This document shows, piece by piece, positions 1-64,000 of a stretch of DNA of 64,000 nt. Within the stretch, counting starts at the first letter, position 1. Each line of letters begins with the position of its first letter. This DNA is from Oscillatoria nigro-viridis PCC 7112 (GTDB taxonomy: Bacteria; Cyanobacteriota; Cyanobacteriia; Cyanobacteriales; Microcoleaceae), in contig NC_019729.1 in NCBI RefSeq assembly GCF_000317475.1, forward strand, positions 3,920,501-3,984,500, read 5' to 3'. Both the position numbers and the translations under genes were made by a program. Below the pieces are notes generated by a model. That model searched no databases and was not told the DNA's origin. It worked only from the letters and a program-made list of their open reading frames with translations.

Positions 1-1167
1 TTGTTTGATAAGTTTTGGCTCAATTTCTTTAACATGAGCTGGTGTCAGAGCTTCACACAATGCGTAGGAGTGAGTTGCGAGAATATATTGATTGCTGGGA
101 GCCCACTCTTTGAGGTCTGATATAATTTGATATTGCCAATCTGGATGAAAAGCAATTTCAACTTCATCCATCAAAACAATAGCATCTTCTATGTTGCGGA
201 ACTTGAGCCATATATAAATGCTAAGTCTTTTTAGTTCGCCGTGACTTAAATCTTCGGGATATAGTTCTCTAGTTTCACCATTATTATATAAGTGAAAGTT
301 GACACCAGAAAAATCTTCATTTAAATTTATTTTTTTATTTAATAACATCAAATTTAAGTCGTTAATTAGAGTTTGATAGCTATTGCCGTAGCTACCTGTT
401 TTAATCGCTTCTCTAAAATCGCGATCGCGAGCATCTTTAAAAGATTCAATAAGTAGCTCTACAGCAAGGAAGTCATAGGTAAATAAGCCTTGTAATTCAG
501 ATCGTGCCGATTCGAGTATACCATAATAATTATTGTCTCCGTTACTAGATTTTTTAAATAATAGTTGCCTCGATTTTTGCGGGAGAAATAAAAAAACCTG
601 TGTTGAAGGAGCTGCTAAAAAAATTTTATGCGATATCTTCTCTAGGAATGATTCTGCTTGCTTCTGGCTTTGACTGTTAAAACGACATTTTAACTGTGTA
701 ATTGTTAGGGTTGTTATATCATCGTTATCTATTTCTTCTTTAACCTTTTCAAGATTACATATATGTATGTTATATTCTTCTTTTTCGTAAGAAACCTTTG
801 TTTCTTCTACCAAAAAATTAGTTCTTGCATTAGAAAGTAACCTTCTTTTAGACCTTTGACGTTTAAAGGTTTGACAATAAAATTCAAGTTTGACAATTTT
901 TTCTTCATCCCAAATATCAATGATTGCTAAAATTTTTTCTTCCTCGTCAAAAATTTTAAATCCCTGAAGCAGATTCTGTACAAACCGTTTTTTATCGCTC
1001 TCCACAGAACAGTGCAACAATACAAAAATTAACTGCAACAGCGTACTTTTACCGCCACCATTTTGACTTCCCAGCGGAAAAATCTTAGGAAAAAAATCTT
1101 TTTCAAAAGTGATGTCAATATTTTTTAAACCGCGAAAATCAGGAACTTGAACTCGTAGCAAGTGCAT
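1..1167 (-). CDS. AAA-family ATPase (RecF/OLD-like), C-terminus cut by window edge
   Basis: The reading frame starts at ATG 1167 and stays open for 389 codons to base 1, so the C-terminus lies outside the window. The N-terminus has the SMC/RecF-type layout: 'VPDFRGLKNIDITF' followed by a Walker A-like loop 'GSQNGGGKSTLL' near residue 35. Late motifs are an ABC-type signature 'LSHGELKRLSIYIWLKF' and a Walker B 'AIVLMDEVEIAFHP', followed by 'ILATHSYALCEAL', the H-loop region. This layout fits a DNA-repair or defence-type ATPase of the AAA_15/AAA_21 group, which can act alone or with a nuclease partner. No partner is visible because its downstream side is off-window. The substrate is unknown. 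Confidence is high for the fold and low for the role. Confidence 0.85.
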   Translation of the reverse strand, partial: MHLLRVQVPDFRGLKNIDITFEKDFFPKIFPLGSQNGGGKSTLLQLIFVLLHCSVESDKKRFVQNLLQGFKIFDEEEKILAIIDIWDEEKIVKLEFYCQTFKRQRSKRRLLSNARTNFLVEETKVSYEKEEYNIHICNLEKVKEEIDNDDITTLTITQLKCRFNSQSQKQAESFLEKISHKIFLAAPSTQVFLFLPQKSRQLLFKKSSNGDNNYYGILESARSELQGLFTYDFLAVELLIESFKDARDRDFREAIKTGSYGNSYQTLINDLNLMLLNKKINLNEDFSGVNFHLYNNGETRELYPEDLSHGELKRLSIYIWLKFRNIEDAIVLMDEVEIAFHPDWQYQIISDLKEWAPSNQYILATHSYALCEALTPAHVKEIEPKLIKQ

Positions 1168-1317
1168 AATAAACTCCTGGTGTTGGGTTGCATTTTTTAT
1201 TGAAACCCTGAGCCACTATCATTTTAGATTATAACTCACATTTTTTACTATTTTCATGAACAGGCTTTCCGGCCTGTTCCACAACATATGAAATTAATGC
1301 TTTTTCGCTGATTCCGG

Positions 1318-1441
1318 CAGTCCGCCAGGGGTTGAAACCCCTGTCTCAAAGCGAAAGTCCTCTGAAGAGGACTGAAGAATTCATTAGTCCTCTTCAGAGG
1401 ACTTTAGCTATTAGCCAGGGAATTCATTCCCTGGCGGGCTG
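1318..1441. repeat. Cloverleaf-like palindromic element
   Basis: The outer arms 1318-1326 (cagtccgcc) and 1433-1441 (ggcgggctg) pair with one G-U. Inside are a small hairpin (caggggt/acccctg), two 18-bp self-palindromes that are exact reverse complements of each other (agtcctctgaagaggact and agtcctcttcagaggact), and a third hairpin (ccaggga/tccctgg). The whole can fold into a four-way junction on either strand. It lies in the 304-bp gap between the ATPase gene and dapL, and otherwise nothing is seen there. It resembles dispersed palindromes found in many copies in large cyanobacterial genomes and may be a non-autonomous mobile unit. Confidence 0.7.
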
Positions 1442-1471
1442 AGGGCTTTTCGGTTTAAGCAGGAGATGAGA

Positions 1472-2710
1472 TTAAACCTTAAACTTCTCCACAATTCGTC
1501 TCATCGCTTCTTCCACATTCTCCCGACTATTAAACGCCGAAATGCGGAAATAACCCTCACCCGCTGCACCGAAACCAGAACCGGGTGTTCCCACCACATT
1601 GCAAGTTTCCAGCAACTTCTGAAAGAAATCCCAACTCGACAAACCGTGAGGCGTTTTCACCCACACATAAGGTGCATTTTCGCCACCAAAAACCTCGATT
1701 CCCGCCGCTGTCAATTTCTCGCGAATAATCGCAGCATTTTCCATGTAAAAATTGACTAATGCCTGAATTTGTGCCTTGCCAGCCTCTGAATAAACCGCCT
1801 CAGCACCGCGCTGCACGATGTAAGAAACTCCGTTAAATTTAGTAGATTGGCGGCGGTTCCACAGCTTCCAAATTTCGACATCGGAACCATCTGCTGCTTT
1901 TCCAGTCAAAGTCTTCGGTACAACTGTTAGCGCACAGCGAGTACCCGTAAAACCAGCATTTTTGGAAAAAGAACGAAATTCGATCGCACAATCGCGCGCC
2001 CCTTCAATTTCGTAGATAGAATGCGGTAAACTCGGATCGGTAATATAGGCTTCGTAAGCCGCATCGAAGAAAATAATCGAACCGTTAGCTTTAGCATAAT
2101 TTACCCAAGCTTGCAAGTGTTCCTTGGTTGCAGTTGCGCCCGTCGGGTTATTCGGGAAACACAAGTAAATTAAATCGACTTTTTTGTCGGTGGGAATTTG
2201 GGCAGTAAAATTGTTTTCCGCTGTAATTGGCAGGTAAACTAAGCCGCCGTATTCCCCATTTTCGTTCGCATCTCCCGTGTGCCCGGCCATCACGTTCGTG
2301 TCTACATACACCGGATACACTGGGTCTGTAACTGCGATCGTGTTATTGTTGCCAAAGATATCGAGAATATTGCCGCAATCGCACTTAGAACCATCAGAAA
2401 TAAAGATTTCCGAAGCATCCACATCGCATCCCCGCGACTTAAAATCGTGCTCGGCAATTTTCTCCCGCAGCCACTCATAACCTTGTTCCGGGCCGTATCC
2501 TTTAAAGGTATCCCGCGAGCCCATATCTTCCACCGCCTTCACCATCGCCTCCCGACAAGCAGCCGGTAGCGGTTCCGTCACGTCGCCAATCCCCAGCCGA
2601 ATGATGGGCGCTTCGGGATTCGCCTCTGCATAGGCTTTCACCCTGCGCCCAATTTCGGGAAACAGGTAGCCGGCTTTGAGTTTGAGGTAGTTGTCGTTGA
2701 TAGTTGCCAT
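1472..2710 (-). CDS. dapL: LL-diaminopimelate aminotransferase
   Basis: This PLP enzyme converts tetrahydrodipicolinate directly to LL-2,6-diaminopimelate, using glutamate as amino donor, for lysine and peptidoglycan synthesis. This is the usual route in cyanobacteria and plants. I chose the start at 2710 ([20 protein letters not shown]), giving 412 aa, the family's usual length; an in-frame ATG nine codons upstream would add an atypical leader. Visible are the substrate-domain start '[14 protein letters not shown]', the cofactor-binding '[10 protein letters not shown]', 'CFPNNPTGA', the 'DAAYEAY' Asp/Tyr, and the Schiff-base lysine in '[14 protein letters not shown]'. It is a single gene, and its downstream neighbour is the palindromic element. 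Confidence 0.96.
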
Positions 2711-2756
2711 AGTTCGATCGCTACAAATGTCGTACAATAGCTTACTGCTAATTGGC

Positions 2757-2798
2757 AGTTGACTGTTGACTGTTGACTGCTAACTGTTGACTGTTGAC
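2757..2798. repeat. TGTTGAC-type heptamer tandem repeat
   Basis: Short tandem run of the heptamer tgttgac and the variant ctaactg in the gap between dapL and the IS605-type element. It is the kind of short tandem repeat that is abundant in filamentous cyanobacteria, and no function is evident. Confidence 0.8.
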
Positions 2799-2863
2799 CG
2801 AAAAGCCCTAGGATTCATCCGTGAGAGTAATCGTGACATACTCCCACATCAAACTGAGTACAG

Positions 2864-4267
2864 TTATGATGTGGGCTTCTTAGCAGCCCGATGAAGGGTG
2901 TGCAAGATTTCCTTTACGGTACGGTCATCCATAGTTCCCACCACAGAAAGATTCCCGCTACGGCGTTTTATACTTGGGAAAATGTCCAACCCAAGTCTCT
3001 TTAGATTTATCGCAGCATTAATATCGCGATCAACCATCAGAGAGTTTTGCTCATCCCAATAATTCCGTATCCCACAATCGGTAAAAATGATTTCATTCCG
3101 ATAGCACAGAACCATTGAAGTATAAGCAGGTTTTTGCGAAACGACGACTGATCCAGCTTTTTCGGCTATGTATTCCAGCGTCTTGAAAAATTGACCGAAC
3201 GCAGCATCCAACCAAGATTTATTCAATCCTGATTTTGCTGATTGACCGTTCGGAAGGTAATTACCCTCATCGTCTTGCTTAACTTTATTCCGCTTTGTTA
3301 AGCCCTTTAAGTTCAAATCTTCGTGAAAGAAAAACTTAGCTCCAGACTTGACAAGTTTGTGAGCCGTTTTGTAATGGAAGTCTTGGCGAGAACGCGCTAT
3401 TTTTTGGTGTTGTCTCGCTTCTTTTTTGGCTAATTTTCGTCGAGATTTAGAGCCACGTTTTTGCTTATTCCGCTTCCTTGAAATGCGGTCTAACTTAGAT
3501 TGGTTTTTACGAAGTGGTTTTAACGAAGGCAACTTTTCGCCCGATGATGATGCCAGGTAGACATCTTCATGCAGTACCGCATCCAACCCGATCGAGTTGT
3601 TCCAGTTTGGGGTAATTTTATCAGGAATAAACTGCGGTACTGAAGCGTCTTCAAGCATTATTTGGATGAACCAACCGTCAGCCTTCCTAGTTACGCTGAT
3701 TTGCTTGACGCTAAACCCATCAGGGATTAGACGGTGCATCCGAACTTTTATGATGCCTAGCTTTGGCAGTCGGATATAAAGCCAATTCTTACGAACCAAC
3801 TTAATCCAGTCGCTGTTAGCTGTAGAAAAAGTCATCGTCCGGTAGTCTGCCTCAGTCTTGAAGCGGGGTTTACCCGATCTTCCGCCCTTACTATCCCCTA
3901 TGACAAACCGCTCGAAAGCTTTGTCTACTCGCTTAGAGACATCTTGCAGTACGGTTGAATCTACCTGCTTAAAATCCAAAAGTTCGCCACTATGAAAAAC
4001 TTTTACTAGGTCTTTCTTAATGACGGGCAATTGTTGTTTTTGGGAGTAGTAGTTGGGCTTCGCACGGGGCGCAGAGATGCTAGCAATCAATGGACAAGCA
4101 TTTATAGCAGTGCGGTTCATCTCCCACCAATCAAATCGATCACCTAACTGTCGATTATACCAATAGCGACAGATTCTCAGCCAATGGTTGAGGGTTAACT
4201 TTTGATTAGTGTCGGGATAGAACTGGTACTGGTAGGTCGCTTTCATTGCATCGTAGCCGATACGCAT
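2864..4267 (-). CDS. tnpB: TnpB RNA-guided endonuclease of the IS605-type element
   Basis: This is a 467-aa TnpB/OrfB-like protein, a compact RuvC nuclease guided by an RNA from the transposon end and an ancestor-type relative of Cas12. It has an N-terminal OrfB_IS605 region, a basic central segment (RISRKRNKQKRGSKSRRK), and the RuvC triad: Asp in 'SIGLDAVLHEDV', Glu in 'FFHEDLNLKGL', Asp in 'LMVDRDINAAINL'. The usual CxxC...CxxC zinc ribbon is reduced ('VLCYRNE...FTDCGIRNYW'), a feature I believe is shared by one cyanobacterial clade. The last codons overlap the right-end hairpin, where the guide RNA is expected to be encoded. The start at 4267 leaves a short leader before 'MKATYQYQFYPDTNQ', which may be the true start. 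Confidence 0.9.
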   Translation of the reverse strand: MRIGYDAMKATYQYQFYPDTNQKLTLNHWLRICRYWYNRQLGDRFDWWEMNRTAINACPLIASISAPRAKPNYYSQKQQLPVIKKDLVKVFHSGELLDFKQVDSTVLQDVSKRVDKAFERFVIGDSKGGRSGKPRFKTEADYRTMTFSTANSDWIKLVRKNWLYIRLPKLGIIKVRMHRLIPDGFSVKQISVTRKADGWFIQIMLEDASVPQFIPDKITPNWNNSIGLDAVLHEDVYLASSSGEKLPSLKPLRKNQSKLDRISRKRNKQKRGSKSRRKLAKKEARQHQKIARSRQDFHYKTAHKLVKSGAKFFFHEDLNLKGLTKRNKVKQDDEGNYLPNGQSAKSGLNKSWLDAAFGQFFKTLEYIAEKAGSVVVSQKPAYTSMVLCYRNEIIFTDCGIRNYWDEQNSLMVDRDINAAINLKRLGLDIFPSIKRRSGNLSVVGTMDDRTVKEILHTLHRAAKKPTS

Positions 4268-4312
4268 TAATTAGTGTTAATTTATCAGAGAATGTTGTTT
4301 GGTGTCAAGTCT

Positions 4313-4726
4313 ATGAGTACAGATTTTATCCATAAAGCCAGAGGAGTTTCCGATCTCAAGTGTCATTTAGTGTTGACAACCAAGTATCGGCGGAAAGTTC
4401 TGACCGATCAAATGTTGTCTAGGCTTGAGGAAATTTTCAAGAACTTAATGGAAAAATGGGAAGGAAGATTGGTAGAATTTAATGGTGAGCGTGACCACGT
4501 ACATTTGCTGCTTCAATATACACCGCAAACTGAACCAAGTAAGCTTATCAACAATCTTAAGACTGTATCTAGTCGCTATTTGCGGAAAGAGTTTGTAGAT
4601 GAAGTTGAAAAAGTTTACTGGAAAGATGTTTTTTGGACAAATGGATATTTTATTGCTTCATGTGGTGGCGTGACGGTTGAGCAATTAAAGAAGTATATTG
4701 AGGGGCAAGATAGACCTGTAGAATAA
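4313..4726 (+). CDS. tnpA: IS200-type Y1 transposase TnpA
   Basis: This is a single-strand DNA transposase of the HUH/Y1 family, 137 aa from ATG 4313 (MSTDFIHKARGVSDLKCHLV), matching the family length. An ATG 13 codons upstream is less likely. The HUH motif is 'RDHVHLLLQY' and the catalytic tyrosine is in 'EQLKKYIEGQ'. It excises and inserts the circular single-stranded element using the end hairpins. It is divergent from tnpB and intact. Confidence 0.94.
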   Translation: MSTDFIHKARGVSDLKCHLVLTTKYRRKVLTDQMLSRLEEIFKNLMEKWEGRLVEFNGERDHVHLLLQYTPQTEPSKLINNLKTVSSRYLRKEFVDEVEKVYWKDVFWTNGYFIASCGGVTVEQLKKYIEGQDRPVE

Positions 4727-4745
4727 GATTTGTTCGTCTCGTCAT

Positions 4746-4793
4746 CCATCTGTCCACCGCTCAAAGCTGCGCCTTGAGATTGTGGACAGATGG
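4746..4793 (+). terminator. 12-bp stem-loop downstream of tnpA
   Basis: Perfect 12-bp stem, ccatctgtccac at 4746-4757 with gtggacagatgg at 4782-4793; the loop can form an inner ctcaa/ttgag stem. It begins 20 bp after the tnpA stop. It has no T-tract, so it may serve as a transposon-end structure as much as a terminator. Confidence 0.55.
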
Positions 4794-4957
4794 AATCCTC
4801 GTCTCACGCGCCTTTCATCCCACACCAACCTTGATCGGTATGGTGTGGGGATTCCCGTCTGTCTAGCTAAAATTTAAAACCTAAAATCGGCAGGGTACTT
4901 GACCAAAAAATCAAATCTGCTTGTATAATCAGAATAGTGTGCAGTGCAGAAACAATT

Positions 4958-6049
4958 ATGGACGAGATCGAGTACGCCAAACTCTATCAAGAACTGGCGG
5001 CAATTCTGAATGAATTTAATTTGGGTTGGGTAGTTCAACAAGTAGCGGATACTGTAGAGATAGGCAAAGTAATTGAAGAGCGATCGCTCAAAAGAAAAAC
5101 ACCCCTGCTCAAGATAGAAGATTATACCGCAAAAGAACAACTTTTGCTGTTAATTGATGCTGTCGAACAAGCGACCGTCAACACTTCCGAAATGGAAGAC
5201 GAAATTGCTTATTTCTTGAAAGTAGAATCAGAAACCTCTCCCCTCGGCACAAAAATTATCTTTGCCAATTCCGGTGCCGAAACTGCCAAAACAATCGAGT
5301 TTACTTCCAGCGTCACAGCCCCCCGTCACAAACAGGCGATCGCCCTCAAGCACTTGCTCGAAAAACTGCCCTCCGGGCCCAGCAACTACGCCATAAATTC
5401 CGAAATTAAAAGCAAATTAAAAAGCTCGATAGATCCCGATTTTAACACAGCGGCAGAACAATCCAGAATTTTTGACACTTACCTCTTCACTATTCTGCTA
5501 AAAGCAGTTGCTAATGAAGGCGGTACTATTTATTACAACAATGTTTTAGACGACGAAACACCGAAATATTTAACATTTAGAAAAACAGCGGGAAAAATTC
5601 ACGGAACTGCACATCCATACACTCATGCTGTTGTGGAATTTCCCGACAAACCAGCCCTGGAAGTTCACCTAGGAGTAAAAGTCCAAGGTAGAGCCGGAGT
5701 TTTGCACAACTGCAACGTTTTAATCTTGTCCCAAAAAGAAGCGAATATCTGCCGCTTGCTCAACCGCGAACCCCGGCACTCGCAGGTAATTTTAGCAGTA
5801 AAATCGGAACACAGCACCTCGGAACTAAAACTAGAAATGGCCGGTGCTTTTATCGGCTTAGCGTCAGATATTCGCTACGAAGGTGGCAGCTATTTCATTT
5901 CTAACAGTTACTCGCAACCCGTAGCCAAACTGCTAACTACCGCTCGCAAAAAATGGGAACTCAACATTTTTCCTAGAGCGACAAACGATGTCCACCGACT
6001 GATGTACTCGTTTCAAACTATCTTTAAAGACTTTAAGGCCAGAAACTAA
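4958..6049 (+). CDS. Uncharacterised protein with a possible degenerate nuclease fold
   Basis: I do not recognise this 363-aa protein with certainty. I chose the start at 4958 (MDEIEYAKLYQELAAILNEF); an upstream ATG at 4937 would add seven residues. Residues 1-110 look helical. The C-terminal half (from about 180) has an alpha/beta pattern 'TYLFTILLKAV...GRAGVLHNCNVLIL...QVILAVKSEHS...AFIGLASDIR...ARKKWELNIFP'. From memory this resembles a group of restriction-endonuclease-like proteins whose core reads LHxCDVL...LAIECK. If so, the catalytic Asp is Asn here and the ExK is changed to KSE, so the enzyme would be inactive or I have misassigned it. No operon partner; repeats follow it. Confidence 0.6.
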   Translation: MDEIEYAKLYQELAAILNEFNLGWVVQQVADTVEIGKVIEERSLKRKTPLLKIEDYTAKEQLLLLIDAVEQATVNTSEMEDEIAYFLKVESETSPLGTKIIFANSGAETAKTIEFTSSVTAPRHKQAIALKHLLEKLPSGPSNYAINSEIKSKLKSSIDPDFNTAAEQSRIFDTYLFTILLKAVANEGGTIYYNNVLDDETPKYLTFRKTAGKIHGTAHPYTHAVVEFPDKPALEVHLGVKVQGRAGVLHNCNVLILSQKEANICRLLNREPRHSQVILAVKSEHSTSELKLEMAGAFIGLASDIRYEGGSYFISNSYSQPVAKLLTTARKKWELNIFPRATNDVHRLMYSFQTIFKDFKARN

Positions 6050-6057
6050 CATCAGGG

Positions 6058-6098
6058 AATTGGGCATCGGGCATCGGGCATCGGGAATTGGCGATCGG
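6058..6098. repeat. CGGGCAT heptamer repeat
   Basis: Tandem copies of cgggcat and the variants cgggaattgg directly after the preceding gene. It is the same repeat class as in 50619-50750. A further dispersed 'aaaccgggttttt' unit follows at about 6139. Confidence 0.75.
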
Positions 6099-6356
6099 GA
6101 GTAGTTAGTGTAGGACTTATGCGTAAATACCAAAGAAACCGGGTTTTTTACGAGTATTAAAGGCTCAAATCCAGTATTTAGTAAAAAAACGGTTTCTGCG
6201 TCTAGGACTGTAGTGGTTAGTGGTTACTGGTGAGTGGTTTTTCTAATAACAAATAAAAAACAACAAATTACCAATGCCCCATGCCCCACGCCCAATCGCC
6301 CATGCCCAATCCCCAATATAATTTATGATGTTGCGAGCACCCGAACCTTACGAATA

Positions 6357-8126
6357 ATGTTTAAGAAAGATAAATCTTCCCTGCTGTTTACGATCGGAGC
6401 CGCCACACTTCTGATCGGTTTAGGCTTTGTCACTTACTACCTCGTCATTTCCCGTGGGCCCGCCAAAGACTTGCCGGCGGGGGCAACGGTTGTCCCGCAA
6501 GATACGATGATGGCTCTATCCATCACCACCGATGAATCCCAGTGGAATAAACTGCGAGAGTTTGGCACGCCCGAGTCAAAAGCTTCGTTTGAGAGGTTTT
6601 TAACCGAAATGCGCGATCGGCTTCTCACAAGCAACGGCTACGCCTACGGGCAAGACATTCAACCGTGGGTGGGTAGCACAGCAATGGTAGCCTTTCTCCG
6701 CAACAAAATAGCTATACCAGCCCCCTCCCCAGCACCCAACGCGCCCCCGTCTCCGCCAATTCAACAGTCAGTGGCCATTATCCTGCCAATTGCCAACCCG
6801 ATCAAAGCCAAAGAATTATTAGCAAAACCCAGACCCCTCAGCCAAGGAAAAATAGTTGAGCGTAATTATAAAGGCGTGCAAGTCACAGAAACTCAAGGCG
6901 TACCCGATCGCAATTTCTCAGTCGCGGTACTCGGCACAAACTATTTAGCAGTCACCACAGATTCTAGCGCTACAGATAGAATAATCGACACCTACAAAGG
7001 CGAACCTTCCCTAGCCAAAACCCCTGGCTATGCAGACGCCATAGACAAAATAAAAAGCCCGGGCGCCTTCGGTCAAATCTACGTCAATATGCCAGTAGCG
7101 GCCGCCTATGCCGCCGCCAACTCAGCCCGCGAAATTTCGCCAGAAAACCTCGAAAAACTGCAACAAAATCAGGGATTTGCCACCACAGCGACGCTAGAAG
7201 AAGAAGGAATTGCCTTCAAATCTGTCTCTTGGCTAAAACCAGATTCTACCAGAAGGATAGCAGTAGAAAACAATGCTCTAAAAATGGTTAATCGCCTGCC
7301 AAGCAATACAATAATGATGGTATCCGGCGGCAACTTGCAGCGTTTGTGGCAAGACTACGTATTGGGAGCCGATGCCAACCCGATTTCCCCGATTAATCCC
7401 CAAGTTTTACGCACAGGTTTAAAATCCACTACCGGCATGGATTTAGATAAAGACTTGATGAACTGGATGGCGGGAGAATTTTCTCTCTCATTAATACCAG
7501 CGCCCGCACAGAATCCCAAAGACAAATTTGCTGCCGGGTTTGTATTTATGGTGGAAACAAACAACCGGGGCGCCGCCGACAAATCCCTGAAACAGCTTGA
7601 TGAAACGATGAAAACTAAAGGGTTTAGAGTGGAGGAAATTCAAGTCGGCGGCAAACCGGCGATTAAATGGACATCGCCGTTTGGAGGGATTACGGTAACT
7701 CGCGGCTGGATGAACGATGTAGCGTTTATGACAGTAGGAGCTCCAGTGGTTGATGCGATCGTTCCGGCACCGAAAAGTCCGCTTTTAAGCAGCGAACTGT
7801 TCCAGAAAACTGTACGATCGCAACTTCAACCCCACAACGGCAATTTCTTCATCGACACCGAGAGTGCGTTTAACCCGAAAAACCTAGCTTTGCCGGAGTT
7901 TCCTCCCAACCAAAAAATTTGGATTGACGCCACGCGGTCGATCGGCGTTACAGCGGCCGTCATTGGCGATCGTACCACCCGTTATGACGCTTTTGTCGGT
8001 CTCAAAAAATCCACCCAATCCACTCCTTCTGCAAATCCTTCACCCAATCTTGCTTCACCGCGCCCTGCTTCACCGAGCCCTGCTTCTCCCAGTCCCTCGC
8101 CCACTGTCCAAACTTCACCCAATTAA
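6357..8126 (+). CDS. DUF3352 membrane-anchored protein
   Basis: The start at ATG 6357 (MFKKDKSSLLFTIGAATLLI) gives 589 aa. The longer upstream frame would begin within a heptamer repeat and is rejected. A basic start and a single hydrophobic segment (residues 9-30) predict an N-terminal membrane anchor with the body in the periplasm. The body carries the DUF3352 pattern: 'LPAGATVVPQDTMMALSITTD', 'WVGSTAMVAFL', 'LAVTTDSSATDRIIDTYKG', 'PSNTIMMVSGGNLQRLW'. There is a Pro-Ser-rich tail from about residue 555. The function of DUF3352 proteins is not established. It is apparently monocistronic and followed by a hairpin at 8302-8334. Confidence 0.85.
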   Translation: MFKKDKSSLLFTIGAATLLIGLGFVTYYLVISRGPAKDLPAGATVVPQDTMMALSITTDESQWNKLREFGTPESKASFERFLTEMRDRLLTSNGYAYGQDIQPWVGSTAMVAFLRNKIAIPAPSPAPNAPPSPPIQQSVAIILPIANPIKAKELLAKPRPLSQGKIVERNYKGVQVTETQGVPDRNFSVAVLGTNYLAVTTDSSATDRIIDTYKGEPSLAKTPGYADAIDKIKSPGAFGQIYVNMPVAAAYAAANSAREISPENLEKLQQNQGFATTATLEEEGIAFKSVSWLKPDSTRRIAVENNALKMVNRLPSNTIMMVSGGNLQRLWQDYVLGADANPISPINPQVLRTGLKSTTGMDLDKDLMNWMAGEFSLSLIPAPAQNPKDKFAAGFVFMVETNNRGAADKSLKQLDETMKTKGFRVEEIQVGGKPAIKWTSPFGGITVTRGWMNDVAFMTVGAPVVDAIVPAPKSPLLSSELFQKTVRSQLQPHNGNFFIDTESAFNPKNLALPEFPPNQKIWIDATRSIGVTAAVIGDRTTRYDAFVGLKKSTQSTPSANPSPNLASPRPASPSPASPSPSPTVQTSPN

Positions 8127-8301
8127 CTCTTAAATCCTTCCACAAATCCGCCTGCACATCCCCTTAAACACCAACAGGGCGATCGATTAAAACCCAAAAC
8201 CAGGCGATCGAAATCGGCAATAGTGGACTTGACTACAAGAGGGAAATAGAGCCGGATTTAAGTAGTTTTACTTCACAAAACCTCACACAAAAAACAACCA
8301 A

Positions 8302-8334
8302 AAACCCGGTTTTTTATTTAAATAAACCGGGTTT
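8302..8334 (+). terminator. AACCGGGTTT hairpin, possible terminator
   Basis: The arms aaacccggttt and aaaccgggttt enclose an AT-rich loop. This is a dispersed repeat unit of this genome that often sits 3' of genes; it is here about 175 bp after the DUF3352 gene. Confidence 0.5.
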
Positions 8335-9472
8335 CTGAATATCCTAACAATTTGACTTACTGAAGAATAATTCAGAATTAAACAGCCAGAATCCAGAAGG
8401 GATTCTGTGCGACAGGATGGAGAATCGAGGTTGAAAGCCCCCGATTTTAATCGTGGAGCATAAAAAAATCTTTCCGCTACCGTTAATCCTCACTTCAGGC
8501 ATGGGGTATTCTGAATTCAGAATTCTGGATTCTGACTCCTGCTCATTTCTGCTTTTCATAATTTTAATTTTCGGCAAGTGTATAGTATTTTTTGTTTTGT
8601 ATAAAATATTTTGGGATGTTTCCGGGTCAGTCTTGGACGCAGAAACCTAGTTTTTGAACCCCTATACTTCCTTCAGACTCTCAATAATAGTTAAAAAACC
8701 GGGTCGCGCGGCGTCGGAGGGTCTCTAGGAAGGCCGTTTTTGTTTTTTTTTATTAATATGTCATGCGGCAGATACAGAGCCTAGGCATTTCGAGTTATAT
8801 TTAGATTGTGGAAAAGATACGCTGAAAAATTTGCAAAATCAGACGCAAATTCTACCCATTGAGTCCTGAATGCACTTGCAGTCAGAAACCCGGTTGCTTC
8901 ATAAATATAGCGTCTTCAACCGTTCCGAAAAAACTATGCAGATCTTGGCATTCCCAGTCAGCACCTGTACAACATCGGAACCTGCTGTCAAGCATCTTAA
9001 CTGACTGCGTTCATCCATGACACCGTGATGTAAACGCCAGGATTATGCACTGTCGAAGGCGATAAAGGAACGAGTCAACAGGTTGAAAGCTAAGCGTATC
9101 GCTTTCCTCACCAGGGAACGTGAATATTTACCAGGCAAACCTTACTTAGCAATAAGACTGACAAAATAGTTCACGAATACCCCCTCTGAAAATGAGGGGT
9201 AGATTTCCTATCTTCTACACACATTGACCAGGCACAGCACAGATGTGCAGATACAGCGTATTCCAGGTTTATGAAGTACACCCTAGAAACCGGGTTTCTT
9301 TACAGTTGTCGCCTCTGGTACTGATTCAGTTGCTCGAAACCAGGTTTTTGGCGATATACATCTACATGGAATATGCTGTATTTAGTGACACAGCCGTCAA
9401 CCAAGTTTTTTCTACAAAGCCAGTTTCTTTACCTAATTTCTGTGATTTATATATTTTACCCATTAAAAACTT
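8335..9472. other. Gene-poor, repeat-rich intergenic region
   Basis: No convincing intact gene is present. It contains 'attctgaattcagaattctgg' type repeats (8508-8530) and several copies of the AACCGGGTTTC unit (8698, 8887, 9287, about 9338). It also holds a 46-codon protein remnant (9029-9169) and the upstream region of the secreted CHAT protein. Short frames here are mostly translations of repeats. Confidence 0.6.
9029..9169 (+). pseudogene. Possible C-terminal remnant of an unknown gene
   Basis: A frame without a start codon encodes a 46-residue basic peptide (reads DYALSKAIKERVNRLKAK, then REREYLPGKPYLAIRLTK, then stop). The composition is protein-like, unlike the surrounding repeats, and an in-frame stop lies just upstream. 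I cannot name the parent family; a transposase-like or DNA-binding protein is a guess. Confidence 0.3.
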
Positions 9473-12400
9473 ATGAAAACCGTCAAAAATATTCAAAAAA
9501 CGTCAAAATTCCTATCAAAAGCAAGAATAAGCAAACTGACACTTGCTCTGCAAATAGTCTTAATAAATCTTTACTTTTTGCAAGCCAAAGCAGAAGGTCA
9601 AACAATTGTTCCAGCGGCGGACGCAACGGGTACTACCGTCACTCCTGCAGCCCAAAACGGGACTCCTGGGCAACCAACTCGCTTCGATATTCAAGGCGGA
9701 CAATTATCGAGCGATCGACAAAATCTTTTCCACAGCTTTAAAGAATTCGGCTTGTCGGAAAATCAGATTGCCAACTTTATATCAAACCCCAACATTCGCA
9801 ACATTTTAGCGGGCATAGGCGGAGGCAACCCCTCGATTATTAACGGCTTAATTCAAGTAACCGGCGGCAATTCTAACTTGTTTCTGATGAATCCATCCGG
9901 CATCATATTTGGCAACAGTGCCAGTTTAAACGTGCCGGCTTCTTTCACAGCAACCACCGCCACCGCTATTGGATTTGGTTCAAACTCCTTTAACGCTGTC
10001 GGTACTAGCACTTACACATCTCTGATAGGCACGCCCAATTCCTTTACTTTTGGAGCCGCTAAAGCAGGGGCAATTCTCAGCACGGCCGACTTAGCAGTCA
10101 AGTCAGGGCAGAACTTAACCTTGCTCGGCGGTACCGTTGTCAGCACAGGCAGCCTTTCGGCCCCAGGCGGTCAAATTACCGTCGCATCAGTCTCCGGGAC
10201 AAATTTAGTGCGCCTCAGCCAGCGAGGCAATTTGCTGAGTTTGGAAATCGAGCCGCCCTCAGCAACGAGCAGCACTGGAACATCCAGCACAGCTTCGACA
10301 TTCTCGATCGCATCCTTGCCCGAACTGCTCACAGGCCTCGGTCAAACAAACGCTACAGGCCTCAGCGTCAATGCCAGCGGTGAAGTGGTACTCACGGCCT
10401 CTAACCGAGCAGTAGCTGCGGGGGATGTGGCACTAAGAGATGCAAACGCTCGGGCGATCGAAATTCAAGCAGCCAACACCGTTGCAGTCAGCGGAAACCT
10501 GACAAGTTCCCAAGGCGGCCCAATCGCCATAGAAGCTAGTGGCGACATTCGCACTGTCGGTCTCGACTCCCACTCCGACACCACTGCAGGCGGCAACATC
10601 ACCGTCACCAGCCGTACAGGAAAAGTAGAAACAGGCAATATCAACGCAGGGTCGATCGACAAAAACAGCAACGCCGGAGACGTTAGTATTGCAGCACCCT
10701 CAAGCAGCATCCAAACAGGGTTCATAGACGCCAATTCCCAAGAAAAACAAGGCGGCGCAGTCACCCTCAACGCCCGCAACGACATCGAAGTAACCCATAT
10801 CAACACCGAAGGCCTAACAGCCGGAGGAGAGATTGACATTACAGCCGGCGGTAATTTCCGAGCTACAGGCACTTTCACAAACGATAACAACTGCTTGTCG
10901 CAACCTTGCAGCATTTCCGCATCCGCGACTGGTAGCGCCAATGGTGGAGATATCACCATTCGCCACGGTGGCGAAGCCTCGAACACTCCTTTCAGCGTCG
11001 GGCCCGACTATAACAAACTCAACGGTACTGCTGGCAGCATTGCCACTGGGGGTCCAAAGAAGGAAAACGTGATTACAAAGGGAGGTTATTTCAGCCCCAA
11101 CCCTCAAATAGTACAGCCGACGCAAATTAACATTACGGCTTCTTCTGTCTCGCCAGCACCAACACCAGCACCCGCACCGACACCAGCACCCGCGCCGACA
11201 CCGGCCCCAGCCCCAGCCCCAGCACCAGCCCCAGCCCCGACACCAGCACCCGCGCCGACACCAGCACCCGCGCCGACACCAGCCCCAGCCCCAGCGCCAG
11301 CCCCAGCACCCGCGCCGACACCAGCACCCGCGCCGACACCAGCCCCAGCGCCAGCCCCAGCGCCAGCCCCAGCACCGACACCAGCCCCAGCGCCAGTCCC
11401 AGCGCCGACACCAGCCCCAGCGCCAGCCCCAGCGCCGACACCGCCGACACCGCCGACACCGCCGACACCGCCGACACCGCCGACACCGCCGACACCAGCC
11501 CCAGCGCCGACACCAGCACCAGCGCCTGCACCAGCGCCTGCACCAGCGCCTGCACCAGCGCCTGCACCCGCACCCGCACCCGTACCCGCACCCGTACCCG
11601 CACCCGTACCCGTACCCGCACCCGTACCCGCACCCGCACCCGAACCAGCGCCTGCACCCGCACCCGTACCCGCACCCGCACCAGCGCCTGCACCCGCACC
11701 CGTACCCGCACCCGTACCCGCACCCGCACCAGCGCCGATATCAAATTTGCCGACACCAGTGCCAGCACCCGTACCCGCACCAGCGCCAGCACCAGCACCA
11801 TCACCCGCACCCGCACCAGCGCCGATATCAAATTTGCCGATCGCACCCACAATTACTCCAAATCCAGCGCCAGTCTCAAATTTGCCGATCGCACCCACAA
11901 TTACTCCAAATCCAGCGCCAGTCTCAAATTTGCCGACCGCACCCACAATTACTCCAAATCCAGCGCCAGTCTCAAATTTGCCGACCGCACCCACAATTAC
12001 TCCAAATCCAGCGCCAGTCTCAAATTTGCCGACCGCACCCACAATTACTCCAAATCCAGCGCCAGTCTCAAATTTGCCGATCGCACCCACAATTACTCCA
12101 AATCCAGCGCCAGTCTCAAATTTGCCGATCGCACCCACAATTACTCCAAATCCAGCGCCGATATCAAATTTGCCGATCGCACCCACAATTCCTCAAAATC
12201 CAGCGCCGATATCAAATTTGCCGATCGCACCCACAATTACTCCAAATCCAGTGGTTGCGCCTGCTGCTGCGCCCATAAATCTCGCACCGATACCGACACC
12301 GGAGCTCGCAGCCAACCGGCCGCCCAGCACAAATCCTTTATTTTCCCCCAGCTTACAACAGCAAAACCAGATATCTAATTCCTTACAACAGCGCATTTCA

Positions 12401-13723
12401 CCTCCCGCGTCGTGGAATCTTGACGCTTCCAAGTTGCCAATCGACCTCGGCGCCGTTATTTTTCCCGTCGAGGAGAGATTCACCAGGGAGTTTGTCGATT
12501 ACCTAAATTTGCCATCAAATACGATCGCCACCCTAGAAGATGCCCAAAATACCCTTCGCAGTGTCCAACAAGCCACAGGCATCAAACCAGCTCTCATTTA
12601 TATCAGCTTTGTACCCAGGGGTTCTACAGTCGATCGGCCTTACAGCAGTTCGTCCATCTTGCGTGTAGAACAGCAAATTCAAGCCTCTGACGAACTGGAA
12701 ATGATGGTGATCGCCCCGGAAGGTTTGCCCGTTCGCCAGCGCATCCCTGGAACCTCTCGCGCCCAGGTAATGGAAGCTGTTCGGAAATTTCGCGATGAAC
12801 TGACTAATCCGGTAAAGCGCAACACTAAAAGTTATTTGCCCTTAGCTCAGCAACTCTACCAGTGGATGGTAGCGCCGCTGGAAGCAGAACTGCAAGCCAA
12901 AGGCATTGAGAATTTATCTTTTATCTCAGATATGGGGTTGCGATCTATACCGATGGGTGCCCTGCACGACGGCAAAGGCTTTCTGGTAGAGCGTTACAGT
13001 GTTGGAGCGATGCCGAGTCTGAGTTTGACGGATACCAGCCCCGCCAATTTCAAAAATACCCAAGTTCTGGCAATGGGGGCGTCCCAATTTCTAGAGATGA
13101 GTCCTTTGCCTGCGGTGGAAATAGAAGTATCGACAATCACCCCGCAGCAGTGGCCGGGTAAGTCTTTCTTGAACGAAGCTTTCACCCTGGCCAATTTGAA
13201 ATCGCAGCGCCAGCAGCAGCCTTTTGGGATGATTCACTTGGCTACCCACGCCGAATTTCGATCGGGAGCTCCCAGCCAATCCTTTATTCAGTTGTGGGAT
13301 ACTAAATTGCGTTTGGATCAGTTGCGGCAAATGAATTGGCACAGCCCGCAAGTTGAACTGTTAGTTTTGAGTGCTTGCAAGACTGCTGTGGGCGATCGAG
13401 AGGCCGAGTTGGGCTTTGGCGGGTTAGCGGTGCAAGCCGGGGTTAAATCGGCGATGGCGACTCTTTGGTATGTCAGCGACGAGGGCAGTTTGGGATTGAT
13501 GGCGGAGTTTTACAGGCAGTTAAAAACTGCTCCGATTAAAGCAGAAGCACTCCGGCAAGCGCAATTAGCGATGTTGCGGGGAGAAGTGCGAATTGAAGGG
13601 GGGATGCTGCACACTTCTGTTGGCAATCTGCCGTTACCCCCGGAATTGGCAAACACGACGAGTCAGAATTTCTCTCATCCTTATTATTGGTCTGCTTTTA
13701 GAATGATTGGCAATCCTTGGTGA
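9473..13723 (+). CDS. Two-partner-secretion (FHA-type) exoprotein with Pro-Ala repeats and C-terminal CHAT protease
   Basis: This 1416-aa protein starts at ATG 9473. Residues 1-42 look like an extended signal peptide (basic, then LTLALQIVLINLYFLQAKA). Residues 45-200 match the haemagglutination/TPS domain ('RFDIQGGQ', 'IANFISNPNIRNILAGIGG', 'LFLMNPSGIIFGNSASLNVPASF'), which directs export through a TpsB outer-membrane pore. Beta-helix-like repeats follow to about residue 550. Next come about 220 residues of PAPTPAPAP (561-783) and nine 16-residue repeats (784-927). The CHAT (caspase-like) domain fills the last 370 residues with His1259 in 'IHLATHAEF' and Cys1302 in 'LLVLSACKTAVGD'. TPS plus CHAT fusions are known in cyanobacteria, but targets are not. 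No TpsB gene is in the window. Confidence 0.92.
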   Translation: MKTVKNIQKTSKFLSKARISKLTLALQIVLINLYFLQAKAEGQTIVPAADATGTTVTPAAQNGTPGQPTRFDIQGGQLSSDRQNLFHSFKEFGLSENQIANFISNPNIRNILAGIGGGNPSIINGLIQVTGGNSNLFLMNPSGIIFGNSASLNVPASFTATTATAIGFGSNSFNAVGTSTYTSLIGTPNSFTFGAAKAGAILSTADLAVKSGQNLTLLGGTVVSTGSLSAPGGQITVASVSGTNLVRLSQRGNLLSLEIEPPSATSSTGTSSTASTFSIASLPELLTGLGQTNATGLSVNASGEVVLTASNRAVAAGDVALRDANARAIEIQAANTVAVSGNLTSSQGGPIAIEASGDIRTVGLDSHSDTTAGGNITVTSRTGKVETGNINAGSIDKNSNAGDVSIAAPSSSIQTGFIDANSQEKQGGAVTLNARNDIEVTHINTEGLTAGGEIDITAGGNFRATGTFTNDNNCLSQPCSISASATGSANGGDITIRHGGEASNTPFSVGPDYNKLNGTAGSIATGGPKKENVITKGGYFSPNPQIVQPTQINITASSVSPAPTPAPAPTPAPAPTPAPAPAPAPAPAPTPAPAPTPAPAPTPAPAPAPAPAPAPTPAPAPTPAPAPAPAPAPAPTPAPAPVPAPTPAPAPAPAPTPPTPPTPPTPPTPPTPPTPAPAPTPAPAPAPAPAPAPAPAPAPAPAPVPAPVPAPVPVPAPVPAPAPEPAPAPAPVPAPAPAPAPAPVPAPVPAPAPAPISNLPTPVPAPVPAPAPAPAPSPAPAPAPISNLPIAPTITPNPAPVSNLPIAPTITPNPAPVSNLPTAPTITPNPAPVSNLPTAPTITPNPAPVSNLPTAPTITPNPAPVSNLPIAPTITPNPAPVSNLPIAPTITPNPAPISNLPIAPTIPQNPAPISNLPIAPTITPNPVVAPAAAPINLAPIPTPELAANRPPSTNPLFSPSLQQQNQISNSLQQRISPPASWNLDASKLPIDLGAVIFPVEERFTREFVDYLNLPSNTIATLEDAQNTLRSVQQATGIKPALIYISFVPRGSTVDRPYSSSSILRVEQQIQASDELEMMVIAPEGLPVRQRIPGTSRAQVMEAVRKFRDELTNPVKRNTKSYLPLAQQLYQWMVAPLEAELQAKGIENLSFISDMGLRSIPMGALHDGKGFLVERYSVGAMPSLSLTDTSPANFKNTQVLAMGASQFLEMSPLPAVEIEVSTITPQQWPGKSFLNEAFTLANLKSQRQQQPFGMIHLATHAEFRSGAPSQSFIQLWDTKLRLDQLRQMNWHSPQVELLVLSACKTAVGDREAELGFGGLAVQAGVKSAMATLWYVSDEGSLGLMAEFYRQLKTAPIKAEALRQAQLAMLRGEVRIEGGMLHTSVGNLPLPPELANTTSQNFSHPYYWSAFRMIGNPW
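11154..11822 (+). repeat. Pro-Ala coding repeat tract
   Basis: Low-complexity DNA coding for PAP, PTPAP, PVPAP and TPP units. It includes a run of ccgacaccg triplets (11436-11498) and gcacccgta runs (11570-11640). It forms a long, stiff, extracellular-type linker between the exported domain and the CHAT protease. Such tracts change length easily by slippage. Confidence 0.9.
11823..12254 (+). repeat. Nine 48-bp tandem repeats within the CHAT protein gene
   Basis: Nine copies of a 48-bp unit coding for SNLP(I/T)APTITPNPAP(I/V), nearly identical in DNA. The copies differ mainly at the gatcgc/gaccgc and gatatc/gtctca positions, which suggests recent expansion or gene conversion. Confidence 0.9.
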
Positions 13724-13867
13724 AAAGAGAGGACTTACGCAGAACCTCTATCTGTAGGGTGTGCAGTGCCCACCTTACAGATAGGCAATTCTTGGTAACA
13801 AGATTTGTTTTAGTCGATCGATAGTATTATAGTATTATCAAAATCTTGACTTAAAGCGAGCATAAGT

Positions 13868-15646
13868 ATGAGCATTGTTCCACGCGGAATGGCAGTCACT
13901 GAAGCTTATCAGCTCTATCGGTTAGGTAACTTATTGGTAAACAGAAAGTATCAAAGAAAATTAATTTGGTCAGTTGACGAAAAAGAAAAATTGATTGGAA
14001 GCATTTTAAAGGGATATCCAATTCCTTTGATTCTACTAGCTGAACGTCCTCAAGTTCATGGAAGTGGAAAGTATGAGATCATAGATGGTATGCAGCGACT
14101 TAATGCTATTTGTGGTTTTATTGAAAATTTATTTGCATTTAATGGCAGGCATTTCAATCTTAAAGAGTACTCTTATGCTCAACAATTAGCTGATGAAAAG
14201 GTATTTGAAGTTGACGAAAGTTTTGATAAATTAGATAGAAAAGAATGTGCAGAGATTTTACATTATCAGTTTGCTGTAACCATTTACACTGCAATGGATG
14301 AAAGCGATATAACAGAGGTTTTTGGCAGAATAAATTCCGGTGGTAAGCATTTAAGCAACCAAGAGAGACGACAAGCAGGTGTAACGACATCATTCGCAGA
14401 AGTAGTTCGTACAATTGCTATGCAGTTGCGGGGGGATGATACTCAAAAAACGCTTCGCTTATTTGATATGCCCCAGGTTAGTATTGATTCCAAACGGAAT
14501 AATCAAGGTTATGGGATTCAAGCAGAAGATACATTGTGGTGTAAGCAAGGTATCCTTAGAATCTCTCAACTGCGTGATAGTGAAGATGAAGATATGATAG
14601 CAGATATTGCAGCATCGATATTACTTAATGAACCCCTACCAAGAAGCAAGGAGCAGCTAGATAATCTGTATAATGAAGAGAGCAAGGACTTCCAGTTAAT
14701 AGAGAATAGTCTTACAACGTATGGCTTCAAAAAACTCGAAGAAAACATTGTAAAAACTTTCTCAGTTCTTGGAGCAACTATTGAAACATATAGCTCAGAT
14801 AATAAGTGTTTACAAAATCTCGTAAACCCCGGCATTAATAATCCAATACCGCAGGCATTCTATACAATCTTCATGGCTTTTTTTGAATTAATAATTGACT
14901 TAGATCTTTTACCTGCTAATCCTCAAGGGATTATGGAGGCACTCAAAAATCTTCAAAAAAAGTTAGATCTAAGCCGTCGCTATACAGCCATACAAGATCG
15001 TAAAAATAATATTAATCAAACCAAGGGATTGATACAAGACCACTTCGCGAAGAAGAAAGACAAATCAAATTTAGGACAAGGTGTTGAGTTGATACAAACG
15101 TTCAAAAATTCCTTACTTCGTTCTCGTATAGAAACTACAAAGTACGAGTGTAAGCAAGGTTTGATGGAGCTGTCAGCAAATAGAAAGCTAAATAAGAATT
15201 TGCTACCGAGACTTGTTGAAACAATTTGCGGAATTGCCAACTCCGATCCAGAAAATGATGGATATATTTTCCTGGGAGTGGCTGATAAAAAGCAAGACGC
15301 AGAAAAAATTAAAAAGTTAGATGGGATTAATCCTATTGAAATTAATGATAGATATGTTGTAGGAATTGATAGAGAAGCTAGGATTTTAGGTAAACCGCTA
15401 GAGGATTATGTTGGGATATTAAGGGATACAATACGTCAATCACATTTGACTGACCCCTTAAAAACTCAAGTTATGACGAAAATTGATACTATAGATTTCA
15501 AGGGATTATCGGTGATTAGAATTAATGTTCCATCTCAAAAACAGGTTTCGTTTGTAGGTGAAAAAGCTTTTATTAGGGAGGACTCTTCAACTGTAGAAGC
15601 TAACGCGCCCAAACTAGTTGCTGTTTCCCTACTTTTCCCAAAGTAG
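13868..15646 (+). CDS. DUF262 (ParB-like) protein fused to Schlafen-type AlbA_2 domain
   Basis: This is a 592-aa protein. The N-terminal 200 residues are DUF262/GmrSD-N-like: 'NRKYQRKLIWSVDEKEKLIGSILKGYPIPLILLAE', the signature 'EIIDGMQRL' (D-G-x-Q-R) near residue 77, then 'FGRINSGGKHLSNQERRQA'. Residues 220-400 are helical with no recognised domain. Residues 410-590 look like an AlbA_2/Schlafen domain: 'TTKYECKQGLMEL', 'LLPRLVETICGIANSD', 'GYIFLGVADKK', ending 'KAFIREDSSTVEA'. DUF262 proteins cleave or bind nucleic acid using NTP, and several act in phage defence. A defence role here is inference. Codon use is more AT-rich than its neighbours, suggesting transfer. It appears to be a single gene. 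Confidence 0.85.
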   Translation: MSIVPRGMAVTEAYQLYRLGNLLVNRKYQRKLIWSVDEKEKLIGSILKGYPIPLILLAERPQVHGSGKYEIIDGMQRLNAICGFIENLFAFNGRHFNLKEYSYAQQLADEKVFEVDESFDKLDRKECAEILHYQFAVTIYTAMDESDITEVFGRINSGGKHLSNQERRQAGVTTSFAEVVRTIAMQLRGDDTQKTLRLFDMPQVSIDSKRNNQGYGIQAEDTLWCKQGILRISQLRDSEDEDMIADIAASILLNEPLPRSKEQLDNLYNEESKDFQLIENSLTTYGFKKLEENIVKTFSVLGATIETYSSDNKCLQNLVNPGINNPIPQAFYTIFMAFFELIIDLDLLPANPQGIMEALKNLQKKLDLSRRYTAIQDRKNNINQTKGLIQDHFAKKKDKSNLGQGVELIQTFKNSLLRSRIETTKYECKQGLMELSANRKLNKNLLPRLVETICGIANSDPENDGYIFLGVADKKQDAEKIKKLDGINPIEINDRYVVGIDREARILGKPLEDYVGILRDTIRQSHLTDPLKTQVMTKIDTIDFKGLSVIRINVPSQKQVSFVGEKAFIREDSSTVEANAPKLVAVSLLFPK

Positions 15647-17734
15647 TTTACGAAGAGAGGGCATGAGATAGTAGGGAATCTTTAGTATAACGCCAGTTTA
15701 TCTAGAGAGTGAAAGCCTTAATTATCCTTACTAGAGCGGTACATAATCCCACTTAAAAAGCTTGAGAATACAGGGTTTCTGCTACTCCATCTTTCTGAGA
15801 AAGGCTATATGCAGCACTACCCTTGATTGCTTTTTTGAGATTTACCAAAACTTTTAAACCCACATTCCGCAGATGTGGGTTTGATTTTTTTACCAGTTGT
15901 GAAAACTGGAAATCCAAAAAGTTTTTGGTTGAACCTATGCGGTTTTAGAGTTACAGATACTTGTCAAATTTACCTAAAATAAGTAAGTTGAAATAATTGA
16001 CTTTTTCTAATATATTCATACTGCTGTTTTATTAATCTCCTTCATCTTTTTAAGCAAGACAAATTCTGCCAAGAGCAAATTATCTTGACTAATTAATGTA
16101 AATTATTCATAAATATCTACACCTCGCGGTCGAGCGTTATCCACTTAGAAATATTAAATAGTATTGACAGCAATACTCTCCTAAATGTCGCAAGATATCT
16201 TGACGTTCTTGGTTTAAATTACTGACCTGCTTCTCTCCATTTATCGTTACTAAATGTACAGCTTGAAACATCTGAAATATCCAGCGTATTGTCGGCTTAT
16301 CTGTTAATTTATTTACCTGATTTTTCACTCGATCGTTGGTAGCTAATAATTGTTGTCTCAATTTCCTTTGCGCCAGGTTATACACTAACAAACATAGTCC
16401 CATTATCATTCCAATTGCTTCAACTCGCTCCGGCTTTTTCACGAATACGCTCGAAGTGAAAAATAACGGATCTTTGATAAATCTAAATCCTCTCTCATTA
16501 CTTTGCTGCGCTTTATATTCCGATAATACCTCTGGATTGCTTACTTCTTCAGTATCTAAGATATTTGTGGCTAATATAAATCTCCCAGCTTTGACTTTTT
16601 CTGCTTCAATCGCTGAATTTACGGGGGCTATTTCACCTGTAACTTGATAAACTTTTGTCTGTATCTGACCGAGTTCTTTGAGATTGTTTTTTGTTGCTTT
16701 AACTGGCTTTTCTTGGAATTTAATTTCTGTTATTTGGTGATATTTCCATGATTTTGATAACTTTTTTATTGCAGTTTCTGCATCAGGAATACAAGCATAT
16801 TTTTGCCTGGATAGCTTACACAGCTTGGTTTTAGCTGATTCTAATTGTTTCTCTACTTGCTTAACTATTTTTTCAAGATTTGCTTGCTTTCTCATTTCAC
16901 TTTCTATTACTAGCCATCTTTGCTTGATGCCAGCATACTCACTGGTTTGGACTGCCATTTTATATCCTTTTATTTCAGAGTCTTCCCAGGCACTATCTTC
17001 AATGTTGCAGATTTTATTTTGAGCTTCTTTGATGCTTAGTGGTACTCTGGTTATCCATTTCATTCCTGCCATTGCTGACAAATTTTCTGCTGTGTATAAG
17101 GCACTGTCTGCTACACAGATTCCATCAAATGTCCACTGTTTTTTAAATTCTTTCAATCTTTCTACAAAAACACTTTTATCGTCGGCATTTCCATCATCTA
17201 TTTTGAGATATAATGGTACGTCTCCATCTCCAGTTACGATCGTAGCAACCATAAATTGTTTGAGGTCTGGTCTTCGATCTCTTGAATAGCCATGAACGAT
17301 TTTTATGGTTTTCATGTCAGATTCTGTATCTGACAATTCTGCCTCAACTTCCTGGCTGTTTCCCTGACAGTTTTTGTAGGCTCCTTCTACTGATATTGAG
17401 CTGCTGTCTAGATGAACACTTTTCATTGATACTTCAAATTTTAGTGCTGCTTTTAGGGCAATTGCTGTGAAGAGTTTTGTCGTTCCAGCTTGATGATATT
17501 TGTCTAATGCTCTCCCGATTCTGTCATCGTTTAATTGTTCTGGCGTCACTCCTTCTCCAATTAGATGTTCTGTTGCTTTTCCTACAAAAAATCTGTCAAA
17601 TAGGTAGATTGGCGCACTCAAAAATCCCAATCCGTTCAAAATCATTGCTTTCATTACTTGTCCTGGGCTGAGGGTTTCTTTAATTCTTATTCCCACTATT
17701 TTGTTGACTTCTTCTACCAATTCCATTTCATCTA

Positions 17735-18879
17735 TAGCATTTATCAGAAAGATGAGGTATGATATAACTGACTTGAACGGAGTGAAAAATATAGAACCCC
17801 AAAATGTTATGCAGCTCTAATTAAATGGAGCGCGAGCGAACAATCGCTCGACCCACAGCAGTCACTCGAATGACAAATATCAAGGATTTTAGTAAGTATC
17901 ACACATTAGTAAAAATGAAAACTTATTCGATTGATTTTAGACAAAAAATTATGGATGTGTACCATAATGAACCGCTGTCACAAAGAGCAATAGCTAACCG
18001 TTTTTGTGTGGCCCTAAGTTTCGTCCAAAAATTGGTTAAGCAGTATCGTGAGACCCAAAACATTGCTCCTCGAACTGAGCGATGCGGAGTCAAATTGAAA
18101 CTCAATGCAGAACAACTACTGATTTTAGCCGAATTGATTGAAGAAAATAATGATGCAACTCTCGAAGAACTCCGTTATTTACTGTACCAGAAAATTGGTT
18201 TTACCATCAGCGTGGCAACGATGGGAAGAATGGCAAAACTCTTAAACATGACTTTTAAAAAAAAACTCTCTTTCCGAGCGCGAAAGGCACTGACCGAGTT
18301 CAGGGTCTGCGATATGAGTTCTGGCAAAAAGTCCGAGAAGTTTGTTTTAAAGACTTAATATTCATTGATGAATCAGGAGTCAACTTAGCAATGGTTAGGT
18401 TATATGCTCGTTCTCTAAAAGGTTCAAGGGCTCGGGGACAAAAACCAAATAAACGGGGGAAAAATGTCTCAATAATTGGAGCTATATCAGTCAATGAAGT
18501 CCTAACATCAGTCAACTTAATAGGTACAACTGATACAATTACATTTGAGGCTTTTATCATCCGAAAGCTCGTACCAAAACTCTGGAAAGGTGCTTGTGTA
18601 GTGATGGACAATTGTACTATTCACACAAGCGAAGAAATAGAAAAAGCCATCAAAAGTCAAGGGGCAAAAATAATATACTTATCACCATATTCGCCCGACT
18701 TCTCACCAATTGAACATTTATGGTCAAAACTCAAAAACATTCTCCGTTCTATCAAGACGACTAATTACCGAGAATTAGCAAAAGCGATAGAGTTTGCCTT
18801 CAATCAAGTTACATTATCCGATATGAGGAATTGGTTTACTCACTGCTGTTATTGTACCTCATCTTTATGAGAAACGCTA
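17735..18879 (+). mobile_element. IS630-family element nested in the IS1634 transposase gene
   Basis: It is 1145 bp with inverted ends. From 17735 the left end reads tagcatttatcagaaagatg, and the complement of the right end, from 18879, reads tagcgtttctcataaagatg, followed on both sides by aggta. It is flanked by TA (17733-17734 and 18880-18881), the target duplicated by this family. Excising it restores the start of the host transposase, apart from its separate frameshift. Confidence 0.88.
17915..18870 (+). CDS. IS630 transposase with -1 frameshift at an A9 run
   Basis: Frame one starts at ATG 17915 (MKTYSIDFRQKIMDVYHNEP) and contains the helix-turn-helix 'LSQRAIANRFCVALSFVQKLVKQYRE'. At A9 (18257-18265) a -1 shift continues as KKTLFPSAKGTDRVQGLRYE, the conserved family sequence, into the catalytic half. 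The DDE triad is Asp in 'IFIDESGVN', Asp in 'VVMDNCTIH', Glu in 'FSPIEHLW'. With the shift the product is 318 aa, the normal length. Many IS630 elements use programmed frameshifting on an A-run, so this is probably functional and not decayed. Without the shift, translation stops at 18358. Confidence 0.88.
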
Positions 18880-19342
18880 TATGATCCCTGCTACTATCCC
18901 CTGCAGGGTCTAAATTTACAATATTTATAGCTGACGAGGGCTTTTTCATGGTTTTAATGGTTGCTTTACTTGCACAAATTATTATACCTTAAAAAAAACT
19001 CAAATGCTTGCTATATAATCATTTGAGGTTTTTAAAATTATGAATTTTTTGAAAATTAAATCCGATCGAATATCTGCGGAATGTGGGTTTAAAGATGTAA
19101 ATTGCTTTACAGCAGCTTTAGGGAAATTTGAGAAAGTTCGATCGCCCAAAACATCTTCCACCATCTTCAATCAGCTTCTAATCCGCCGGAATCATCCCCG
19201 ATCGCACCATTAACATCCTCTCAGCAGCGGCGGATGCACCAAAAGAACCCTAAAACCCAGGAAATAGAGGGGGAGTACGTTTGATGTGTTTGTGCGCGTA
19301 AATGGCGCGATCGCCCCCTCAAGTGCAATTCCTAACCTCGTA

Positions 19343-20251
19343 TCAATCTCCCTGCGGCAAATTCTCCAGCCAAACCTCTAAATCCTCGATCGACTGAAAA
19401 TCTAACAATTCCTCTGCTAGAGTTTCAATTTGCTCGATCGACAAATCAGCAATTCTAGTCGTGATAGATTCCGGTAATGTTCCAACTCGCCGATTTAACA
19501 GACGGCGATTTAACTGACGTAAAATCAAAGCTCTTCCTTCTTGTTCGCGGCCTTGGACAATCCCTTGGACAATGCCTTGTTCAATGCCTTGTTCAATGCC
19601 TTCTTCCTTAGCTTCCCGATAAAACCGAGTTTCCTCAAGCGTAATCCCTAACATCGCCTCTGCCTCCCTTCGGTTCAAATTTGTAAACTTGTAAACCAGT
19701 ATTGTCGTCAGCATCTCTATTATGGCGCGACTCGCTGCCTCAGATTCCTCCCGCTGCGATCGCGCCAGCAACAATCGCGCCGCTTCCGGCGTACTCGCTT
19801 CGTCGATCGTCGTCAAAGCCATCAGCGCCACCCCCAGCGGCAACTGTTCAATATCCCCCAACTCATCCAAATATACGCGATGCACCTGATTGCAGTTCAA
19901 GAGCGATCTATACGGATGCGTTTCTGATTGTTCAGTCGATCGACTCGGATAAATTACCACCGCTTCCCAATCTGTAAATCGCTGACGGTTGCGATAAAAA
20001 TACAAAAACGACTCACCAAACAATCGCTCATAAAGCAATTCATCCCGCTGAAACTGCACCTCACAGAAATATACAACTCCCGGCTCAGCATCCGGTGGCA
20101 AAAACACCCCATCAATTTCAAACTTCGGTTCCTTCACCGCAACCGAGTCAAATCGATACTGTTCCGCATTCGATGGTGACTCTTCCAATAGCTCAAACAG
20201 CAGCGTCGGAGCTTCTTGAAATAACTTGTAAAATATTGAATCTCGACGCAT
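19343..20251 (-). CDS. Rpn/DUF2887-type PD-(D/E)XK nuclease-like protein
   Basis: This 302-aa protein starts MRRDSIFYKLFQEAPTLLFELL, typical of the cyanobacterial DUF2887/Rpn group. The nuclease-like core is 'KFEIDGVFLPPDAEPGVVYFCEVQFQRD', with the metal-binding Asp in EIDGV and an E-x-Q variant of ExK. A degenerate Gly-Gln repeat (EGIEQGIEQGIVQGIVQGRE) lies at about residues 216-240, a length-variable feature common in this family. The C-terminus resembles DUF4351 ('ALILRQLNRRLLNRRVGTLPESI...IEQIETLAEELLDF'). Rpn proteins are linked to recombination and some have nuclease or toxin activity; the role here is unknown. Confidence 0.85.
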   Translation of the reverse strand: MRRDSIFYKLFQEAPTLLFELLEESPSNAEQYRFDSVAVKEPKFEIDGVFLPPDAEPGVVYFCEVQFQRDELLYERLFGESFLYFYRNRQRFTDWEAVVIYPSRSTEQSETHPYRSLLNCNQVHRVYLDELGDIEQLPLGVALMALTTIDEASTPEAARLLLARSQREESEAASRAIIEMLTTILVYKFTNLNRREAEAMLGITLEETRFYREAKEEGIEQGIEQGIVQGIVQGREQEGRALILRQLNRRLLNRRVGTLPESITTRIADLSIEQIETLAEELLDFQSIEDLEVWLENLPQGD

Positions 20252-20912
20252 TAACCCAACCTCTCCTCTAACCGATGCAACTGCTCGAACCTCAGTCGAT
20301 TTTAGATTTTAGATTTTAGATTTGACTCGCCTCGATCAATCTGGGAGGTTGAGCTTTAGTCTAAAATTTGGGGAGTATCCACAACGATTGTCGGGGGCTT
20401 CCGTTTTTTTGCAGGTTGCAAAAACAGCAAATGGGTAATCCGCTCAATCAATTCTAAAGGATTCCAGATAGCCCCCGATCAAAAAACATCCTATATTTTC
20501 AGTCCTAGACGCACTCCCGACCAAGAAACGGGGTTTTTTACTTAATCTTCGAGTACGAACGAAGCATTTTCCTAAAAAAACCCGGTTTCTGGCCTCCTCT
20601 GCGTAAGTCCTGATTTTGTTAATCGGCGATCGAATTTCGCCCATCAGCATTCCGTGTTTCCTTCCTTGGAACTCGTCCAACCTCAAGCCCTCAGCCAAAA
20701 TCAACAAGTGTGACTTGACGGGGTGACACTCGTCTGGTGGGTCAATAGTAGCTTGTTTGATGCGTCCGCGCGATCGCCCACTCGCACCTCAACAACCGCC
20801 AACCACTCATAATTGCCACAAAAATTCAAAATCCCAAACCCAAAACTGCCCAACCCCAGTACGATCGATCTAGTTAGCAAAAATAAGTAAAAACACTAGC
20901 GGAGTAATTTTT
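20252..20912. other. Repeat-bearing intergenic region upstream of ccsB
   Basis: It holds an ATTTTAG heptamer array (about 20299-20322) and an inverted pair of AACCGGGTTT-type units (about 20529 and 20575). The promoter for ccsB probably lies just before 20913. No gene is supported here. Confidence 0.6.
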
Positions 20913-21983
20913 ATGGATCTGGTCGTACTCCAGAACTGGCTGGACAACATCTCCTTTGCCGTTTTGTTCTCCACAATGCTCATTTACTGGGTTGGCGCAG
21001 CTTTCCCCGGCATTCCCTACCTGTCAGCCCTAGGAACCGCAGGAATGGCCGTAGCCAACCTATCCATCGCCGCTTTACTCGGTTCTCGATGGATAGAAGC
21101 CGGCTACTTCCCCTTAAGCAATCTCTACGAATCCCTATTTTTCCTCGTGTGGGGAATCACCGCCATCCACCTAGTCGCGGAAAACATGAGCCGTTCCCGC
21201 TTAGTAGGAGTAGCCACATCCCCCGTAGCAATGGCAATATCCGCCTTTGCAGCCCTGACTCTGCCCGCCACCATGCAATCTGCAGAGCCCCTAGTACCCG
21301 CCCTCAAATCAAACTGGCTGATGATGCACGTTAGCGTCATGATGCTCAGTTACTCAACTTTAATGGTAGGAGCGCTACTGGCGATCGCCTTTTTAATCGT
21401 CACCCGCGGCCAAAAAATCGAACTCACCGGTAGTTCCTTCGGCACCAACAGCAACCGCAACGGCAACTACCGCCTCCAACGCCCTCAAAACCCCGAACCT
21501 CAAAATGCAGAAACCAGCGCCGACAGCGCATTAGTGTTCAGCGAACCCTCTTTCAACTCCAACAATAACGGTTTGGGCACCACCGCAGTGCTCGAATTAG
21601 CCACCGTTCAAACCTCATCAACCGCCCCAACTCAAACCGCAGAACCTCTCTCGCCCCAGCGCTTGAATCTAGCAGAAACTCTGGATAACATTAGCTATCG
21701 CATCATCGGTTTAGGATTCCCCTTACTGACAGTTGGCATTATTGCCGGTGCGGTTTGGGCTAACGAAGCTTGGGGATCGTACTGGAGTTGGGACCCGAAA
21801 GAAACTTGGGCGCTAATTACTTGGTTGGTATTTGCTGCCTACCTGCACGCCCGCATTACTCGCGGCTGGCAGGGAAGACGCCCAGCAATTTTAGCAGCCA
21901 CAGGTTTTGTGGTAGTTTGGATTTGCTATCTAGGCGTTAATCTGTTAGGCAAAGGTTTACATTCCTACGGTTGGTTTTTCTAA
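20913..21983 (+). CDS. ccsB: System II cytochrome c biogenesis protein (CcsA/ResC type)
   Basis: This is a 356-aa multi-pass membrane protein of the heme handling protein family, called CcsA in plastids and CcsB in bacterial nomenclature. With Ccs1/ResB it delivers heme to apocytochromes (cytochrome f, c6, c550) on the lumen side. The tryptophan-rich WWD signature '[23 protein letters not shown]' is intact near residue 282. Conserved His residues occur in '[10 protein letters not shown]' and '[12 protein letters not shown]'. A hydrophilic loop at about residues 170-250 ([20 protein letters not shown]) is typical for cyanobacteria. The start at 20913 has a hydrophobic N-terminus. The partner ccs1 is not in the window. 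Confidence 0.95.
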
Positions 21984-22106
21984 TTCCCGATCCACCAATC
22001 AGTCACAGAAGAACAGGATAAGTCAAAGAATCGGGATTAATATCATCTCCGGTTGTAGGGTGGGCAATTCCCACCTTACTCAACCAGCGAGATTCTCATA
22101 ATTAAC

Positions 22107-22183
22107 TCCCTCTTCCTTCTTCCCTCTTCCCTCTTCCTTCTTCCCTCTTCCCTCTTCCTTCTTCCCTCTTCCCTCTTCCTTCA
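22107..22183. repeat. CTTCTTCCCTCTTCC microsatellite
   Basis: Tandem 7-mers (cttcttc/cctcttc) organised in a 21-bp higher-order unit repeated about 3.5 times. The complementary strand gives ggaagaggg, the same sequence class that occurs inside the SNF2 gene at 46528-46580 and at about 50661-50690. Confidence 0.85.
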
Positions 22184-22203
22184 TTAAAATAACGACAATT
22201 AAT

Positions 22204-22629
22204 ATGGACGAATCGAAAATATTTCCCCAAGAAGACGATGTTGTGTCTGCCCCTACCAGCGCTTTGATGTATCAATGTACATTCAAAGTGAGCGAATTTA
22301 TGGCAATTATGCAGTCAAAATTGGTAGACGAAAAATTATTTTCAGACGGGCTGGATTGCGAGCTATTAAGTGCTGGCAAAGACTGGACGAAAGGAAAACT
22401 TAGAATGCGTCTGGAGTTCATTCCGCTCGAACCTGAAATCAAAGAACAAAAAGCCCTTCCTGCCGCTGCCTCCAGATCGGACACCGTGCAAAACTACGCC
22501 GTAGATAGCTCAAATAAAACCGATATAGATGAGCCATTAAAGCAATGTGACTCAACAGAAATAAGTAATCATTTTCCTATTTCTAGGTATCCAGACCGCG
22601 ACCCCCAAAGTATAGGAATGTGGAGCTAG
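22204..22629 (+). CDS. KGK-domain protein
   Basis: This 141-aa small soluble protein matches the cyanobacterial KGK family: 'DDVVSAPTSALMYQCTFKVSEFMAIMQSKL', 'GLDCELLSAGKDWTKGKLRMRLEFIPLEPE'. The WxKGKLR motif that names the family is at residues 60-67. The C-terminal 60 residues are polar and not conserved. Function is unknown. The start is at 22204, directly after the microsatellite, and tilS follows 124 bp later. Confidence 0.82.
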   Translation: MDESKIFPQEDDVVSAPTSALMYQCTFKVSEFMAIMQSKLVDEKLFSDGLDCELLSAGKDWTKGKLRMRLEFIPLEPEIKEQKALPAAASRSDTVQNYAVDSSNKTDIDEPLKQCDSTEISNHFPISRYPDRDPQSIGMWS

Positions 22630-22752
22630 GAAGGCAAAGACTGAGAGATTGGGAGAGGGGATGCTTCCCCTTCTTTGCTCAAAATCCCTCGGTGAAATCC
22701 CGTAGACTGCTCTTTGTCTAACTTCCTTATTTTTGAATGAAAAACTCCTATC

Positions 22753-24012
22753 ATGGCTGAATCTTCCCATTGGACGTACCTGCACGCTCAAGTGCACAGG
22801 ACGCTGCTGTACCGACAAATATTGCCATCAAATCAGCGATTGCTAGTAGCAGTATCTGGCGGACAAGATTCTCTGTGTTTAATTAAATTACTGCTAGATT
22901 TGCAGCCAAAATGGGGGTGGAAACTAGGGATTGTTCACTGCGATCATCGTTGGCGTTCTGACTCGCAAGCCTCGGCCAATCATGTAGAACAATTAGCTAA
23001 AAGCTGGGGAATATCCTACTATTTGGAAACAGCCTCGGACATCCCCAAAACAGAAGCAGCGGCCAGACAGTGGCGATATCAAGCTTTAACGGAAATTGCG
23101 ATCGCCCACAACTACCCCTACATTGTTACAGGCCACACAGCCAGCGATCGCGCCGAAACACTCCTCTACAACCTGATTCGCGGCAGTGGCGCCGACGGAC
23201 TTTCTGCCCTCACCTGGACGCGACCCCTGCTCGATTTTCGATTGCCGATTGCCGATTGTAGATTGGGGAATGCCGGCGAAAATCCCAACTCCCAAATATC
23301 GGTCGATTTTAGATTGGAAAATCACGATGAAAATTTCCAATCTAAAATCCCAAATCTCAAATCTAAAATCGGTAGATTGGGGAATTCCGGCGAAAATCCC
23401 AACTCCCAAATATCTGCCGATTTTAGATTGGAAAATCAGCCTGAAAATTCCCAATCGAAAATCCCAAATCTAAAATCTAAAATCTATTTAGTTCGTCCCT
23501 TGCTCGAAATAACTCGATCGCAAACAGGTCAATTTTGTCTAGAGCAAAAACTACCTATTTGGGAAGATTCCACAAATCAAGATTTGCAATATACGCGCAA
23601 CCGGATTCGAGCAGAATTATTGCCTTATTTGGAAACTCATTTCAACCCAAAAGCCCAACAAGCCCTATCTCAAACAGCCGAACTCCTCCGCGCCGACGTA
23701 GAATATCTCGAACTTGCAGCCAGCGAGTTGCTACAGCGAGCAATGTCTCCAATTGCAGACAGCCCGCAGGTAAATTTTCAACTTCCCGTCAAGTTAAATC
23801 GCCCGATTTTGCGGGAAGCACCCCTGGCCTTGCAGCGACGGGCAATGCGGCAACTACTGCAACAAATATTGCCCTCGGCCCCCAGCTTTGAAAGCGTAGA
23901 AAAACTAACCCGCTTAATAGTAGCGCCCAACCGATCGCAAACCGATCCATTTCCTGGAGGAGCGATCGGTCGAGTCGAACACCCTTCGATAATTTTACAT
24001 ATTCAATTTTAA
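22753..24012 (+). CDS. tilS: tRNA(Ile)-lysidine synthase with an in-frame repeat insertion
   Basis: TilS converts cytidine-34 of tRNA(Ile)CAU to lysidine, which is essential for reading AUA codons. The PP-loop ATPase motif is 'LLVAVSGGQDSLCLIKLL' (residues 31-48). Others are 'IVHCDHRWR', 'TGHTASDRAETLLYNLIRGSG' and 'LPIWEDSTNQDLQYTRNRIR'. The protein is 419 aa because about 80 residues coded by dispersed repeat DNA lie between 'GLSALTWTRPLL' and 'YLVRPLLEITRSQ'. Without them it would have the usual length of about 335 aa. The insert is in frame and without stops, so the enzyme is probably functional with an extra surface loop. Its stop overlaps the convergent hmpF stop by 4 nt. Confidence 0.94.
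   Translation: MAESSHWTYLHAQVHRTLLYRQILPSNQRLLVAVSGGQDSLCLIKLLLDLQPKWGWKLGIVHCDHRWRSDSQASANHVEQLAKSWGISYYLETASDIPKTEAAARQWRYQALTEIAIAHNYPYIVTGHTASDRAETLLYNLIRGSGADGLSALTWTRPLLDFRLPIADCRLGNAGENPNSQISVDFRLENHDENFQSKIPNLKSKIGRLGNSGENPNSQISADFRLENQPENSQSKIPNLKSKIYLVRPLLEITRSQTGQFCLEQKLPIWEDSTNQDLQYTRNRIRAELLPYLETHFNPKAQQALSQTAELLRADVEYLELAASELLQRAMSPIADSPQVNFQLPVKLNRPILREAPLALQRRAMRQLLQQILPSAPSFESVEKLTRLIVAPNRSQTDPFPGGAIGRVEHPSIILHIQF
23258..23485. repeat. Two 114-bp repeat units inserted in tilS
   Basis: Two copies (23258-23371 and 23372-23485) of a 114-bp unit, which equals 38 codons. Each begins gtagattgggga and ends in aaaatctaaaatc heptamers like the intergenic arrays. It codes for GRLGNSGENPNSQIS-type sequence ending SKIPNLKSKI. 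A partial further unit (cgattttcgattgccgattg) precedes it from about 23232. Confidence 0.88.
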
Positions 24013-25754
24013 GCTGCGATCAAACCCGAAAGGACTTGCCACAACTCGGAAACTACCCGATTTTGCTCGTCTCCCGTCTCCTGCACCCGATCGAGTTCCC
24101 CCGCCACCGCTTCGAGCTTTTGGCGTAGCGCATTCAAATTGTCCTGCACCGGCTGCAACATTTCTTGATAAACATTCAGCCTGCCCCAGAGTTGCGCCAC
24201 TGCACCTTTCTGGTTGAACAAATTCTGCTCTAACTGCTTGAGTTCGTAGCGTTTCGCCTCACTTTCCCCATTTTGGCGGTTGACATTTGCCTCAATTTGG
24301 GATATTGCTTCCCGCACCTGCTGAATTTCGTTTTCCAGTCTTTGCAATTCTTGGCTTTGCTGCTGCCGCTGAGTATCGATCTGTGCGACAATCGGCCCCA
24401 AATCAATATCTCCTCGCTCTTGTTTTAGAGCATTAGCAGTACCCAGCCGCCGCCACAGCACCGCCTGATGCTGCTTCAAAACATCTTCCCGTTCCTGCAA
24501 CCGGAGGCGCTGTCCCACGAGAGTTTCGTTTAACATCTGATAACTTTCGAGTTCATCTGCCATTTCATTTTCCAAAGCCAGGCGATCGTACTCGCTAGCA
24601 GCTTGAATTTTCCCTTGCAGATCCTCGATTGTCTCCCGCTGCAGAGTCAACTCCTCCTCTTGATCGTTAACAAACCGGAACACCTTTTCCAAATCCTGTT
24701 CCAGGTGTTGCACCAGCCCCTGTAACTCATCAACAGGCATCTTCTCCAAAGCTGACACATCTACTTTCTGCTCCGTACCCGCAGCACCCGAAGCAGATGC
24801 GAGCCTGGAAACTTGCTGGTAAAGGTTCTCAACAGCCTGCACCTGCAAAGACACCGACTGAGCCTGGCCCTGCTTAGCGCTGAGGGTACTTTGCTGCCCT
24901 TTAAGCTCCGCCCGAGCCCCGGCCAAAGCATCTTGAGATTGGTACCACTCTTGCCAGCGGTTCTGGAGGGTCTGATTTTGTCGATCGACCTCTTCTTGTT
25001 GCTGTTGAGCTATGCTCTGTTTTTGCTCCAACTGCTGCCAGTGCTGATCCAGAATTGCCTGTTGAGCGCCCACCGCACCAAGAGACTGATTCAGTTGTTC
25101 CCGCACCCCTTGGGCCGAAGCAATTGCCCCTCCCAGCTTCTGCATCAACTCCTGAATCCTCTGGCTCTGCTGCTCATCAATTACTGCCCCCTGCGGAACC
25201 TCAGACTGCTGCTGGGCCACCCGTTGCTGCTCGCCCCGCAACTGTTCCCAAGCCGTCTCAATTTCCACGCGACTGCGATCGACTTCTTCTCGCAGTCGGT
25301 TAGCTTCATCTCGAGTATTTTCAATTTCCGAGCGCTGAGCCTCCAGCCGCTCCAACTCCTCCTCCATTTGAGCCAACTGCTCTTCGCGGGCTTGCATTTC
25401 CATTTCCCGGCGATTGAGTTCCTGACTCGAAAACGTCAGAGAAGCCTTCCACTGTTCAATTTCCTCTTCCTTATCCTTAAACTTGTCCTGCAATCGCGAG
25501 AAATTTTGCAGAATGCTCACCAACTGGCGGGCCGCCTCCTGAATCCGCTGCACTTGCTTGCTAGCGCTCAACTCAACCAGCACCAGCGTGCCGTCGTTAA
25601 ACTTATTAGCTTCCTCAACTGGGATCGCGTCATCGCCTGGTACGGCGCTCCAGTTATGTTCGCCCCGCTGACAAGCTAGCAGTTTCAGTTCAGCCTTACC
25701 GCCACCGAGACCAAAGCCGCTTCTCTGTTTTTGTACTTCCGCTAGATACAGCAC
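24009..25754 (-). CDS. hmpF: Pilus motility taxis protein HmpF
   Basis: HmpF is a coiled-coil protein needed for type IV pilus activity and pole localisation in hormogonia of filamentous cyanobacteria. The N-terminus 'MLYLAEVQKQRSGFGLGGGKAELKLLACQRGEHNWSAVPG' is highly characteristic. Residues 65-570 are almost wholly coiled coil, rich in Gln, Glu and Arg, with heptads. The length of 581 aa is as expected. It is divergent from hmpA, as in Nostoc punctiforme, but the intergenic space is 1.6 kb and filled with transposon debris. It is therefore uncertain whether the shared promoter region still works. Confidence 0.92.
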   Translation of the reverse strand: MLYLAEVQKQRSGFGLGGGKAELKLLACQRGEHNWSAVPGDDAIPVEEANKFNDGTLVLVELSASKQVQRIQEAARQLVSILQNFSRLQDKFKDKEEEIEQWKASLTFSSQELNRREMEMQAREEQLAQMEEELERLEAQRSEIENTRDEANRLREEVDRSRVEIETAWEQLRGEQQRVAQQQSEVPQGAVIDEQQSQRIQELMQKLGGAIASAQGVREQLNQSLGAVGAQQAILDQHWQQLEQKQSIAQQQQEEVDRQNQTLQNRWQEWYQSQDALAGARAELKGQQSTLSAKQGQAQSVSLQVQAVENLYQQVSRLASASGAAGTEQKVDVSALEKMPVDELQGLVQHLEQDLEKVFRFVNDQEEELTLQRETIEDLQGKIQAASEYDRLALENEMADELESYQMLNETLVGQRLRLQEREDVLKQHQAVLWRRLGTANALKQERGDIDLGPIVAQIDTQRQQQSQELQRLENEIQQVREAISQIEANVNRQNGESEAKRYELKQLEQNLFNQKGAVAQLWGRLNVYQEMLQPVQDNLNALRQKLEAVAGELDRVQETGDEQNRVVSELWQVLSGLIAA

Positions 25755-25828
25755 ACTAATAGTCCTCTGCTTCGTAAAACCTATCCCAACTTACTTTAAG
25801 TTACTTAAAGGCCTAAAAGATAAGTGGT

Positions 25829-25886
25829 GTTTACTTCCTACGCTGTTGGGTAGACGGCTAATCCCAAGATAAGTAGGCTATCCCCC
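25829..25886 (-). repeat. IS right-end-like sequence, inverted copy of 30178-30234
   Basis: About 58 bp, nearly identical to the complement of 30178-30234 (both read gtttacttcctacgctgttg, then ggctatccccc at the far end). It represents the end of a tnpB element oriented to the minus strand, but no tnpB frame adjoins it. It is either a decayed element or a result of inversion. Confidence 0.75.
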
Positions 25887-26982
25887 TTAAGCCAAAGGTT
25901 CTTGACTAAACATAACACTGCGTGCGATCTTTAGTCAACTTACCTAAAGTAAATAAGTATAGGCAAGTAAGGATAACTTGTTGCCACTTAAGTATTACTT
26001 TTTGGTGTCGTTTGCCCGATCGGGGGATAGCATTTTTTTCTAACTCGATCCGCACTCACGCATAGCACGTTCTCACGGGAGAACTTCCAGAAAGTACGGC
26101 CGCCACCAGTTGTCTGGAGGAATGAGAGAGCAGTACCCATGCCGCTTGATTAAAGACTAGCTCTCACTGGGGAGGCTGCCATAGCCCAAACCTGAAAAAG
26201 GTCAGTCCGTGAACATACCCACGTCTAAAGCCGGGGGATTCTTGCCCACCTTCAAGACGACAACGGGACATTGAAATATCCCTCTACTCACTCAAAGAAC
26301 TTTACTTCTCACGGAGCGCAGACTTGCTGAGTCCTTCATATTTTTAAGATTTAACGTGACCTATGCTGCAATTATTTGGGCTTTAACTATTCCAAATTAA
26401 TCGGATTAGTGCGTTACCGGGGTGGCTCGCCCTCTAGGATATTTCAATGGGTTGAAAGTTATTCTTACTCTGGCGAATCGCTCTCTGCCAATTATACCAC
26501 TCTGGTTTTAGCAACACAATCGTTTCACGAGACTTAAAAGTCCCTACCGACCGATCCCCAAGTCTAAATCCCCATGTCGTTAGCCCAGGGCTTGCCTCTG
26601 GCGTTTCGATAAAAAAGTTTCTATAGATTGTACAACGCTTTAGTTATGGGTCGATCGTGAGCAAAGCCGTTGCTGCCCCCAAGTCGGCGCCGGAGTGCTG
26701 CGGACTGGGGATTTGAACCGCGCTGCCTTAGAATAAGGTAATGACGCGAGCCTATGACGCTCGCCGCGGGCGAGCAAAAAGGTCGATCGGCACTGAGGGT
26801 GTTCCTGACAATTGCCAACACAGGTTCATTTTGACTGCACCTAATTTTATGGCTGTGGCAAACCCAAAAAAAACCTCGATCGCAACTCATCCAACCCAAC
26901 AGACTAGCCTGAAGTTCCCATCGGGGATCGATCGGCACTTGCTGCTGGTAGCAGCGGTAAAACCAGAGAATCCTCGGTATTT
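25887..26982. other. Transposon debris and structured DNA between hmpF and hmpA
   Basis: No intact gene is present. Small hairpins occur (gttctc/gagaac 26069-26084; tttcaa/ttgaaa about 26443-26458), as does a distant inverted pair acattgaaatatcc (about 26269) / ggatatttcaatgg (about 26437). A segment with a T-loop-like ggttcaaatcc on the minus strand (about 26708-26720) lacks a proper tRNA fold. It looks like the left end and degraded 5' part of a tnpB-type element whose 3' part is at 26983-27240. Confidence 0.5.
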
Positions 26983-27240
26983 TGAAGTTGACCTACGCCA
27001 AGATGTGCTGGATAAACTGACAGCATACTCAGCCAAAAACTTCAAAACTTTGGCGATCGAAGGCTTGAACCAGTCGGGAATGCCAGCGTTGCACCCTCGA
27101 AGAACCCGTGCAATCGTGCGATGTGGATTCTACGAGTTCAGGCAACAGTGGGAATACTAAGGTAAAACTCTACACTTAGAGAATGCCGCGAGTTTCGCGG
27201 TTTCAGCTTGTGGACTGGTAGCCCGGCCGAGGAGCGGCAG
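26983..27240 (+). pseudogene. tnpB fragment
   Basis: The frame reads VDLRQDVLDKLTAYSAKNFK, then TLAIEGLNQSGM, then CGFYEFRQQWEY. This aligns with 'IRLDLLHKLTTYLAKTFKLIKIEDLNIKGM...LGFYEFKRQVDY' of the tnpB at 29083. After the stop at 27160 the +1 frame continues KVKLYT and FQLVDW with further stops. Only the middle of the RuvC region survives. Confidence 0.75.
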
Positions 27241-27385
27241 CAAGTATCGCCGTTTCGTCAATTCCCAATTGTGAGATCGGCATCAGCGCGTAAATTCTTG
27301 ACGGAAACTAAAGTCAATCTTTGCGCCAGCACACAGTCTTTCCGAGCTCAGACGCCAACGGTTTTAAGGAGGACATTTTAGCTGC

Positions 27386-28624
27386 ATGCAGGGAAATTTG
27401 AGTGAAATAGACATCCGCAGCATCCTGCAATTGATTGAGTTAGGTCAGCGAACCGGAGAACTGTTCGTAGAGGCCTACACCTCCACCGGTAGCAGCACGG
27501 GTACTCAACCTACCCCGCGCTCCCTTGCGGGACAATCGTGGTATGTCTTCTGCTTCAACGGTCAGATTATTTACGCTACCCAGAGTGCGGGCAGTTTGTT
27601 TCGCTTGCGCGACTACCTGCGCCGCTACAAAGCAGATACCGCCCTCGACAAAATCCAAGTTCCCTATATGGCATCTACCAATGCCCCAGAATACGGCTAC
27701 CTATGGGTCTTGCTAGAAAACCACATCCTCACCCCAGCTCAAGGGCGCAACATCATCCAGAGCATGATCCACGAAACCCTATTTGACTTGCTCAGTCTCC
27801 ACCAGGGTTCCTTCACTTTTGAAATGGGCCCAGCTTTGGCTCCTCAACTGACCAGCTTAGAAATTAGCTCGCTGCTGGCCAAGATTGTCAAACAGGTGCA
27901 GCAGTGGAAGCAGTTTCACCCTCACATTCAGTCGCCCAACCAATGCCCCGTGATTTCAGACCCCTCCGAGCTGCGAGTCGCACTGCCTGTCAATACCTTT
28001 AATACTCTCAGACGCTGGGCAGACGGGCACACTTCGATCCGCCAAATGGCGCGCTACCTCAACCGAGACGTGCTCACTGTCGCTAAGGCGATTTACCCAT
28101 TTGTGCAGCAGGGATTGGTGCAAGTATTTTACGAACCCTCTGTTGCCCCCACCAGCAACAAAAAAGAATGGTCGTCCCCAGAAACCAAGGTTCCCAGAGT
28201 TGTCTGTATAGACGACGACAATACTATTCGCAAAACAGTCGAGTCAATTTTAAACGAACACGGTTACGAAGCTACTGCGATCGGCAATCCCCTCGAAGCA
28301 TTGAGTTTGGTGTTTCAACTCAAACCCGATTTAATTCTGTGTGACATCGCCATGCCGGAACTCGACGGCTACGAAATTTGCGCTATGCTGCGTAGTTCTA
28401 GCGCTTTCCGGCAGACGCCGATCGTGATGCTGACGGGCATCGACGGATTTATCGACCGCGTTAAAGCCCGCATGGCCGGAGCTACAGACTTTTACACCAA
28501 ACCTTTTGGCGAAAGCGAGTTATTGATGCTGGTAGAAAAATATGTGGGCCCGGGCTACCCTCGGGTCAATCTCTCGGAAAGATTATTAGACCGATCGCTA
28601 GAAGACCAATTAGAAGAAAAATAA
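27386..28624 (+). CDS. hmpA: PatA/PilG-type response regulator HmpA
   Basis: This is a 412-aa response regulator of the pilus chemotaxis system. Residues 1-150 form a DUF4388/PATAN domain ('MQGNLSEIDIRSILQLIELGQRTGELFVEA', 'WYVFCFNGQIIYA'). Residues 150-265 are helical. The receiver spans residues 270-390 with the acidic pair 'CIDDDN', the phospho-acceptor Asp320 in 'LILCDIAMPELDGYE', and Lys in 'DFYTKPFGE'. It corresponds to PilG in Synechocystis. It begins the hmp operon and has a stem-loop plus T-tract after its stop (28630-28657), so transcription may be separated from hmpC. Confidence 0.92.
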   Translation: MQGNLSEIDIRSILQLIELGQRTGELFVEAYTSTGSSTGTQPTPRSLAGQSWYVFCFNGQIIYATQSAGSLFRLRDYLRRYKADTALDKIQVPYMASTNAPEYGYLWVLLENHILTPAQGRNIIQSMIHETLFDLLSLHQGSFTFEMGPALAPQLTSLEISSLLAKIVKQVQQWKQFHPHIQSPNQCPVISDPSELRVALPVNTFNTLRRWADGHTSIRQMARYLNRDVLTVAKAIYPFVQQGLVQVFYEPSVAPTSNKKEWSSPETKVPRVVCIDDDNTIRKTVESILNEHGYEATAIGNPLEALSLVFQLKPDLILCDIAMPELDGYEICAMLRSSSAFRQTPIVMLTGIDGFIDRVKARMAGATDFYTKPFGESELLMLVEKYVGPGYPRVNLSERLLDRSLEDQLEEK

Positions 28625-28629
28625 ATTTC

Positions 28630-28657
28630 GCACCCATGCCATGATGGGAGCTTTTTT
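28630..28657 (+). terminator. Terminator after hmpA
   Basis: Stem gcacccat/atgggagc (one mismatch) followed by a run of six T, beginning six bases after the hmpA stop. It would uncouple hmpA from hmpC and hmpD. Confidence 0.65.
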
Positions 28658-28711
28658 GTACCTGCGGTTAGATCGAGCCTCGGCAGCCCCAAAGAGAAAG
28701 CTCGCGGGCAC

Positions 28712-28840
28712 TAAGTAGGTAGGCGGAATTAAACCGAGCTATGTAACAGTATGTAAACAGGGCTGACTTAACCGCGCTGAGGGAATGTGGATACTTTACA
28801 ATCGTTTACATAATTGCGTTTGACAGCGCCTACCTACTTA
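28712..28840. repeat. 129-bp element bounded by 14-bp perfect inverted repeats
   Basis: The arms are taagtaggtaggcg at 28712-28725 and its exact complement at 28827-28840. The interior has no coding capacity. It looks like a small MITE-like unit, or a trace of the event that removed hmpB. The rest of the hmpA-tnpB gap (28625-29082) shows only the likely tnpB promoter area. Confidence 0.6.
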
Positions 28841-29082
28841 TTGGCGATCGCACCATAAACTAGAATGTATAAATCCGCGCGCTGGCAGAAGGGCGTCGGT
28901 AAAACTCTTTTCAATTTCTAGACCCAAGTGGGTCTAACACGCTCAAAGTGCAAATATAATATACTTGTTCTCCACTTGTAGCCGCTCCGAAAAACTGATG
29001 CACAGAGTTAGACTAAATCGCCAAATAGTTTTCTAAACTTGTCTATAATTGAGCAAACCCGCAACTCTAGGTAAGCTTAACT

Positions 29083-30165
29083 ATGTTTGCCGTCAAACGA
29101 GCGCTAAAATTGAATAACAACGAAGCGACCTTGATGGCAAAGCACGCAGGATGGAGGCGGGTCGTCTTCTATTGCGGGTTAAGTTTGCGGACTCAAATAT
29201 ATAGTGAGGGCAAGCTTTCGGACTCCAAGGTGCTTAAGGAAGTTAAAAAAGTTCTCACCAACCACGTCAAGAAGCAAGCTGAATTCGCTTGGATGAACCA
29301 GTTGTCTAGCCGAGTCTACCAAAACGCATTAATTGACTTGAAAGATGCGTTTAGTCGCTATCGTGCCGGGAAAGCAGGTCATCCAAAATTCGCCAGCCGC
29401 CGTCACGGTCAATCTTTTAGGGTAGATTCATTCAATGGGAAAGTTCTGCTAAGTGCTGGCAAAACCATTAAGATTCCTAGATTGGAAACGTTTCGGCTTT
29501 ACGAGCCACTAGAATGCGGTTACGTGTCTCAAACTTTCACTATCTCAAAAGAAGGAAGTCGCTGGTTGGTCTCATTCTGTGTGGATGCGGAACGTCTACC
29601 AGTTCAACAGCCCAAAAGCTCTGTAGGAATCGATGTAGGTATTAAATCTTTTGCCATGCTGTCAAACCAGCAAGTTTTTGACGCACCAAAACCGTTGAAA
29701 GCCCGTGCGAAAACCCAACTTGCAACTTTACAACGTCAAGCTTCAAGACAGGTAAAAGGTTCCAATAACCAGCGTAAAACTTACAACAAAAGCAGGCGAC
29801 TTCACGCGAAAATACCTCGTATTCGTTTAGACTTACTGCACAAGTTAACAACTTACTTAGCCAAGACTTTCAAGCTCATCAAAATAGAAGACTTGAATAT
29901 AAAAGGCATGATGGCAAATCACAAGCTGGCGGGGGCGATATCCGACCTGGGCTTTTACGAGTTCAAGCGTCAAGTCGATTACAAATGCAAAATGTATGGA
30001 GCGAATTTAGTGCTGGTAGACCAATGGTTTCCCAGTTCTAAAACTTGCTCTAATTATGGCAGCAAAAAAGATATGCCACTGGGTTTTCGGACTTTTGATT
30101 GTCCTGCTTGTGGTAGATCTGTCGATCGCGATTGGAAGGCCAGGGTTAATATTTTTAACTCTTAA
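29083..30165 (+). CDS. tnpB: TnpB of a tnpB-only element, degenerate zinc ribbon
   Basis: This is a 360-aa OrfB/TnpB-like protein. The RuvC residues are kept: Asp in 'SVGIDVGIKSFAML', Glu in 'LIKIEDLNIKGMM', Asp in 'RSVDRDWKARVNIF'. The zinc ribbon is damaged: 'SKTCSNYGSKK...FDCPACG' has Tyr in place of the second Cys. The conserved 'DRDWNAAINLL' end reads 'DRDWKARVNIFNS' and stops early. No tnpA adjoins it. The element lies between hmpA and hmpC, exactly where the CheY-like gene hmpB would be expected. It may be at an early stage of decay or kept as an RNA-guided regulator or nuclease. Confidence 0.85.
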   Translation: MFAVKRALKLNNNEATLMAKHAGWRRVVFYCGLSLRTQIYSEGKLSDSKVLKEVKKVLTNHVKKQAEFAWMNQLSSRVYQNALIDLKDAFSRYRAGKAGHPKFASRRHGQSFRVDSFNGKVLLSAGKTIKIPRLETFRLYEPLECGYVSQTFTISKEGSRWLVSFCVDAERLPVQQPKSSVGIDVGIKSFAMLSNQQVFDAPKPLKARAKTQLATLQRQASRQVKGSNNQRKTYNKSRRLHAKIPRIRLDLLHKLTTYLAKTFKLIKIEDLNIKGMMANHKLAGAISDLGFYEFKRQVDYKCKMYGANLVLVDQWFPSSKTCSNYGSKKDMPLGFRTFDCPACGRSVDRDWKARVNIFNS

Positions 30166-30177
30166 CCCTCGGCGGTC

Positions 30178-30234
30178 GGGGGATAGCCTGCGGATCTTGG
30201 GATAGCCGACTACCCAACAGCGTAGGAAGTAAAC
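30178..30234 (+). ncRNA. Right end of the tnpB element, probable guide-RNA scaffold region
   Basis: This is the conserved structured sequence immediately after tnpB; its inverted copy is at 25829-25886, and the IS607 right end at 58911 shares the same gtttacttcct edge. In characterised TnpB systems the omegaRNA scaffold is transcribed from this position, with the guide beyond the transposon edge. Expression here is inferred from position and conservation only. Confidence 0.45.
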
Positions 30235-30439
30235 TCCGATGCTCTAAAGATGGCTTTAGAAAAGTTTAGGTAAGTTTTACAAAGCAGCAAATTTATTGCC
30301 AAGGACCTGCGGCAGTCGCGCCATTCACCCCTTAGCTGTGTCAAGCTTGGCTGTGTCAAGTTTAGACCGTCGAAGTTTCGATCGGGTTATTCTTGGCGGG
30401 AAACCTCAACAATTTGCTAGAAATGCAGGTGTCAGAATT

Positions 30440-30976
30440 ATGATTAGCGGTAGCCCAGACTTTATATTACCAGGACTAGGCGTAGATCCGGCTCCGGAAT
30501 TCCAAGAACTAGAAACTCCCGAAGGCGAGCTGCACCTGCGGTTCTACGTTCCTTCGGGGAACGAGTTCGCACTGCCAGCGACAGGGATTAGAGAGGTACT
30601 ATCCCCGTCCCCAGACCGCATGACACCGATCCCCAACGTTTCCTCTTTACTTTTAGGTACGCTAAATATGAGAGGACGAGTGATTTGGGTGGCAGACCTC
30701 GGCCAATTTCTGGGAGACCAAACACCTCTGAACACAGATAGACCCGAAATCCCGATCGTGGCTGTGGAAGACCAAGACACGATTTTGGGGCTGGCAGTCG
30801 ATCGAATTGTGGGGATGGCCTGGCTCGACGTAGAGCAACTGCACTCTCAGAACAATGCACCAGACGGCATGATTCCATTTCTGAGGGGAGAATGGATGTT
30901 AGGTGCACCAGCTCAGAAAGTGCTCCGACTGCTAGATCAAGTGAAAATTCTGCGCTCGGCGCGGTGGGCAGCGTGA
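30440..30976 (+). CDS. hmpC: CheW-like coupling protein HmpC
   Basis: This 178-aa single CheW domain protein (PilI type) links the receptor HmpD to the kinase HmpE. The start at 30440 (MISGSPDFILPGLGVDPAPE) gives the usual length. The longer frame from 30296 would translate tandem agctgtgtcaag repeats and is rejected. CheW features: 'LRFYVPSGNEFALPATGIREVL', 'LLLGTLNMRGRVIWVADLGQFLG', 'TILGLAVDRIVGMAWLDVEQL'. It is followed by ATTTTAG repeats and then hmpD. Confidence 0.9.
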   Translation: MISGSPDFILPGLGVDPAPEFQELETPEGELHLRFYVPSGNEFALPATGIREVLSPSPDRMTPIPNVSSLLLGTLNMRGRVIWVADLGQFLGDQTPLNTDRPEIPIVAVEDQDTILGLAVDRIVGMAWLDVEQLHSQNNAPDGMIPFLRGEWMLGAPAQKVLRLLDQVKILRSARWAA

Positions 30977-31123
30977 AATCGATTTTAGATTTGCGATTTG
31001 CGATTTTCGATTGAGGTCTAACCATCAACAGTCACACGACTTGAGGCGCGCATCTAAACATTCAATTCAAGATAAAAATCAAAAATCTCAAATCTAAAAT
31101 CTAAAATCCAAAGAGGGCGGCAA
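30977..31123. repeat. ATTTTAG/AATCTAA repeats between hmpC and hmpD
   Basis: Two heptamer clusters face each other (30976-31012 forward, 31080-31110 complementary) in the 147-bp gap. They could pair as a stem in the operon mRNA and alter expression of hmpD relative to hmpC. Confidence 0.6.
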
Positions 31124-34100
31124 ATGGCAACAAGTACCAACTTTCAGCAGGACTACCAACGGGCAGAAGCGGCCTACATGGATGGCAATTATTCAGAAGC
31201 CGCAGCCCTAGTTTATCAATTAGTAGAAGATTTTCCCGAAGACCCCAGCGCTCGCCTGCTGTGCGGACACATTTACTGCTACGGACTGCAACAGTATGAG
31301 GTGGCGCGGGAACAGTACACGGTTGTGCTAGGCCTGAGTGACGACCAGAGTTTGGTGGAACACGCTCACAGCGGAATTACCTACACAGACCAATTTTTAT
31401 CTGGAGAACTGCAAACGGAAAATTTCGAGGCTTTGTCTGCTGAAACTGAATTAGAATTCTACCCAGACTTATCTCTCGATGAAGGGTTAGAAGACCCTGA
31501 TTTGGGACTTTTCCAAGGAAATTCACCATCCCTTTCCTATAGAAGTCAATCCCCAGACGAAATGGAAAACGAGGACTTGGCAGACTTGGGCATGAGTGGC
31601 TTGGAGTGGGAAGCAGAAGACGACGATCGCGCAGGCTCAGTCCCAGAAGATTTAGCCTCACATTCTAACCCCTTTGGTGGCGATAGCGGCGGAATGGCAG
31701 CTTATGCTGAGACCTCCGACTCGCTAGACATAGACGAGTTTGCCGGCTCGGACTTTGGAGACCCTTTTGTCTTAGATGATGGAGGGTTTGATGCTGCTGA
31801 CGTGTCTAGCAGCAAACTGTCTGCCAAAAGCGCACCTTACTCAGGAGATTCGTTTTCAGAAGCTCCGACTCAGATGCTCAACGGTCAAAGTTTTGCCTCT
31901 TCAGAAAGCGGAAATTCCTTCGACTCGAACCAACTAGACTCCCCCATCGGGCCCTCGGACAATTTTGGCGAACCTTTTGCTGCGCTAGATTTGCCAGGCG
32001 AATTCGACGATAACTCCGACTACGACTACCAATCCCCGCCCCTGAGCGGCCAAAATTACGGTCATAACGCACCTGGGCCCGAAGAGGAAGACCCCTTTGC
32101 CGAGGCGATGCCCTCGTCTGGTTTCGGGTCTTCTCGACCTCAAAACAAACAGCCGAATAACGGGTCGGACTACTCGTCAAACTATTCGCTGGCGGAAGAC
32201 GAAACGCTGTTGATGGGAGGTGCTGTCCCCAACTCTCACTCGTCAAGGTCGAGCCGCGGACAATTTAATTCAGTCGATTCAGCCTCCGCCAACAGCAACG
32301 GTTACAGCGACTCGGAACCCCCGGCATTTGGCTCTAGAGACAACTTCGAGTTAGATGCTTTTGAAGACGACGCTTTTAGCGATTCTTTCTCTTTCGACGA
32401 AAACGAACAAGCGACAGCTTTCGGAGCATCCAACAAGAACAGCAGCGCCTGGTCGTCAAAAACTGGGAACGCTCAAGAACACAGCGACTTTTTAGACGAA
32501 TTTGACGAATTTGACGATTTCGGGAATTTGCCGGACTTTGATATCTCAGAAGATGCCACCAGTTCGATCTTGACTAGAGGTAACACCAATTTCGGCAACT
32601 CGACCAGCGGCATGATGGGAACGACCGGCAGCAGCCTGGACTTTGACAACAGCGATGGCTCAGCAATTCGGGATGACGAAATATTTAGCATAAACGGCCC
32701 GGCTGATGCGTCGGTGCCGACTTTTTCTCCCAGCGAAACAGAAGCGGTCGATACTTCGGTCACGGTAGAACAGGGGGGACTGGCTTTCTTGGAAAATGCC
32801 CCTTTGTTTACAAAACAGTTGTACACGGCAATCGGGGCGGGACTGGTTTCTCTGGTAGCTGTGGCTTTCGTCACCAACATTGCCTCCTATCAAGCTCTGC
32901 GGCAAGACAAACCGGAGGCGATCGTTTACCTGCGCCAAACAGGCTGGGTAATGACGGCAGCCGCAGGCTTTACCAGCTTTTTAACTTCTTGGGGCATCGG
33001 CCAGTTGATCGCCAGGCAGGTACGCAAGTCGTCGGACAATTTGCAGGCTCAGTTCGATGCGGTATCTCAAGGAACTTTGGACGCTCGCGCTACGGTGTTC
33101 TCGGAAGATGAATTTGGCAAAATGGCTGCTAAATTCAACCACATGGCGAAGGTAATCCAAACCACGATTAGCGATACCAGGCGCAAGTCTGACGAGCAGG
33201 AACAGGCAAAAGAAGACTTGCAGCGCCAAGTGATTCGCTTGCTAGACGATGTGGAAGGAGCGGCCCGGGGCGACTTGACGGTGACTGCGGAAGTGACCGC
33301 AGACGTTTTGGGTGCTGTTGCTGACTCGTTTAACTTGACAATTCAAAATCTGCGCGAAATTGTCCATCAGGTGAAGCAGGCGGCTCGGGAGGTCAGCAAA
33401 GGCGCTACGGATAGTGCTAAGTTTGCGGGCGATTTGTCTTCCGACGCGCTGCGGCAAGCTGAGGAACTGGCGGCAACCCTGAATTCGGTGCAAGTCCTCA
33501 CCGACGCGATTCAGCGGGTTGCAGAGAGCGCTAGAGAGGCGGAAGAAGTGGCCCGGGGCGCGGCGGCAACGGCTCTGAAAGGAGGCGAGGCTGTGGAGCG
33601 GACGGTGGCCGGGATTTTGGAAATTCGAGAAACGGTAGCAGAAACCACGAGAAAAGTCAAGAGGTTGGCGGAAGCTTCTCAAGAAATTTCTAAGATTGTG
33701 GCTTTAATTGCGACGATCGCCTCCCGGACGAATTTGTTGGCCCTCAACGCCAGTATTGAGGCGGCGAGAGCTGGGGAAGCGGGCAGGGGTTTTGCGATCG
33801 TGGCAGACGAGGTGCGACAATTGGCAGATCGATCGGCGAAGTCTTTGAAAGAAATCGAACAGATCGTGATGCAAATTCAAAGCGAAACCGGCGCGGTAAT
33901 GACGGCGATGGAAGAAGGGACGCAGCAGGTTATTGAGGGGACAAAATTGGCAGAACAGGCGAAGCGATCGCTTGAAGATATCATTCAAGTAACTAACCGA
34001 ATTGACGTGTTAGTGCGATCGATTACTGCCGACACTGTAGAGCAAAACGAAACAGCTCGCGCCGTGGCCTCGGTGATGCAAGCTGTCGAGCTGACCGCTC

Positions 34101-34219
34101 AGGAAACGTCACAAGAAGCGCAGCGAGTTTCTGGTGCTTTGCAAAATTTGGTAGGCGTTGCTCGCGACCTTTTGACATCGGTAGAAAGATTCCGAGTAGA
34201 AACAGCAGAAAGACAATAA
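31124..34219 (+). CDS. hmpD: Methyl-accepting chemotaxis protein HmpD (PilJ type)
   Basis: This is a 1031-aa receptor of the pilus chemotaxis system. Residues 1-95 are TPR-like ('[25 protein letters not shown]'). Residues 100-555 are an acidic, Ser/Asp/Phe-rich disordered region with repeated [10 protein letters not shown]-type patches. Two membrane helices lie at about 566-586 and 606-628, with only a short periplasmic loop between them. A HAMP domain (629-680) and a MCP signalling domain follow, with the hairpin tip '[36 protein letters not shown]' near residue 866. The extremely small external domain implies sensing from inside or via partners. It is placed between hmpC and the HNH gene. 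Confidence 0.93.
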
Positions 34220-34289
34220 TTAAGTGTCTACTGCTTTTTTATAGGCTGATTTACCAGCACATTAGTGTGGCAATGATGGCATAGAAAAA

Positions 34290-34320
34290 GCAACCTCGCA
34301 GTCTTGAAAGCCCTGCGGGG
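34290..34320 (+). promoter_or_regulatory. Stem-loop just before the HNH gene
   Basis: The arms cctcgcag and ctgcgggg pair around a short loop, directly before the weak upstream ATG at 34321 and 40 nt before the chosen HNH start. There is no T-tract. It may limit read-through or translation. Confidence 0.4.
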
Positions 34321-34359
34321 ATGCTAATTCAACACCTAAAGGAAGTAGGAGTTGCACAG

Positions 34360-35178
34360 ATGGACGATAACATAGTAGAGGTAATACCGGGCATCTTTGG
34401 TGAAGTTCAGCCGACGGGCTGTATTATCTCTACCCTAACCAAATCTAGCAGTGGCTATGCCAATAAAAGACTTCGCATTAACGGTGAATGGAAAACGTTT
34501 ACTGTTCACCGTTTAGTATTAGAAAATATTTTAGGTCGTCCGATTAGATCAGAATACTTTGCTTGCCACACTTGCGATGTCCGCAACTGCATCAATCCCA
34601 ACCATTTATGGGAAGGTTCTAGACTTGAAAATTCTCAAGATAGGTTTAAGAAAGGACGGATTAAAGATGTAGGAATTACATCGGCTCCTCAACCTCAAAA
34701 ACAAGTGCGAGGCCTAGAAGTAATTCCAGGCATTCGCGCTGAAATACAGCAGAACGGCTGCATGATTTGTACCTTGGCTAAAAGAAGTGATGGTTACGCC
34801 ATTAAGGGTACTAAAATTAATGGCCAAACAAAAAGTTTCTACGCTCACAGACTTGTACTGGAACACAAACTGGGAAGACCTGTTAAACCCGGTTATTTTG
34901 CGTGCCACAGTTGCGACGATCGCGGTTGTGTCAATCCCGACCATTTGTGGGAAGGAACCCCCGCCGATAACTCCCGCGATGCTATAGAGAAAAACCGCTT
35001 TCCTTTCGTTCCCGGCAAGATATGTCCTAACCGCAAACTAAAACCCGAACAAGTGCGGGAGATTCGCTATCTTTTAAGTGAGGGGATATCGAAAAGAAAA
35101 ATAGCCAGGACATTTGCCATATCTCGCAGTCAGATTATTCTCTTGGCAAGGGGCGAGATATACAGAGAGCTTCTCTAG
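34360..35178 (+). CDS. Tandem-HNH endonuclease with C-terminal helix-turn-helix
   Basis: The start at 34360 (MDDNIVEVIPGIFGEVQPTG) is supported by AGGAG eight bases upstream, and gives 272 aa. Two HNH units follow each other: 'HRLVLENILGRPIRSEYFACHTCDVRNCINPNHLWEG' and 'HRLVLEHKLGRPVKPGYFACHSCDDRGCVNPDHLWEG', each with its own N-terminal strand segment 'EVIPGI...GCII/MICTL'. The last 50 residues look like a resolvase-type helix-turn-helix ('LKPEQVREIRYLLSEGISKRKIARTFAISRSQIILLARG'). HNH proteins of this shape occur in phages and as freestanding homing endonucleases. Here it sits between hmpD and hmpE in the same orientation, consistent with a homing-type intruder. Confidence 0.85.
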   Translation: MDDNIVEVIPGIFGEVQPTGCIISTLTKSSSGYANKRLRINGEWKTFTVHRLVLENILGRPIRSEYFACHTCDVRNCINPNHLWEGSRLENSQDRFKKGRIKDVGITSAPQPQKQVRGLEVIPGIRAEIQQNGCMICTLAKRSDGYAIKGTKINGQTKSFYAHRLVLEHKLGRPVKPGYFACHSCDDRGCVNPDHLWEGTPADNSRDAIEKNRFPFVPGKICPNRKLKPEQVREIRYLLSEGISKRKIARTFAISRSQIILLARGEIYRELL

Positions 35179-35229
35179 AACTACTAACATAGACCCAATA
35201 CAATAACGCTTAAAATCAGGAATAAAACT

Positions 35230-38200
35230 ATGCTACCGGAGCAACAACAGAGGATAATGGGCTACTTTATTGAGGAGGCAAAAGACCACCTCAATACGAT
35301 CGAACAAGGGTTGCTGAATCTGCAAACCACGATCGAAGACCCAGAACTGGTCAACGAAGTATTTAGGGCCGCTCACTCTGTCAAAGGAGGAGCAGCAATG
35401 CTGGGGCTGACCAGCATTCAGCAAACAGCTCACCGACTAGAAGATAGTTTTAAAGTATTAAAAGAGTGCAGCGTTAAAGTAGACCAACAGCTAGAGTCCC
35501 TGTTTCTGCGAATTTTTGACACATTGCAAGGGCTGTTAGAGCAACTGTCGGGGCCTTTTGGACTGACAGAAGAATTGGGAGAACAGATGGTTCGAGAATT
35601 AGAACCAGTATTTGAAGAGCTCAACGGGCACTTGGGGGGACTCGTCGGACACGGAGAATACCATCCAGACGAGAGCATCGCTCTGGCCGTACCCGAACCA
35701 GTTATGGCGGGGATCGGAGTCGGGGCGTTTGCCTCATCAAGGAGTTTTCCGGATTCGCCGTCTGTTTACGCACCTGATGTCAGAGAAACAGAAGACAGCG
35801 CGCTGCAGCTAGTATTTGACTCGGACGTGCCGGCGAGGATGCGGGAACTCCTGCAAGAGTTCAAACAGCCCGAAGGGCCAGAAAGCAGGCGGCAACTCAA
35901 GAACATTTGTCAGAACTTGCTCGGGACAGGGGAACAATTTGAACTGCCCTGCTGGATAGAATTGATCCAAGCTGTATCCAAGGCGATCGCCAACCCAGAA
36001 AATACCTACCGCACCTTAGCCCCAACGGTGATCAAAGACATCAAACAAGCGCAAGAACTGGTAATTTCTGGTCTAGAATCGTCGATCGTACCGAGCGCAA
36101 AACTTCTGTCGCTGCTGCCGGCTGTTCAGGTTCCAGAAACGGATTTTGAAGACTTGCTGGCCTTCGCTCAACCGAGTAAATCCGGGACAAATGTGGTTTC
36201 TGTTGAGGATGAGGCTTGGGAACTGGTGGGTTCGGGCGATGTCCCGGATGGATTGAACAAGTTGCTGCCGACTATTTCTGGGGTGAGTATAGACGAGCTG
36301 TTCGACCAACTCGACAGCGGCGACAGCAACGATGACAGTGGCATTCGATCGGCCCAGTTCGACGAGGATTCCGCCTTCGCAGAATCGGATATAGAGACGA
36401 GTGCTTTTAGAGGCTCGACCCGCACCGGCCCGGAAGTGGGCGCGGCAGAACTCAACACTTTAGCTGACTTGTTTGACGGCGAGTCCCCGGATCTCGACGG
36501 CGCTTGGGAAGAAGAAGAAGACCTCGACTATGCACAGTCTTCAGGGATATCGGCGGGAATGCTGGGGTCAGACGATGACAATTCCGGCGATTTTACTGAT
36601 TTGTTGTTTGACGAATACGATGATACCGAAAGTTCGGAAACGAAGACGACGCCTCCGATTGACGACCTGACGAGTTTGTTTGGGGAGGATGTGCTGTTTG
36701 GAGAGGAGGCAGAGGGTTCGGCAGTAGCTGCAGGTCAGACAAATGCGGGTTCGAGCCAGGGGTTAACTCGCCAACAGCTTAAAACGGGTAACGGTAGGGG
36801 CGGTGAGCGGCGAGACGACACCGCGGCCCCAGCGAGGGGACAAGCGGACGAAGATGCTCTCGGTACGCTTTTGGACGAAGTGGCGGCTCAAACTTCTGCA
36901 GGTGTTACAGACAATGCTGATTTCGATAACTTGTTCGGCGATTTAGGCTTATCTGAGGCAACGGGTGTGCCGGCAGTCTCTTCGGAGTATTCCCTGAAGT
37001 CGGAGGCTTTAGACGGAGAATCGCAGGAGCCTGCTGCGGGGGGGGGCAATAGTGATTCAGCGGATGCCGAAGCGCTTGCTCTGCCTGTAATGGATGATTT
37101 CGAGTCGATCTCTGAGCTTGGCGAGGATTCGGATTTGAGCGAGCTGTTGGGGATTACTTCTAATTTCCTTTCTTCAGAAGACGAAGGTGAGGAGAACGCG
37201 GGCGATCGAGATCGAGTTGCAGGCATCGCACAAAATGAGGAAAGAGGCAACGTTCTTAACATGACATCAAATTCTGATTTAGATATCTCTGCGGATGAAA
37301 ACTGGCTAGAAGATGCTTTCGGCATGGAAGACGAGTCTGTGCAATCGCTCAACCTGGATCTGGACGATACGGATTTAGATGCGCTGTTTGGGGATATGAC
37401 CTCGGGTGCGATTTCGGAGGATGAACAGACTGTGCGGGATCGGCAAGGAGCGACTACTTCCCGAGAAGCCGCAGATTTGGCCGAGCTGTTCGGTTCTGTA
37501 CCTACAGGTACTGAGTATGACGGAGAAGCTTCGGGGCAAGCCCTTGGGGGCTGGCCCAATGATGGGAATTCAGAATTGCTGAGTGCCGGGGTGGGAGTTG
37601 ATGAGGGCGACTTGGGGAGTTTGTTCGAGAACAATGGTGCCGCTGTTTCCGACCAAGGTTTGACAAATTCGGCAGAGGTTGAATTTGGGGCTTTGTCCGA
37701 CGATCGTCCTGAGTCGGAAATTTCAAATGTTGAATCTGATGAGGCCGCAGCTTTCGATTTCTTGGAGGATATGTTTGGGGAAGGCATGGTGCACCCAGGC
37801 GATGCTGGAGCGGCGCCAGATGACGGCGCAACTGTGGATGTGAAGGAATTGTCTGCCCAACCTGCCGGTGATTTGTTCGACGAGCTGGGTGCGGATTTGT
37901 TCGATCGAGCCGAAATAGATGTTGCCGGAGAGTCTGAGGGCGAAGATGATTTGTTTAATGCCCTGGAAACGGATTTTTTGAGTGCGGATTTAGAGCCGCT
38001 GCCTGCAGAATCTCTCGATGGTATGTTTGAGGGCGATGCTGACTTGCTCTCGGCGATGGAAACCGGCGCTACTCTCAACAACTCGATTTTGATGGGTTTT
38101 GATGATTTGTTGGATTCCATCGATGCTGAAGTTCTGGTGACTTCGGAACTGACGACGGGCTTTTGGGACGCTGAGGACGAGTCGGCCCAGCCCGATTCCT

Positions 38201-40557
38201 CGGAGTTGGAAGAGGGGTCGCTGGCCGACTTTTTTGGCGAGGCAGAATCAGGCGATGAGGATGCCGAAGAAGGCAATTTTGACGATTTAGAAGCACTGTT
38301 AATTGCCGGTGGTGCTGGAGCTGTTATAGCAGCTTCTGGAAGTACAAATCAGAGTCCGGTAAATACAGAAGTTTTCTCGGATCTCGAAGAGCTCCTCAGC
38401 GAGAGCGCAACTATGCCGGAAATTCACGGGCTACCGGCGACCACTGCTAGTAAAGCTCCCCGCGCTGCCGCCGATGAGAGCGACGACGAATTTGGCGATT
38501 TGGAAAAACTGCTGGAAGAACCCAAGGACGGCGGCCGCCAAGGGGAAGGCAATATGGGGCCCTCGGCGATCAACAGACCCAGGCGGAATGCCCGCGCGGG
38601 CGGGTTCGGCGACCAGACGATGCGGGTGCCGGTCAAGCAACTGGACAACCTCAGCAATTTGATGGGGGAACTGGTTGTGAACCGCAACAGTTTGGAGCAA
38701 GACCAAGAACGGATGCGGCAGTTTTTGGACAATTTGCTGCACCAGGTAACGCTGCTGAGCGATGTGAGCCAGCGGACTCAGGATTTCTACGAGCGGAGTC
38801 TTTTGGAGATTGCTTTGCTGGCAAACCGGCAGGGACACCGATCGGGCTGGCGCTCTGAGGATGCGGCCCCAACCAGGGACAGTACCAGGGACAGTGCCTG
38901 GAGACCGGAGGAAATGGACAGGTTTACTCCTTTCCACAGTTTGGCTCAGGAGATTATCGAGCTGATCGTGCGGGTGCGGGAGTCGGCGGCGGACATTGAG
39001 TTTTTGGTGGATGAGGCGGATCAGGTGACTCGCCAACTGCGACAAGTCACTACTCAACTGCAAGAAGGTTTGACTCGCGCCCGGATGAAGCCGTTTGCGG
39101 AGACGACGGACAGGCTGTTCCGGGCGGTGCGGGAAATTGCGATTAAGTGCGGGAAGCAAGCTCAGTTGCAGGTTGAGGGTAAGGATATTTTGATCGACAA
39201 GATGATTGTGGATCAGCTTTATGACCCGATGACTCACTTGGTGAACAATGCGATTACTCACGGGATCGAAGCGCCGGAGGTGCGTCTGGCGGCTGGGAAG
39301 CCTGCTGTCGGCAGGATTACGATTCGCGCTTTCCACCAAGGGAACCAAACGGTGGTTTCGGTTTCTGACGACGGGGCGGGAATTGACCCGCAAAGGGTGA
39401 AGGCGAAGGCGATTAAGCAGGGTATGCTGACGGCGGCTCAGGCTCAGAGGATGTCTCGCTCGGAAGTTTACGATTTGCTGTTTATGCCCGGTTTCAGCAC
39501 TCAGGAACAGGCGACGGAGTATGCAGGCCGGGGGGTCGGTATGAATGTGGTGCAGACTTCCTTGCAGGAGATTCGGGGAACTGTGTCGATCGATTCAACC
39601 ATCGGCAAGGGGACTGTGTTTACCATCCGTTTGCCTCTGGTGTTGAGCATTTCTAAGGCTCTGACTTGCATTAGCGATCGCGCTCGCATTGCTTTCCCGA
39701 TGGATGGGGTCGAGGATATGATCGATGTGCCTCGCGATCAGGTGACGACGGGGGCCGACGGTTTGCCTTGCATTGAGTGGCGGGGTCAAAGCTTGCCGTT
39801 CCGGCCGCTGCGGGATTTGCTGGCTTACAGCCGCCATTTGGGCCGGGGCAGTGTTTACGGGTTTAATACTGACGATGACATGATTTCGGTGATCGTGCTG
39901 CGCTCTGCTGGCAATTTCTTGGCGGTGCAGGTGGATCAGGTTTCGACGGAACAGGAAATTGTGATCAAGCCGTTGGAGGGGCCGGTGCCGAAGCCGATCG
40001 GGATTGCTGGGGCCACCGTGCTCGGGGACGGTCGGATCGTGGCGATTGCGGATGTTCTGGAACTGATCGATTTGGCTACGGGAAGGCTGCGGAAGGACAC
40101 TGGCGGTACGCTTTGGGATGAGGGCGATCGGGCTGCTGCCGAGGCGGAAATCGAGAAGACTGAGCCTACTGTGCTGATTGTGGATGATTCGATTACCGTG
40201 CGATCGCTGTTGTCGATTACTTTCGAGAAGTCTGGCTATCGTGTGGAAGAAGCCCGCGACGGTAAGGAAGCTTGGGAAAAGATGAAATCTGGTCTGCCTT
40301 GCGATATCGTTTTCTGCGATATTGAAATGCCGAGAATGGACGGTTTGGAACTGCTTTCTCGGATGCAGAAAGATGCTGTTTTGTGTGAATTGCCGATCGC
40401 GATGTTAACTTCTCGCGGTGCTGACAGACACCGCCAAATGGCTTACAGTTTGGGCGCGAAGGGCTATTTCACTAAGCCTTATTTGGAGGAGCAATTGCTT
40501 GATGCTGCTTCTCGGATGTTGAAAGGTGAGGTTGTTGGTGCTCCGGTTGGTGTTTAA
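35230..40557 (+). CDS. hmpE: Hybrid CheA-type histidine kinase HmpE (PilL type)
   Basis: This is a 1775-aa kinase core of the pilus chemotaxis system. An HPt domain is at residues 5-115 with phospho-His49 in 'FRAAHSVKGGAAMLG'. Residues 230-1115 are a very acidic low-complexity linker with repeated 'DLFG/LF..' patches. The dimerisation and regulatory region starts at about 1125 ('MRVPVKQLDNLSNLMGELVVNRNSLEQ'). The ATP-binding domain includes 'LVNNAITHGIEAPEVR', 'VSDDGAGIDPQRVKAKA' and 'GRGVGMNVVQTSLQEIRG'. A CheW-like domain lies at about 1485-1620. A receiver domain is last (about 1650-1770): 'VLIVDDSITVRSLL', phospho-Asp in 'IVFCDIEMPRMDGLE', Lys in 'YFTKPYLEE'. With hmpB absent from the operon, this receiver may take more of the output role. 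Confidence 0.94.
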   Translation: MLPEQQQRIMGYFIEEAKDHLNTIEQGLLNLQTTIEDPELVNEVFRAAHSVKGGAAMLGLTSIQQTAHRLEDSFKVLKECSVKVDQQLESLFLRIFDTLQGLLEQLSGPFGLTEELGEQMVRELEPVFEELNGHLGGLVGHGEYHPDESIALAVPEPVMAGIGVGAFASSRSFPDSPSVYAPDVRETEDSALQLVFDSDVPARMRELLQEFKQPEGPESRRQLKNICQNLLGTGEQFELPCWIELIQAVSKAIANPENTYRTLAPTVIKDIKQAQELVISGLESSIVPSAKLLSLLPAVQVPETDFEDLLAFAQPSKSGTNVVSVEDEAWELVGSGDVPDGLNKLLPTISGVSIDELFDQLDSGDSNDDSGIRSAQFDEDSAFAESDIETSAFRGSTRTGPEVGAAELNTLADLFDGESPDLDGAWEEEEDLDYAQSSGISAGMLGSDDDNSGDFTDLLFDEYDDTESSETKTTPPIDDLTSLFGEDVLFGEEAEGSAVAAGQTNAGSSQGLTRQQLKTGNGRGGERRDDTAAPARGQADEDALGTLLDEVAAQTSAGVTDNADFDNLFGDLGLSEATGVPAVSSEYSLKSEALDGESQEPAAGGGNSDSADAEALALPVMDDFESISELGEDSDLSELLGITSNFLSSEDEGEENAGDRDRVAGIAQNEERGNVLNMTSNSDLDISADENWLEDAFGMEDESVQSLNLDLDDTDLDALFGDMTSGAISEDEQTVRDRQGATTSREAADLAELFGSVPTGTEYDGEASGQALGGWPNDGNSELLSAGVGVDEGDLGSLFENNGAAVSDQGLTNSAEVEFGALSDDRPESEISNVESDEAAAFDFLEDMFGEGMVHPGDAGAAPDDGATVDVKELSAQPAGDLFDELGADLFDRAEIDVAGESEGEDDLFNALETDFLSADLEPLPAESLDGMFEGDADLLSAMETGATLNNSILMGFDDLLDSIDAEVLVTSELTTGFWDAEDESAQPDSSELEEGSLADFFGEAESGDEDAEEGNFDDLEALLIAGGAGAVIAASGSTNQSPVNTEVFSDLEELLSESATMPEIHGLPATTASKAPRAAADESDDEFGDLEKLLEEPKDGGRQGEGNMGPSAINRPRRNARAGGFGDQTMRVPVKQLDNLSNLMGELVVNRNSLEQDQERMRQFLDNLLHQVTLLSDVSQRTQDFYERSLLEIALLANRQGHRSGWRSEDAAPTRDSTRDSAWRPEEMDRFTPFHSLAQEIIELIVRVRESAADIEFLVDEADQVTRQLRQVTTQLQEGLTRARMKPFAETTDRLFRAVREIAIKCGKQAQLQVEGKDILIDKMIVDQLYDPMTHLVNNAITHGIEAPEVRLAAGKPAVGRITIRAFHQGNQTVVSVSDDGAGIDPQRVKAKAIKQGMLTAAQAQRMSRSEVYDLLFMPGFSTQEQATEYAGRGVGMNVVQTSLQEIRGTVSIDSTIGKGTVFTIRLPLVLSISKALTCISDRARIAFPMDGVEDMIDVPRDQVTTGADGLPCIEWRGQSLPFRPLRDLLAYSRHLGRGSVYGFNTDDDMISVIVLRSAGNFLAVQVDQVSTEQEIVIKPLEGPVPKPIGIAGATVLGDGRIVAIADVLELIDLATGRLRKDTGGTLWDEGDRAAAEAEIEKTEPTVLIVDDSITVRSLLSITFEKSGYRVEEARDGKEAWEKMKSGLPCDIVFCDIEMPRMDGLELLSRMQKDAVLCELPIAMLTSRGADRHRQMAYSLGAKGYFTKPYLEEQLLDAASRMLKGEVVGAPVGV

Positions 40558-40856
40558 TGTGTAAATCTGCTTTTATCTGCGGTTGAAAAATGGGAATTTG
40601 TTAATCGCAGATGAAATTGGATTGATTAAACCGCAGAGGACACAGAGAACGCAGAGAAAGAGAACAGAGAGATCGATGATTCTGAGGAAGGACGAATTTG
40701 ATATAATTTATCTGGGTTTATCTGTGTTTATCTGCGGTTGAAAAAGGGAGTTGATTGACCGCAGATGAAAATGGATTGATGCGGATTTAGATCGCGCTTT
40801 CGGTTTTGGTGGTAGGCTGGGAAAGTGGGGTGTAGCGGAAGGGCGATCGGTTATTT
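40558..40856. other. Intergenic region with direct repeats
   Basis: Two copies of a ~30-bp unit (tttatctgcggttgaaaaa, about 40569 and 40729) and several 'cgcagatgaaa..tggattgat' segments. These are dispersed repeats of cyanobacterial genomes that also occur near 63515 and 63620. No gene is supported. Confidence 0.6.
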
Positions 40857-42170
40857 ATGAAAGCTGAAGAACTTTTAGAAAGATACGCAGCAGGACAGCG
40901 CAACTTTCAAAAAGCAGACCTTAGAGAAGAAAACCTCAAAGGTGCGGACTTGAGTGGAATAGATCTATACGGTTCCAATCTATCGGGTGCAGACTTGAGT
41001 GAAGCAAATCTAACTCTAGTAAACTTTAATAGTGCCAATCTTATTAAAGCATCCCTGACAAATGCTAATTTGAGCAGTTTAGTAGGCGCTTCTTCAGCAA
41101 ATTTGGGTTGGGCAGACCTGAGTGGTGCAGATTTGAGTTGGGCCAACTTTAGTAGTGCTACTTTAAATTATGCTAATTTAGAGCGGGGAACTCTGACAGG
41201 AGCCAACTTTAATAACGCTAAATTGTTTGGTGTCAATTTAGACGAAGCAAATCTGAGCAGTGCAAGTTTAGATAGTGCTGACATACGTGTAGCTTCTTTG
41301 CATAAAGCGAACCTAAGTAAAGCGAATTTGAATAAGGCTGATTTGACTGAGGCATACTTAGTGGAAGCTGACTTAACTCTGGCAAATTTGAATGAGGCGA
41401 TATTGACATCGGCCAAACTTCAAAAAGCTAAATTCCAGAAAGCTAATCTGCACAAAGTGAATCTGTCAAGAATGAATTTGACTAAGGCCAATTTAGAACA
41501 AGCAAAACTGGACAGTACAAATCTAAAATATGCTTGTCTGCAAGGTGCAAATCTAGAAAGAGCCAATCTACGATCTTCTAATTTGACCGGAGCTAATCTG
41601 ATAAAAGCAAACTTAAAAAGGGTAGACTTTAGTTGGTGTGATTGTTATGGCTGGGATATTGAAAATGCAGACTTAACTGGTGCTATAATGCCCGATGGAG
41701 AAATCTACCAGCCTGAAACCTCTGACGGAGAACTCTACCAGCCGGAAACCTCCGAAAAATTATTCCAAAAAATGACATCTATGACGCGCAAAATTATTCG
41801 TACTGACAAAGCACCGGCACCCGTGGGCCCATACAATCAAGCGATCGCCGCTACGGGCACTATGCTGTTTGTAGCAGGCCAAATTGCGATCGACATTAGA
41901 CTAAACGATATTGTCTACACCGACGACGTGGCAAAACAAACCGAACAAGTTATGGCAAATATCGAAGCGATTCTCACAGCAGCGGGCGCTACTTGGTTGG
42001 ATGTGGTAAAAACTACGGTTTTTCTCAAAGATATGAATGATTTTGCCACTGTGAATGCGGTTTATGGGAAATATTTTGATGAGGCAACTGCACCGGCGCG
42101 CGCTTGTGTGGAGGTTTCGCGTTTGCCGAAAGATGTGTTAGTTGAGATTGACTGTATTGCCGTGATTTGA
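40857..42170 (+). CDS. Pentapeptide-repeat protein fused to RidA
   Basis: This is a 437-aa protein. Residues 20-280 are about 50 A(D/N)Lxx pentapeptide repeats forming a right-handed quadrilateral beta-helix ('[24 protein letters not shown]'). A short duplicated linker ([20 protein letters not shown]) leads to a complete RidA/YjgF domain (310-437): '[33 protein letters not shown]', '[21 protein letters not shown]', '[25 protein letters not shown]'. The catalytic Arg of 'PARACVEV' and the final Glu are present, so imine deaminase activity is expected. No stop or indel separates the halves. An internal ATG ([11 protein letters not shown], about 41773) could also produce free RidA. Confidence 0.88.
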
Positions 42171-42232
42171 TTTGAGCTTTTTTTTACATACCCGACTTTT
42201 TGAAGAAGTTGGGTATGTGGATATTCTGTTTT

Positions 42233-42610
42233 TTAATGTTTTTGCAGTTGGGAAACTTGAATTTTCGGCAATTCTTTCCACTCGGGTTCAATGGGTGAAT
42301 AGCAACAGTAGCACACCGCTAAACAGTCATATTCAGCATTCGGAATTTCAGGCCTGTACTCCTCTACGCGCGAAACCTCCCAATCTCCCCAGCGAACGTG
42401 AGTGCTGGCAGCAGGGGATTTAGGATCTGCACTCTCCTTAAATTGGGCAAAGTTTCGCAGGCGATCGCCCGTTTGAGGGAGAGGTTTGTTTGAGTAGTCG
42501 TAGTGTTCTGCTAGGATACTCGTGAGAGCACCTGTATGGGAAAGCAATCTATCCTCCCATCCAGGGGAAGAAAGCGATTCTGTTTTGAAAACGATCAACC
42601 GTTTTGGCAT
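42233..42610 (-). CDS. Uncharacterised 125-aa protein
   Basis: I do not recognise this protein. It starts MPKRLIVFKTESLSSPGWED. A clear ribosome-binding site (gagagagg) lies about nine bases before ATG 42610, and the upstream small gene ends four bases earlier, which supports translation as a two-gene unit. It contains Cys-rich 'YDCLAVCYCCYSPIEPEW' near the C-terminus and an acidic-basic middle. No signal peptide or membrane segment is visible. Confidence 0.6.
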   Translation of the reverse strand: MPKRLIVFKTESLSSPGWEDRLLSHTGALTSILAEHYDYSNKPLPQTGDRLRNFAQFKESADPKSPAASTHVRWGDWEVSRVEEYRPEIPNAEYDCLAVCYCCYSPIEPEWKELPKIQVSQLQKH

Positions 42611-42614
42611 TGAT

Positions 42615-42752
42615 TTATTCCTCTCTCTCGTGTTCGGGTTCGTATGGACTTGGTGGAAACTCTGTCAACCCTTCAAAGACACAATCAACCTTAAGTATCG
42701 AATCGTTTGTTTTTTCCCATCGGATTAATTCCCATCCCTGACGCTTGGCCAT
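42615..42752 (-). CDS. Small 45-aa protein upstream of the 125-aa gene
   Basis: It reads MAKRQGWELIRWEKTNDSIL, then KVDCVFEGLTEFPPSPYEPE, then HEREE and stop. The stop is four bases before the next start. The reading frame stays open upstream to 42800 without an ATG (SRHSATDPEKCDQ), so the real protein may begin at an alternative start or have lost its N-terminus. Protein-like composition and coupling support it; function unknown. Confidence 0.45.
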   Translation of the reverse strand: MAKRQGWELIRWEKTNDSILKVDCVFEGLTEFPPSPYEPEHEREE

Positions 42753-42802
42753 TTGATCGCATTTCTCTGGATCGGTTGCACTATGACGGCTAATATTCTC
42801 TT

Positions 42803-43207
42803 AGGGCTCGTAACGAGGTCTTGATGTCATCTTTATCTGCGTTTTTCTACAGACGCTGATGAAAATCAAACCTGCTATCTTCACCTGCAATGTCTGCGGT
42901 TTACAAGCCTATATCGTATCATTTATAGTAACTACCTAAGCATACTTTATATTTTTTTGATTCCCCGCTCTGCTGGGACTTCATTGATGTATTTGCGGCT
43001 TTAACCGCCGAGGGTAAAGTGCGCGACTTTATTAACTTCTACAGCCGATCGCACTTTTGTCGATCTGTCGCTGTCGCGCACCTACTCCCAAATCAATCTG
43101 AAACAATCAGATTTAATCTCAATTAGCAATTAGCAATTACTAATCACCAGTTACCAATTAGCAATTAGCAATTACTCTACAAGTAATTACCAATTACCAA
43201 CCGTAAA
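42803..43207. other. Intergenic region with AATTAGC repeats
   Basis: It includes a tandem tract of caattag/caattac heptamers at about 43121-43200, directly next to the pnp stop. No gene is seen. 42860-42900 contains another 'atctgcg..' dispersed repeat. Confidence 0.6.
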
Positions 43208-45361
43208 CTATTTATTCAGCGCTTCGCGGGCGGCTACCGCTTCGTCGGGATGAATATTCAAGCGGGTCAAATTAATTCGACCTTTATTGTCAATTTCTCG
43301 CACTTTGACAATCACTTCATCGTTTACAGCTAACTCGTCTTCCACTTTCCCGACGCGGTAGTCCGCTAACTGGGAAATGTGAATCATTCCTTCTTTTCCG
43401 GGCAAAATTTCCACAAAAGCGCCGATCGGAATAATTCGAGTTACGCGGCCGACATACACGTCTCCTGCATTCAACTTGCGCGTCATGCCTTGGACAATGT
43501 TGTAAGCCCGTTGAGCTTTTTCGCTGTCGTTGCCAGCAATTGTCACGGTTCCGTCGTCTTCGATGTCAATTTTGACACCGGTTTCTTCGGTGATGGCTTT
43601 GATCGTTTTGCCACCTGGCCCAATTACCAAACCGATAAATTCTGGATCGATTTTCAGGGTTAGCAAGCGCGGTGCAAACGGCGACATTTCCTTGCGGGGA
43701 GTGTCGATGGTTGCCAGCATTCTTTCTAAAATGTGCAGTCTGGCCGGTTTTGCTTGGCGGATGGCGGTGGCTATCACATCTAAGGGTAAACCTTTGATTT
43801 TCATGTCCATCTGCAAAGCAGTAATCCCGGTGTCGGTACCGGCTACTTTGAAGTCCATGTCGCCTAAGAAGTCTTCAATTGCCTGAATGTCAGTCAAAAT
43901 TCGGACTTCATCGCCTTCTTTAATTAAGCCCATTGCCGCGCCGCTGACGGGTTGGGAAAGGGGAACGCCTGCATCCATTAATGCTAGCGTTGAGGCGCAA
44001 ACTGAACCCATTGAGGTGGAACCGTCGGAAGAAAGGATTTCTGAAACTACGCGAATGACGTAGGGGAAATCTTCTTTGGATGGCAAAACCGGCAGCAAAG
44101 CGCGTTCTGCCAGGGCTCCGTGACCGATTTCTCGCCGCCCGGGCGATCGCATCGGCTTGGTTTCTCCTACCGAAAACGGCGGGAAATTGTAGTGATGCAA
44201 GTAGCGTTTGTCTTGCTGCGGGTGCAAGTCGTCTCCTAAGTCTTGGGCGTCGCCCGGGGTTCCCAGGGTAGCTGCGGACAAGACTTGGGTCAACCCCCGA
44301 TTAAACAGCGCACAGCCGTGTACTCGCGACGGCAGCACGCCTACGCGACAAGAAACGGGTCGCACCTCGTCTAGCTTGCGGCCGTCTACGCGGACGCCAT
44401 CTTCGAGGATTTGCTGGCGCATGATTTTTTTGGTAACGTCTTTGAAAACGTTGCCGATCGCCTTGGTGTTGGCGGTGGCCGCTAGTTTTACCGGGTCTTC
44501 TTCCGGGAGTTCGGCGATCGCAGCTTCGACTGCATTTGCCTTAACTTCGTCCAATGCTGCATTCCGTATTGTTTTGTCTTTTTCAAATCTTGACAAAATG
44601 GTGCGGATGGGTTCTTGGGCGCGATCGCGAATAAAGTTTTCCAGGGCCGAGTCTAGGGATGGCCGTTCCTCTACCACCAAATCGATCCCCAATTCTGCCA
44701 TAATTTCGCGCTGGGCTTGAATCAAGTCACAGGCTGCTTCGTAGCCGAAGTCGATCGCCTCGATGATATCCTGTTCCGGCAATTGGTTGGCGCCGGCTTC
44801 CACCATGATTACTCCATCAGGAGAACCGGCTACCACCAGATCCAACTCGCCTTCTTTGATTTCGCTGTAAGTTGGGTTGATGATGAAATCGTCCCCTACC
44901 AAACCGACTCGCACTGCCGCCATCGGCCCGTAAAACGGCATTTTCCCCAGCAGTATCGCCACCGAAGCCCCCGTCACCGCCAAAACGTCCGGCGGTACTT
45001 GTTCGTCCATCGAAACCGTTGTGGCTACAACTTGAATGTCATCTCGCAGCCAGCTTGGAAATAGCGGGCGCAGCGGTCGATCGATCAAACGGCCAGTCAA
45101 AGTCACTTTTTCGGGGGGACGCCCTTCCCTTCGCAAAAATCCACCGGGAATTTTACCGCCAGCGTAGAGTCTCTCTTCGTAATCCACCAACAGGGGCAGG
45201 AAATCAATTCCTTCTCTCCCCTGCGATCGAGTCGCTGTCACCAAAACCGCCGTGTCACCTGACTGAATCAAAACTGCACCGCCTGCTTGAGGCGCTAGTA
45301 AACCAATCTTCAGTCTAATATCCCGTCCATCGAAGGATATTGACTTGTCTATCTCTACCAT
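43208..45361 (-). CDS. pnp: Polyribonucleotide nucleotidyltransferase (PNPase)
   Basis: This is a 717-aa phosphorolytic 3'-5' exoribonuclease acting in mRNA turnover and tRNA/polyA tail metabolism. It has two RNase PH domains ('[37 protein letters not shown]'; '[34 protein letters not shown]') joined by an alpha-helical domain. A KH domain ('[28 protein letters not shown]') and an S1 domain ('[35 protein letters not shown]') follow at the C-terminus. The length is standard. It starts at 45361 ([20 protein letters not shown]). It is monocistronic here. Confidence 0.97.
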
Positions 45362-45808
45362 GTAGCACTGCTTCCTTATCTACCACATTCTTTCTCTGTC
45401 GGGATCGTAACATTACCACAGGATGTTTGAGAGTCCGACCCCAAAAGACAGGGATAATCGCGTCGCGATCGGCTGTCTGCGTCTCGATTCTAAGCATTTA
45501 TACTCGAAAATTATTTTTTGCAGTCTGGGGTCGATTCTCCGGTCGATCGCCCGCTAAACGCCTTCCATAGATGGTACGATGAATTTTCGTTTGGCAATTG
45601 GGACGTTGAAGGAAAAATGAAGAGGGATTTAGTTATCTAGGACAGGGAATAAGCCGTAAGGTGTGCCATAAGTACCTAAATATACAGGTTATACCTAATT
45701 CCTATCCTGCTCAAAATTGGCTCGGTTTGTTTTAAATAAAATTTTCATAAATCCATATAAATGCTGTAGCAAGCATCGCACTTAAATACAAATATTAGGG
45801 TAAAAAAT
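45362..45808. other. Divergent intergenic region between pnp and the SNF2 gene
   Basis: 447 bp that should hold both promoters. No gene and no clear conserved element is seen. It carries CGATCG-type sites only. Confidence 0.5.
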
Positions 45809-48800
45809 ATGGCTATTTTACACGGCAGTTGGCTCCTAGATAATGAAAAAAGTTGCTTGTTTATTTGGGGAGAAACTTGGCGAAAAATTGAGGCGATTCA
45901 GACCCTAGAATTAGGGAATAATTTACCGCATCCCTTAGCAATGACCGAATCGGAATTTAAGATTTTCCTAAATTCCTTGCAGCAGTCGGGCAAACTCAAC
46001 TGGCAATTACCGGAAACCGCAGAAAATCCACCGGAAAAGAGCAAAAAAACTAGGCGGTCGCCCAAAACTCCCAAGGAAGAAATTCCCGCCCCCAACTCCT
46101 CAATTAAAAAGGAAGTTCGGGCGATCGCACTTCCCACCCACATCTGGGAATCGAACTCAAATCTGATGCCGCAGCACTCAGCAGCAGCAATTGAGGAACC
46201 CGCTAAAACCGAGGAAATTTACCTTTATCCCTGGCAAGTCGAGGGTTTTTGTCTCAACCCTCAAGCAGCTTTTGTTTTCTTGCAATCACTACCGCTTAAC
46301 AGCACGGAGCCCGACTCTTTTGTCGGCTCAGATTTGCGTTTTTGGTCTCATATTGCTAGGTGGAGTTTGGATTTGTTGGCAAGATGCAAATTTTTGCCTG
46401 GATTAGAGAAACAGTCGGACGGTTCTGCTATTGCCAAATGGCAACCGCTGTTAGATAGTTCTACAGATACACTCCGCCTCGCCACTTTTGTCAAGCAAAT
46501 GCCGACGGCTTGCCGAACATATCAATCGAAGGAAGAAGGAAGAAGGAAGAAGGAAGAAGGAAGAGGGGAAAAGGAAGAAGAATCCAGTCAATTGCCTTTA
46601 GCGGTGGATTTGCCGATGGGGGCGGAGGAATTGGTGTTAGGCTTTTTGAGTAGTATTGTAGATAGTCAAGTGCGATCTGCTGGTAGCTCTACTTTAGAAC
46701 TCAAAGCAGTTTCTCCGGTGCGCGACTGGCTGCAAGCTTTGCACCAGGAATCTGGGATAGTTCAAGTAGAAACAGCAGCCTTGGAAAATTTGGCAACCAA
46801 GCTGAGTGCTTGGACTGCACCGCTGCAAAACCAATTATCTCAACAAAGTCAATTTCGCACTTGCTTTCAACTCATACCACCAGTGCCCGGTAAAGCCAAC
46901 TGGAGTTTAAATTATTGTTTGCAAGCAGCAGATGAAGCGGAATTTTTGGTAGACGCGACAACTGTTTGGAACAACTCAGTCGAGCGTTTGGCTTATGCGG
47001 GGCGGACAATAGAATTGCCTCAAGAAACTTTGCTCAGTGGCTTGGGTTTAGCCTCGAAACTTTATCCGTTAATTGAACCGAGTTTGCAAGCACAGCGGCC
47101 TCAATCTTGTCAATTAAATCCGCTGCAAGCTTACGAGTTTATTAAGTCTGTAGCTTGGCGGTTTGCTGATAGCGGGTTGGGCGTGGTTTTGCCGCCGAGT
47201 TTGACAAAGACAGGTGGTTGGGCGAGTCGTTTGGGTTTGAGCATTCAAGCGGAAACTCCGAAAGTGACTCCCGGCAAGGGGGGGTTGGGATTGCAAAGTC
47301 TGCTAAATTTTAAGTGGGAATTGACGATCGGCGGACAGCGCATTTCTAAGGCAGAATTTGACAGGTCGATCGCGTTGAATTCGCCTTTGGTGGAAATTAA
47401 CGGCGAGTGGGTGGAGTTGCGCGCGCCGGATGTGAAAGCGGCTCAAACTTTTTTTGCCAGCCGCAAAGAGCAAATGACTCTTTCTTTGGAGGATGCTTTG
47501 CGTTTGGCGTCGGGCGATTCTCAGACGATCGAAAAATTGCCTGTGGTGAATTTTGAGGCTACGGGTCAACTTCAGGAATTGTTGAATACTTTGAGCGATA
47601 ATCAAGCCGTAAGTGCGATCGCAACTCCCGCTAGTTTCCGAGGACAATTGCGGCCTTATCAAGCCCTAGGAGCAGGCTGGTTAGCATTCTTAGAACGCTG
47701 GGGTTTGGGTGCTTGTCTCGCGGACGATATGGGGCTCGGCAAATGCTTGTTACCACAAAGCTTGCTTTTTGTCAATGGCTTTTTACAAAAAGCTGAAAAA
47801 ATATGGGAAGCTTATGCCGGAAAAACAGAATTCGACGGTGAGGGCTTTTGGTCTGAACCTAACGAGCAATTACTGGTAAATTCCATAAATCAGGAAACAG
47901 GCAAAATTGTACAGGCGCCTATTCGACGGCTTTACCGCCAGCCAGTGCAAGAAAAGTTGCGAACCATCAAACTACAAGACGGTAGCAGCATCACAATTAC
48001 CGGCCGCCACAAATTGTTAGGACGCGATGGCTGGACAAATGACCTCAAGGTTGGAGACTATGTTTGCGTTCCTGCTAAATTGTATTGGGAAGGAAAGCCG
48101 GAAGATCCCGATTTGGTCAAGTTTTTGGCTTGGCAGATTGCTGAGGGACATGAGCAGCGCGATCGGGCAACGCTCACAATAACGCAGAAAGATGTGGCAG
48201 TTATTGAAGAATTGCGTTTCACACTTCACCAATTAAGCAAAAAGTATGGGATAGAAATAAATAATCCTGCAGTTCGTACTCCCGGTAAGCAAAGAGCAGC
48301 ATATTTAGCTGTGTGTAGTCGATCGTACCAAAGCTTTCTTCAGGCTAAAGGCTACGAGTGGGGAAAGCTGTCAGCCGAGAAAAGCTTCCCGCAATTCATC
48401 ATGCAAGCCAATCTTGACAGCATACGGATTTTTCTCAGAAACTACTTTGATGCTGAAGGTTCTGTCCTTCCTAAAATGCGGACTGTCGAAATTAGCACCG
48501 CTTCGCCTTTAATAATTCAACAACTTTCTACACTGCTGCGGCGCTTTGGAATTTGGCTGCGAATCGCCACTAAGCAGAAACGCGCCACCAATGGCAGCGG
48601 GATTTTTCGCACCTATTATATCGGTGCTTTCGGCGGTAACTCAGCGCGCATATTTTTGCAGGAAATAGGCTTCGGTTATCCAGAAAAACAGCAAAATTTA
48701 GAGAAAATTTGCGAAGTTACTGCCAATACAAATGTCGAAGGAATTCCGGTTTCGGATATTGTTGCCGATGCAGTGGAGATGACCAAACTGCCGCTACGGC

Positions 48801-50509
48801 ATTTCGGAATGCACAATCCTGTTTATATTAACGGTTCCCAGCAGTTTTCCCGCATCAGCCTAGGAAAGGTGGTAGCAGGTATGGAAAATGTGCTTGGTGG
48901 TTCCGCAGAACAGGAGTACCGCCAGCTAAAGCCTTCTAAATGGACGAATCAAACCCTAGAGGCTTATGCAAATCTCAATGTAGCGCAGCTAAATAGTGTC
49001 CGAGAAAATTTGCAACTTATACTCGATCGCGAAGTCTTTTATTGCCGGATAGAGGAAATTGAGAATTTTGAGTACAGCGGGTGGGTTTATGATTTTGAGG
49101 TGAGCAAGCATCACAATTTTGTTGCCAATAATATCTTGTGCCACAATACTATTCAGCTAATTACTTTTCTCCTGCATTTACAGGAACAAGATTCTCTAGA
49201 AGCGCCAACATTACTGGTTTGTCCCACATCGGTATTGGGCAACTGGGAGCGGGAAGTCAAGAAATTTGGCCCGACGCTGAAAGTGTTAGTTCACCACGGA
49301 GACAAACGCGCTAAAGGCAAAGCATTTGCGGCTGAAATTAAGGGAAAGGATTTAATCATTACCAGTTACACGCTGGTGTTTCGCGATGCGAAGGAATTTC
49401 AAGGCATTAAGTGGCAAGGATTGGTTTTAGATGAAGCGCAAAATATTAAAAATTCCGAGGCGAAGCAGTCGCAAGCAGTGCGGCAAATAGAAGCATCTTT
49501 TAAAATTGCGCTGACGGGAACTCCGGTGGAAAATAGACTGCAAGAATTGTGGTCTATTTTGGAGTTTCTGAATCCTGGCTATTTGGGGCCGCGCAATTTC
49601 TTTCAGCGCCGATTTGCAATTCCGATCGAGAAATACGGCGATCGAGAATCTTTGCAGACTTTGCGATCGCTCGTTCGGCCTTTCATCCTCCGCCGCCTGA
49701 AAACAGACAAAGAAATCATCCAAGATTTGCCCGAAAAACAGGAGATGACTGTCTTTTGCGGGCTGGCAACTCAACAGGCGGCATTATATCAAAAAATAGT
49801 CGAAGAGTCAATAGCGGAATTAGAATCAGCAGAAGGCATTCAGCGCCGGGGAATGATTCTGGCTTTGCTGGTAAAACTCAAGCAACTTTGCAACCATCCG
49901 GCTCTTGTGAAAGCAGAAGCTAAGCCGAAAGAATTGGAGATTAAAAGTCAGGAATCGGGGAAATTGCAGCGGTTGGTGGAAATGTTAGAAGAGGCGATCG
50001 CGGAGGGCGATCGGGCTTTAATTTTTACTCAATTTGCCGAATGGGGAAAACTCCTGAAACCGCATCTAGAACAGCATTTAGGGCGAGAAGTTTTGTTCTT
50101 GTACGGAGGAATTCGGCAACAGCAGCGGGAAGAAATGATCGATCGCTTCCAGCACGACCCCCAAGGCCCGCCGATTATGATTTTATCTTTAAAAGCAGGC
50201 GGCACAGGTTTGAACTTAACCAGAGCAACCCACGTTTTCCACTATGACAGATGGTGGAATCCCGCAGTTGAAAATCAGGCAACTGACCGCGTATTTCGCA
50301 TCGGTCAAACCCGCAATGTGCAAGTCCACAAATTTGTCTGCACGGGTACGTTAGAGGAGAAAATACACGATATGATCGAAAGTAAGAAAGCTCTAGCGGA
50401 ACAAGTTGTCAGCGCCGGCGAAAACTGGCTCACCGAACTAGATACAGACCAACTTCGCAATTTACTAATTCTCGATCGCAATGCTATTATAGAAACAGAA
50501 GAAGAATAA
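45809..50509 (+). CDS. SNF2-family DEAD/H helicase containing an intein
   Basis: The precursor is 1566 aa; after splicing it would be 1098 aa, normal for the bacterial SNF2/HepA-like group. The N-terminal 600 residues are the SNF2_N-accessory region. Walker A is 'LADDMGLGK|TIQLITFLLHL', split by the intein after Lys645. Helicase motifs follow: 'LLVCPTSVLGNWEREVKKFGP', Walker B-type 'GLVLDEAQNIKN', 'IALTGTPVENRLQELWSI', and the C-terminal 'LFLYGGIRQQQREEMIDRF', 'LSLKAGGTGLNLTRATHVFHYDRWWNPAVENQATDRVFRIGQ'. It remodels protein-nucleic acid complexes using ATP. A microsatellite-coded EEGRRKKEEGRGEKEEE stretch sits at about residue 242-258. The SWIM protein gene follows 273 bp downstream. Confidence 0.94.
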   Translation: MAILHGSWLLDNEKSCLFIWGETWRKIEAIQTLELGNNLPHPLAMTESEFKIFLNSLQQSGKLNWQLPETAENPPEKSKKTRRSPKTPKEEIPAPNSSIKKEVRAIALPTHIWESNSNLMPQHSAAAIEEPAKTEEIYLYPWQVEGFCLNPQAAFVFLQSLPLNSTEPDSFVGSDLRFWSHIARWSLDLLARCKFLPGLEKQSDGSAIAKWQPLLDSSTDTLRLATFVKQMPTACRTYQSKEEGRRKKEEGRGEKEEESSQLPLAVDLPMGAEELVLGFLSSIVDSQVRSAGSSTLELKAVSPVRDWLQALHQESGIVQVETAALENLATKLSAWTAPLQNQLSQQSQFRTCFQLIPPVPGKANWSLNYCLQAADEAEFLVDATTVWNNSVERLAYAGRTIELPQETLLSGLGLASKLYPLIEPSLQAQRPQSCQLNPLQAYEFIKSVAWRFADSGLGVVLPPSLTKTGGWASRLGLSIQAETPKVTPGKGGLGLQSLLNFKWELTIGGQRISKAEFDRSIALNSPLVEINGEWVELRAPDVKAAQTFFASRKEQMTLSLEDALRLASGDSQTIEKLPVVNFEATGQLQELLNTLSDNQAVSAIATPASFRGQLRPYQALGAGWLAFLERWGLGACLADDMGLGKCLLPQSLLFVNGFLQKAEKIWEAYAGKTEFDGEGFWSEPNEQLLVNSINQETGKIVQAPIRRLYRQPVQEKLRTIKLQDGSSITITGRHKLLGRDGWTNDLKVGDYVCVPAKLYWEGKPEDPDLVKFLAWQIAEGHEQRDRATLTITQKDVAVIEELRFTLHQLSKKYGIEINNPAVRTPGKQRAAYLAVCSRSYQSFLQAKGYEWGKLSAEKSFPQFIMQANLDSIRIFLRNYFDAEGSVLPKMRTVEISTASPLIIQQLSTLLRRFGIWLRIATKQKRATNGSGIFRTYYIGAFGGNSARIFLQEIGFGYPEKQQNLEKICEVTANTNVEGIPVSDIVADAVEMTKLPLRHFGMHNPVYINGSQQFSRISLGKVVAGMENVLGGSAEQEYRQLKPSKWTNQTLEAYANLNVAQLNSVRENLQLILDREVFYCRIEEIENFEYSGWVYDFEVSKHHNFVANNILCHNTIQLITFLLHLQEQDSLEAPTLLVCPTSVLGNWEREVKKFGPTLKVLVHHGDKRAKGKAFAAEIKGKDLIITSYTLVFRDAKEFQGIKWQGLVLDEAQNIKNSEAKQSQAVRQIEASFKIALTGTPVENRLQELWSILEFLNPGYLGPRNFFQRRFAIPIEKYGDRESLQTLRSLVRPFILRRLKTDKEIIQDLPEKQEMTVFCGLATQQAALYQKIVEESIAELESAEGIQRRGMILALLVKLKQLCNHPALVKAEAKPKELEIKSQESGKLQRLVEMLEEAIAEGDRALIFTQFAEWGKLLKPHLEQHLGREVLFLYGGIRQQQREEMIDRFQHDPQGPPIMILSLKAGGTGLNLTRATHVFHYDRWWNPAVENQATDRVFRIGQTRNVQVHKFVCTGTLEEKIHDMIESKKALAEQVVSAGENWLTELDTDQLRNLLILDRNAIIETEEE
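46528..46580 (+). repeat. GGAAGAA microsatellite inside the SNF2 coding region
   Basis: Tandem ggaagaa heptamers in frame, coding for a charged KEEGRRKKEEGRGEKEEE run in the N-terminal accessory region. It is the same sequence class as the intergenic array at 22107-22183. Confidence 0.85.
47744..49147 (+). other. Intein with LAGLIDADG homing endonuclease in the SNF2 gene
   Basis: 468 codons from Cys (47744) to Asn (49147), followed by Thr as the +1 extein residue. Splicing block A is 'CLLPQSLLFVNG' and block B is 'ITGRHKLLGRDGWTNDLKVGD' with its conserved T-x-x-H pattern. The two dodecapeptide endonuclease motifs are 'LAWQIAEGHE' and 'LRNYFDAEGSVLP', with acidic catalytic residues kept. Block F/G reads 'YDFEVSKHHNFVANNILCHN|T'. 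All residues for protein splicing are present. It interrupts the ATP-binding loop between Lys and Thr, so the helicase can be active only after splicing. Confidence 0.95.
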
Positions 50510-50618
50510 TATTAATTGCCAATTCCCAACAGCACGACACGGATGTCACGGAACGGATGTCACGGATACACGGATAGCTGTTTTTTCCTTTCTGACTTCA
50601 GCATCCCAATTACCTGCG

Positions 50619-50781
50619 CGGGCCAATGCCCGATGCCCAATTCCCAATTCCCGATTGAAGCCAGAAGGAAGAAGGAAGAGGGGAAGAGAAGGAGATAGGG
50701 AAAATTCCCTGCGCGGGCCAATGCCCGATTCCCAATTCCCAATGCCCAAATCTAAAATCTAAAATCTAAAATCTAAAATCG
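50619..50781. repeat. Mixed heptamer repeats between the SNF2 and SWIM genes
   Basis: gcccgat/ttcccaa units (two near-identical 'tgcgcgggccaatgcccgat' copies at about 50616 and 50711), a ggaagaa run, and an aatctaa array at 50748-50780 ending right at the SWIM gene start. Confidence 0.8.
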
Positions 50782-50782
50782 A

Positions 50783-51610
50783 ATGATTGACAGAGAATGG
50801 TGGACACAACAGTGGTTAGATTTAATCAATACCTACCGCTTCAAAAAGCGCTTAGAACGCGGCTGGCAGTACGCCCGCGAAGGTAAAGTTCTCAGCATTA
50901 AATTTCCCAATCAAGAAGTAATTGCCGTAGTTCAAGGAACCGATCCAAAACCCTATCAAGTTTCTTTAGGACTCGATACATTGAGCGATGAAGATTGGGA
51001 TTATGTGATTGAAAATATGTCGCAAAGAGCAGTTTTTTCAGCTAAACTCTTAGCAGGAGAAATGCCGCACAATATTGAAGATGTATTTGCAGCGGCAGGC
51101 AAAACGCTATTTCCATTAAGCTTGTCAGATATTCGATCGCGCTGTAGCTGTCCTGACCCCAAAAACCCTTGCAAACACATCAGTGCAGTATACTACTTAT
51201 TGGGCGATCGCTTCAGTGAAGACCCCTTCGTACTCTTTCAACTGCGGGGGAGAACCAAAGAGCAAATCTTGACAGCACTCCGTCAAAGACGAGGTACGCA
51301 AGGAGAGGAAAATTCCCAACTCAACTCCGGCGAAAATGCCCCCGCTGCGAATTCTAAATTGCCGAAGGTCGATCGCTTTTGGGAATACAATCAGCAGCTA
51401 GAACCATCTCTAGTAGTAATTGTACCCCCACCCAGCAGCGAGACAGTATTAGATATCTTAGGCCCGATTCCCCTTACCGCTGACGGAAAAGGAACCGCTA
51501 GCAAATCATCGCCCGCATCTGAGGCGCTAAAACAGCATTTTGCCAAAATTTACCAAGCAGTTAGCCAGCAAGCAGTTTTAGCAGCACTAAAACGGGGCGA
51601 AGGAGATTAA
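50783..51610 (+). CDS. SWIM zinc-finger protein
   Basis: This is a 275-aa protein starting MIDREWWTQQWLDLINTYRF. The SWIM motif CxCx(n)CxH is 'IRSRCSCPDPKNPCKHISAVYYLLGDRF' near residues 115-142. SWIM proteins commonly lie next to SNF2 helicases in bacteria, and the two are thought to work together on DNA or protein complexes. The C-terminal part is low complexity (LNSGENAPAANSK) and then helical. It is probably co-transcribed with the helicase. Confidence 0.9.
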   Translation: MIDREWWTQQWLDLINTYRFKKRLERGWQYAREGKVLSIKFPNQEVIAVVQGTDPKPYQVSLGLDTLSDEDWDYVIENMSQRAVFSAKLLAGEMPHNIEDVFAAAGKTLFPLSLSDIRSRCSCPDPKNPCKHISAVYYLLGDRFSEDPFVLFQLRGRTKEQILTALRQRRGTQGEENSQLNSGENAPAANSKLPKVDRFWEYNQQLEPSLVVIVPPPSSETVLDILGPIPLTADGKGTASKSSPASEALKQHFAKIYQAVSQQAVLAALKRGEGD

Positions 51611-51898
51611 CTTTTTTTGTTGGGCTATAGCCCTTGGGGCTACAATTTCTAATTTCGTTTAGCAGTAGAAGGCGGGTTTGTGAAGCGCAACCAAGTTGCC
51701 AAAGTGGCTACGGCGAAGAGTGAAGCAAAGCTAAAAGTTAAGAAAGTCTCAAATGCTGACATAAGGCTGTTCCAGTTGGGTGAACGAAGGAATGTTGCTA
51801 TTAATTTTTATATCAGCATCGATCGAGCTTTTCAACCGATCGCGCACAAAGTTTTTAATGCTTAACGCTTTGTAACATTCCATCAAACAACATTACAA
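51611..51898. other. Intergenic region without a supported gene
   Basis: It contains an imperfect palindrome 'gggctatagcccttggggct' at about 51620 after the SWIM gene and a basic 61-codon frame from GTG 51680. That frame lacks a good ribosome-binding site and recognisable homology, so I do not call it. Confidence 0.5.
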
Positions 51899-52531
51899 TC
51901 ATTTCATATTATTGATAACTCCGATTAATTCCTGGGGGTGTTCGATCAAAAAATCGGGATTGTGTGCCGCCAAAGCTGACCGAGAATTAAAACCCCAAGC
52001 GACAGCAATTACTTTTATTTTAGTTTTTTTAGCTGCTTCTATATCTCTAATCTCATCTCCCACATAAACGACTTGTTCGGGATTAATATTTTGTTTATTT
52101 AACCATCGATTAATTACTTTGTGTTTTCCAAAGGTTGTTCCTGAATAAATAAAATCAAAGGTATCCTGCAACCCATTTTTTTCAAGCGAATCCAAAACAT
52201 TATCTCTAGAATTAGAGGTAATAATCCCCAGTTGAAAACCGCTGTTTTTTAACTCTAACAAAACTTCTTTAATCCCGCAAAATAAATGAATATTCGGAAT
52301 TTCACTCCGCAACTCTGCTTTCAGCTTCCTAATTAGCAGCGGGAATTTGAAGATGGAAATTCCCGAATACATCAGAATTTGCCAAGAATTTAAATTGCTA
52401 AGTTGAGCCAGTTCCTCTTTGGTTGCCGATTTAAAGCCAAATTCAACTGACAAACGGTTGGTTATGCTCAGAAGAATATCGATTGTATCTGCTAAAGTAC
52501 CGTCAAAATCAAAAATAATTACTTTGGTCAT
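51899..52531 (-). CDS. HAD-superfamily hydrolase, phosphoglycolate phosphatase-like
   Basis: The start at 52531 (MTKVIIFDFDGTLADTIDIL) puts motif I (DFDGT) at the N-terminus as usual, giving 210 aa; an upstream ATG is rejected. Motif II is 'LGIITSNSRDNV', motif III Lys is in 'GTTFGKHKVI', and motif IV is 'VYVGDEIRDIEAAKK'. The helical cap of the beta-phosphoglucomutase/Gph type lies between motifs I and II. The substrate cannot be told; phosphoglycolate or nucleotide monophosphates are typical. Confidence 0.88.
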   Translation of the reverse strand: MTKVIIFDFDGTLADTIDILLSITNRLSVEFGFKSATKEELAQLSNLNSWQILMYSGISIFKFPLLIRKLKAELRSEIPNIHLFCGIKEVLLELKNSGFQLGIITSNSRDNVLDSLEKNGLQDTFDFIYSGTTFGKHKVINRWLNKQNINPEQVVYVGDEIRDIEAAKKTKIKVIAVAWGFNSRSALAAHNPDFLIEHPQELIGVINNMK

Positions 52532-52567
52532 TGGACAATAGCAAATAAGGAACGGGGGAGCATACAA

Positions 52568-52626
52568 TTTTAGATTTTAGATTTTAGATTTTAGATTTTT
52601 AGATTTTAGATTTTTAGATTTTAGAT
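52568..52626. repeat. ATTTTAG heptamer array
   Basis: About eight copies of attttag with small slips, directly upstream of the HAD gene start. Confidence 0.88.
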
Positions 52627-52742
52627 AAAAAATGGCTTGCTGCATAATATATTGACTCTTGGCGATCCGTACATACCCTAGGGTTATTATCTATAGAGTA
52701 AGGTGCTTCTAAGCACCTCGTCGAGCGCGAACATCTCAACTT

Positions 52743-53711
52743 TTAATCGTTAATTTGATTGGCTTTCGCATTTCGCCGCAGCATTTCGGGTTTAATGCGC
52801 CGCAGCGCCGAAGCTGTAAATCTGCGGTTCCATTCTTCGTCGGAGATGTCGGCCAATTCTGCAAGTGTCGGCGCTATATTTTCAGGATAAGGCTCAAATT
52901 CTGCAACATCAGTTGCTTTGGCAAATCGCTGATTCCAAGGACAAACATCTTGACAAATGTCGCAACCTGCTACCCAACCTTGTAAATTAGATGCAATTTT
53001 GTCGGGCAATTTTTCGGCTCGATTCTCGATCGTGTGATAGGCTATACACCGATCGGCATTCACCACAAAAGGCTCAGTAATTGCCCCCGTCGGACACGCC
53101 TCAATGCAGCGAGTGCAAGTACCGCAATGTTCCGTATGGGCAGCATCCGACGCTAACTCCAAATTAGTCAAGATTTCGCCCAAAAACACCCAAGAACCGT
53201 ATTCGCGCGAAATTACGTTACCATTTTTGGCAATCCAGCCAATCCCGGCACGCTGCGCCCACATTTTATCCTGAATCGGCCCGGTATCAGCATAATACCG
53301 CGCTTCAATTCCCTCGCCTTGCGATCGCAGCCAATTTGCCAAAACCTTCAGTTTTTTGTGCAAAATTCTATGGTAATCCCGCCCCCAGCCGTAGCGAGAG
53401 ATTTTAGCATATTCGACCGCTGCATCGTCCCCCCCCTCGCACAGGGAATTTTCGGGGCGTTGGTGGGGCGTGTAGTAGTTGATGGCGACACATATTAATG
53501 ACTGCACCTCTGGCATGAGCGATCGAATATCCTGCCGTTTCGGGTTTGCCATCCATGCCATATCCGCCTGATAACCCTTGTCCAGCCAAGCTTGCAATCT
53601 TTGTTTTTCTAGATCGAAATCAGTGTCTGTTGAGGCTATCCCCACTTTGTGAAATCCCAACTCAAGGGCTTTTTGTTTAATGCGATCGCTATTAATTGAT
53701 TTTTTCATCAC
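52743..53711 (-). CDS. queG: Epoxyqueuosine reductase
   Basis: This is a 322-aa iron-sulfur, cobalamin-dependent enzyme that makes the last step of queuosine synthesis, reducing epoxyqueuosine in tRNA anticodons. N-terminal domain: 'KALELGFHKVGIASTD', 'MAWMANPKRQDIRSLMPEVQSLICVAINYY', 'YGWGRDYHRILHKKLKVLANWL'. Two 4Fe-4S binding sites: 'CGTCTRCIEACPTGAI' and 'GCDICQDVCPWNQRF', with 'YHTIEN' between. The C-terminal HEAT-like extension found in some homologs is absent, as is usual for cyanobacteria. It is divergent from ocp. Confidence 0.95.
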   Translation of the reverse strand: MMKKSINSDRIKQKALELGFHKVGIASTDTDFDLEKQRLQAWLDKGYQADMAWMANPKRQDIRSLMPEVQSLICVAINYYTPHQRPENSLCEGGDDAAVEYAKISRYGWGRDYHRILHKKLKVLANWLRSQGEGIEARYYADTGPIQDKMWAQRAGIGWIAKNGNVISREYGSWVFLGEILTNLELASDAAHTEHCGTCTRCIEACPTGAITEPFVVNADRCIAYHTIENRAEKLPDKIASNLQGWVAGCDICQDVCPWNQRFAKATDVAEFEPYPENIAPTLAELADISDEEWNRRFTASALRRIKPEMLRRNAKANQIND

Positions 53712-53917
53712 CTAAGAAACCACTGCACAATTTGTGCCATAAGTCTAGTAACTTTAAGAGTAATTTTGGGACAGTATTGATAATACTTTGGCAATCTTTA
53801 TATTTATAAGTTTGAACTCCAAAATGTCAAAAATGTTACATAATTTAATTTAGGGAGAATTAGATTCGCCAATTCAAGTACGCAAGTAAAACCGACAGCG
53901 AATCCCACAGCATACAT

Positions 53918-54880
53918 ATGGCAGTTAGTATTCAATCAGCTCAATCTATTTTTTCCAACACCGAGATTGCTAGCATTGTTCCGGCTACCACCGACGCGTT
54001 CTACAAACTCAGCGTTGAAGACCAACTGGCACTGCTCTGGTATGCCTACACCGAAATGGGCGTTTCCATCACCGCAGCAGCACCCGGAGTCGCCAGCATG
54101 ACGCTTGTCGAAGGCGTCCTCAACGACATTAAGCAGATGTCGCCGGCGGAGCAAAGCAAAACGATGTATGACCTAGCTAGCAACGCCGACACTCCGATCG
54201 GGCGGATTTACACTTCCTTGCGCGTCAACACCAAACTCGGTTTCTGGTACGAGTTGGGACAGTTGATGAAACAGGGGATTGTAGCTCCGATTCCCGCTGG
54301 CTATCAAATGTCTCCCGAAGCCACCGCAGTTCTAGAAACCATTAAGAAACTAGATCCAGGCCAGCAAATTACCGTACTTCGCAACACCGTAGTTCACATG
54401 GGCTACGATCCAGATTTCAGCCAAGAGTACGGCAAACGCTTTGCCCCCCGCAGCACTCCCACCGCTCTAGAAGAGCGGGTGAAAACCAAAATTGAGGGTA
54501 TCAGCGAGCAGACTGTGCTCAGCTACATCGACTACATGAACGCCTTCGACTTCACCCCGGCCGTCGGTTTATTTGCTGAAGAAGGTGCCCTGCAACCGCC
54601 TTTCCAAAAGCCGATCGTCGGTCGCGAAGCTATCCTCAACTATATGCGGGAAGAGTGCGTCGGACTGAAAATGATGCCCGAGCGAGGCGTATCGGAACCT
54701 GCCGAAGATGGCTACCGCCAAGTGAAAGTCACCGGCAAAGTCGAAACTCCCTGGTTCGGCGCGAATGTGGGAATGAACATTGCGTGGCGGTTTTTGCTCG
54801 ATCCCCAAGGTCAAATTTTCTTTGTGGCGATCGACTTGTTGGCATCTCCTAAAGAATTGCTCAATTTGATCCGCAAATAG
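53918..54880 (+). CDS. ocp: Orange carotenoid protein
   Basis: This is a 320-aa photoactive ketocarotenoid protein that quenches phycobilisome excitation under strong light. The all-helical N-terminal domain (1-165; 'TDAFYKLSVEDQLALLWYAYTEMGVSI') and the NTF2-like C-terminal domain (about 195-320) are complete. The carotenoid-contacting Tyr in 'TVLSYIDYMN' and Trp in 'NIAWRFLLDP' of the C-terminal domain are present. Upstream, a 206-bp gap holds the promoter shared with queG. A stem-loop terminator follows, then the CTD-homolog gene. No fluorescence recovery protein gene is in the window. Confidence 0.97.
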   Translation: MAVSIQSAQSIFSNTEIASIVPATTDAFYKLSVEDQLALLWYAYTEMGVSITAAAPGVASMTLVEGVLNDIKQMSPAEQSKTMYDLASNADTPIGRIYTSLRVNTKLGFWYELGQLMKQGIVAPIPAGYQMSPEATAVLETIKKLDPGQQITVLRNTVVHMGYDPDFSQEYGKRFAPRSTPTALEERVKTKIEGISEQTVLSYIDYMNAFDFTPAVGLFAEEGALQPPFQKPIVGREAILNYMREECVGLKMMPERGVSEPAEDGYRQVKVTGKVETPWFGANVGMNIAWRFLLDPQGQIFFVAIDLLASPKELLNLIRK

Positions 54881-54916
54881 GATATTCTGGTTCGGTCAGT
54901 CAAATAGACTCTACAA

Positions 54917-54946
54917 AAACCCAGATGCCAGCAGGTGTCTGGGTTT
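54917..54946 (+). terminator. Terminator after ocp
   Basis: 9-bp stem aaacccaga/tctgggttt with a 12-base loop, 37 bases after the ocp stop. The region 54947-55220 then holds an ATTTTAG array (54957-54981) and the upstream part of the CTDH gene. Confidence 0.7.
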
Positions 54947-55220
54947 ATATCATTTTAGATTTTAGATTTTAGATTTTAGATTCAAGAATTGAAGGATTGG
55001 AAATGACTGACGGCATAAGGGTTTGCAGCTTGCTTGCACTTGCATTTTTTGAAAGTAGTATTGATTTTTGTCGGATCGCTCTGAAATCTGCGCTCGACGC
55101 TCTCCGGTTCCTCCTTTTTTCGGAAAATTATTTTCCTGCCCTTACTTATATCTTTTGAGGGATTTGCTGCGACAAAGAGAATGATTACATTAGACTCATT
55201 CATGTGAACTAACTTCTTTT

Positions 55221-55655
55221 ATGACCGCAACAACTCGACCTATTTTAACTGTATCTACAGATATTGCAGGCATCACAAACCCAGCGGTACTGCGATATTT
55301 TGAAACTTTAAACGCCGGTGATTTTGCAGCGACTGCTAATTTGTTTGCTGATGACGGGGTTCTGCACGCCCCGTTTGAGGAGCCAATTATCGGTAAAAGC
55401 TCGATCGCCACTTATCTAAAAACAGAAGCGCGAGGAATGCAGCTCCAACCCCAGCAAGGTGTCAGCCAAATTTTAGAAGATGGCCAAGTTGAAGTTCAGG
55501 TTAGCGGCCGGGTGCAAACATCCGTATTTGGTATTAATGTCGGATGGCGGTTCGTGTTCAATTCTCACCAACAAATCCTTTCTGTCACCGTCAAGCTGTT
55601 AGCTTCTCCCCAAGAATTGCTAAATCTGCGGTCGCATAAGAAATTTGATGTTTGA
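55221..55655 (+). CDS. OCP C-terminal-domain homolog (CTDH) carotenoid carrier
   Basis: This is a 144-aa NTF2-like protein aligning with the OCP C-terminal domain: 'NPAVLRYFETLNAGDFAATANLFADDGVLHAPFEEPIIGKSSI', 'FGINVGWRFVFN', 'VKLLASPQELLNL'. The Tyr (VLRYFE) and Trp (VGWRF) that hold the ketocarotenoid are kept. Known CTDHs dimerise around carotenoid and pass it to helical carotenoid proteins or apo-OCP. Unlike some CTDHs it has no cysteine, so thiol-linked dimer control is not possible. It lies 340 bp after ocp, in the same orientation. Confidence 0.92.
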   Translation: MTATTRPILTVSTDIAGITNPAVLRYFETLNAGDFAATANLFADDGVLHAPFEEPIIGKSSIATYLKTEARGMQLQPQQGVSQILEDGQVEVQVSGRVQTSVFGINVGWRFVFNSHQQILSVTVKLLASPQELLNLRSHKKFDV

Positions 55656-56126
55656 TAAGCTGTTGCACATTTAAATTGTCTATTTTGGTTTGATATTATG
55701 TCCGGTCGATTACCCCTAATCAGGTAGGGGCTCCCCTCACGAAAAATATCTGCCAATAACTGACACTCTCAAAAACCCGCCCTTTTAATCGCGGTCACTC
55801 GATCGGAGATGATATGACCTGTCGAGCGCACGTAATAGCTAAAGTCGTGCGATCGACAGGTTAAGCGGCTTTTTACCGCCAGAATGAGGCATAAACCGGG
55901 TTTTTATCCAAATCTTTGGTGAAGTGCTCCTCACGGTAGAAAAATCCCGTTTCTGCGGTATTTGTGCGATCGGGACTGTACCCGTACAATCTTACAGTCT
56001 CGCGTTGGGCGGACGATACTTCACAGAAAATTGGCTGTCACCGCAGCGGGTGCGACAGACAGCCAAAGCGAGTCTAAAAGTGCATTGTCAATAACTAATC
56101 ACTCATGACTAATGACTGACGACTAA
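55656..56126. other. Intergenic region with palindrome
   Basis: No gene is present. Contents are a 15-bp stem with one mismatch (acctgtcgagcgcac 55817-55831 with gtgcgatcgacaggt 55847-55861), AACCGGGTTT-type units at about 55894 and 55945, and a small hairpin-rich tract near 56040. Confidence 0.6.
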
Positions 56127-56549
56127 TTAAGATTTTTCCGGCAAACTCGCTTCCAACTTTAGACAGTTGCGACCGTCTATTTGCAAACTGTAGTCCACCC
56201 GATCCATAAGTCTGCTCATAATCAGCCAGCCGTAGCCGCTTTCCTGTTTAGCTTCCGGCCTCGGGGGATTGTAAGTATCCATTTCGTAACCTTTACCGTA
56301 ATCCCAAATTTCTAAACCAATATCCCTATTTTTTAAATTCAAGCGAATTAACACGGGCAAATTGGGTTGATCTTTGTGAGCATGGCGGATCACGTTAGAA
56401 TAGGCTTCTGCTAACACCAAGCGCAAACGATTCGACTGACGCGGCCAATCGACGTGCTCTCCTAGCTCTACTTCCAAACTGCTCAGCAACCAATTTTCAA
56501 CAATTGTTAAAAACCGCAAGTCGCTTGGCACATGAAGCTCAGTATTCAT
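56127..56549 (-). CDS. RsbW-like anti-sigma/anti-anti-sigma kinase (HATPase)
   Basis: This 140-aa single GHKL ATPase domain has an N box 'LRLVLAEAYSNVIRHAH', a G1 box 'LEIWDYGKGYEM' and a G2-like 'ESGYGWLIMSRLMDRVDY'. Such proteins phosphorylate a STAS anti-sigma antagonist or bind a sigma factor. The SpoIIE phosphatase gene lies 510 bp upstream on the same strand, which suggests one switch. No STAS gene is present in the window. Confidence 0.88.
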   Translation of the reverse strand: MNTELHVPSDLRFLTIVENWLLSSLEVELGEHVDWPRQSNRLRLVLAEAYSNVIRHAHKDQPNLPVLIRLNLKNRDIGLEIWDYGKGYEMDTYNPPRPEAKQESGYGWLIMSRLMDRVDYSLQIDGRNCLKLEASLPEKS

Positions 56550-57058
56550 AAAAAAATCCCGTAAGTTTGAAAACCCTGTGTCTTCACACCAGGTATGAAA
56601 CGCGACGCGCCGAATGGATTCGGCCTCAATACTTGTCGCTACTCGGGGGATACTAGCCTTTTCTGTTTAAAAATCAGGCATTCGTCATTGGGTAGAAGGC
56701 AGAAGTTAAGAGTATAGTTGAAAACTTTTGTTAGGGCCTTAAAACCCATTAACAATTGATAATTATACCGAGACTGCAAGCAGCGAGGTATAAAAAATCT
56801 GTGTTTCAATCCTTGGCTTTTAAGCGTTGGTTTTTTCTGACGAATGCCTTCTACCTTAACCCTTGACAGGTATTTAATCCCCGAGGAAAGCGATTTAGGA
56901 AACTAGCTGCGCCATCGCCGGCTAGGTTTTTTACTGTGGTTTTTGACTGTTGACGATAACGCCGTCTTTTGCAGCACTACTCTATGGGCCGTCAACAAGC
57001 AGGGCTTAAGTTTTTTCGCCTCTCACCCCCGACTATGCGTCGGGAGTCGCTGACAGAT
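56550..57058. other. Gap between the HATPase and SpoIIE phosphatase genes
   Basis: 509 bp without a supported gene. It probably holds the HATPase gene promoter. A short frame on the plus strand (56969-57196) is the complement of the phosphatase gene end and is rejected. Confidence 0.5.
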
Positions 57059-58732
57059 TCAGAGAACCTCCAGAGAGAGTATAGTTTGGTCGTCTTCCTG
57101 AACAGGATTGTCAGCTCGGATGCGAGCCAACAAATTGTCCAAGTTGAAGGAACCAGGCTCTTGAATCAAGAGTTGCCAAAGCCCTTCTTGTTGTAGCATA
57201 GAACGGGTGGGTTCACCCCCTGCGACCGCTTCCGTAGTCACGCTAGCTTCAGTAATCCCGTCACTCGTCAGCAGAAATACATCTCCTGACTTTAATTCGA
57301 TCGTACCTGCTTTGCCCCTCCAAACTGGTAGTATCCCCAAGGGAATACCGCGAGCTTTGAGAAAATTCGGCTCGACTGGCGTTTTACCGCTAGCGGCTTG
57401 AGCTTTCACCTCCGAGTGAGACCAAACGATCGGGTAAATGTGACCGGCATTAGCAAATGCCAGGTGTCCCGTTGACGGAGTGTAACGAGCTACAACCATT
57501 GTAATAAAATGGTTGTTGCCGATCAGGTCGTCAGACATACTGCTATTCATGTTCTGCATAACTCGATCGGGCTCTGGAGAAACTTCTTGGGAAAGTTCCC
57601 GCCGCATCACCGAAATCGCGCTGGCCATAAATAGAGCAGCCGGAACTCCCTTACCCGAAACATCTCCCACCGCGATCCAAATATCCCCTTGGGAGTGGAC
57701 GTAGACTTCAAAAAAGTCGCCGCCAACTTCCCGCGCGGGATAGCAGCAAGCTTGCACTCTGACAGTTTCAAAATCCGGCCAACTTTGGCGCAACAAGTTT
57801 GTTTGGATTTGGCGGGCCACTTCCAACTCGGTTTGCATCTGCTTGGCTAAATCCAGAGTGCGCTGGTATAGCTTGGCTTGAGACAGGGCCAGAGCAGCTT
57901 GAGCTGCTACACCTTCTATTAACTCTATCTCTTCTGCCGACCAAGGGTTAGTGCCGCCAATCTGAGACAAAGCCAGTACCGCCAGCAATTCTTGCTGGTA
58001 AGTCAGGGGCACGGCAATCTCAACCGAGTTACCCTGCCCCCCACTGTTTGAGTTCACTTGAGTTTGGCGGCTGGCTACGGCTTGAACCAGCAAATTTTCA
58101 TCAAAAGAAAAGCTGCTGGCTTCAGAGGTTTGGGCTTGGTAGGGGAAGCTACTCGGCAATAGTCGATCGGCTTCTACCGGCCGCAGCATACAATAGTTGG
58201 CCTCAAAAGTTTGACCTACGGTTTGAACAATAGTTTGTACCATACTAGAGTAATCTAGCGACCCGCGAATCACGCTCATGACCTCATTGAACAGAGATTC
58301 CTTGCGTAAAGCGCGGCGCAATGCAACGCTGCGCTGCTTGTAGTATTTGTAAGTTTCTGAGGCTTGATTGATCACCAATTTGAGTTCTTCTGGATTCCAC
58401 GGTTTGGTGATGTATTTGAAAACTTGACCTGAGTTGATGGCCTCAACCAAATCTTCAACATCGGTGTATCCCGTTAGCAGAATCCGAATCGTATCGGGAA
58501 ATCGCTCGACTGTTTTCCCCAAAAACTCGGTGCCATTCATTTCTGGCATCCGCTGGTCAGATATAATCACCGCCATCTCGCCCTGTTCGTCTAGAACTTC
58601 CAGGGCGCTGAGGGCGCTATCTGCTTTGTAAACCTGAAAGTCGCGTCGAAACGTCCGGTACAATAAATCCAAGTTGTCGGGTTCGTCATCGACTACCATC
58701 AGTTTCAGCTTGCTTCCATCTCCCCGACTCAT
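57059..58732 (-). CDS. Response regulator with GAF and SpoIIE phosphatase domains (RsbU-like)
   Basis: This is a 557-aa protein. The receiver is at residues 8-125 with 'MVVDDEPDNLDLL' and phospho-Asp in 'VIISDQRMPEMNGTEFL', Lys in 'YITKPWNPEEL'. A GAF domain lies at about 150-285 ('VQTIVQTVGQTFEANYCMLRPVEA'), then a short coiled coil. The PP2C/SpoIIE domain occupies 310-557, with metal-binding motifs 'VGGDFFEVY', 'IAVGDVSGKGVPAALFMA' and 'LLTSDGITEA'. It dephosphorylates Ser/Thr on an anti-sigma antagonist, in response to phosphorylation of its receiver. A cognate histidine kinase is not nearby. Confidence 0.93.
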   Translation of the reverse strand: MSRGDGSKLKLMVVDDEPDNLDLLYRTFRRDFQVYKADSALSALEVLDEQGEMAVIISDQRMPEMNGTEFLGKTVERFPDTIRILLTGYTDVEDLVEAINSGQVFKYITKPWNPEELKLVINQASETYKYYKQRSVALRRALRKESLFNEVMSVIRGSLDYSSMVQTIVQTVGQTFEANYCMLRPVEADRLLPSSFPYQAQTSEASSFSFDENLLVQAVASRQTQVNSNSGGQGNSVEIAVPLTYQQELLAVLALSQIGGTNPWSAEEIELIEGVAAQAALALSQAKLYQRTLDLAKQMQTELEVARQIQTNLLRQSWPDFETVRVQACCYPAREVGGDFFEVYVHSQGDIWIAVGDVSGKGVPAALFMASAISVMRRELSQEVSPEPDRVMQNMNSSMSDDLIGNNHFITMVVARYTPSTGHLAFANAGHIYPIVWSHSEVKAQAASGKTPVEPNFLKARGIPLGILPVWRGKAGTIELKSGDVFLLTSDGITEASVTTEAVAGGEPTRSMLQQEGLWQLLIQEPGSFNLDNLLARIRADNPVQEDDQTILSLEVL

Positions 58733-58910
58733 CTTTCTTCCCCCTTGAAAACCCCCACCATAGCTGTAATCAGCAAGGTGGCGGGAGGAAAAGGGAGGCT
58801 GGATATATGCAACATATCAGTTACGTCAAGTTGAGTTAAAGAAACCGCTCTATAAAACTTACCCAAAGCTACCCATTGCTCGAAAGTTTTGGACTTTAGT
58901 GTTTACTTCC

Positions 58911-58975
58911 TGTTTCAGCGTAGTCTCAGAATGACTTCTGAGGGTTTGCCTACTCCACAGGCAATCTCGGTAGAG
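58911..58975 (-). ncRNA. IS607 right end, probable guide-RNA scaffold
   Basis: Two stem-loops occur just after tnpB: ctcagaa/ttctgag (about 58925-58942) and ttgcct/aggcaa (about 58947-58965). Position and structure match where TnpB omegaRNA scaffolds are encoded. Transcription is inferred. Confidence 0.45.
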
Positions 58976-58992
58976 CTTACCGTTTGACTTAC

Positions 58993-60120
58993 TTAATCTG
59001 AGCGAATCGGAATGTGAATTCCTTCAAACCATCGCTCAATGTTTTTAGCTGCGTTCAAGTCTCTGTCCTCTGTATGACCGCAATCAGGACATACATAGAC
59101 TCGATTCTTTAATGGCATTTTGTGGCGGTGATTCCTACAATTTGAACAGATTTGAGAACTAGGAAAGAAGCGGTCAACTAAAATCAACTGACTAGAAAAT
59201 TTCTCAGTTTTATATTCAAGTTGTCGCTTAAATTCGTACATTCCACAATCGGCAATCGCACCCGCCAATTTGTGATTTTTCAAAAATGCTTTGACGTTCA
59301 AATTCTCAATTTTAATCACGCTGTGGTTTTTAGCGAGATGATTGGTGAGTTTATGAATAGCATCTTTGCGGATGAATGAAATTCTAGAATGCAGTTTTGC
59401 CAGCTTTCTAACTGCCTTAGTTCTGTTCTTTGAGCCTTTAACTTTGCGACTAACAGAGCGCTGCAATCGCTTCATTTTCTTACTCATTTTGCGGTAAGCT
59501 TTGGGGTTAGCAAAAACCTTTCCGTCACTGGTGACAGCTAATTCCTTAATACCAATATCAACACCAATAGAGGGGCGATTTAGAGGTATTGGTGGCTGTT
59601 CAATCTCATACTTGATGGCTATGAACCATTTGTCGGCAGTGCGACTAATTACGCAATTATGAGTAGCCGTAATGGGGAGAGGTTCGTGCAATCGCACCCA
59701 ACCAATTTTAGGGAGTTTAACTCGCTTACCATCATTGCTGATACCAGGTTTTGCTTTAGTGCCTTGCTCAAGATAAAAACTGTCTTTAGACTTGCCTTTC
59801 TTCTTGAATCTAGGCTGTTTAGAGACTTTTTTGAAGCATCTATCCCATGCCGTCCTTACCTCTGCCAGAGCCTGTTGTGGACTTGCTTTGGAGCTTTGAT
59901 AATACCAGGGATTAGCTGGTTTAATCTCAGCGACTAGACGTTTGTGCAAGTCAATAGCAGAGGGAATTTTGATTGTTTTATCAGCCTCTCTAAGTTGTAA
60001 AGCTTCCTGAATAATAGCATTGCCAAAATTGTAAGCGTGTCTGGCTACTCCACAGTGTTGACGGAATAGAGTCACCTGTCTATTGTTAGGTTTTAATTCC
60101 GTCTTGAAACTGAGTAGCAT
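58993..60120 (-). CDS. tnpB: TnpB RNA-guided endonuclease of the IS607 element
   Basis: This 375-aa TnpB appears intact. RuvC residues: Asp in 'SIGVDIGIKELAV', Glu in 'VIKIENLNVKAFLKN', Asp in 'GHTEDRDLNAAKNI'. The zinc ribbon is complete: 'SQICSNCRNHRH...YVCPDCG'. The helix-rich N-terminus starts MLLSFKTELKPNNRQVTLFR. It cuts DNA next to a transposon-associated motif under RNA guidance, which favours element retention. It lies 33 bp after the repaired tnpA frame. Confidence 0.93.
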   Translation of the reverse strand: MLLSFKTELKPNNRQVTLFRQHCGVARHAYNFGNAIIQEALQLREADKTIKIPSAIDLHKRLVAEIKPANPWYYQSSKASPQQALAEVRTAWDRCFKKVSKQPRFKKKGKSKDSFYLEQGTKAKPGISNDGKRVKLPKIGWVRLHEPLPITATHNCVISRTADKWFIAIKYEIEQPPIPLNRPSIGVDIGIKELAVTSDGKVFANPKAYRKMSKKMKRLQRSVSRKVKGSKNRTKAVRKLAKLHSRISFIRKDAIHKLTNHLAKNHSVIKIENLNVKAFLKNHKLAGAIADCGMYEFKRQLEYKTEKFSSQLILVDRFFPSSQICSNCRNHRHKMPLKNRVYVCPDCGHTEDRDLNAAKNIERWFEGIHIPIRSD

Positions 60121-60153
60121 TATTTTACGTCCTCCACTGCTTTAGCTATACCA

Positions 60154-60763
60154 TCAATCTAGTTTTTTGTTTTTGTGACTTCTAGCGCCATAAAGTCTAG
60201 CGACTAAAAACCTGAATTAATTCAATCATATCTTGAACTAATTCCTGTTCAAAACTCAATTCATCCGGCGATTTATTGACTATTACTACCTCGCATTCAA
60301 ATTCCTCACACATTGCGAAAACTAACTCGGAACCAAACCTTAGAAGCCTGTCTTTGTGAGTAACAACAAGTCTGCCAACCTCACCGGACATGATTCGTTT
60401 GAGTAGTTTTGTCAGTCCTTTTTTCTTGTAATTAAGTCCAGAGCCTAAGTCTTGAATTGTTTCAAATTGCCAGCCATTGGCAGCGCTAAACGATTCCAAA
60501 ACAGCAGCTTGACGCTTTAAATCTTCTTTTTGGTCATGACTAGAAACTCTGGCATAGTTGATAGTGATTCGATCGTCTGCCTGGTTTAAGTCTCTGGGAG
60601 TAATTCGCTTGATATCGGTAAGGTAGAAGCGTCTCTGTCCCGTGGGAGAGCGCTCAAACTTAATCTTGCCTGCATCAGTCCAGCGTCTCAGCGTCTTTGT
60701 CGAAATACCAAGCTCCTTAGCCGCTTCCCCGATTGAGAGTGTCACGTCTGATTGAGTCTCCAA
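60154..60763 (-). pseudogene. tnpA: IS607 serine recombinase TnpA, frameshifted near the C-terminus
   Basis: The N-terminal MerR-like helix-turn-helix reads 'SIGEAAKELGISTKTLRRWTDAGKIKFERSPTGQRRFY' (residues 10-47). The serine recombinase domain has the catalytic Ser in 'NYARVSSHDQKEDL' and 'VTHKDRLLRFG'. Translation ends at 188 aa after 'IELIQVFSR' (stop at 60197). In the neighbouring frame the conserved tail continues as ARLYGARSHKNKKLD and stops at 60154, so a single extra base near 60200 shifts the frame. The missing 15 residues form the end of the recombinase helix. The element may no longer transpose on its own, or the shorter form may still work. Confidence 0.8.
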
Positions 60764-61305
60764 AGTTGCTTACCTCTAATACTACAACTCAATAGTTACC
60801 CAATCCGGGAAGAATGTCAATACCTGTCTAAGAAATCTATTTCAGCGCCTCACCCGTTTTACCTTAAGGTGAGCATTCCTTTCGCACCATCTGTTCGCAC
60901 AACAGATGAGAGGCTTTTGATACTGTAACCCGCCTCGGTAGGCCGCTTCAATAGGGAAAATTCCCGAGTCAGCTTTCACACTGTGATACGAGCAATGACC
61001 TTGTTAGGAGTCGGTACTTTTCTAAACACACCAGCATTCAAAACGGCTAATTAATGTTCTGATTGCAGAGTTCTTAACTAGCTGGGCACTGTCCTCGGTG
61101 TGAATTTTAACACTTACTACTAAGGCAGGTATTGCTACCTAAGTCTGGTCAACACCGGCTGTTTTTCAAGCCGCACTGTACCCGAAGGGTTAGTGGTGGG
61201 TTGTTGGCGCTATTCCCTACATCTTTGCCGAATCCTACTTGATTGCTGCATCCAAGTCCCCCTAATCTCTGAACATTTTGCAGCAAGCATATTACTACTG
61301 CCGAA
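60764..61305. other. IS607 left-end region and rsmH 3' flank
   Basis: No gene. Structured segments include catctgtt/aacagatg (about 60887-60908), gggaaaattccc (about 60953), and several short inverted repeats. The element's left tip and tnpA promoter should be here. Confidence 0.5.
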
Positions 61306-62208
61306 TCAAGTTATTCTTTCTGCCAGTCTGAGCTTAGCAGAACGAGAGCGGGGATTTCTAGCGACTTCTTCGGATTGCGGCCCGATCGGCTTTTTTGTCA
61401 GTACCTGCAAATTGGGTGTTCCTCTGAGTTGGTGCTTGACTGGTCGGTCTTCGAGACTGTGAAATGTAATGATTCCGATTCTCCCACCTGGTTTTAACCA
61501 CCTTGGCGCTTGGTTGAGGAAAGTTTCTAAAGAAGCGAGTTCGGAGTTGACAGCTATCCTTAAAGCTTGGAAAGTACGGGTGGCCGGATGGATTCTGCCG
61601 TTGCGTTGCTTGGGGGGGAAGCTCGAGGCGATCGCCCCAGCGAGTTCTGTTGTAGTTTGAAAAGGACGCCCTTGCACAATCCGCCTCGCGATGCGCCGCG
61701 ACAGTCGCTCCTCGCCGTATTTGTAAATAATATCTGCTAGTTTAACTTCTTCCCAGTGATTGATAATCTCTTCTGCCGTCAAAGATTGCTGCTGGTTCAT
61801 ACGCATATCTAGTTGAGCTGGGTGGCGAAAACTAAATCCTCGTTCCGGTGTATCGAACTGAGCCGAGCTGACGCCCAAGTCTGCTATGATACCATCAAAT
61901 TCGGCCTCTGGGGACTGATATTCAGCAAAGTTGCCGTGCCAAAACTCAACGGGCGAGTTGGCAAATCGGGCTTGGCAAAAACGGATGGCTTGTTCGTCGC
62001 GGTCGATCGCCACCACTGTAACATCTGGCGCCGCCGCTAAAATCAAACTCGTGTGTCCGCCGCCCCCAAGCGTCGCGTCCAAATAGTGCCCGCCTGCACG
62101 CACAGCCAAACCCGCAATTAATTCTTGACCCAAAACTGGAACGTGATAGGTGTCAATACTGACATCCGATCCAGAGGTATCCTTCTCACAGAGCCCGATA
62201 TCCTTCAT
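61306..62208 (-). CDS. rsmH: 16S rRNA (cytosine-1402-N4)-methyltransferase
   Basis: This 300-aa SAM-dependent enzyme (RsmH/MraW) methylates C1402 of 16S rRNA in the decoding centre. Motifs: '[11 protein letters not shown]', SAM-binding '[16 protein letters not shown]', '[11 protein letters not shown]', '[22 protein letters not shown]', '[14 protein letters not shown]', '[15 protein letters not shown]'. The length is standard. The start at 62208 gives a 20-residue leader before the conserved core. It is divergent from ndhH, with 57 bp between starts. Confidence 0.97.
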
Positions 62209-62265
62209 AATCTATAAAGCGAAACAAAAATCAACAATAGTCAGTAATCATTAATTCATTTAATT

Positions 62266-63450
62266 ATGTCAAGAATTGAGACTAGAACCGAACCGATGGT
62301 GCTCAACATGGGGCCGCACCACCCTTCAATGCACGGGGTACTCCGGTTAATTGTCACCCTAGACGGGGAAGATGTGGTGGACTGCGAGCCTGTTTTGGGC
62401 TATCTGCACCGGGGGATGGAAAAAATTGCCGAAAACCGCACCAACGTGATGTACGTGCCCTACGTGAGCCGCTGGGACTACGCTGCGGGGATGTTTAACG
62501 AAGCGGTGACAGTGAATGCACCGGAAAAGTTGGCAAATATTGCTGTCCCGAAACGGGCTAGTTATATTCGGGTAATTATGCTGGAGTTGAACCGGATTGC
62601 TAACCACTTGATGTGGGTAGGGCCGTTTTTGGCGGACGTGGGGGCGCAAACTCCTTTTTTCTATACTATGCGCGATCGCGAACCAATTCTCGACTTGTGG
62701 GAAGCAGCGACCGGTTATCGCATGGTGAACAATAACTATTTCCGCATCGGCGGAGTTGCGGCCGATTTGCCCTACGGTTGGGTAGATAAGTGCCAAGATT
62801 TCTGCGATTACTTCCTGCCCAAAATTGACGAGTACGAACGTTTAATTACCAACAACCCAATCTTCCGCCGCCGGATTGAAGGGCTGGGTACTATTTCTCG
62901 TGAAGAAGCGATTAACTGGGGACTTTCCGGCCCCATGTTGCGCGGTTCCGGCGTGAAGTGGGATTTGCGGAAGGTTGACCGTTACGAATGCTACGACGAC
63001 TTCGACTGGGAAGTTTGTACCGAAGCGGCTGGCGATTGTTTAGCCCGGTATTTAGTACGGATTCGGGAGATGCGCGAGTCGGTTAAGATTATCTATCAAG
63101 CCTTGAAAGGACTCCCCGGCGGCCCTTACGAGAATTTGGAAGCGAAGCGACTCGAAAGCGGGCCAAAATCTGAGTGGAACGGTTTTGAGTATCAGTTTAT
63201 TGGCAAAAAAGTAGCGCCGACCTTTAAGATTCCCAAGGGCGAACATTACGTCCGCGTTGAAAGCGGCAAGGGTGAGTTGGGGATTTATATTATCGGCGAT
63301 GATAGTGTGTTTCCTTGGCGCTGGAAGATTCGGGCTGCGGATTTTAATAATTTGCAGATTTTGCCTCACATAGTGCGCGGCGTGAAAATTGCGGATTTGG
63401 TAGCAATTTTGGGGAGTATCGACATTATTATGGGCTCGGTTGACAGGTAG
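62266..63450 (+). CDS. ndhH: NAD(P)H-quinone oxidoreductase subunit H
   Basis: This 394-aa 49-kDa-type subunit of the thylakoid NDH-1 complex lines the plastoquinone site and takes part in respiration and cyclic electron flow from ferredoxin. Family motifs: '[25 protein letters not shown]', '[15 protein letters not shown]', '[14 protein letters not shown]', '[18 protein letters not shown]', and the C-terminal '[16 protein letters not shown]'. It is complete, and a rho-independent terminator follows. Confidence 0.97.
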
Positions 63451-63477
63451 GTTTGGTCGGTTTTTATCTGAGAAATT

Positions 63478-63514
63478 AACCCGGTTTTTTTTGGGAACCG
63501 GGTTGATTTTTTTT
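63478..63514 (+). terminator. Rho-independent terminator after ndhH
   Basis: 9-bp stem aacccggtt/aaccgggtt with a T-rich loop, followed by a run of T (63506-63514), beginning 28 bases after the ndhH stop. The stem is a member of the dispersed AACCGGGTT repeat class. Confidence 0.8.
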
Positions 63515-63683
63515 GAACCGCAGATGAACGCGGATGGATATCGATTAATATTGCTATTAACGTCGCTAAAATGTACCTGATTTCTCTCTTCTCTCTTCCT
63601 CTGTGCCCTCTGCGCCCTCTGCGGTTAATAAAAAAAATCTCTCCTTCACAAATCAAATAACATCAACTTTGATTCAATAAATT

Positions 63684-64000
63684 ATGAAAATTCAGCAATC
63701 AGATATCAATGACAGCAACCCCGAACTCTGCGCTTTAATCTGCGAAAGAATTGCCGCCAGCCCGCCGCAGCGTATTACTTTTGCTGAATATATGGATTTG
63801 GCATTATATCATCCGCAGCACGGATATTATAATAGCGATCGCCAGTCGATCGGCAAACAAGGCGATTTTATCACGTCGTCTCATTGGGGCGCTGATTTTG
63901 CCGAGGTTTTGGCGGATCAGTTTGTAGAAATGTGGGAATTTCTCGATCGCCCTCATCCTTTTACTGTCGTAGAAATGGGTGCTGGGCGGGGAAATTTTGC
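63684..64000 (+). CDS. SAM-dependent methyltransferase, MidA/NDUFAF7-like (N-terminal part)
   Basis: This starts at ATG 63684 and runs off the window after 105 codons. Motifs of the COG1565 family: 'ITFAEYMDLALYHPQHGYY', 'GKQGDFITSSHWGADFAEVLA' and SAM motif I 'VVEMGAGRGNFA'. In mitochondria the homolog NDUFAF7 methylates an arginine of the 49-kDa complex I subunit. NdhH is that subunit, and its gene is the immediate upstream neighbour. A similar role here is inference. Confidence 0.85.
   Translation, partial: MKIQQSDINDSNPELCALICERIAASPPQRITFAEYMDLALYHPQHGYYNSDRQSIGKQGDFITSSHWGADFAEVLADQFVEMWEFLDRPHPFTVVEMGAGRGNF

Follow-up and report, generated by a model that had tools for sequence, protein, structure and literature searches.

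The window, a stretch of 64,000 nucleotides of the Oscillatoria nigro-viridis PCC 7112 genome (G000; contig NC_019729.1, positions 3,920,501 to 3,984,500), carries an intact tilS gene encoding tRNA(Ile)-lysidine synthase, an essential enzyme. In profile searches, the gene product matches TIGR02432 (E 8.7e-57; 192.1 bits, with a cut-off of 93.6) and PF01171. Residues S35, G36, G37, Q38, D39 and S40 are invariant in an alignment of 81 TilS sequences, and the SGGxDS stretch at residues 35-40 is the PP-loop motif; both score and PP-loop place the protein among the TilS enzymes. A whole-genome search at E 0.001 returned this match and no second tilS, so that the alternative intact copy named by the original prediction as evidence against itself was not found. 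The features of the gene are as follows.

22753..24012, + strand: tilS, tRNA(Ile)-lysidine synthase, 419 aa, intact (ORF, profile matches, single match in the genome)
23230..23475, + strand: in-frame repeat-coded insert of 82 residues (160-241), between 'ALTWTRPL' and SKIYLVRPLLEI
23233..23264, + strand: left array, five GATT-NNN heptamers in reverse orientation, peptide DFRLPIADCRL (period-7 run scan)
about 23258..23371, + strand: copy 1 of the 114-bp unit, more diverged from relatives (tandem-repeat detection, copy comparison)
23305..23349, + strand: hairpin-forming palindrome GATTTTAGATTGG...CCAATCTAAAATC inside copy 1 (sequence reading and genome word count)
23339..23370, + strand: right array of copy 1, five AATC-NNN heptamers, peptide QSKIPNLKSKI (period-7 run scan)
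about 23372..23485, + strand: copy 2 of the 114-bp unit, nearer to the single copy of relatives (tandem-repeat detection, copy comparison)
23453..23484, + strand: right array of copy 2, five AATC-NNN heptamers (period-7 run scan)

Two 114-bp units with ATTTTAG-type heptamer ends had been predicted inside tilS, together with about 80 residues of repeat-coded peptide between the PP-loop core and SKIYLVRPLLEI. A tandem pair (units of 113-114 bp, detected at 23258-23370 and 23372-23484; 2.0 copies, 92% identical) is indeed present; its two copies differ at 11 of 114 positions, and both end in a CTAAAAT/ATTTTAG-type heptamer run. The repeat-coded peptide counts 82 residues, and its coordinates had been given correctly. 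The accompanying statement that no frame carries a stop here was mistaken, as stops occur in five of the six frames over 23230-23487, the tilS frame being the one fully open. One other plus-strand frame and one minus-strand frame have a single stop each, and the remaining three have several.

The structure was modelled with AlphaFold2 from an alignment of the window TilS with 80 relatives. The pLDDT is 90 or higher for 246 of the 419 residues and falls below 50 for residues 162-240, located between strands 156-158 and 245-247. The model has the TilS fold, as judged by comparison with Aquifex TilS (2e21; Z 29.1, rmsd 2.2, 303 aligned residues) and with tRNA-bound TilS (3a2k; Z 25.4, rmsd 2.6, 317 aligned residues). 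In sequence alignments, the flanking stretches are separated by 4, 7 and 6 residues in three solved TilS chains, none of which has an insert. In the model, the window insert looks like a disordered surface loop that bridges a β-hairpin on a confidently predicted, sound TilS core. The full-length, insert-bearing TilS is presumably made and working.

Dispersal of the heptamer family and repeats read within genes

The word GATTTTAGATTGG occurs 79 times in the genome, compared with a single occurrence of the reversed control. Period-7 AATC/GATT runs (three or more repeats) number 108 in 864 kb of the genome, a sample composed of 40 stretches of 20 kb and of the window, so that tilS is included by design. 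A CTAA/TTAG control (56 matches) was a poor one, as the arrays themselves contain those letters, and all twelve orderings, including AATC, were then run. Four of the eleven other orderings (ACAT, ATAC, CATA and TACA) gave no runs, and seven gave 5-56, the highest being CTAA. When arrays are merged, 8 of 96 lie inside ORFs and 88 do not, although a greedy ORF set covers 79% of the sample; the arrays are therefore mostly excluded by genes. Three of the eight are those of tilS, sampled by design, and two are runs in locus L171. ORFs with heptamer runs in L164 and L171 were not counted as genes, as their translations are not gene-like. The heptamer family is dispersed beyond chance and is mainly intergenic.

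The 114-bp repeat as such had been regarded as a dispersed element, which is correct for its heptamer part; the whole unit is confined to tilS. The other 58 matches in the genome (E up to 10; a lower bound, 40 of 635 candidates being scored) are partial, and most of them correspond to the last ~34-43 nt of the unit, i.e., to the heptamer part.

CTAAAAT arrays often adjoin a start codon (...CTAAAATCGAATGAC...), as observed at 50748-50780 of the window and in L040, L046, L047, L052, L053 and L060; the gene in L047 presumably is mnmG, which it resembles. An in-frame ORF ATG lies within 12 nt on the 3' side of 14 of the 108 runs, and on the 5' side of one. CTAAAAT arrays at start codons may act as an A-rich leader.

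Arrays are read in frame also in ictB, in trpD and in a non-ribosomal peptide synthetase (NRPS) gene. In the latter, DFRLPILDFRLGNAGE is read in frame within an adenylation-domain loop (L064; G000 C1:4221847-4221900), which carries the heptamer-coded peptide DFRLPILDFRL. A 51-nt stretch there matches the tilS insert of G018 at 48 of 51 nt (94%) in the same frame, and AGATTGGGGAATNCNGGNGAAAA, with up to two mismatches, occurs only in tilS (2) and in the NRPS gene (1). The G019 orthologue (L299) carries a similar stretch, which is missing from five other orthologues that were read. Copying from tilS to the NRPS gene was considered and rejected, as at the array site the orthologues of the NRPS gene carry a native GATTGGAAAATGC-like stretch; the heptamer stretch alone is surely shared. 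The maf gene was likewise set aside as a further capture, as its array-like stretch spans 13 residues in 28/28 loci and may be ordinary sequence.

Two other repeat families are found in frame in the tilS genes of other species. In G013 and G019 (L018 and L022), a 14-residue insert, LAKPAPTG...TKR, occurs at the site corresponding to GCGATCGC of the window (residue ~121), and the G019 gene has a second such palindrome insert near the C-terminus. The underlying 42-bp palindrome (GCGAAGCCCGCCCCTACGGGGGCT...) is present, with up to two mismatches, in 18, 14 and 18 copies in G013, G019 and G000, respectively. In the tilS gene of G033, which belongs to another family of the order, inverted GGGGACT and CCCAATC heptamer arrays are in frame near residue 331 (L025:874-1980); G033 has 62 occurrences of the doubled GGGGACT-type word, overlaps included, and G000 has none. 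Each of these captures involves a repeat family of its own genome and, in terms of the modelled structure, probably lies between secondary-structure elements or at the chain end. With the arrays of ictB, trpD and the NRPS gene and the two additional families, the generalisation to other genes is stronger than could be known when the original prediction was made.

Age and length of the insert among relatives

Named genomes were scanned for tilS; among 369 relatives found, the best 80 loci were kept, and insert lengths were counted up to LVRP, a count on which the window insert has 86 residues. Within these 80, all 26 loci of the Microcoleus/Tychonema clade carry an insert of 17-48 residues. Outside the clade, the turn has exactly 5 residues in 46 of the 54 cyanobacterial loci, and 9-35 in the remaining eight. 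The longest of the latter, in Kamptonema sp. UHCC 0994 (L123), is an unrelated low-complexity insert of 35 residues at the same turn, the DNA of which is purine-rich and then pyrimidine-rich. Direct reading of six out of 15 genomes from other families gave 2-3 residues for the insert site, on a slightly different boundary.

All 29 genomes examined for the genus, including that of the window, have tilS at one place and the insert at the same site, with 17-86 residues; the insert is therefore ancestral to the genus. Relatives within the genus have a homologous repeat-coded peptide at this site, and the unrelated conserved domain that would have spoken against a repeat origin is not seen. The 114-bp doubling was seen in the window genome only; its neighbours have one unit, the nearest relatives by tilS core being Microcoleus sp. 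FACHB-DQ6 and M. vaginatus HSN003. Copy 2 is nearer than copy 1 to the single unit in 5/5 relatives (for instance, 3 versus 8 differences in L075). The recent event, as read from the sequences, is not a capture; a unit that was there before has been duplicated locally, in tandem. The suggestion that intergenic repeats move into, and are tolerated by, an essential enzyme thus stands for in-frame carriage and toleration; movement was not observed, and the capture is ancestral.

Changes in length were placed on a tree of 29 species, built from tilS, trpD and ictB without the insert columns, in which 18 of 26 inner branches are strongly supported. At least 15 changes of tilS insert length are required. 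Differences of 7 residues (21 bp, three heptamers) separate G020 from its group, G008 from G016, G005 from G021, and G006 from G022 and G041. Since 7 and 3 have no common factor, one heptamer shifts the frame, and three are therefore gained or lost together, making 21 bp the common step. Among hand-picked sister contrasts, 4 of 7 are of exactly 7 residues (binomial P 0.010), and 7 of 10 when three ictB changes are added (P 1e-4), both values being descriptive only; G001, G004, G013 and G019 were omitted, their ancestral length being unclear. The ictB loop with the array has 23 or 30 residues in 28/28 loci, with at least three changes, each of 7 residues. At the trpD array site, 13-14 or 19-20 residues are found in 28 loci, the 29th locus being a fragment.

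Other changes follow a different spacing. The G010 insert is 17 residues shorter than those of its neighbours, and the G004 insert (65 residues) features a doubled 17-residue segment. Two GATTTTAGATTGG copies are spaced by 51 bp, equal to seventeen codons, which makes recombination between them the likely cause of 17-residue steps. Differences of 6, 17, 20, 24 and 38 residues, as well as the 114-bp step, are not multiples of the heptamer.

Origin of the insert and comparison with known repeats

One strand of the heptamer contains TAA and the opposite strand TAG. Over the 27 inserts counted, TAA occurs in register in 0/36 cases, and out of register in 12/34 and 15/40; the corresponding figures for TAG are 0/38, 11/16 and 24/38. 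The in-register zeros are demanded by the open frame; what is informative is the survival of these stop triplets out of register. Among eight orthologues whose inserts have 48 residues, variable columns are evenly distributed over the three codon positions in the insert (15/14/15 of 48), and unevenly in the core (38/24/97 of 216). The pN/pS range (95%) is 0.38-1.39 for the insert, which includes 1, and 0.14-0.25 for the core. In the absence of a codon-position bias, and with this range, the insert peptide is therefore hardly constrained. The pS of the insert (0.13; 95% 0.07-0.20) is about half that of the core (0.26; 0.22-0.31), which is unlike simple neutrality; homogenisation or gene conversion with dispersed copies, or a constraint at the DNA level, are possible causes.

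We favour, with a probability of about 0.8, a single ancient entry followed by lengthening and shortening within the array, the product being near-neutral filler whose frame is maintained by selection on TilS. In this account, the β-turn that joins the PP-loop core to the RPLL segment would have received an ATTTTAG-type heptamer repeat with inverted arms on one occasion, prior to the diversification of the genus. The surface position of the turn and the disorder of the peptide read through it would account for the toleration of the repeat. The array would then have grown and shrunk by slippage during replication or by recombination among its own repeats, only frame-keeping, stop-free products surviving. 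Pure heptamer changes would survive in quanta of three (21 bp, 7 residues), and recombination between GATTTTAGATTGG copies 51 bp apart would give the 17-residue steps. In the window genome, the 114-bp duplication would have enlarged a loop of about 48 residues to one of 86, on the count up to LVRP. The insert is most likely a tolerated sequence, and probably a near-neutral one.

Since the insert is found in 29/29 genomes of the genus, is never lost and never has fewer than 17 residues, it could have a role. The repeat would in that case have been raw material for a selected disordered segment that tunes TilS by tRNA contact, solubility or partner binding; the slow synonymous change of the insert relative to the core and the recurrence of a similar peptide (DFRL..N..N..SKI.NLKSKI) in many species fit this idea. 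Such co-option is nevertheless unlikely, given a length that spreads from 17 to 86 residues through at least 15 changes, the even distribution of variable columns, and a nonsynonymous divergence above that of the core (pN 0.089 versus 0.050 in the eight orthologues). In addition, the same peptides appear in unrelated genes in which the array is read.

An even less probable account is that of a mobile protein-coding palindrome, the unit itself transposing in frame into genes. The closest known system is that of Rickettsia and Wolbachia, in which dispersed palindromic elements lie in frame in conserved genes and code for a tolerated peptide (PMC10969869, PMC3767692). Like the Rickettsia elements, the repeats described here are in frame within conserved genes (tilS, ictB, trpD and NRPS), and the window insert is palindromic, with a strong hairpin as RNA (z -6.85); the near-identity of the NRPS stretch and the G018 insert in the same frame points the same way. 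However, Rickettsia elements are units of 100-150 bp dispersed whole, whereas only heptamer arrays are dispersed here. The 114-bp unit is whole in tilS alone, and whole-unit transposition was rejected as the main reading on this ground; moreover, AGATTGGGGAATNCNGGNGAAAA is limited to tilS and the NRPS gene, where the non-heptamer part of the match may not be copied, given the native GATTGGAAAATGC-like stretch.

The fold also varies among species. Ten relatives' inserts have z values from -6.70 to -0.01, six of them at -2.79 to -6.70 and four weaker than -1.1. Among inserts of 31 residues or fewer, 4/5 have no fold (z -0.01 to -1.09) and the fifth has a z of -5.20, slightly shifted ends being used for those of L083, L088 and L089. 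Covariation in eight orthologues is confined to 1 of 45 pairs, with an unfavourable covariation term (+1.22), and Rfam gave no match in 22500-24300. A conserved RNA structure was rejected on the basis of the unsupported covariation and the empty Rfam search. Since whole-unit dispersal is lacking, the tilS insert is not filed with the Rickettsia palindromic elements, which it resembles in the way it works, and from which it differs in a length that often changes in 21-bp quanta.

That the pair is an artefact of assembly or annotation, or tilS a pseudogene in decay, is hardly credible: tandem near-copies are a usual site of assembly errors, but these copies differ at 11/114 positions, tilS is intact, a single match and found at one place in each of the 29 genus genomes, and its core pN/pS is about 0.19 among eight relatives.

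The 29 species constitute a clean natural series for a single loop of a single gene (17-86 residues), along which the successive gains, losses and duplications of repeats in a housekeeping enzyme can be followed. In Microcoleus, a soil cyanobacterium, a selfish-looking scattered repeat grows and shrinks inside tilS from one species to another, leaving the gene unbroken. More tentatively, and with odds slightly short of even, dispersed repeats, heptamers above all, may be a continuing source of protein segments in filamentous cyanobacteria, with enzymes such as TilS catching the lineage's own repeat family in frame at surface loops, and heptamers diversifying by the 21-bp/7-residue quantum. If true, this would be a second protein-coding repeat system, built independently of the one in Rickettsia and Wolbachia and having its own length arithmetic. 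The 7-residue quantum offers a rule, open to testing, for the conversion of non-coding repeats into protein, and repeat-coded loops in cyanobacterial proteins should not be taken for functional domains.

Two other classes of repeats are relevant for comparison. Borg ORFs contain tandem repeats with units divisible by three, which mostly form disordered segments; the repeats are described as nearly all perfect, of local origin, carried by extrachromosomal elements and often located in extracellular or membrane proteins (PMC9879509). The 114-bp unit, divisible by three and within the tilS ORF, is similar in this respect. In contrast, the Borg threshold, as we read it, is of at least three perfect units, whereas the tilS pair has 2.0 copies with 92% matches, lies in a tRNA-modifying enzyme and is built from a genome-wide family.

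As regards raw material, the parallel is with cyanobacterial heptanucleotide repeats of the STRR type, which are tandem 7-nt units scattered mostly between genes, as are the arrays described here. The heptanucleotide repeats of Calothrix PCC 7601 were reportedly the first STRR, and an STRR is known inside the RNase P RNA gene. Three heptanucleotides are reported in Calothrix, and 68% of the Nostoc repeats (GGGGA(C/T)T) are intergenic (PMC4692102). The present heptamer differs from the Nostoc one, is traced inside a housekeeping enzyme over 29 species and changes in reading-frame quanta; its class is assigned by organisation. Among the matches listed in the open-licence literature (titles and abstract openings), no prior description of a heptamer repeat translated in TilS was found. 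The window features other heptamer families, GTTGACT, TCCCTCT, CAATTAG and GAAGGAA (2758-2798, 22107-22182, 43120-43200 and 46528-46580), as well as, at 11151-12251, a long array whose repeats measure 12, 18 and 48 bp (CACCAGCACCCG..., of proline/alanine type).
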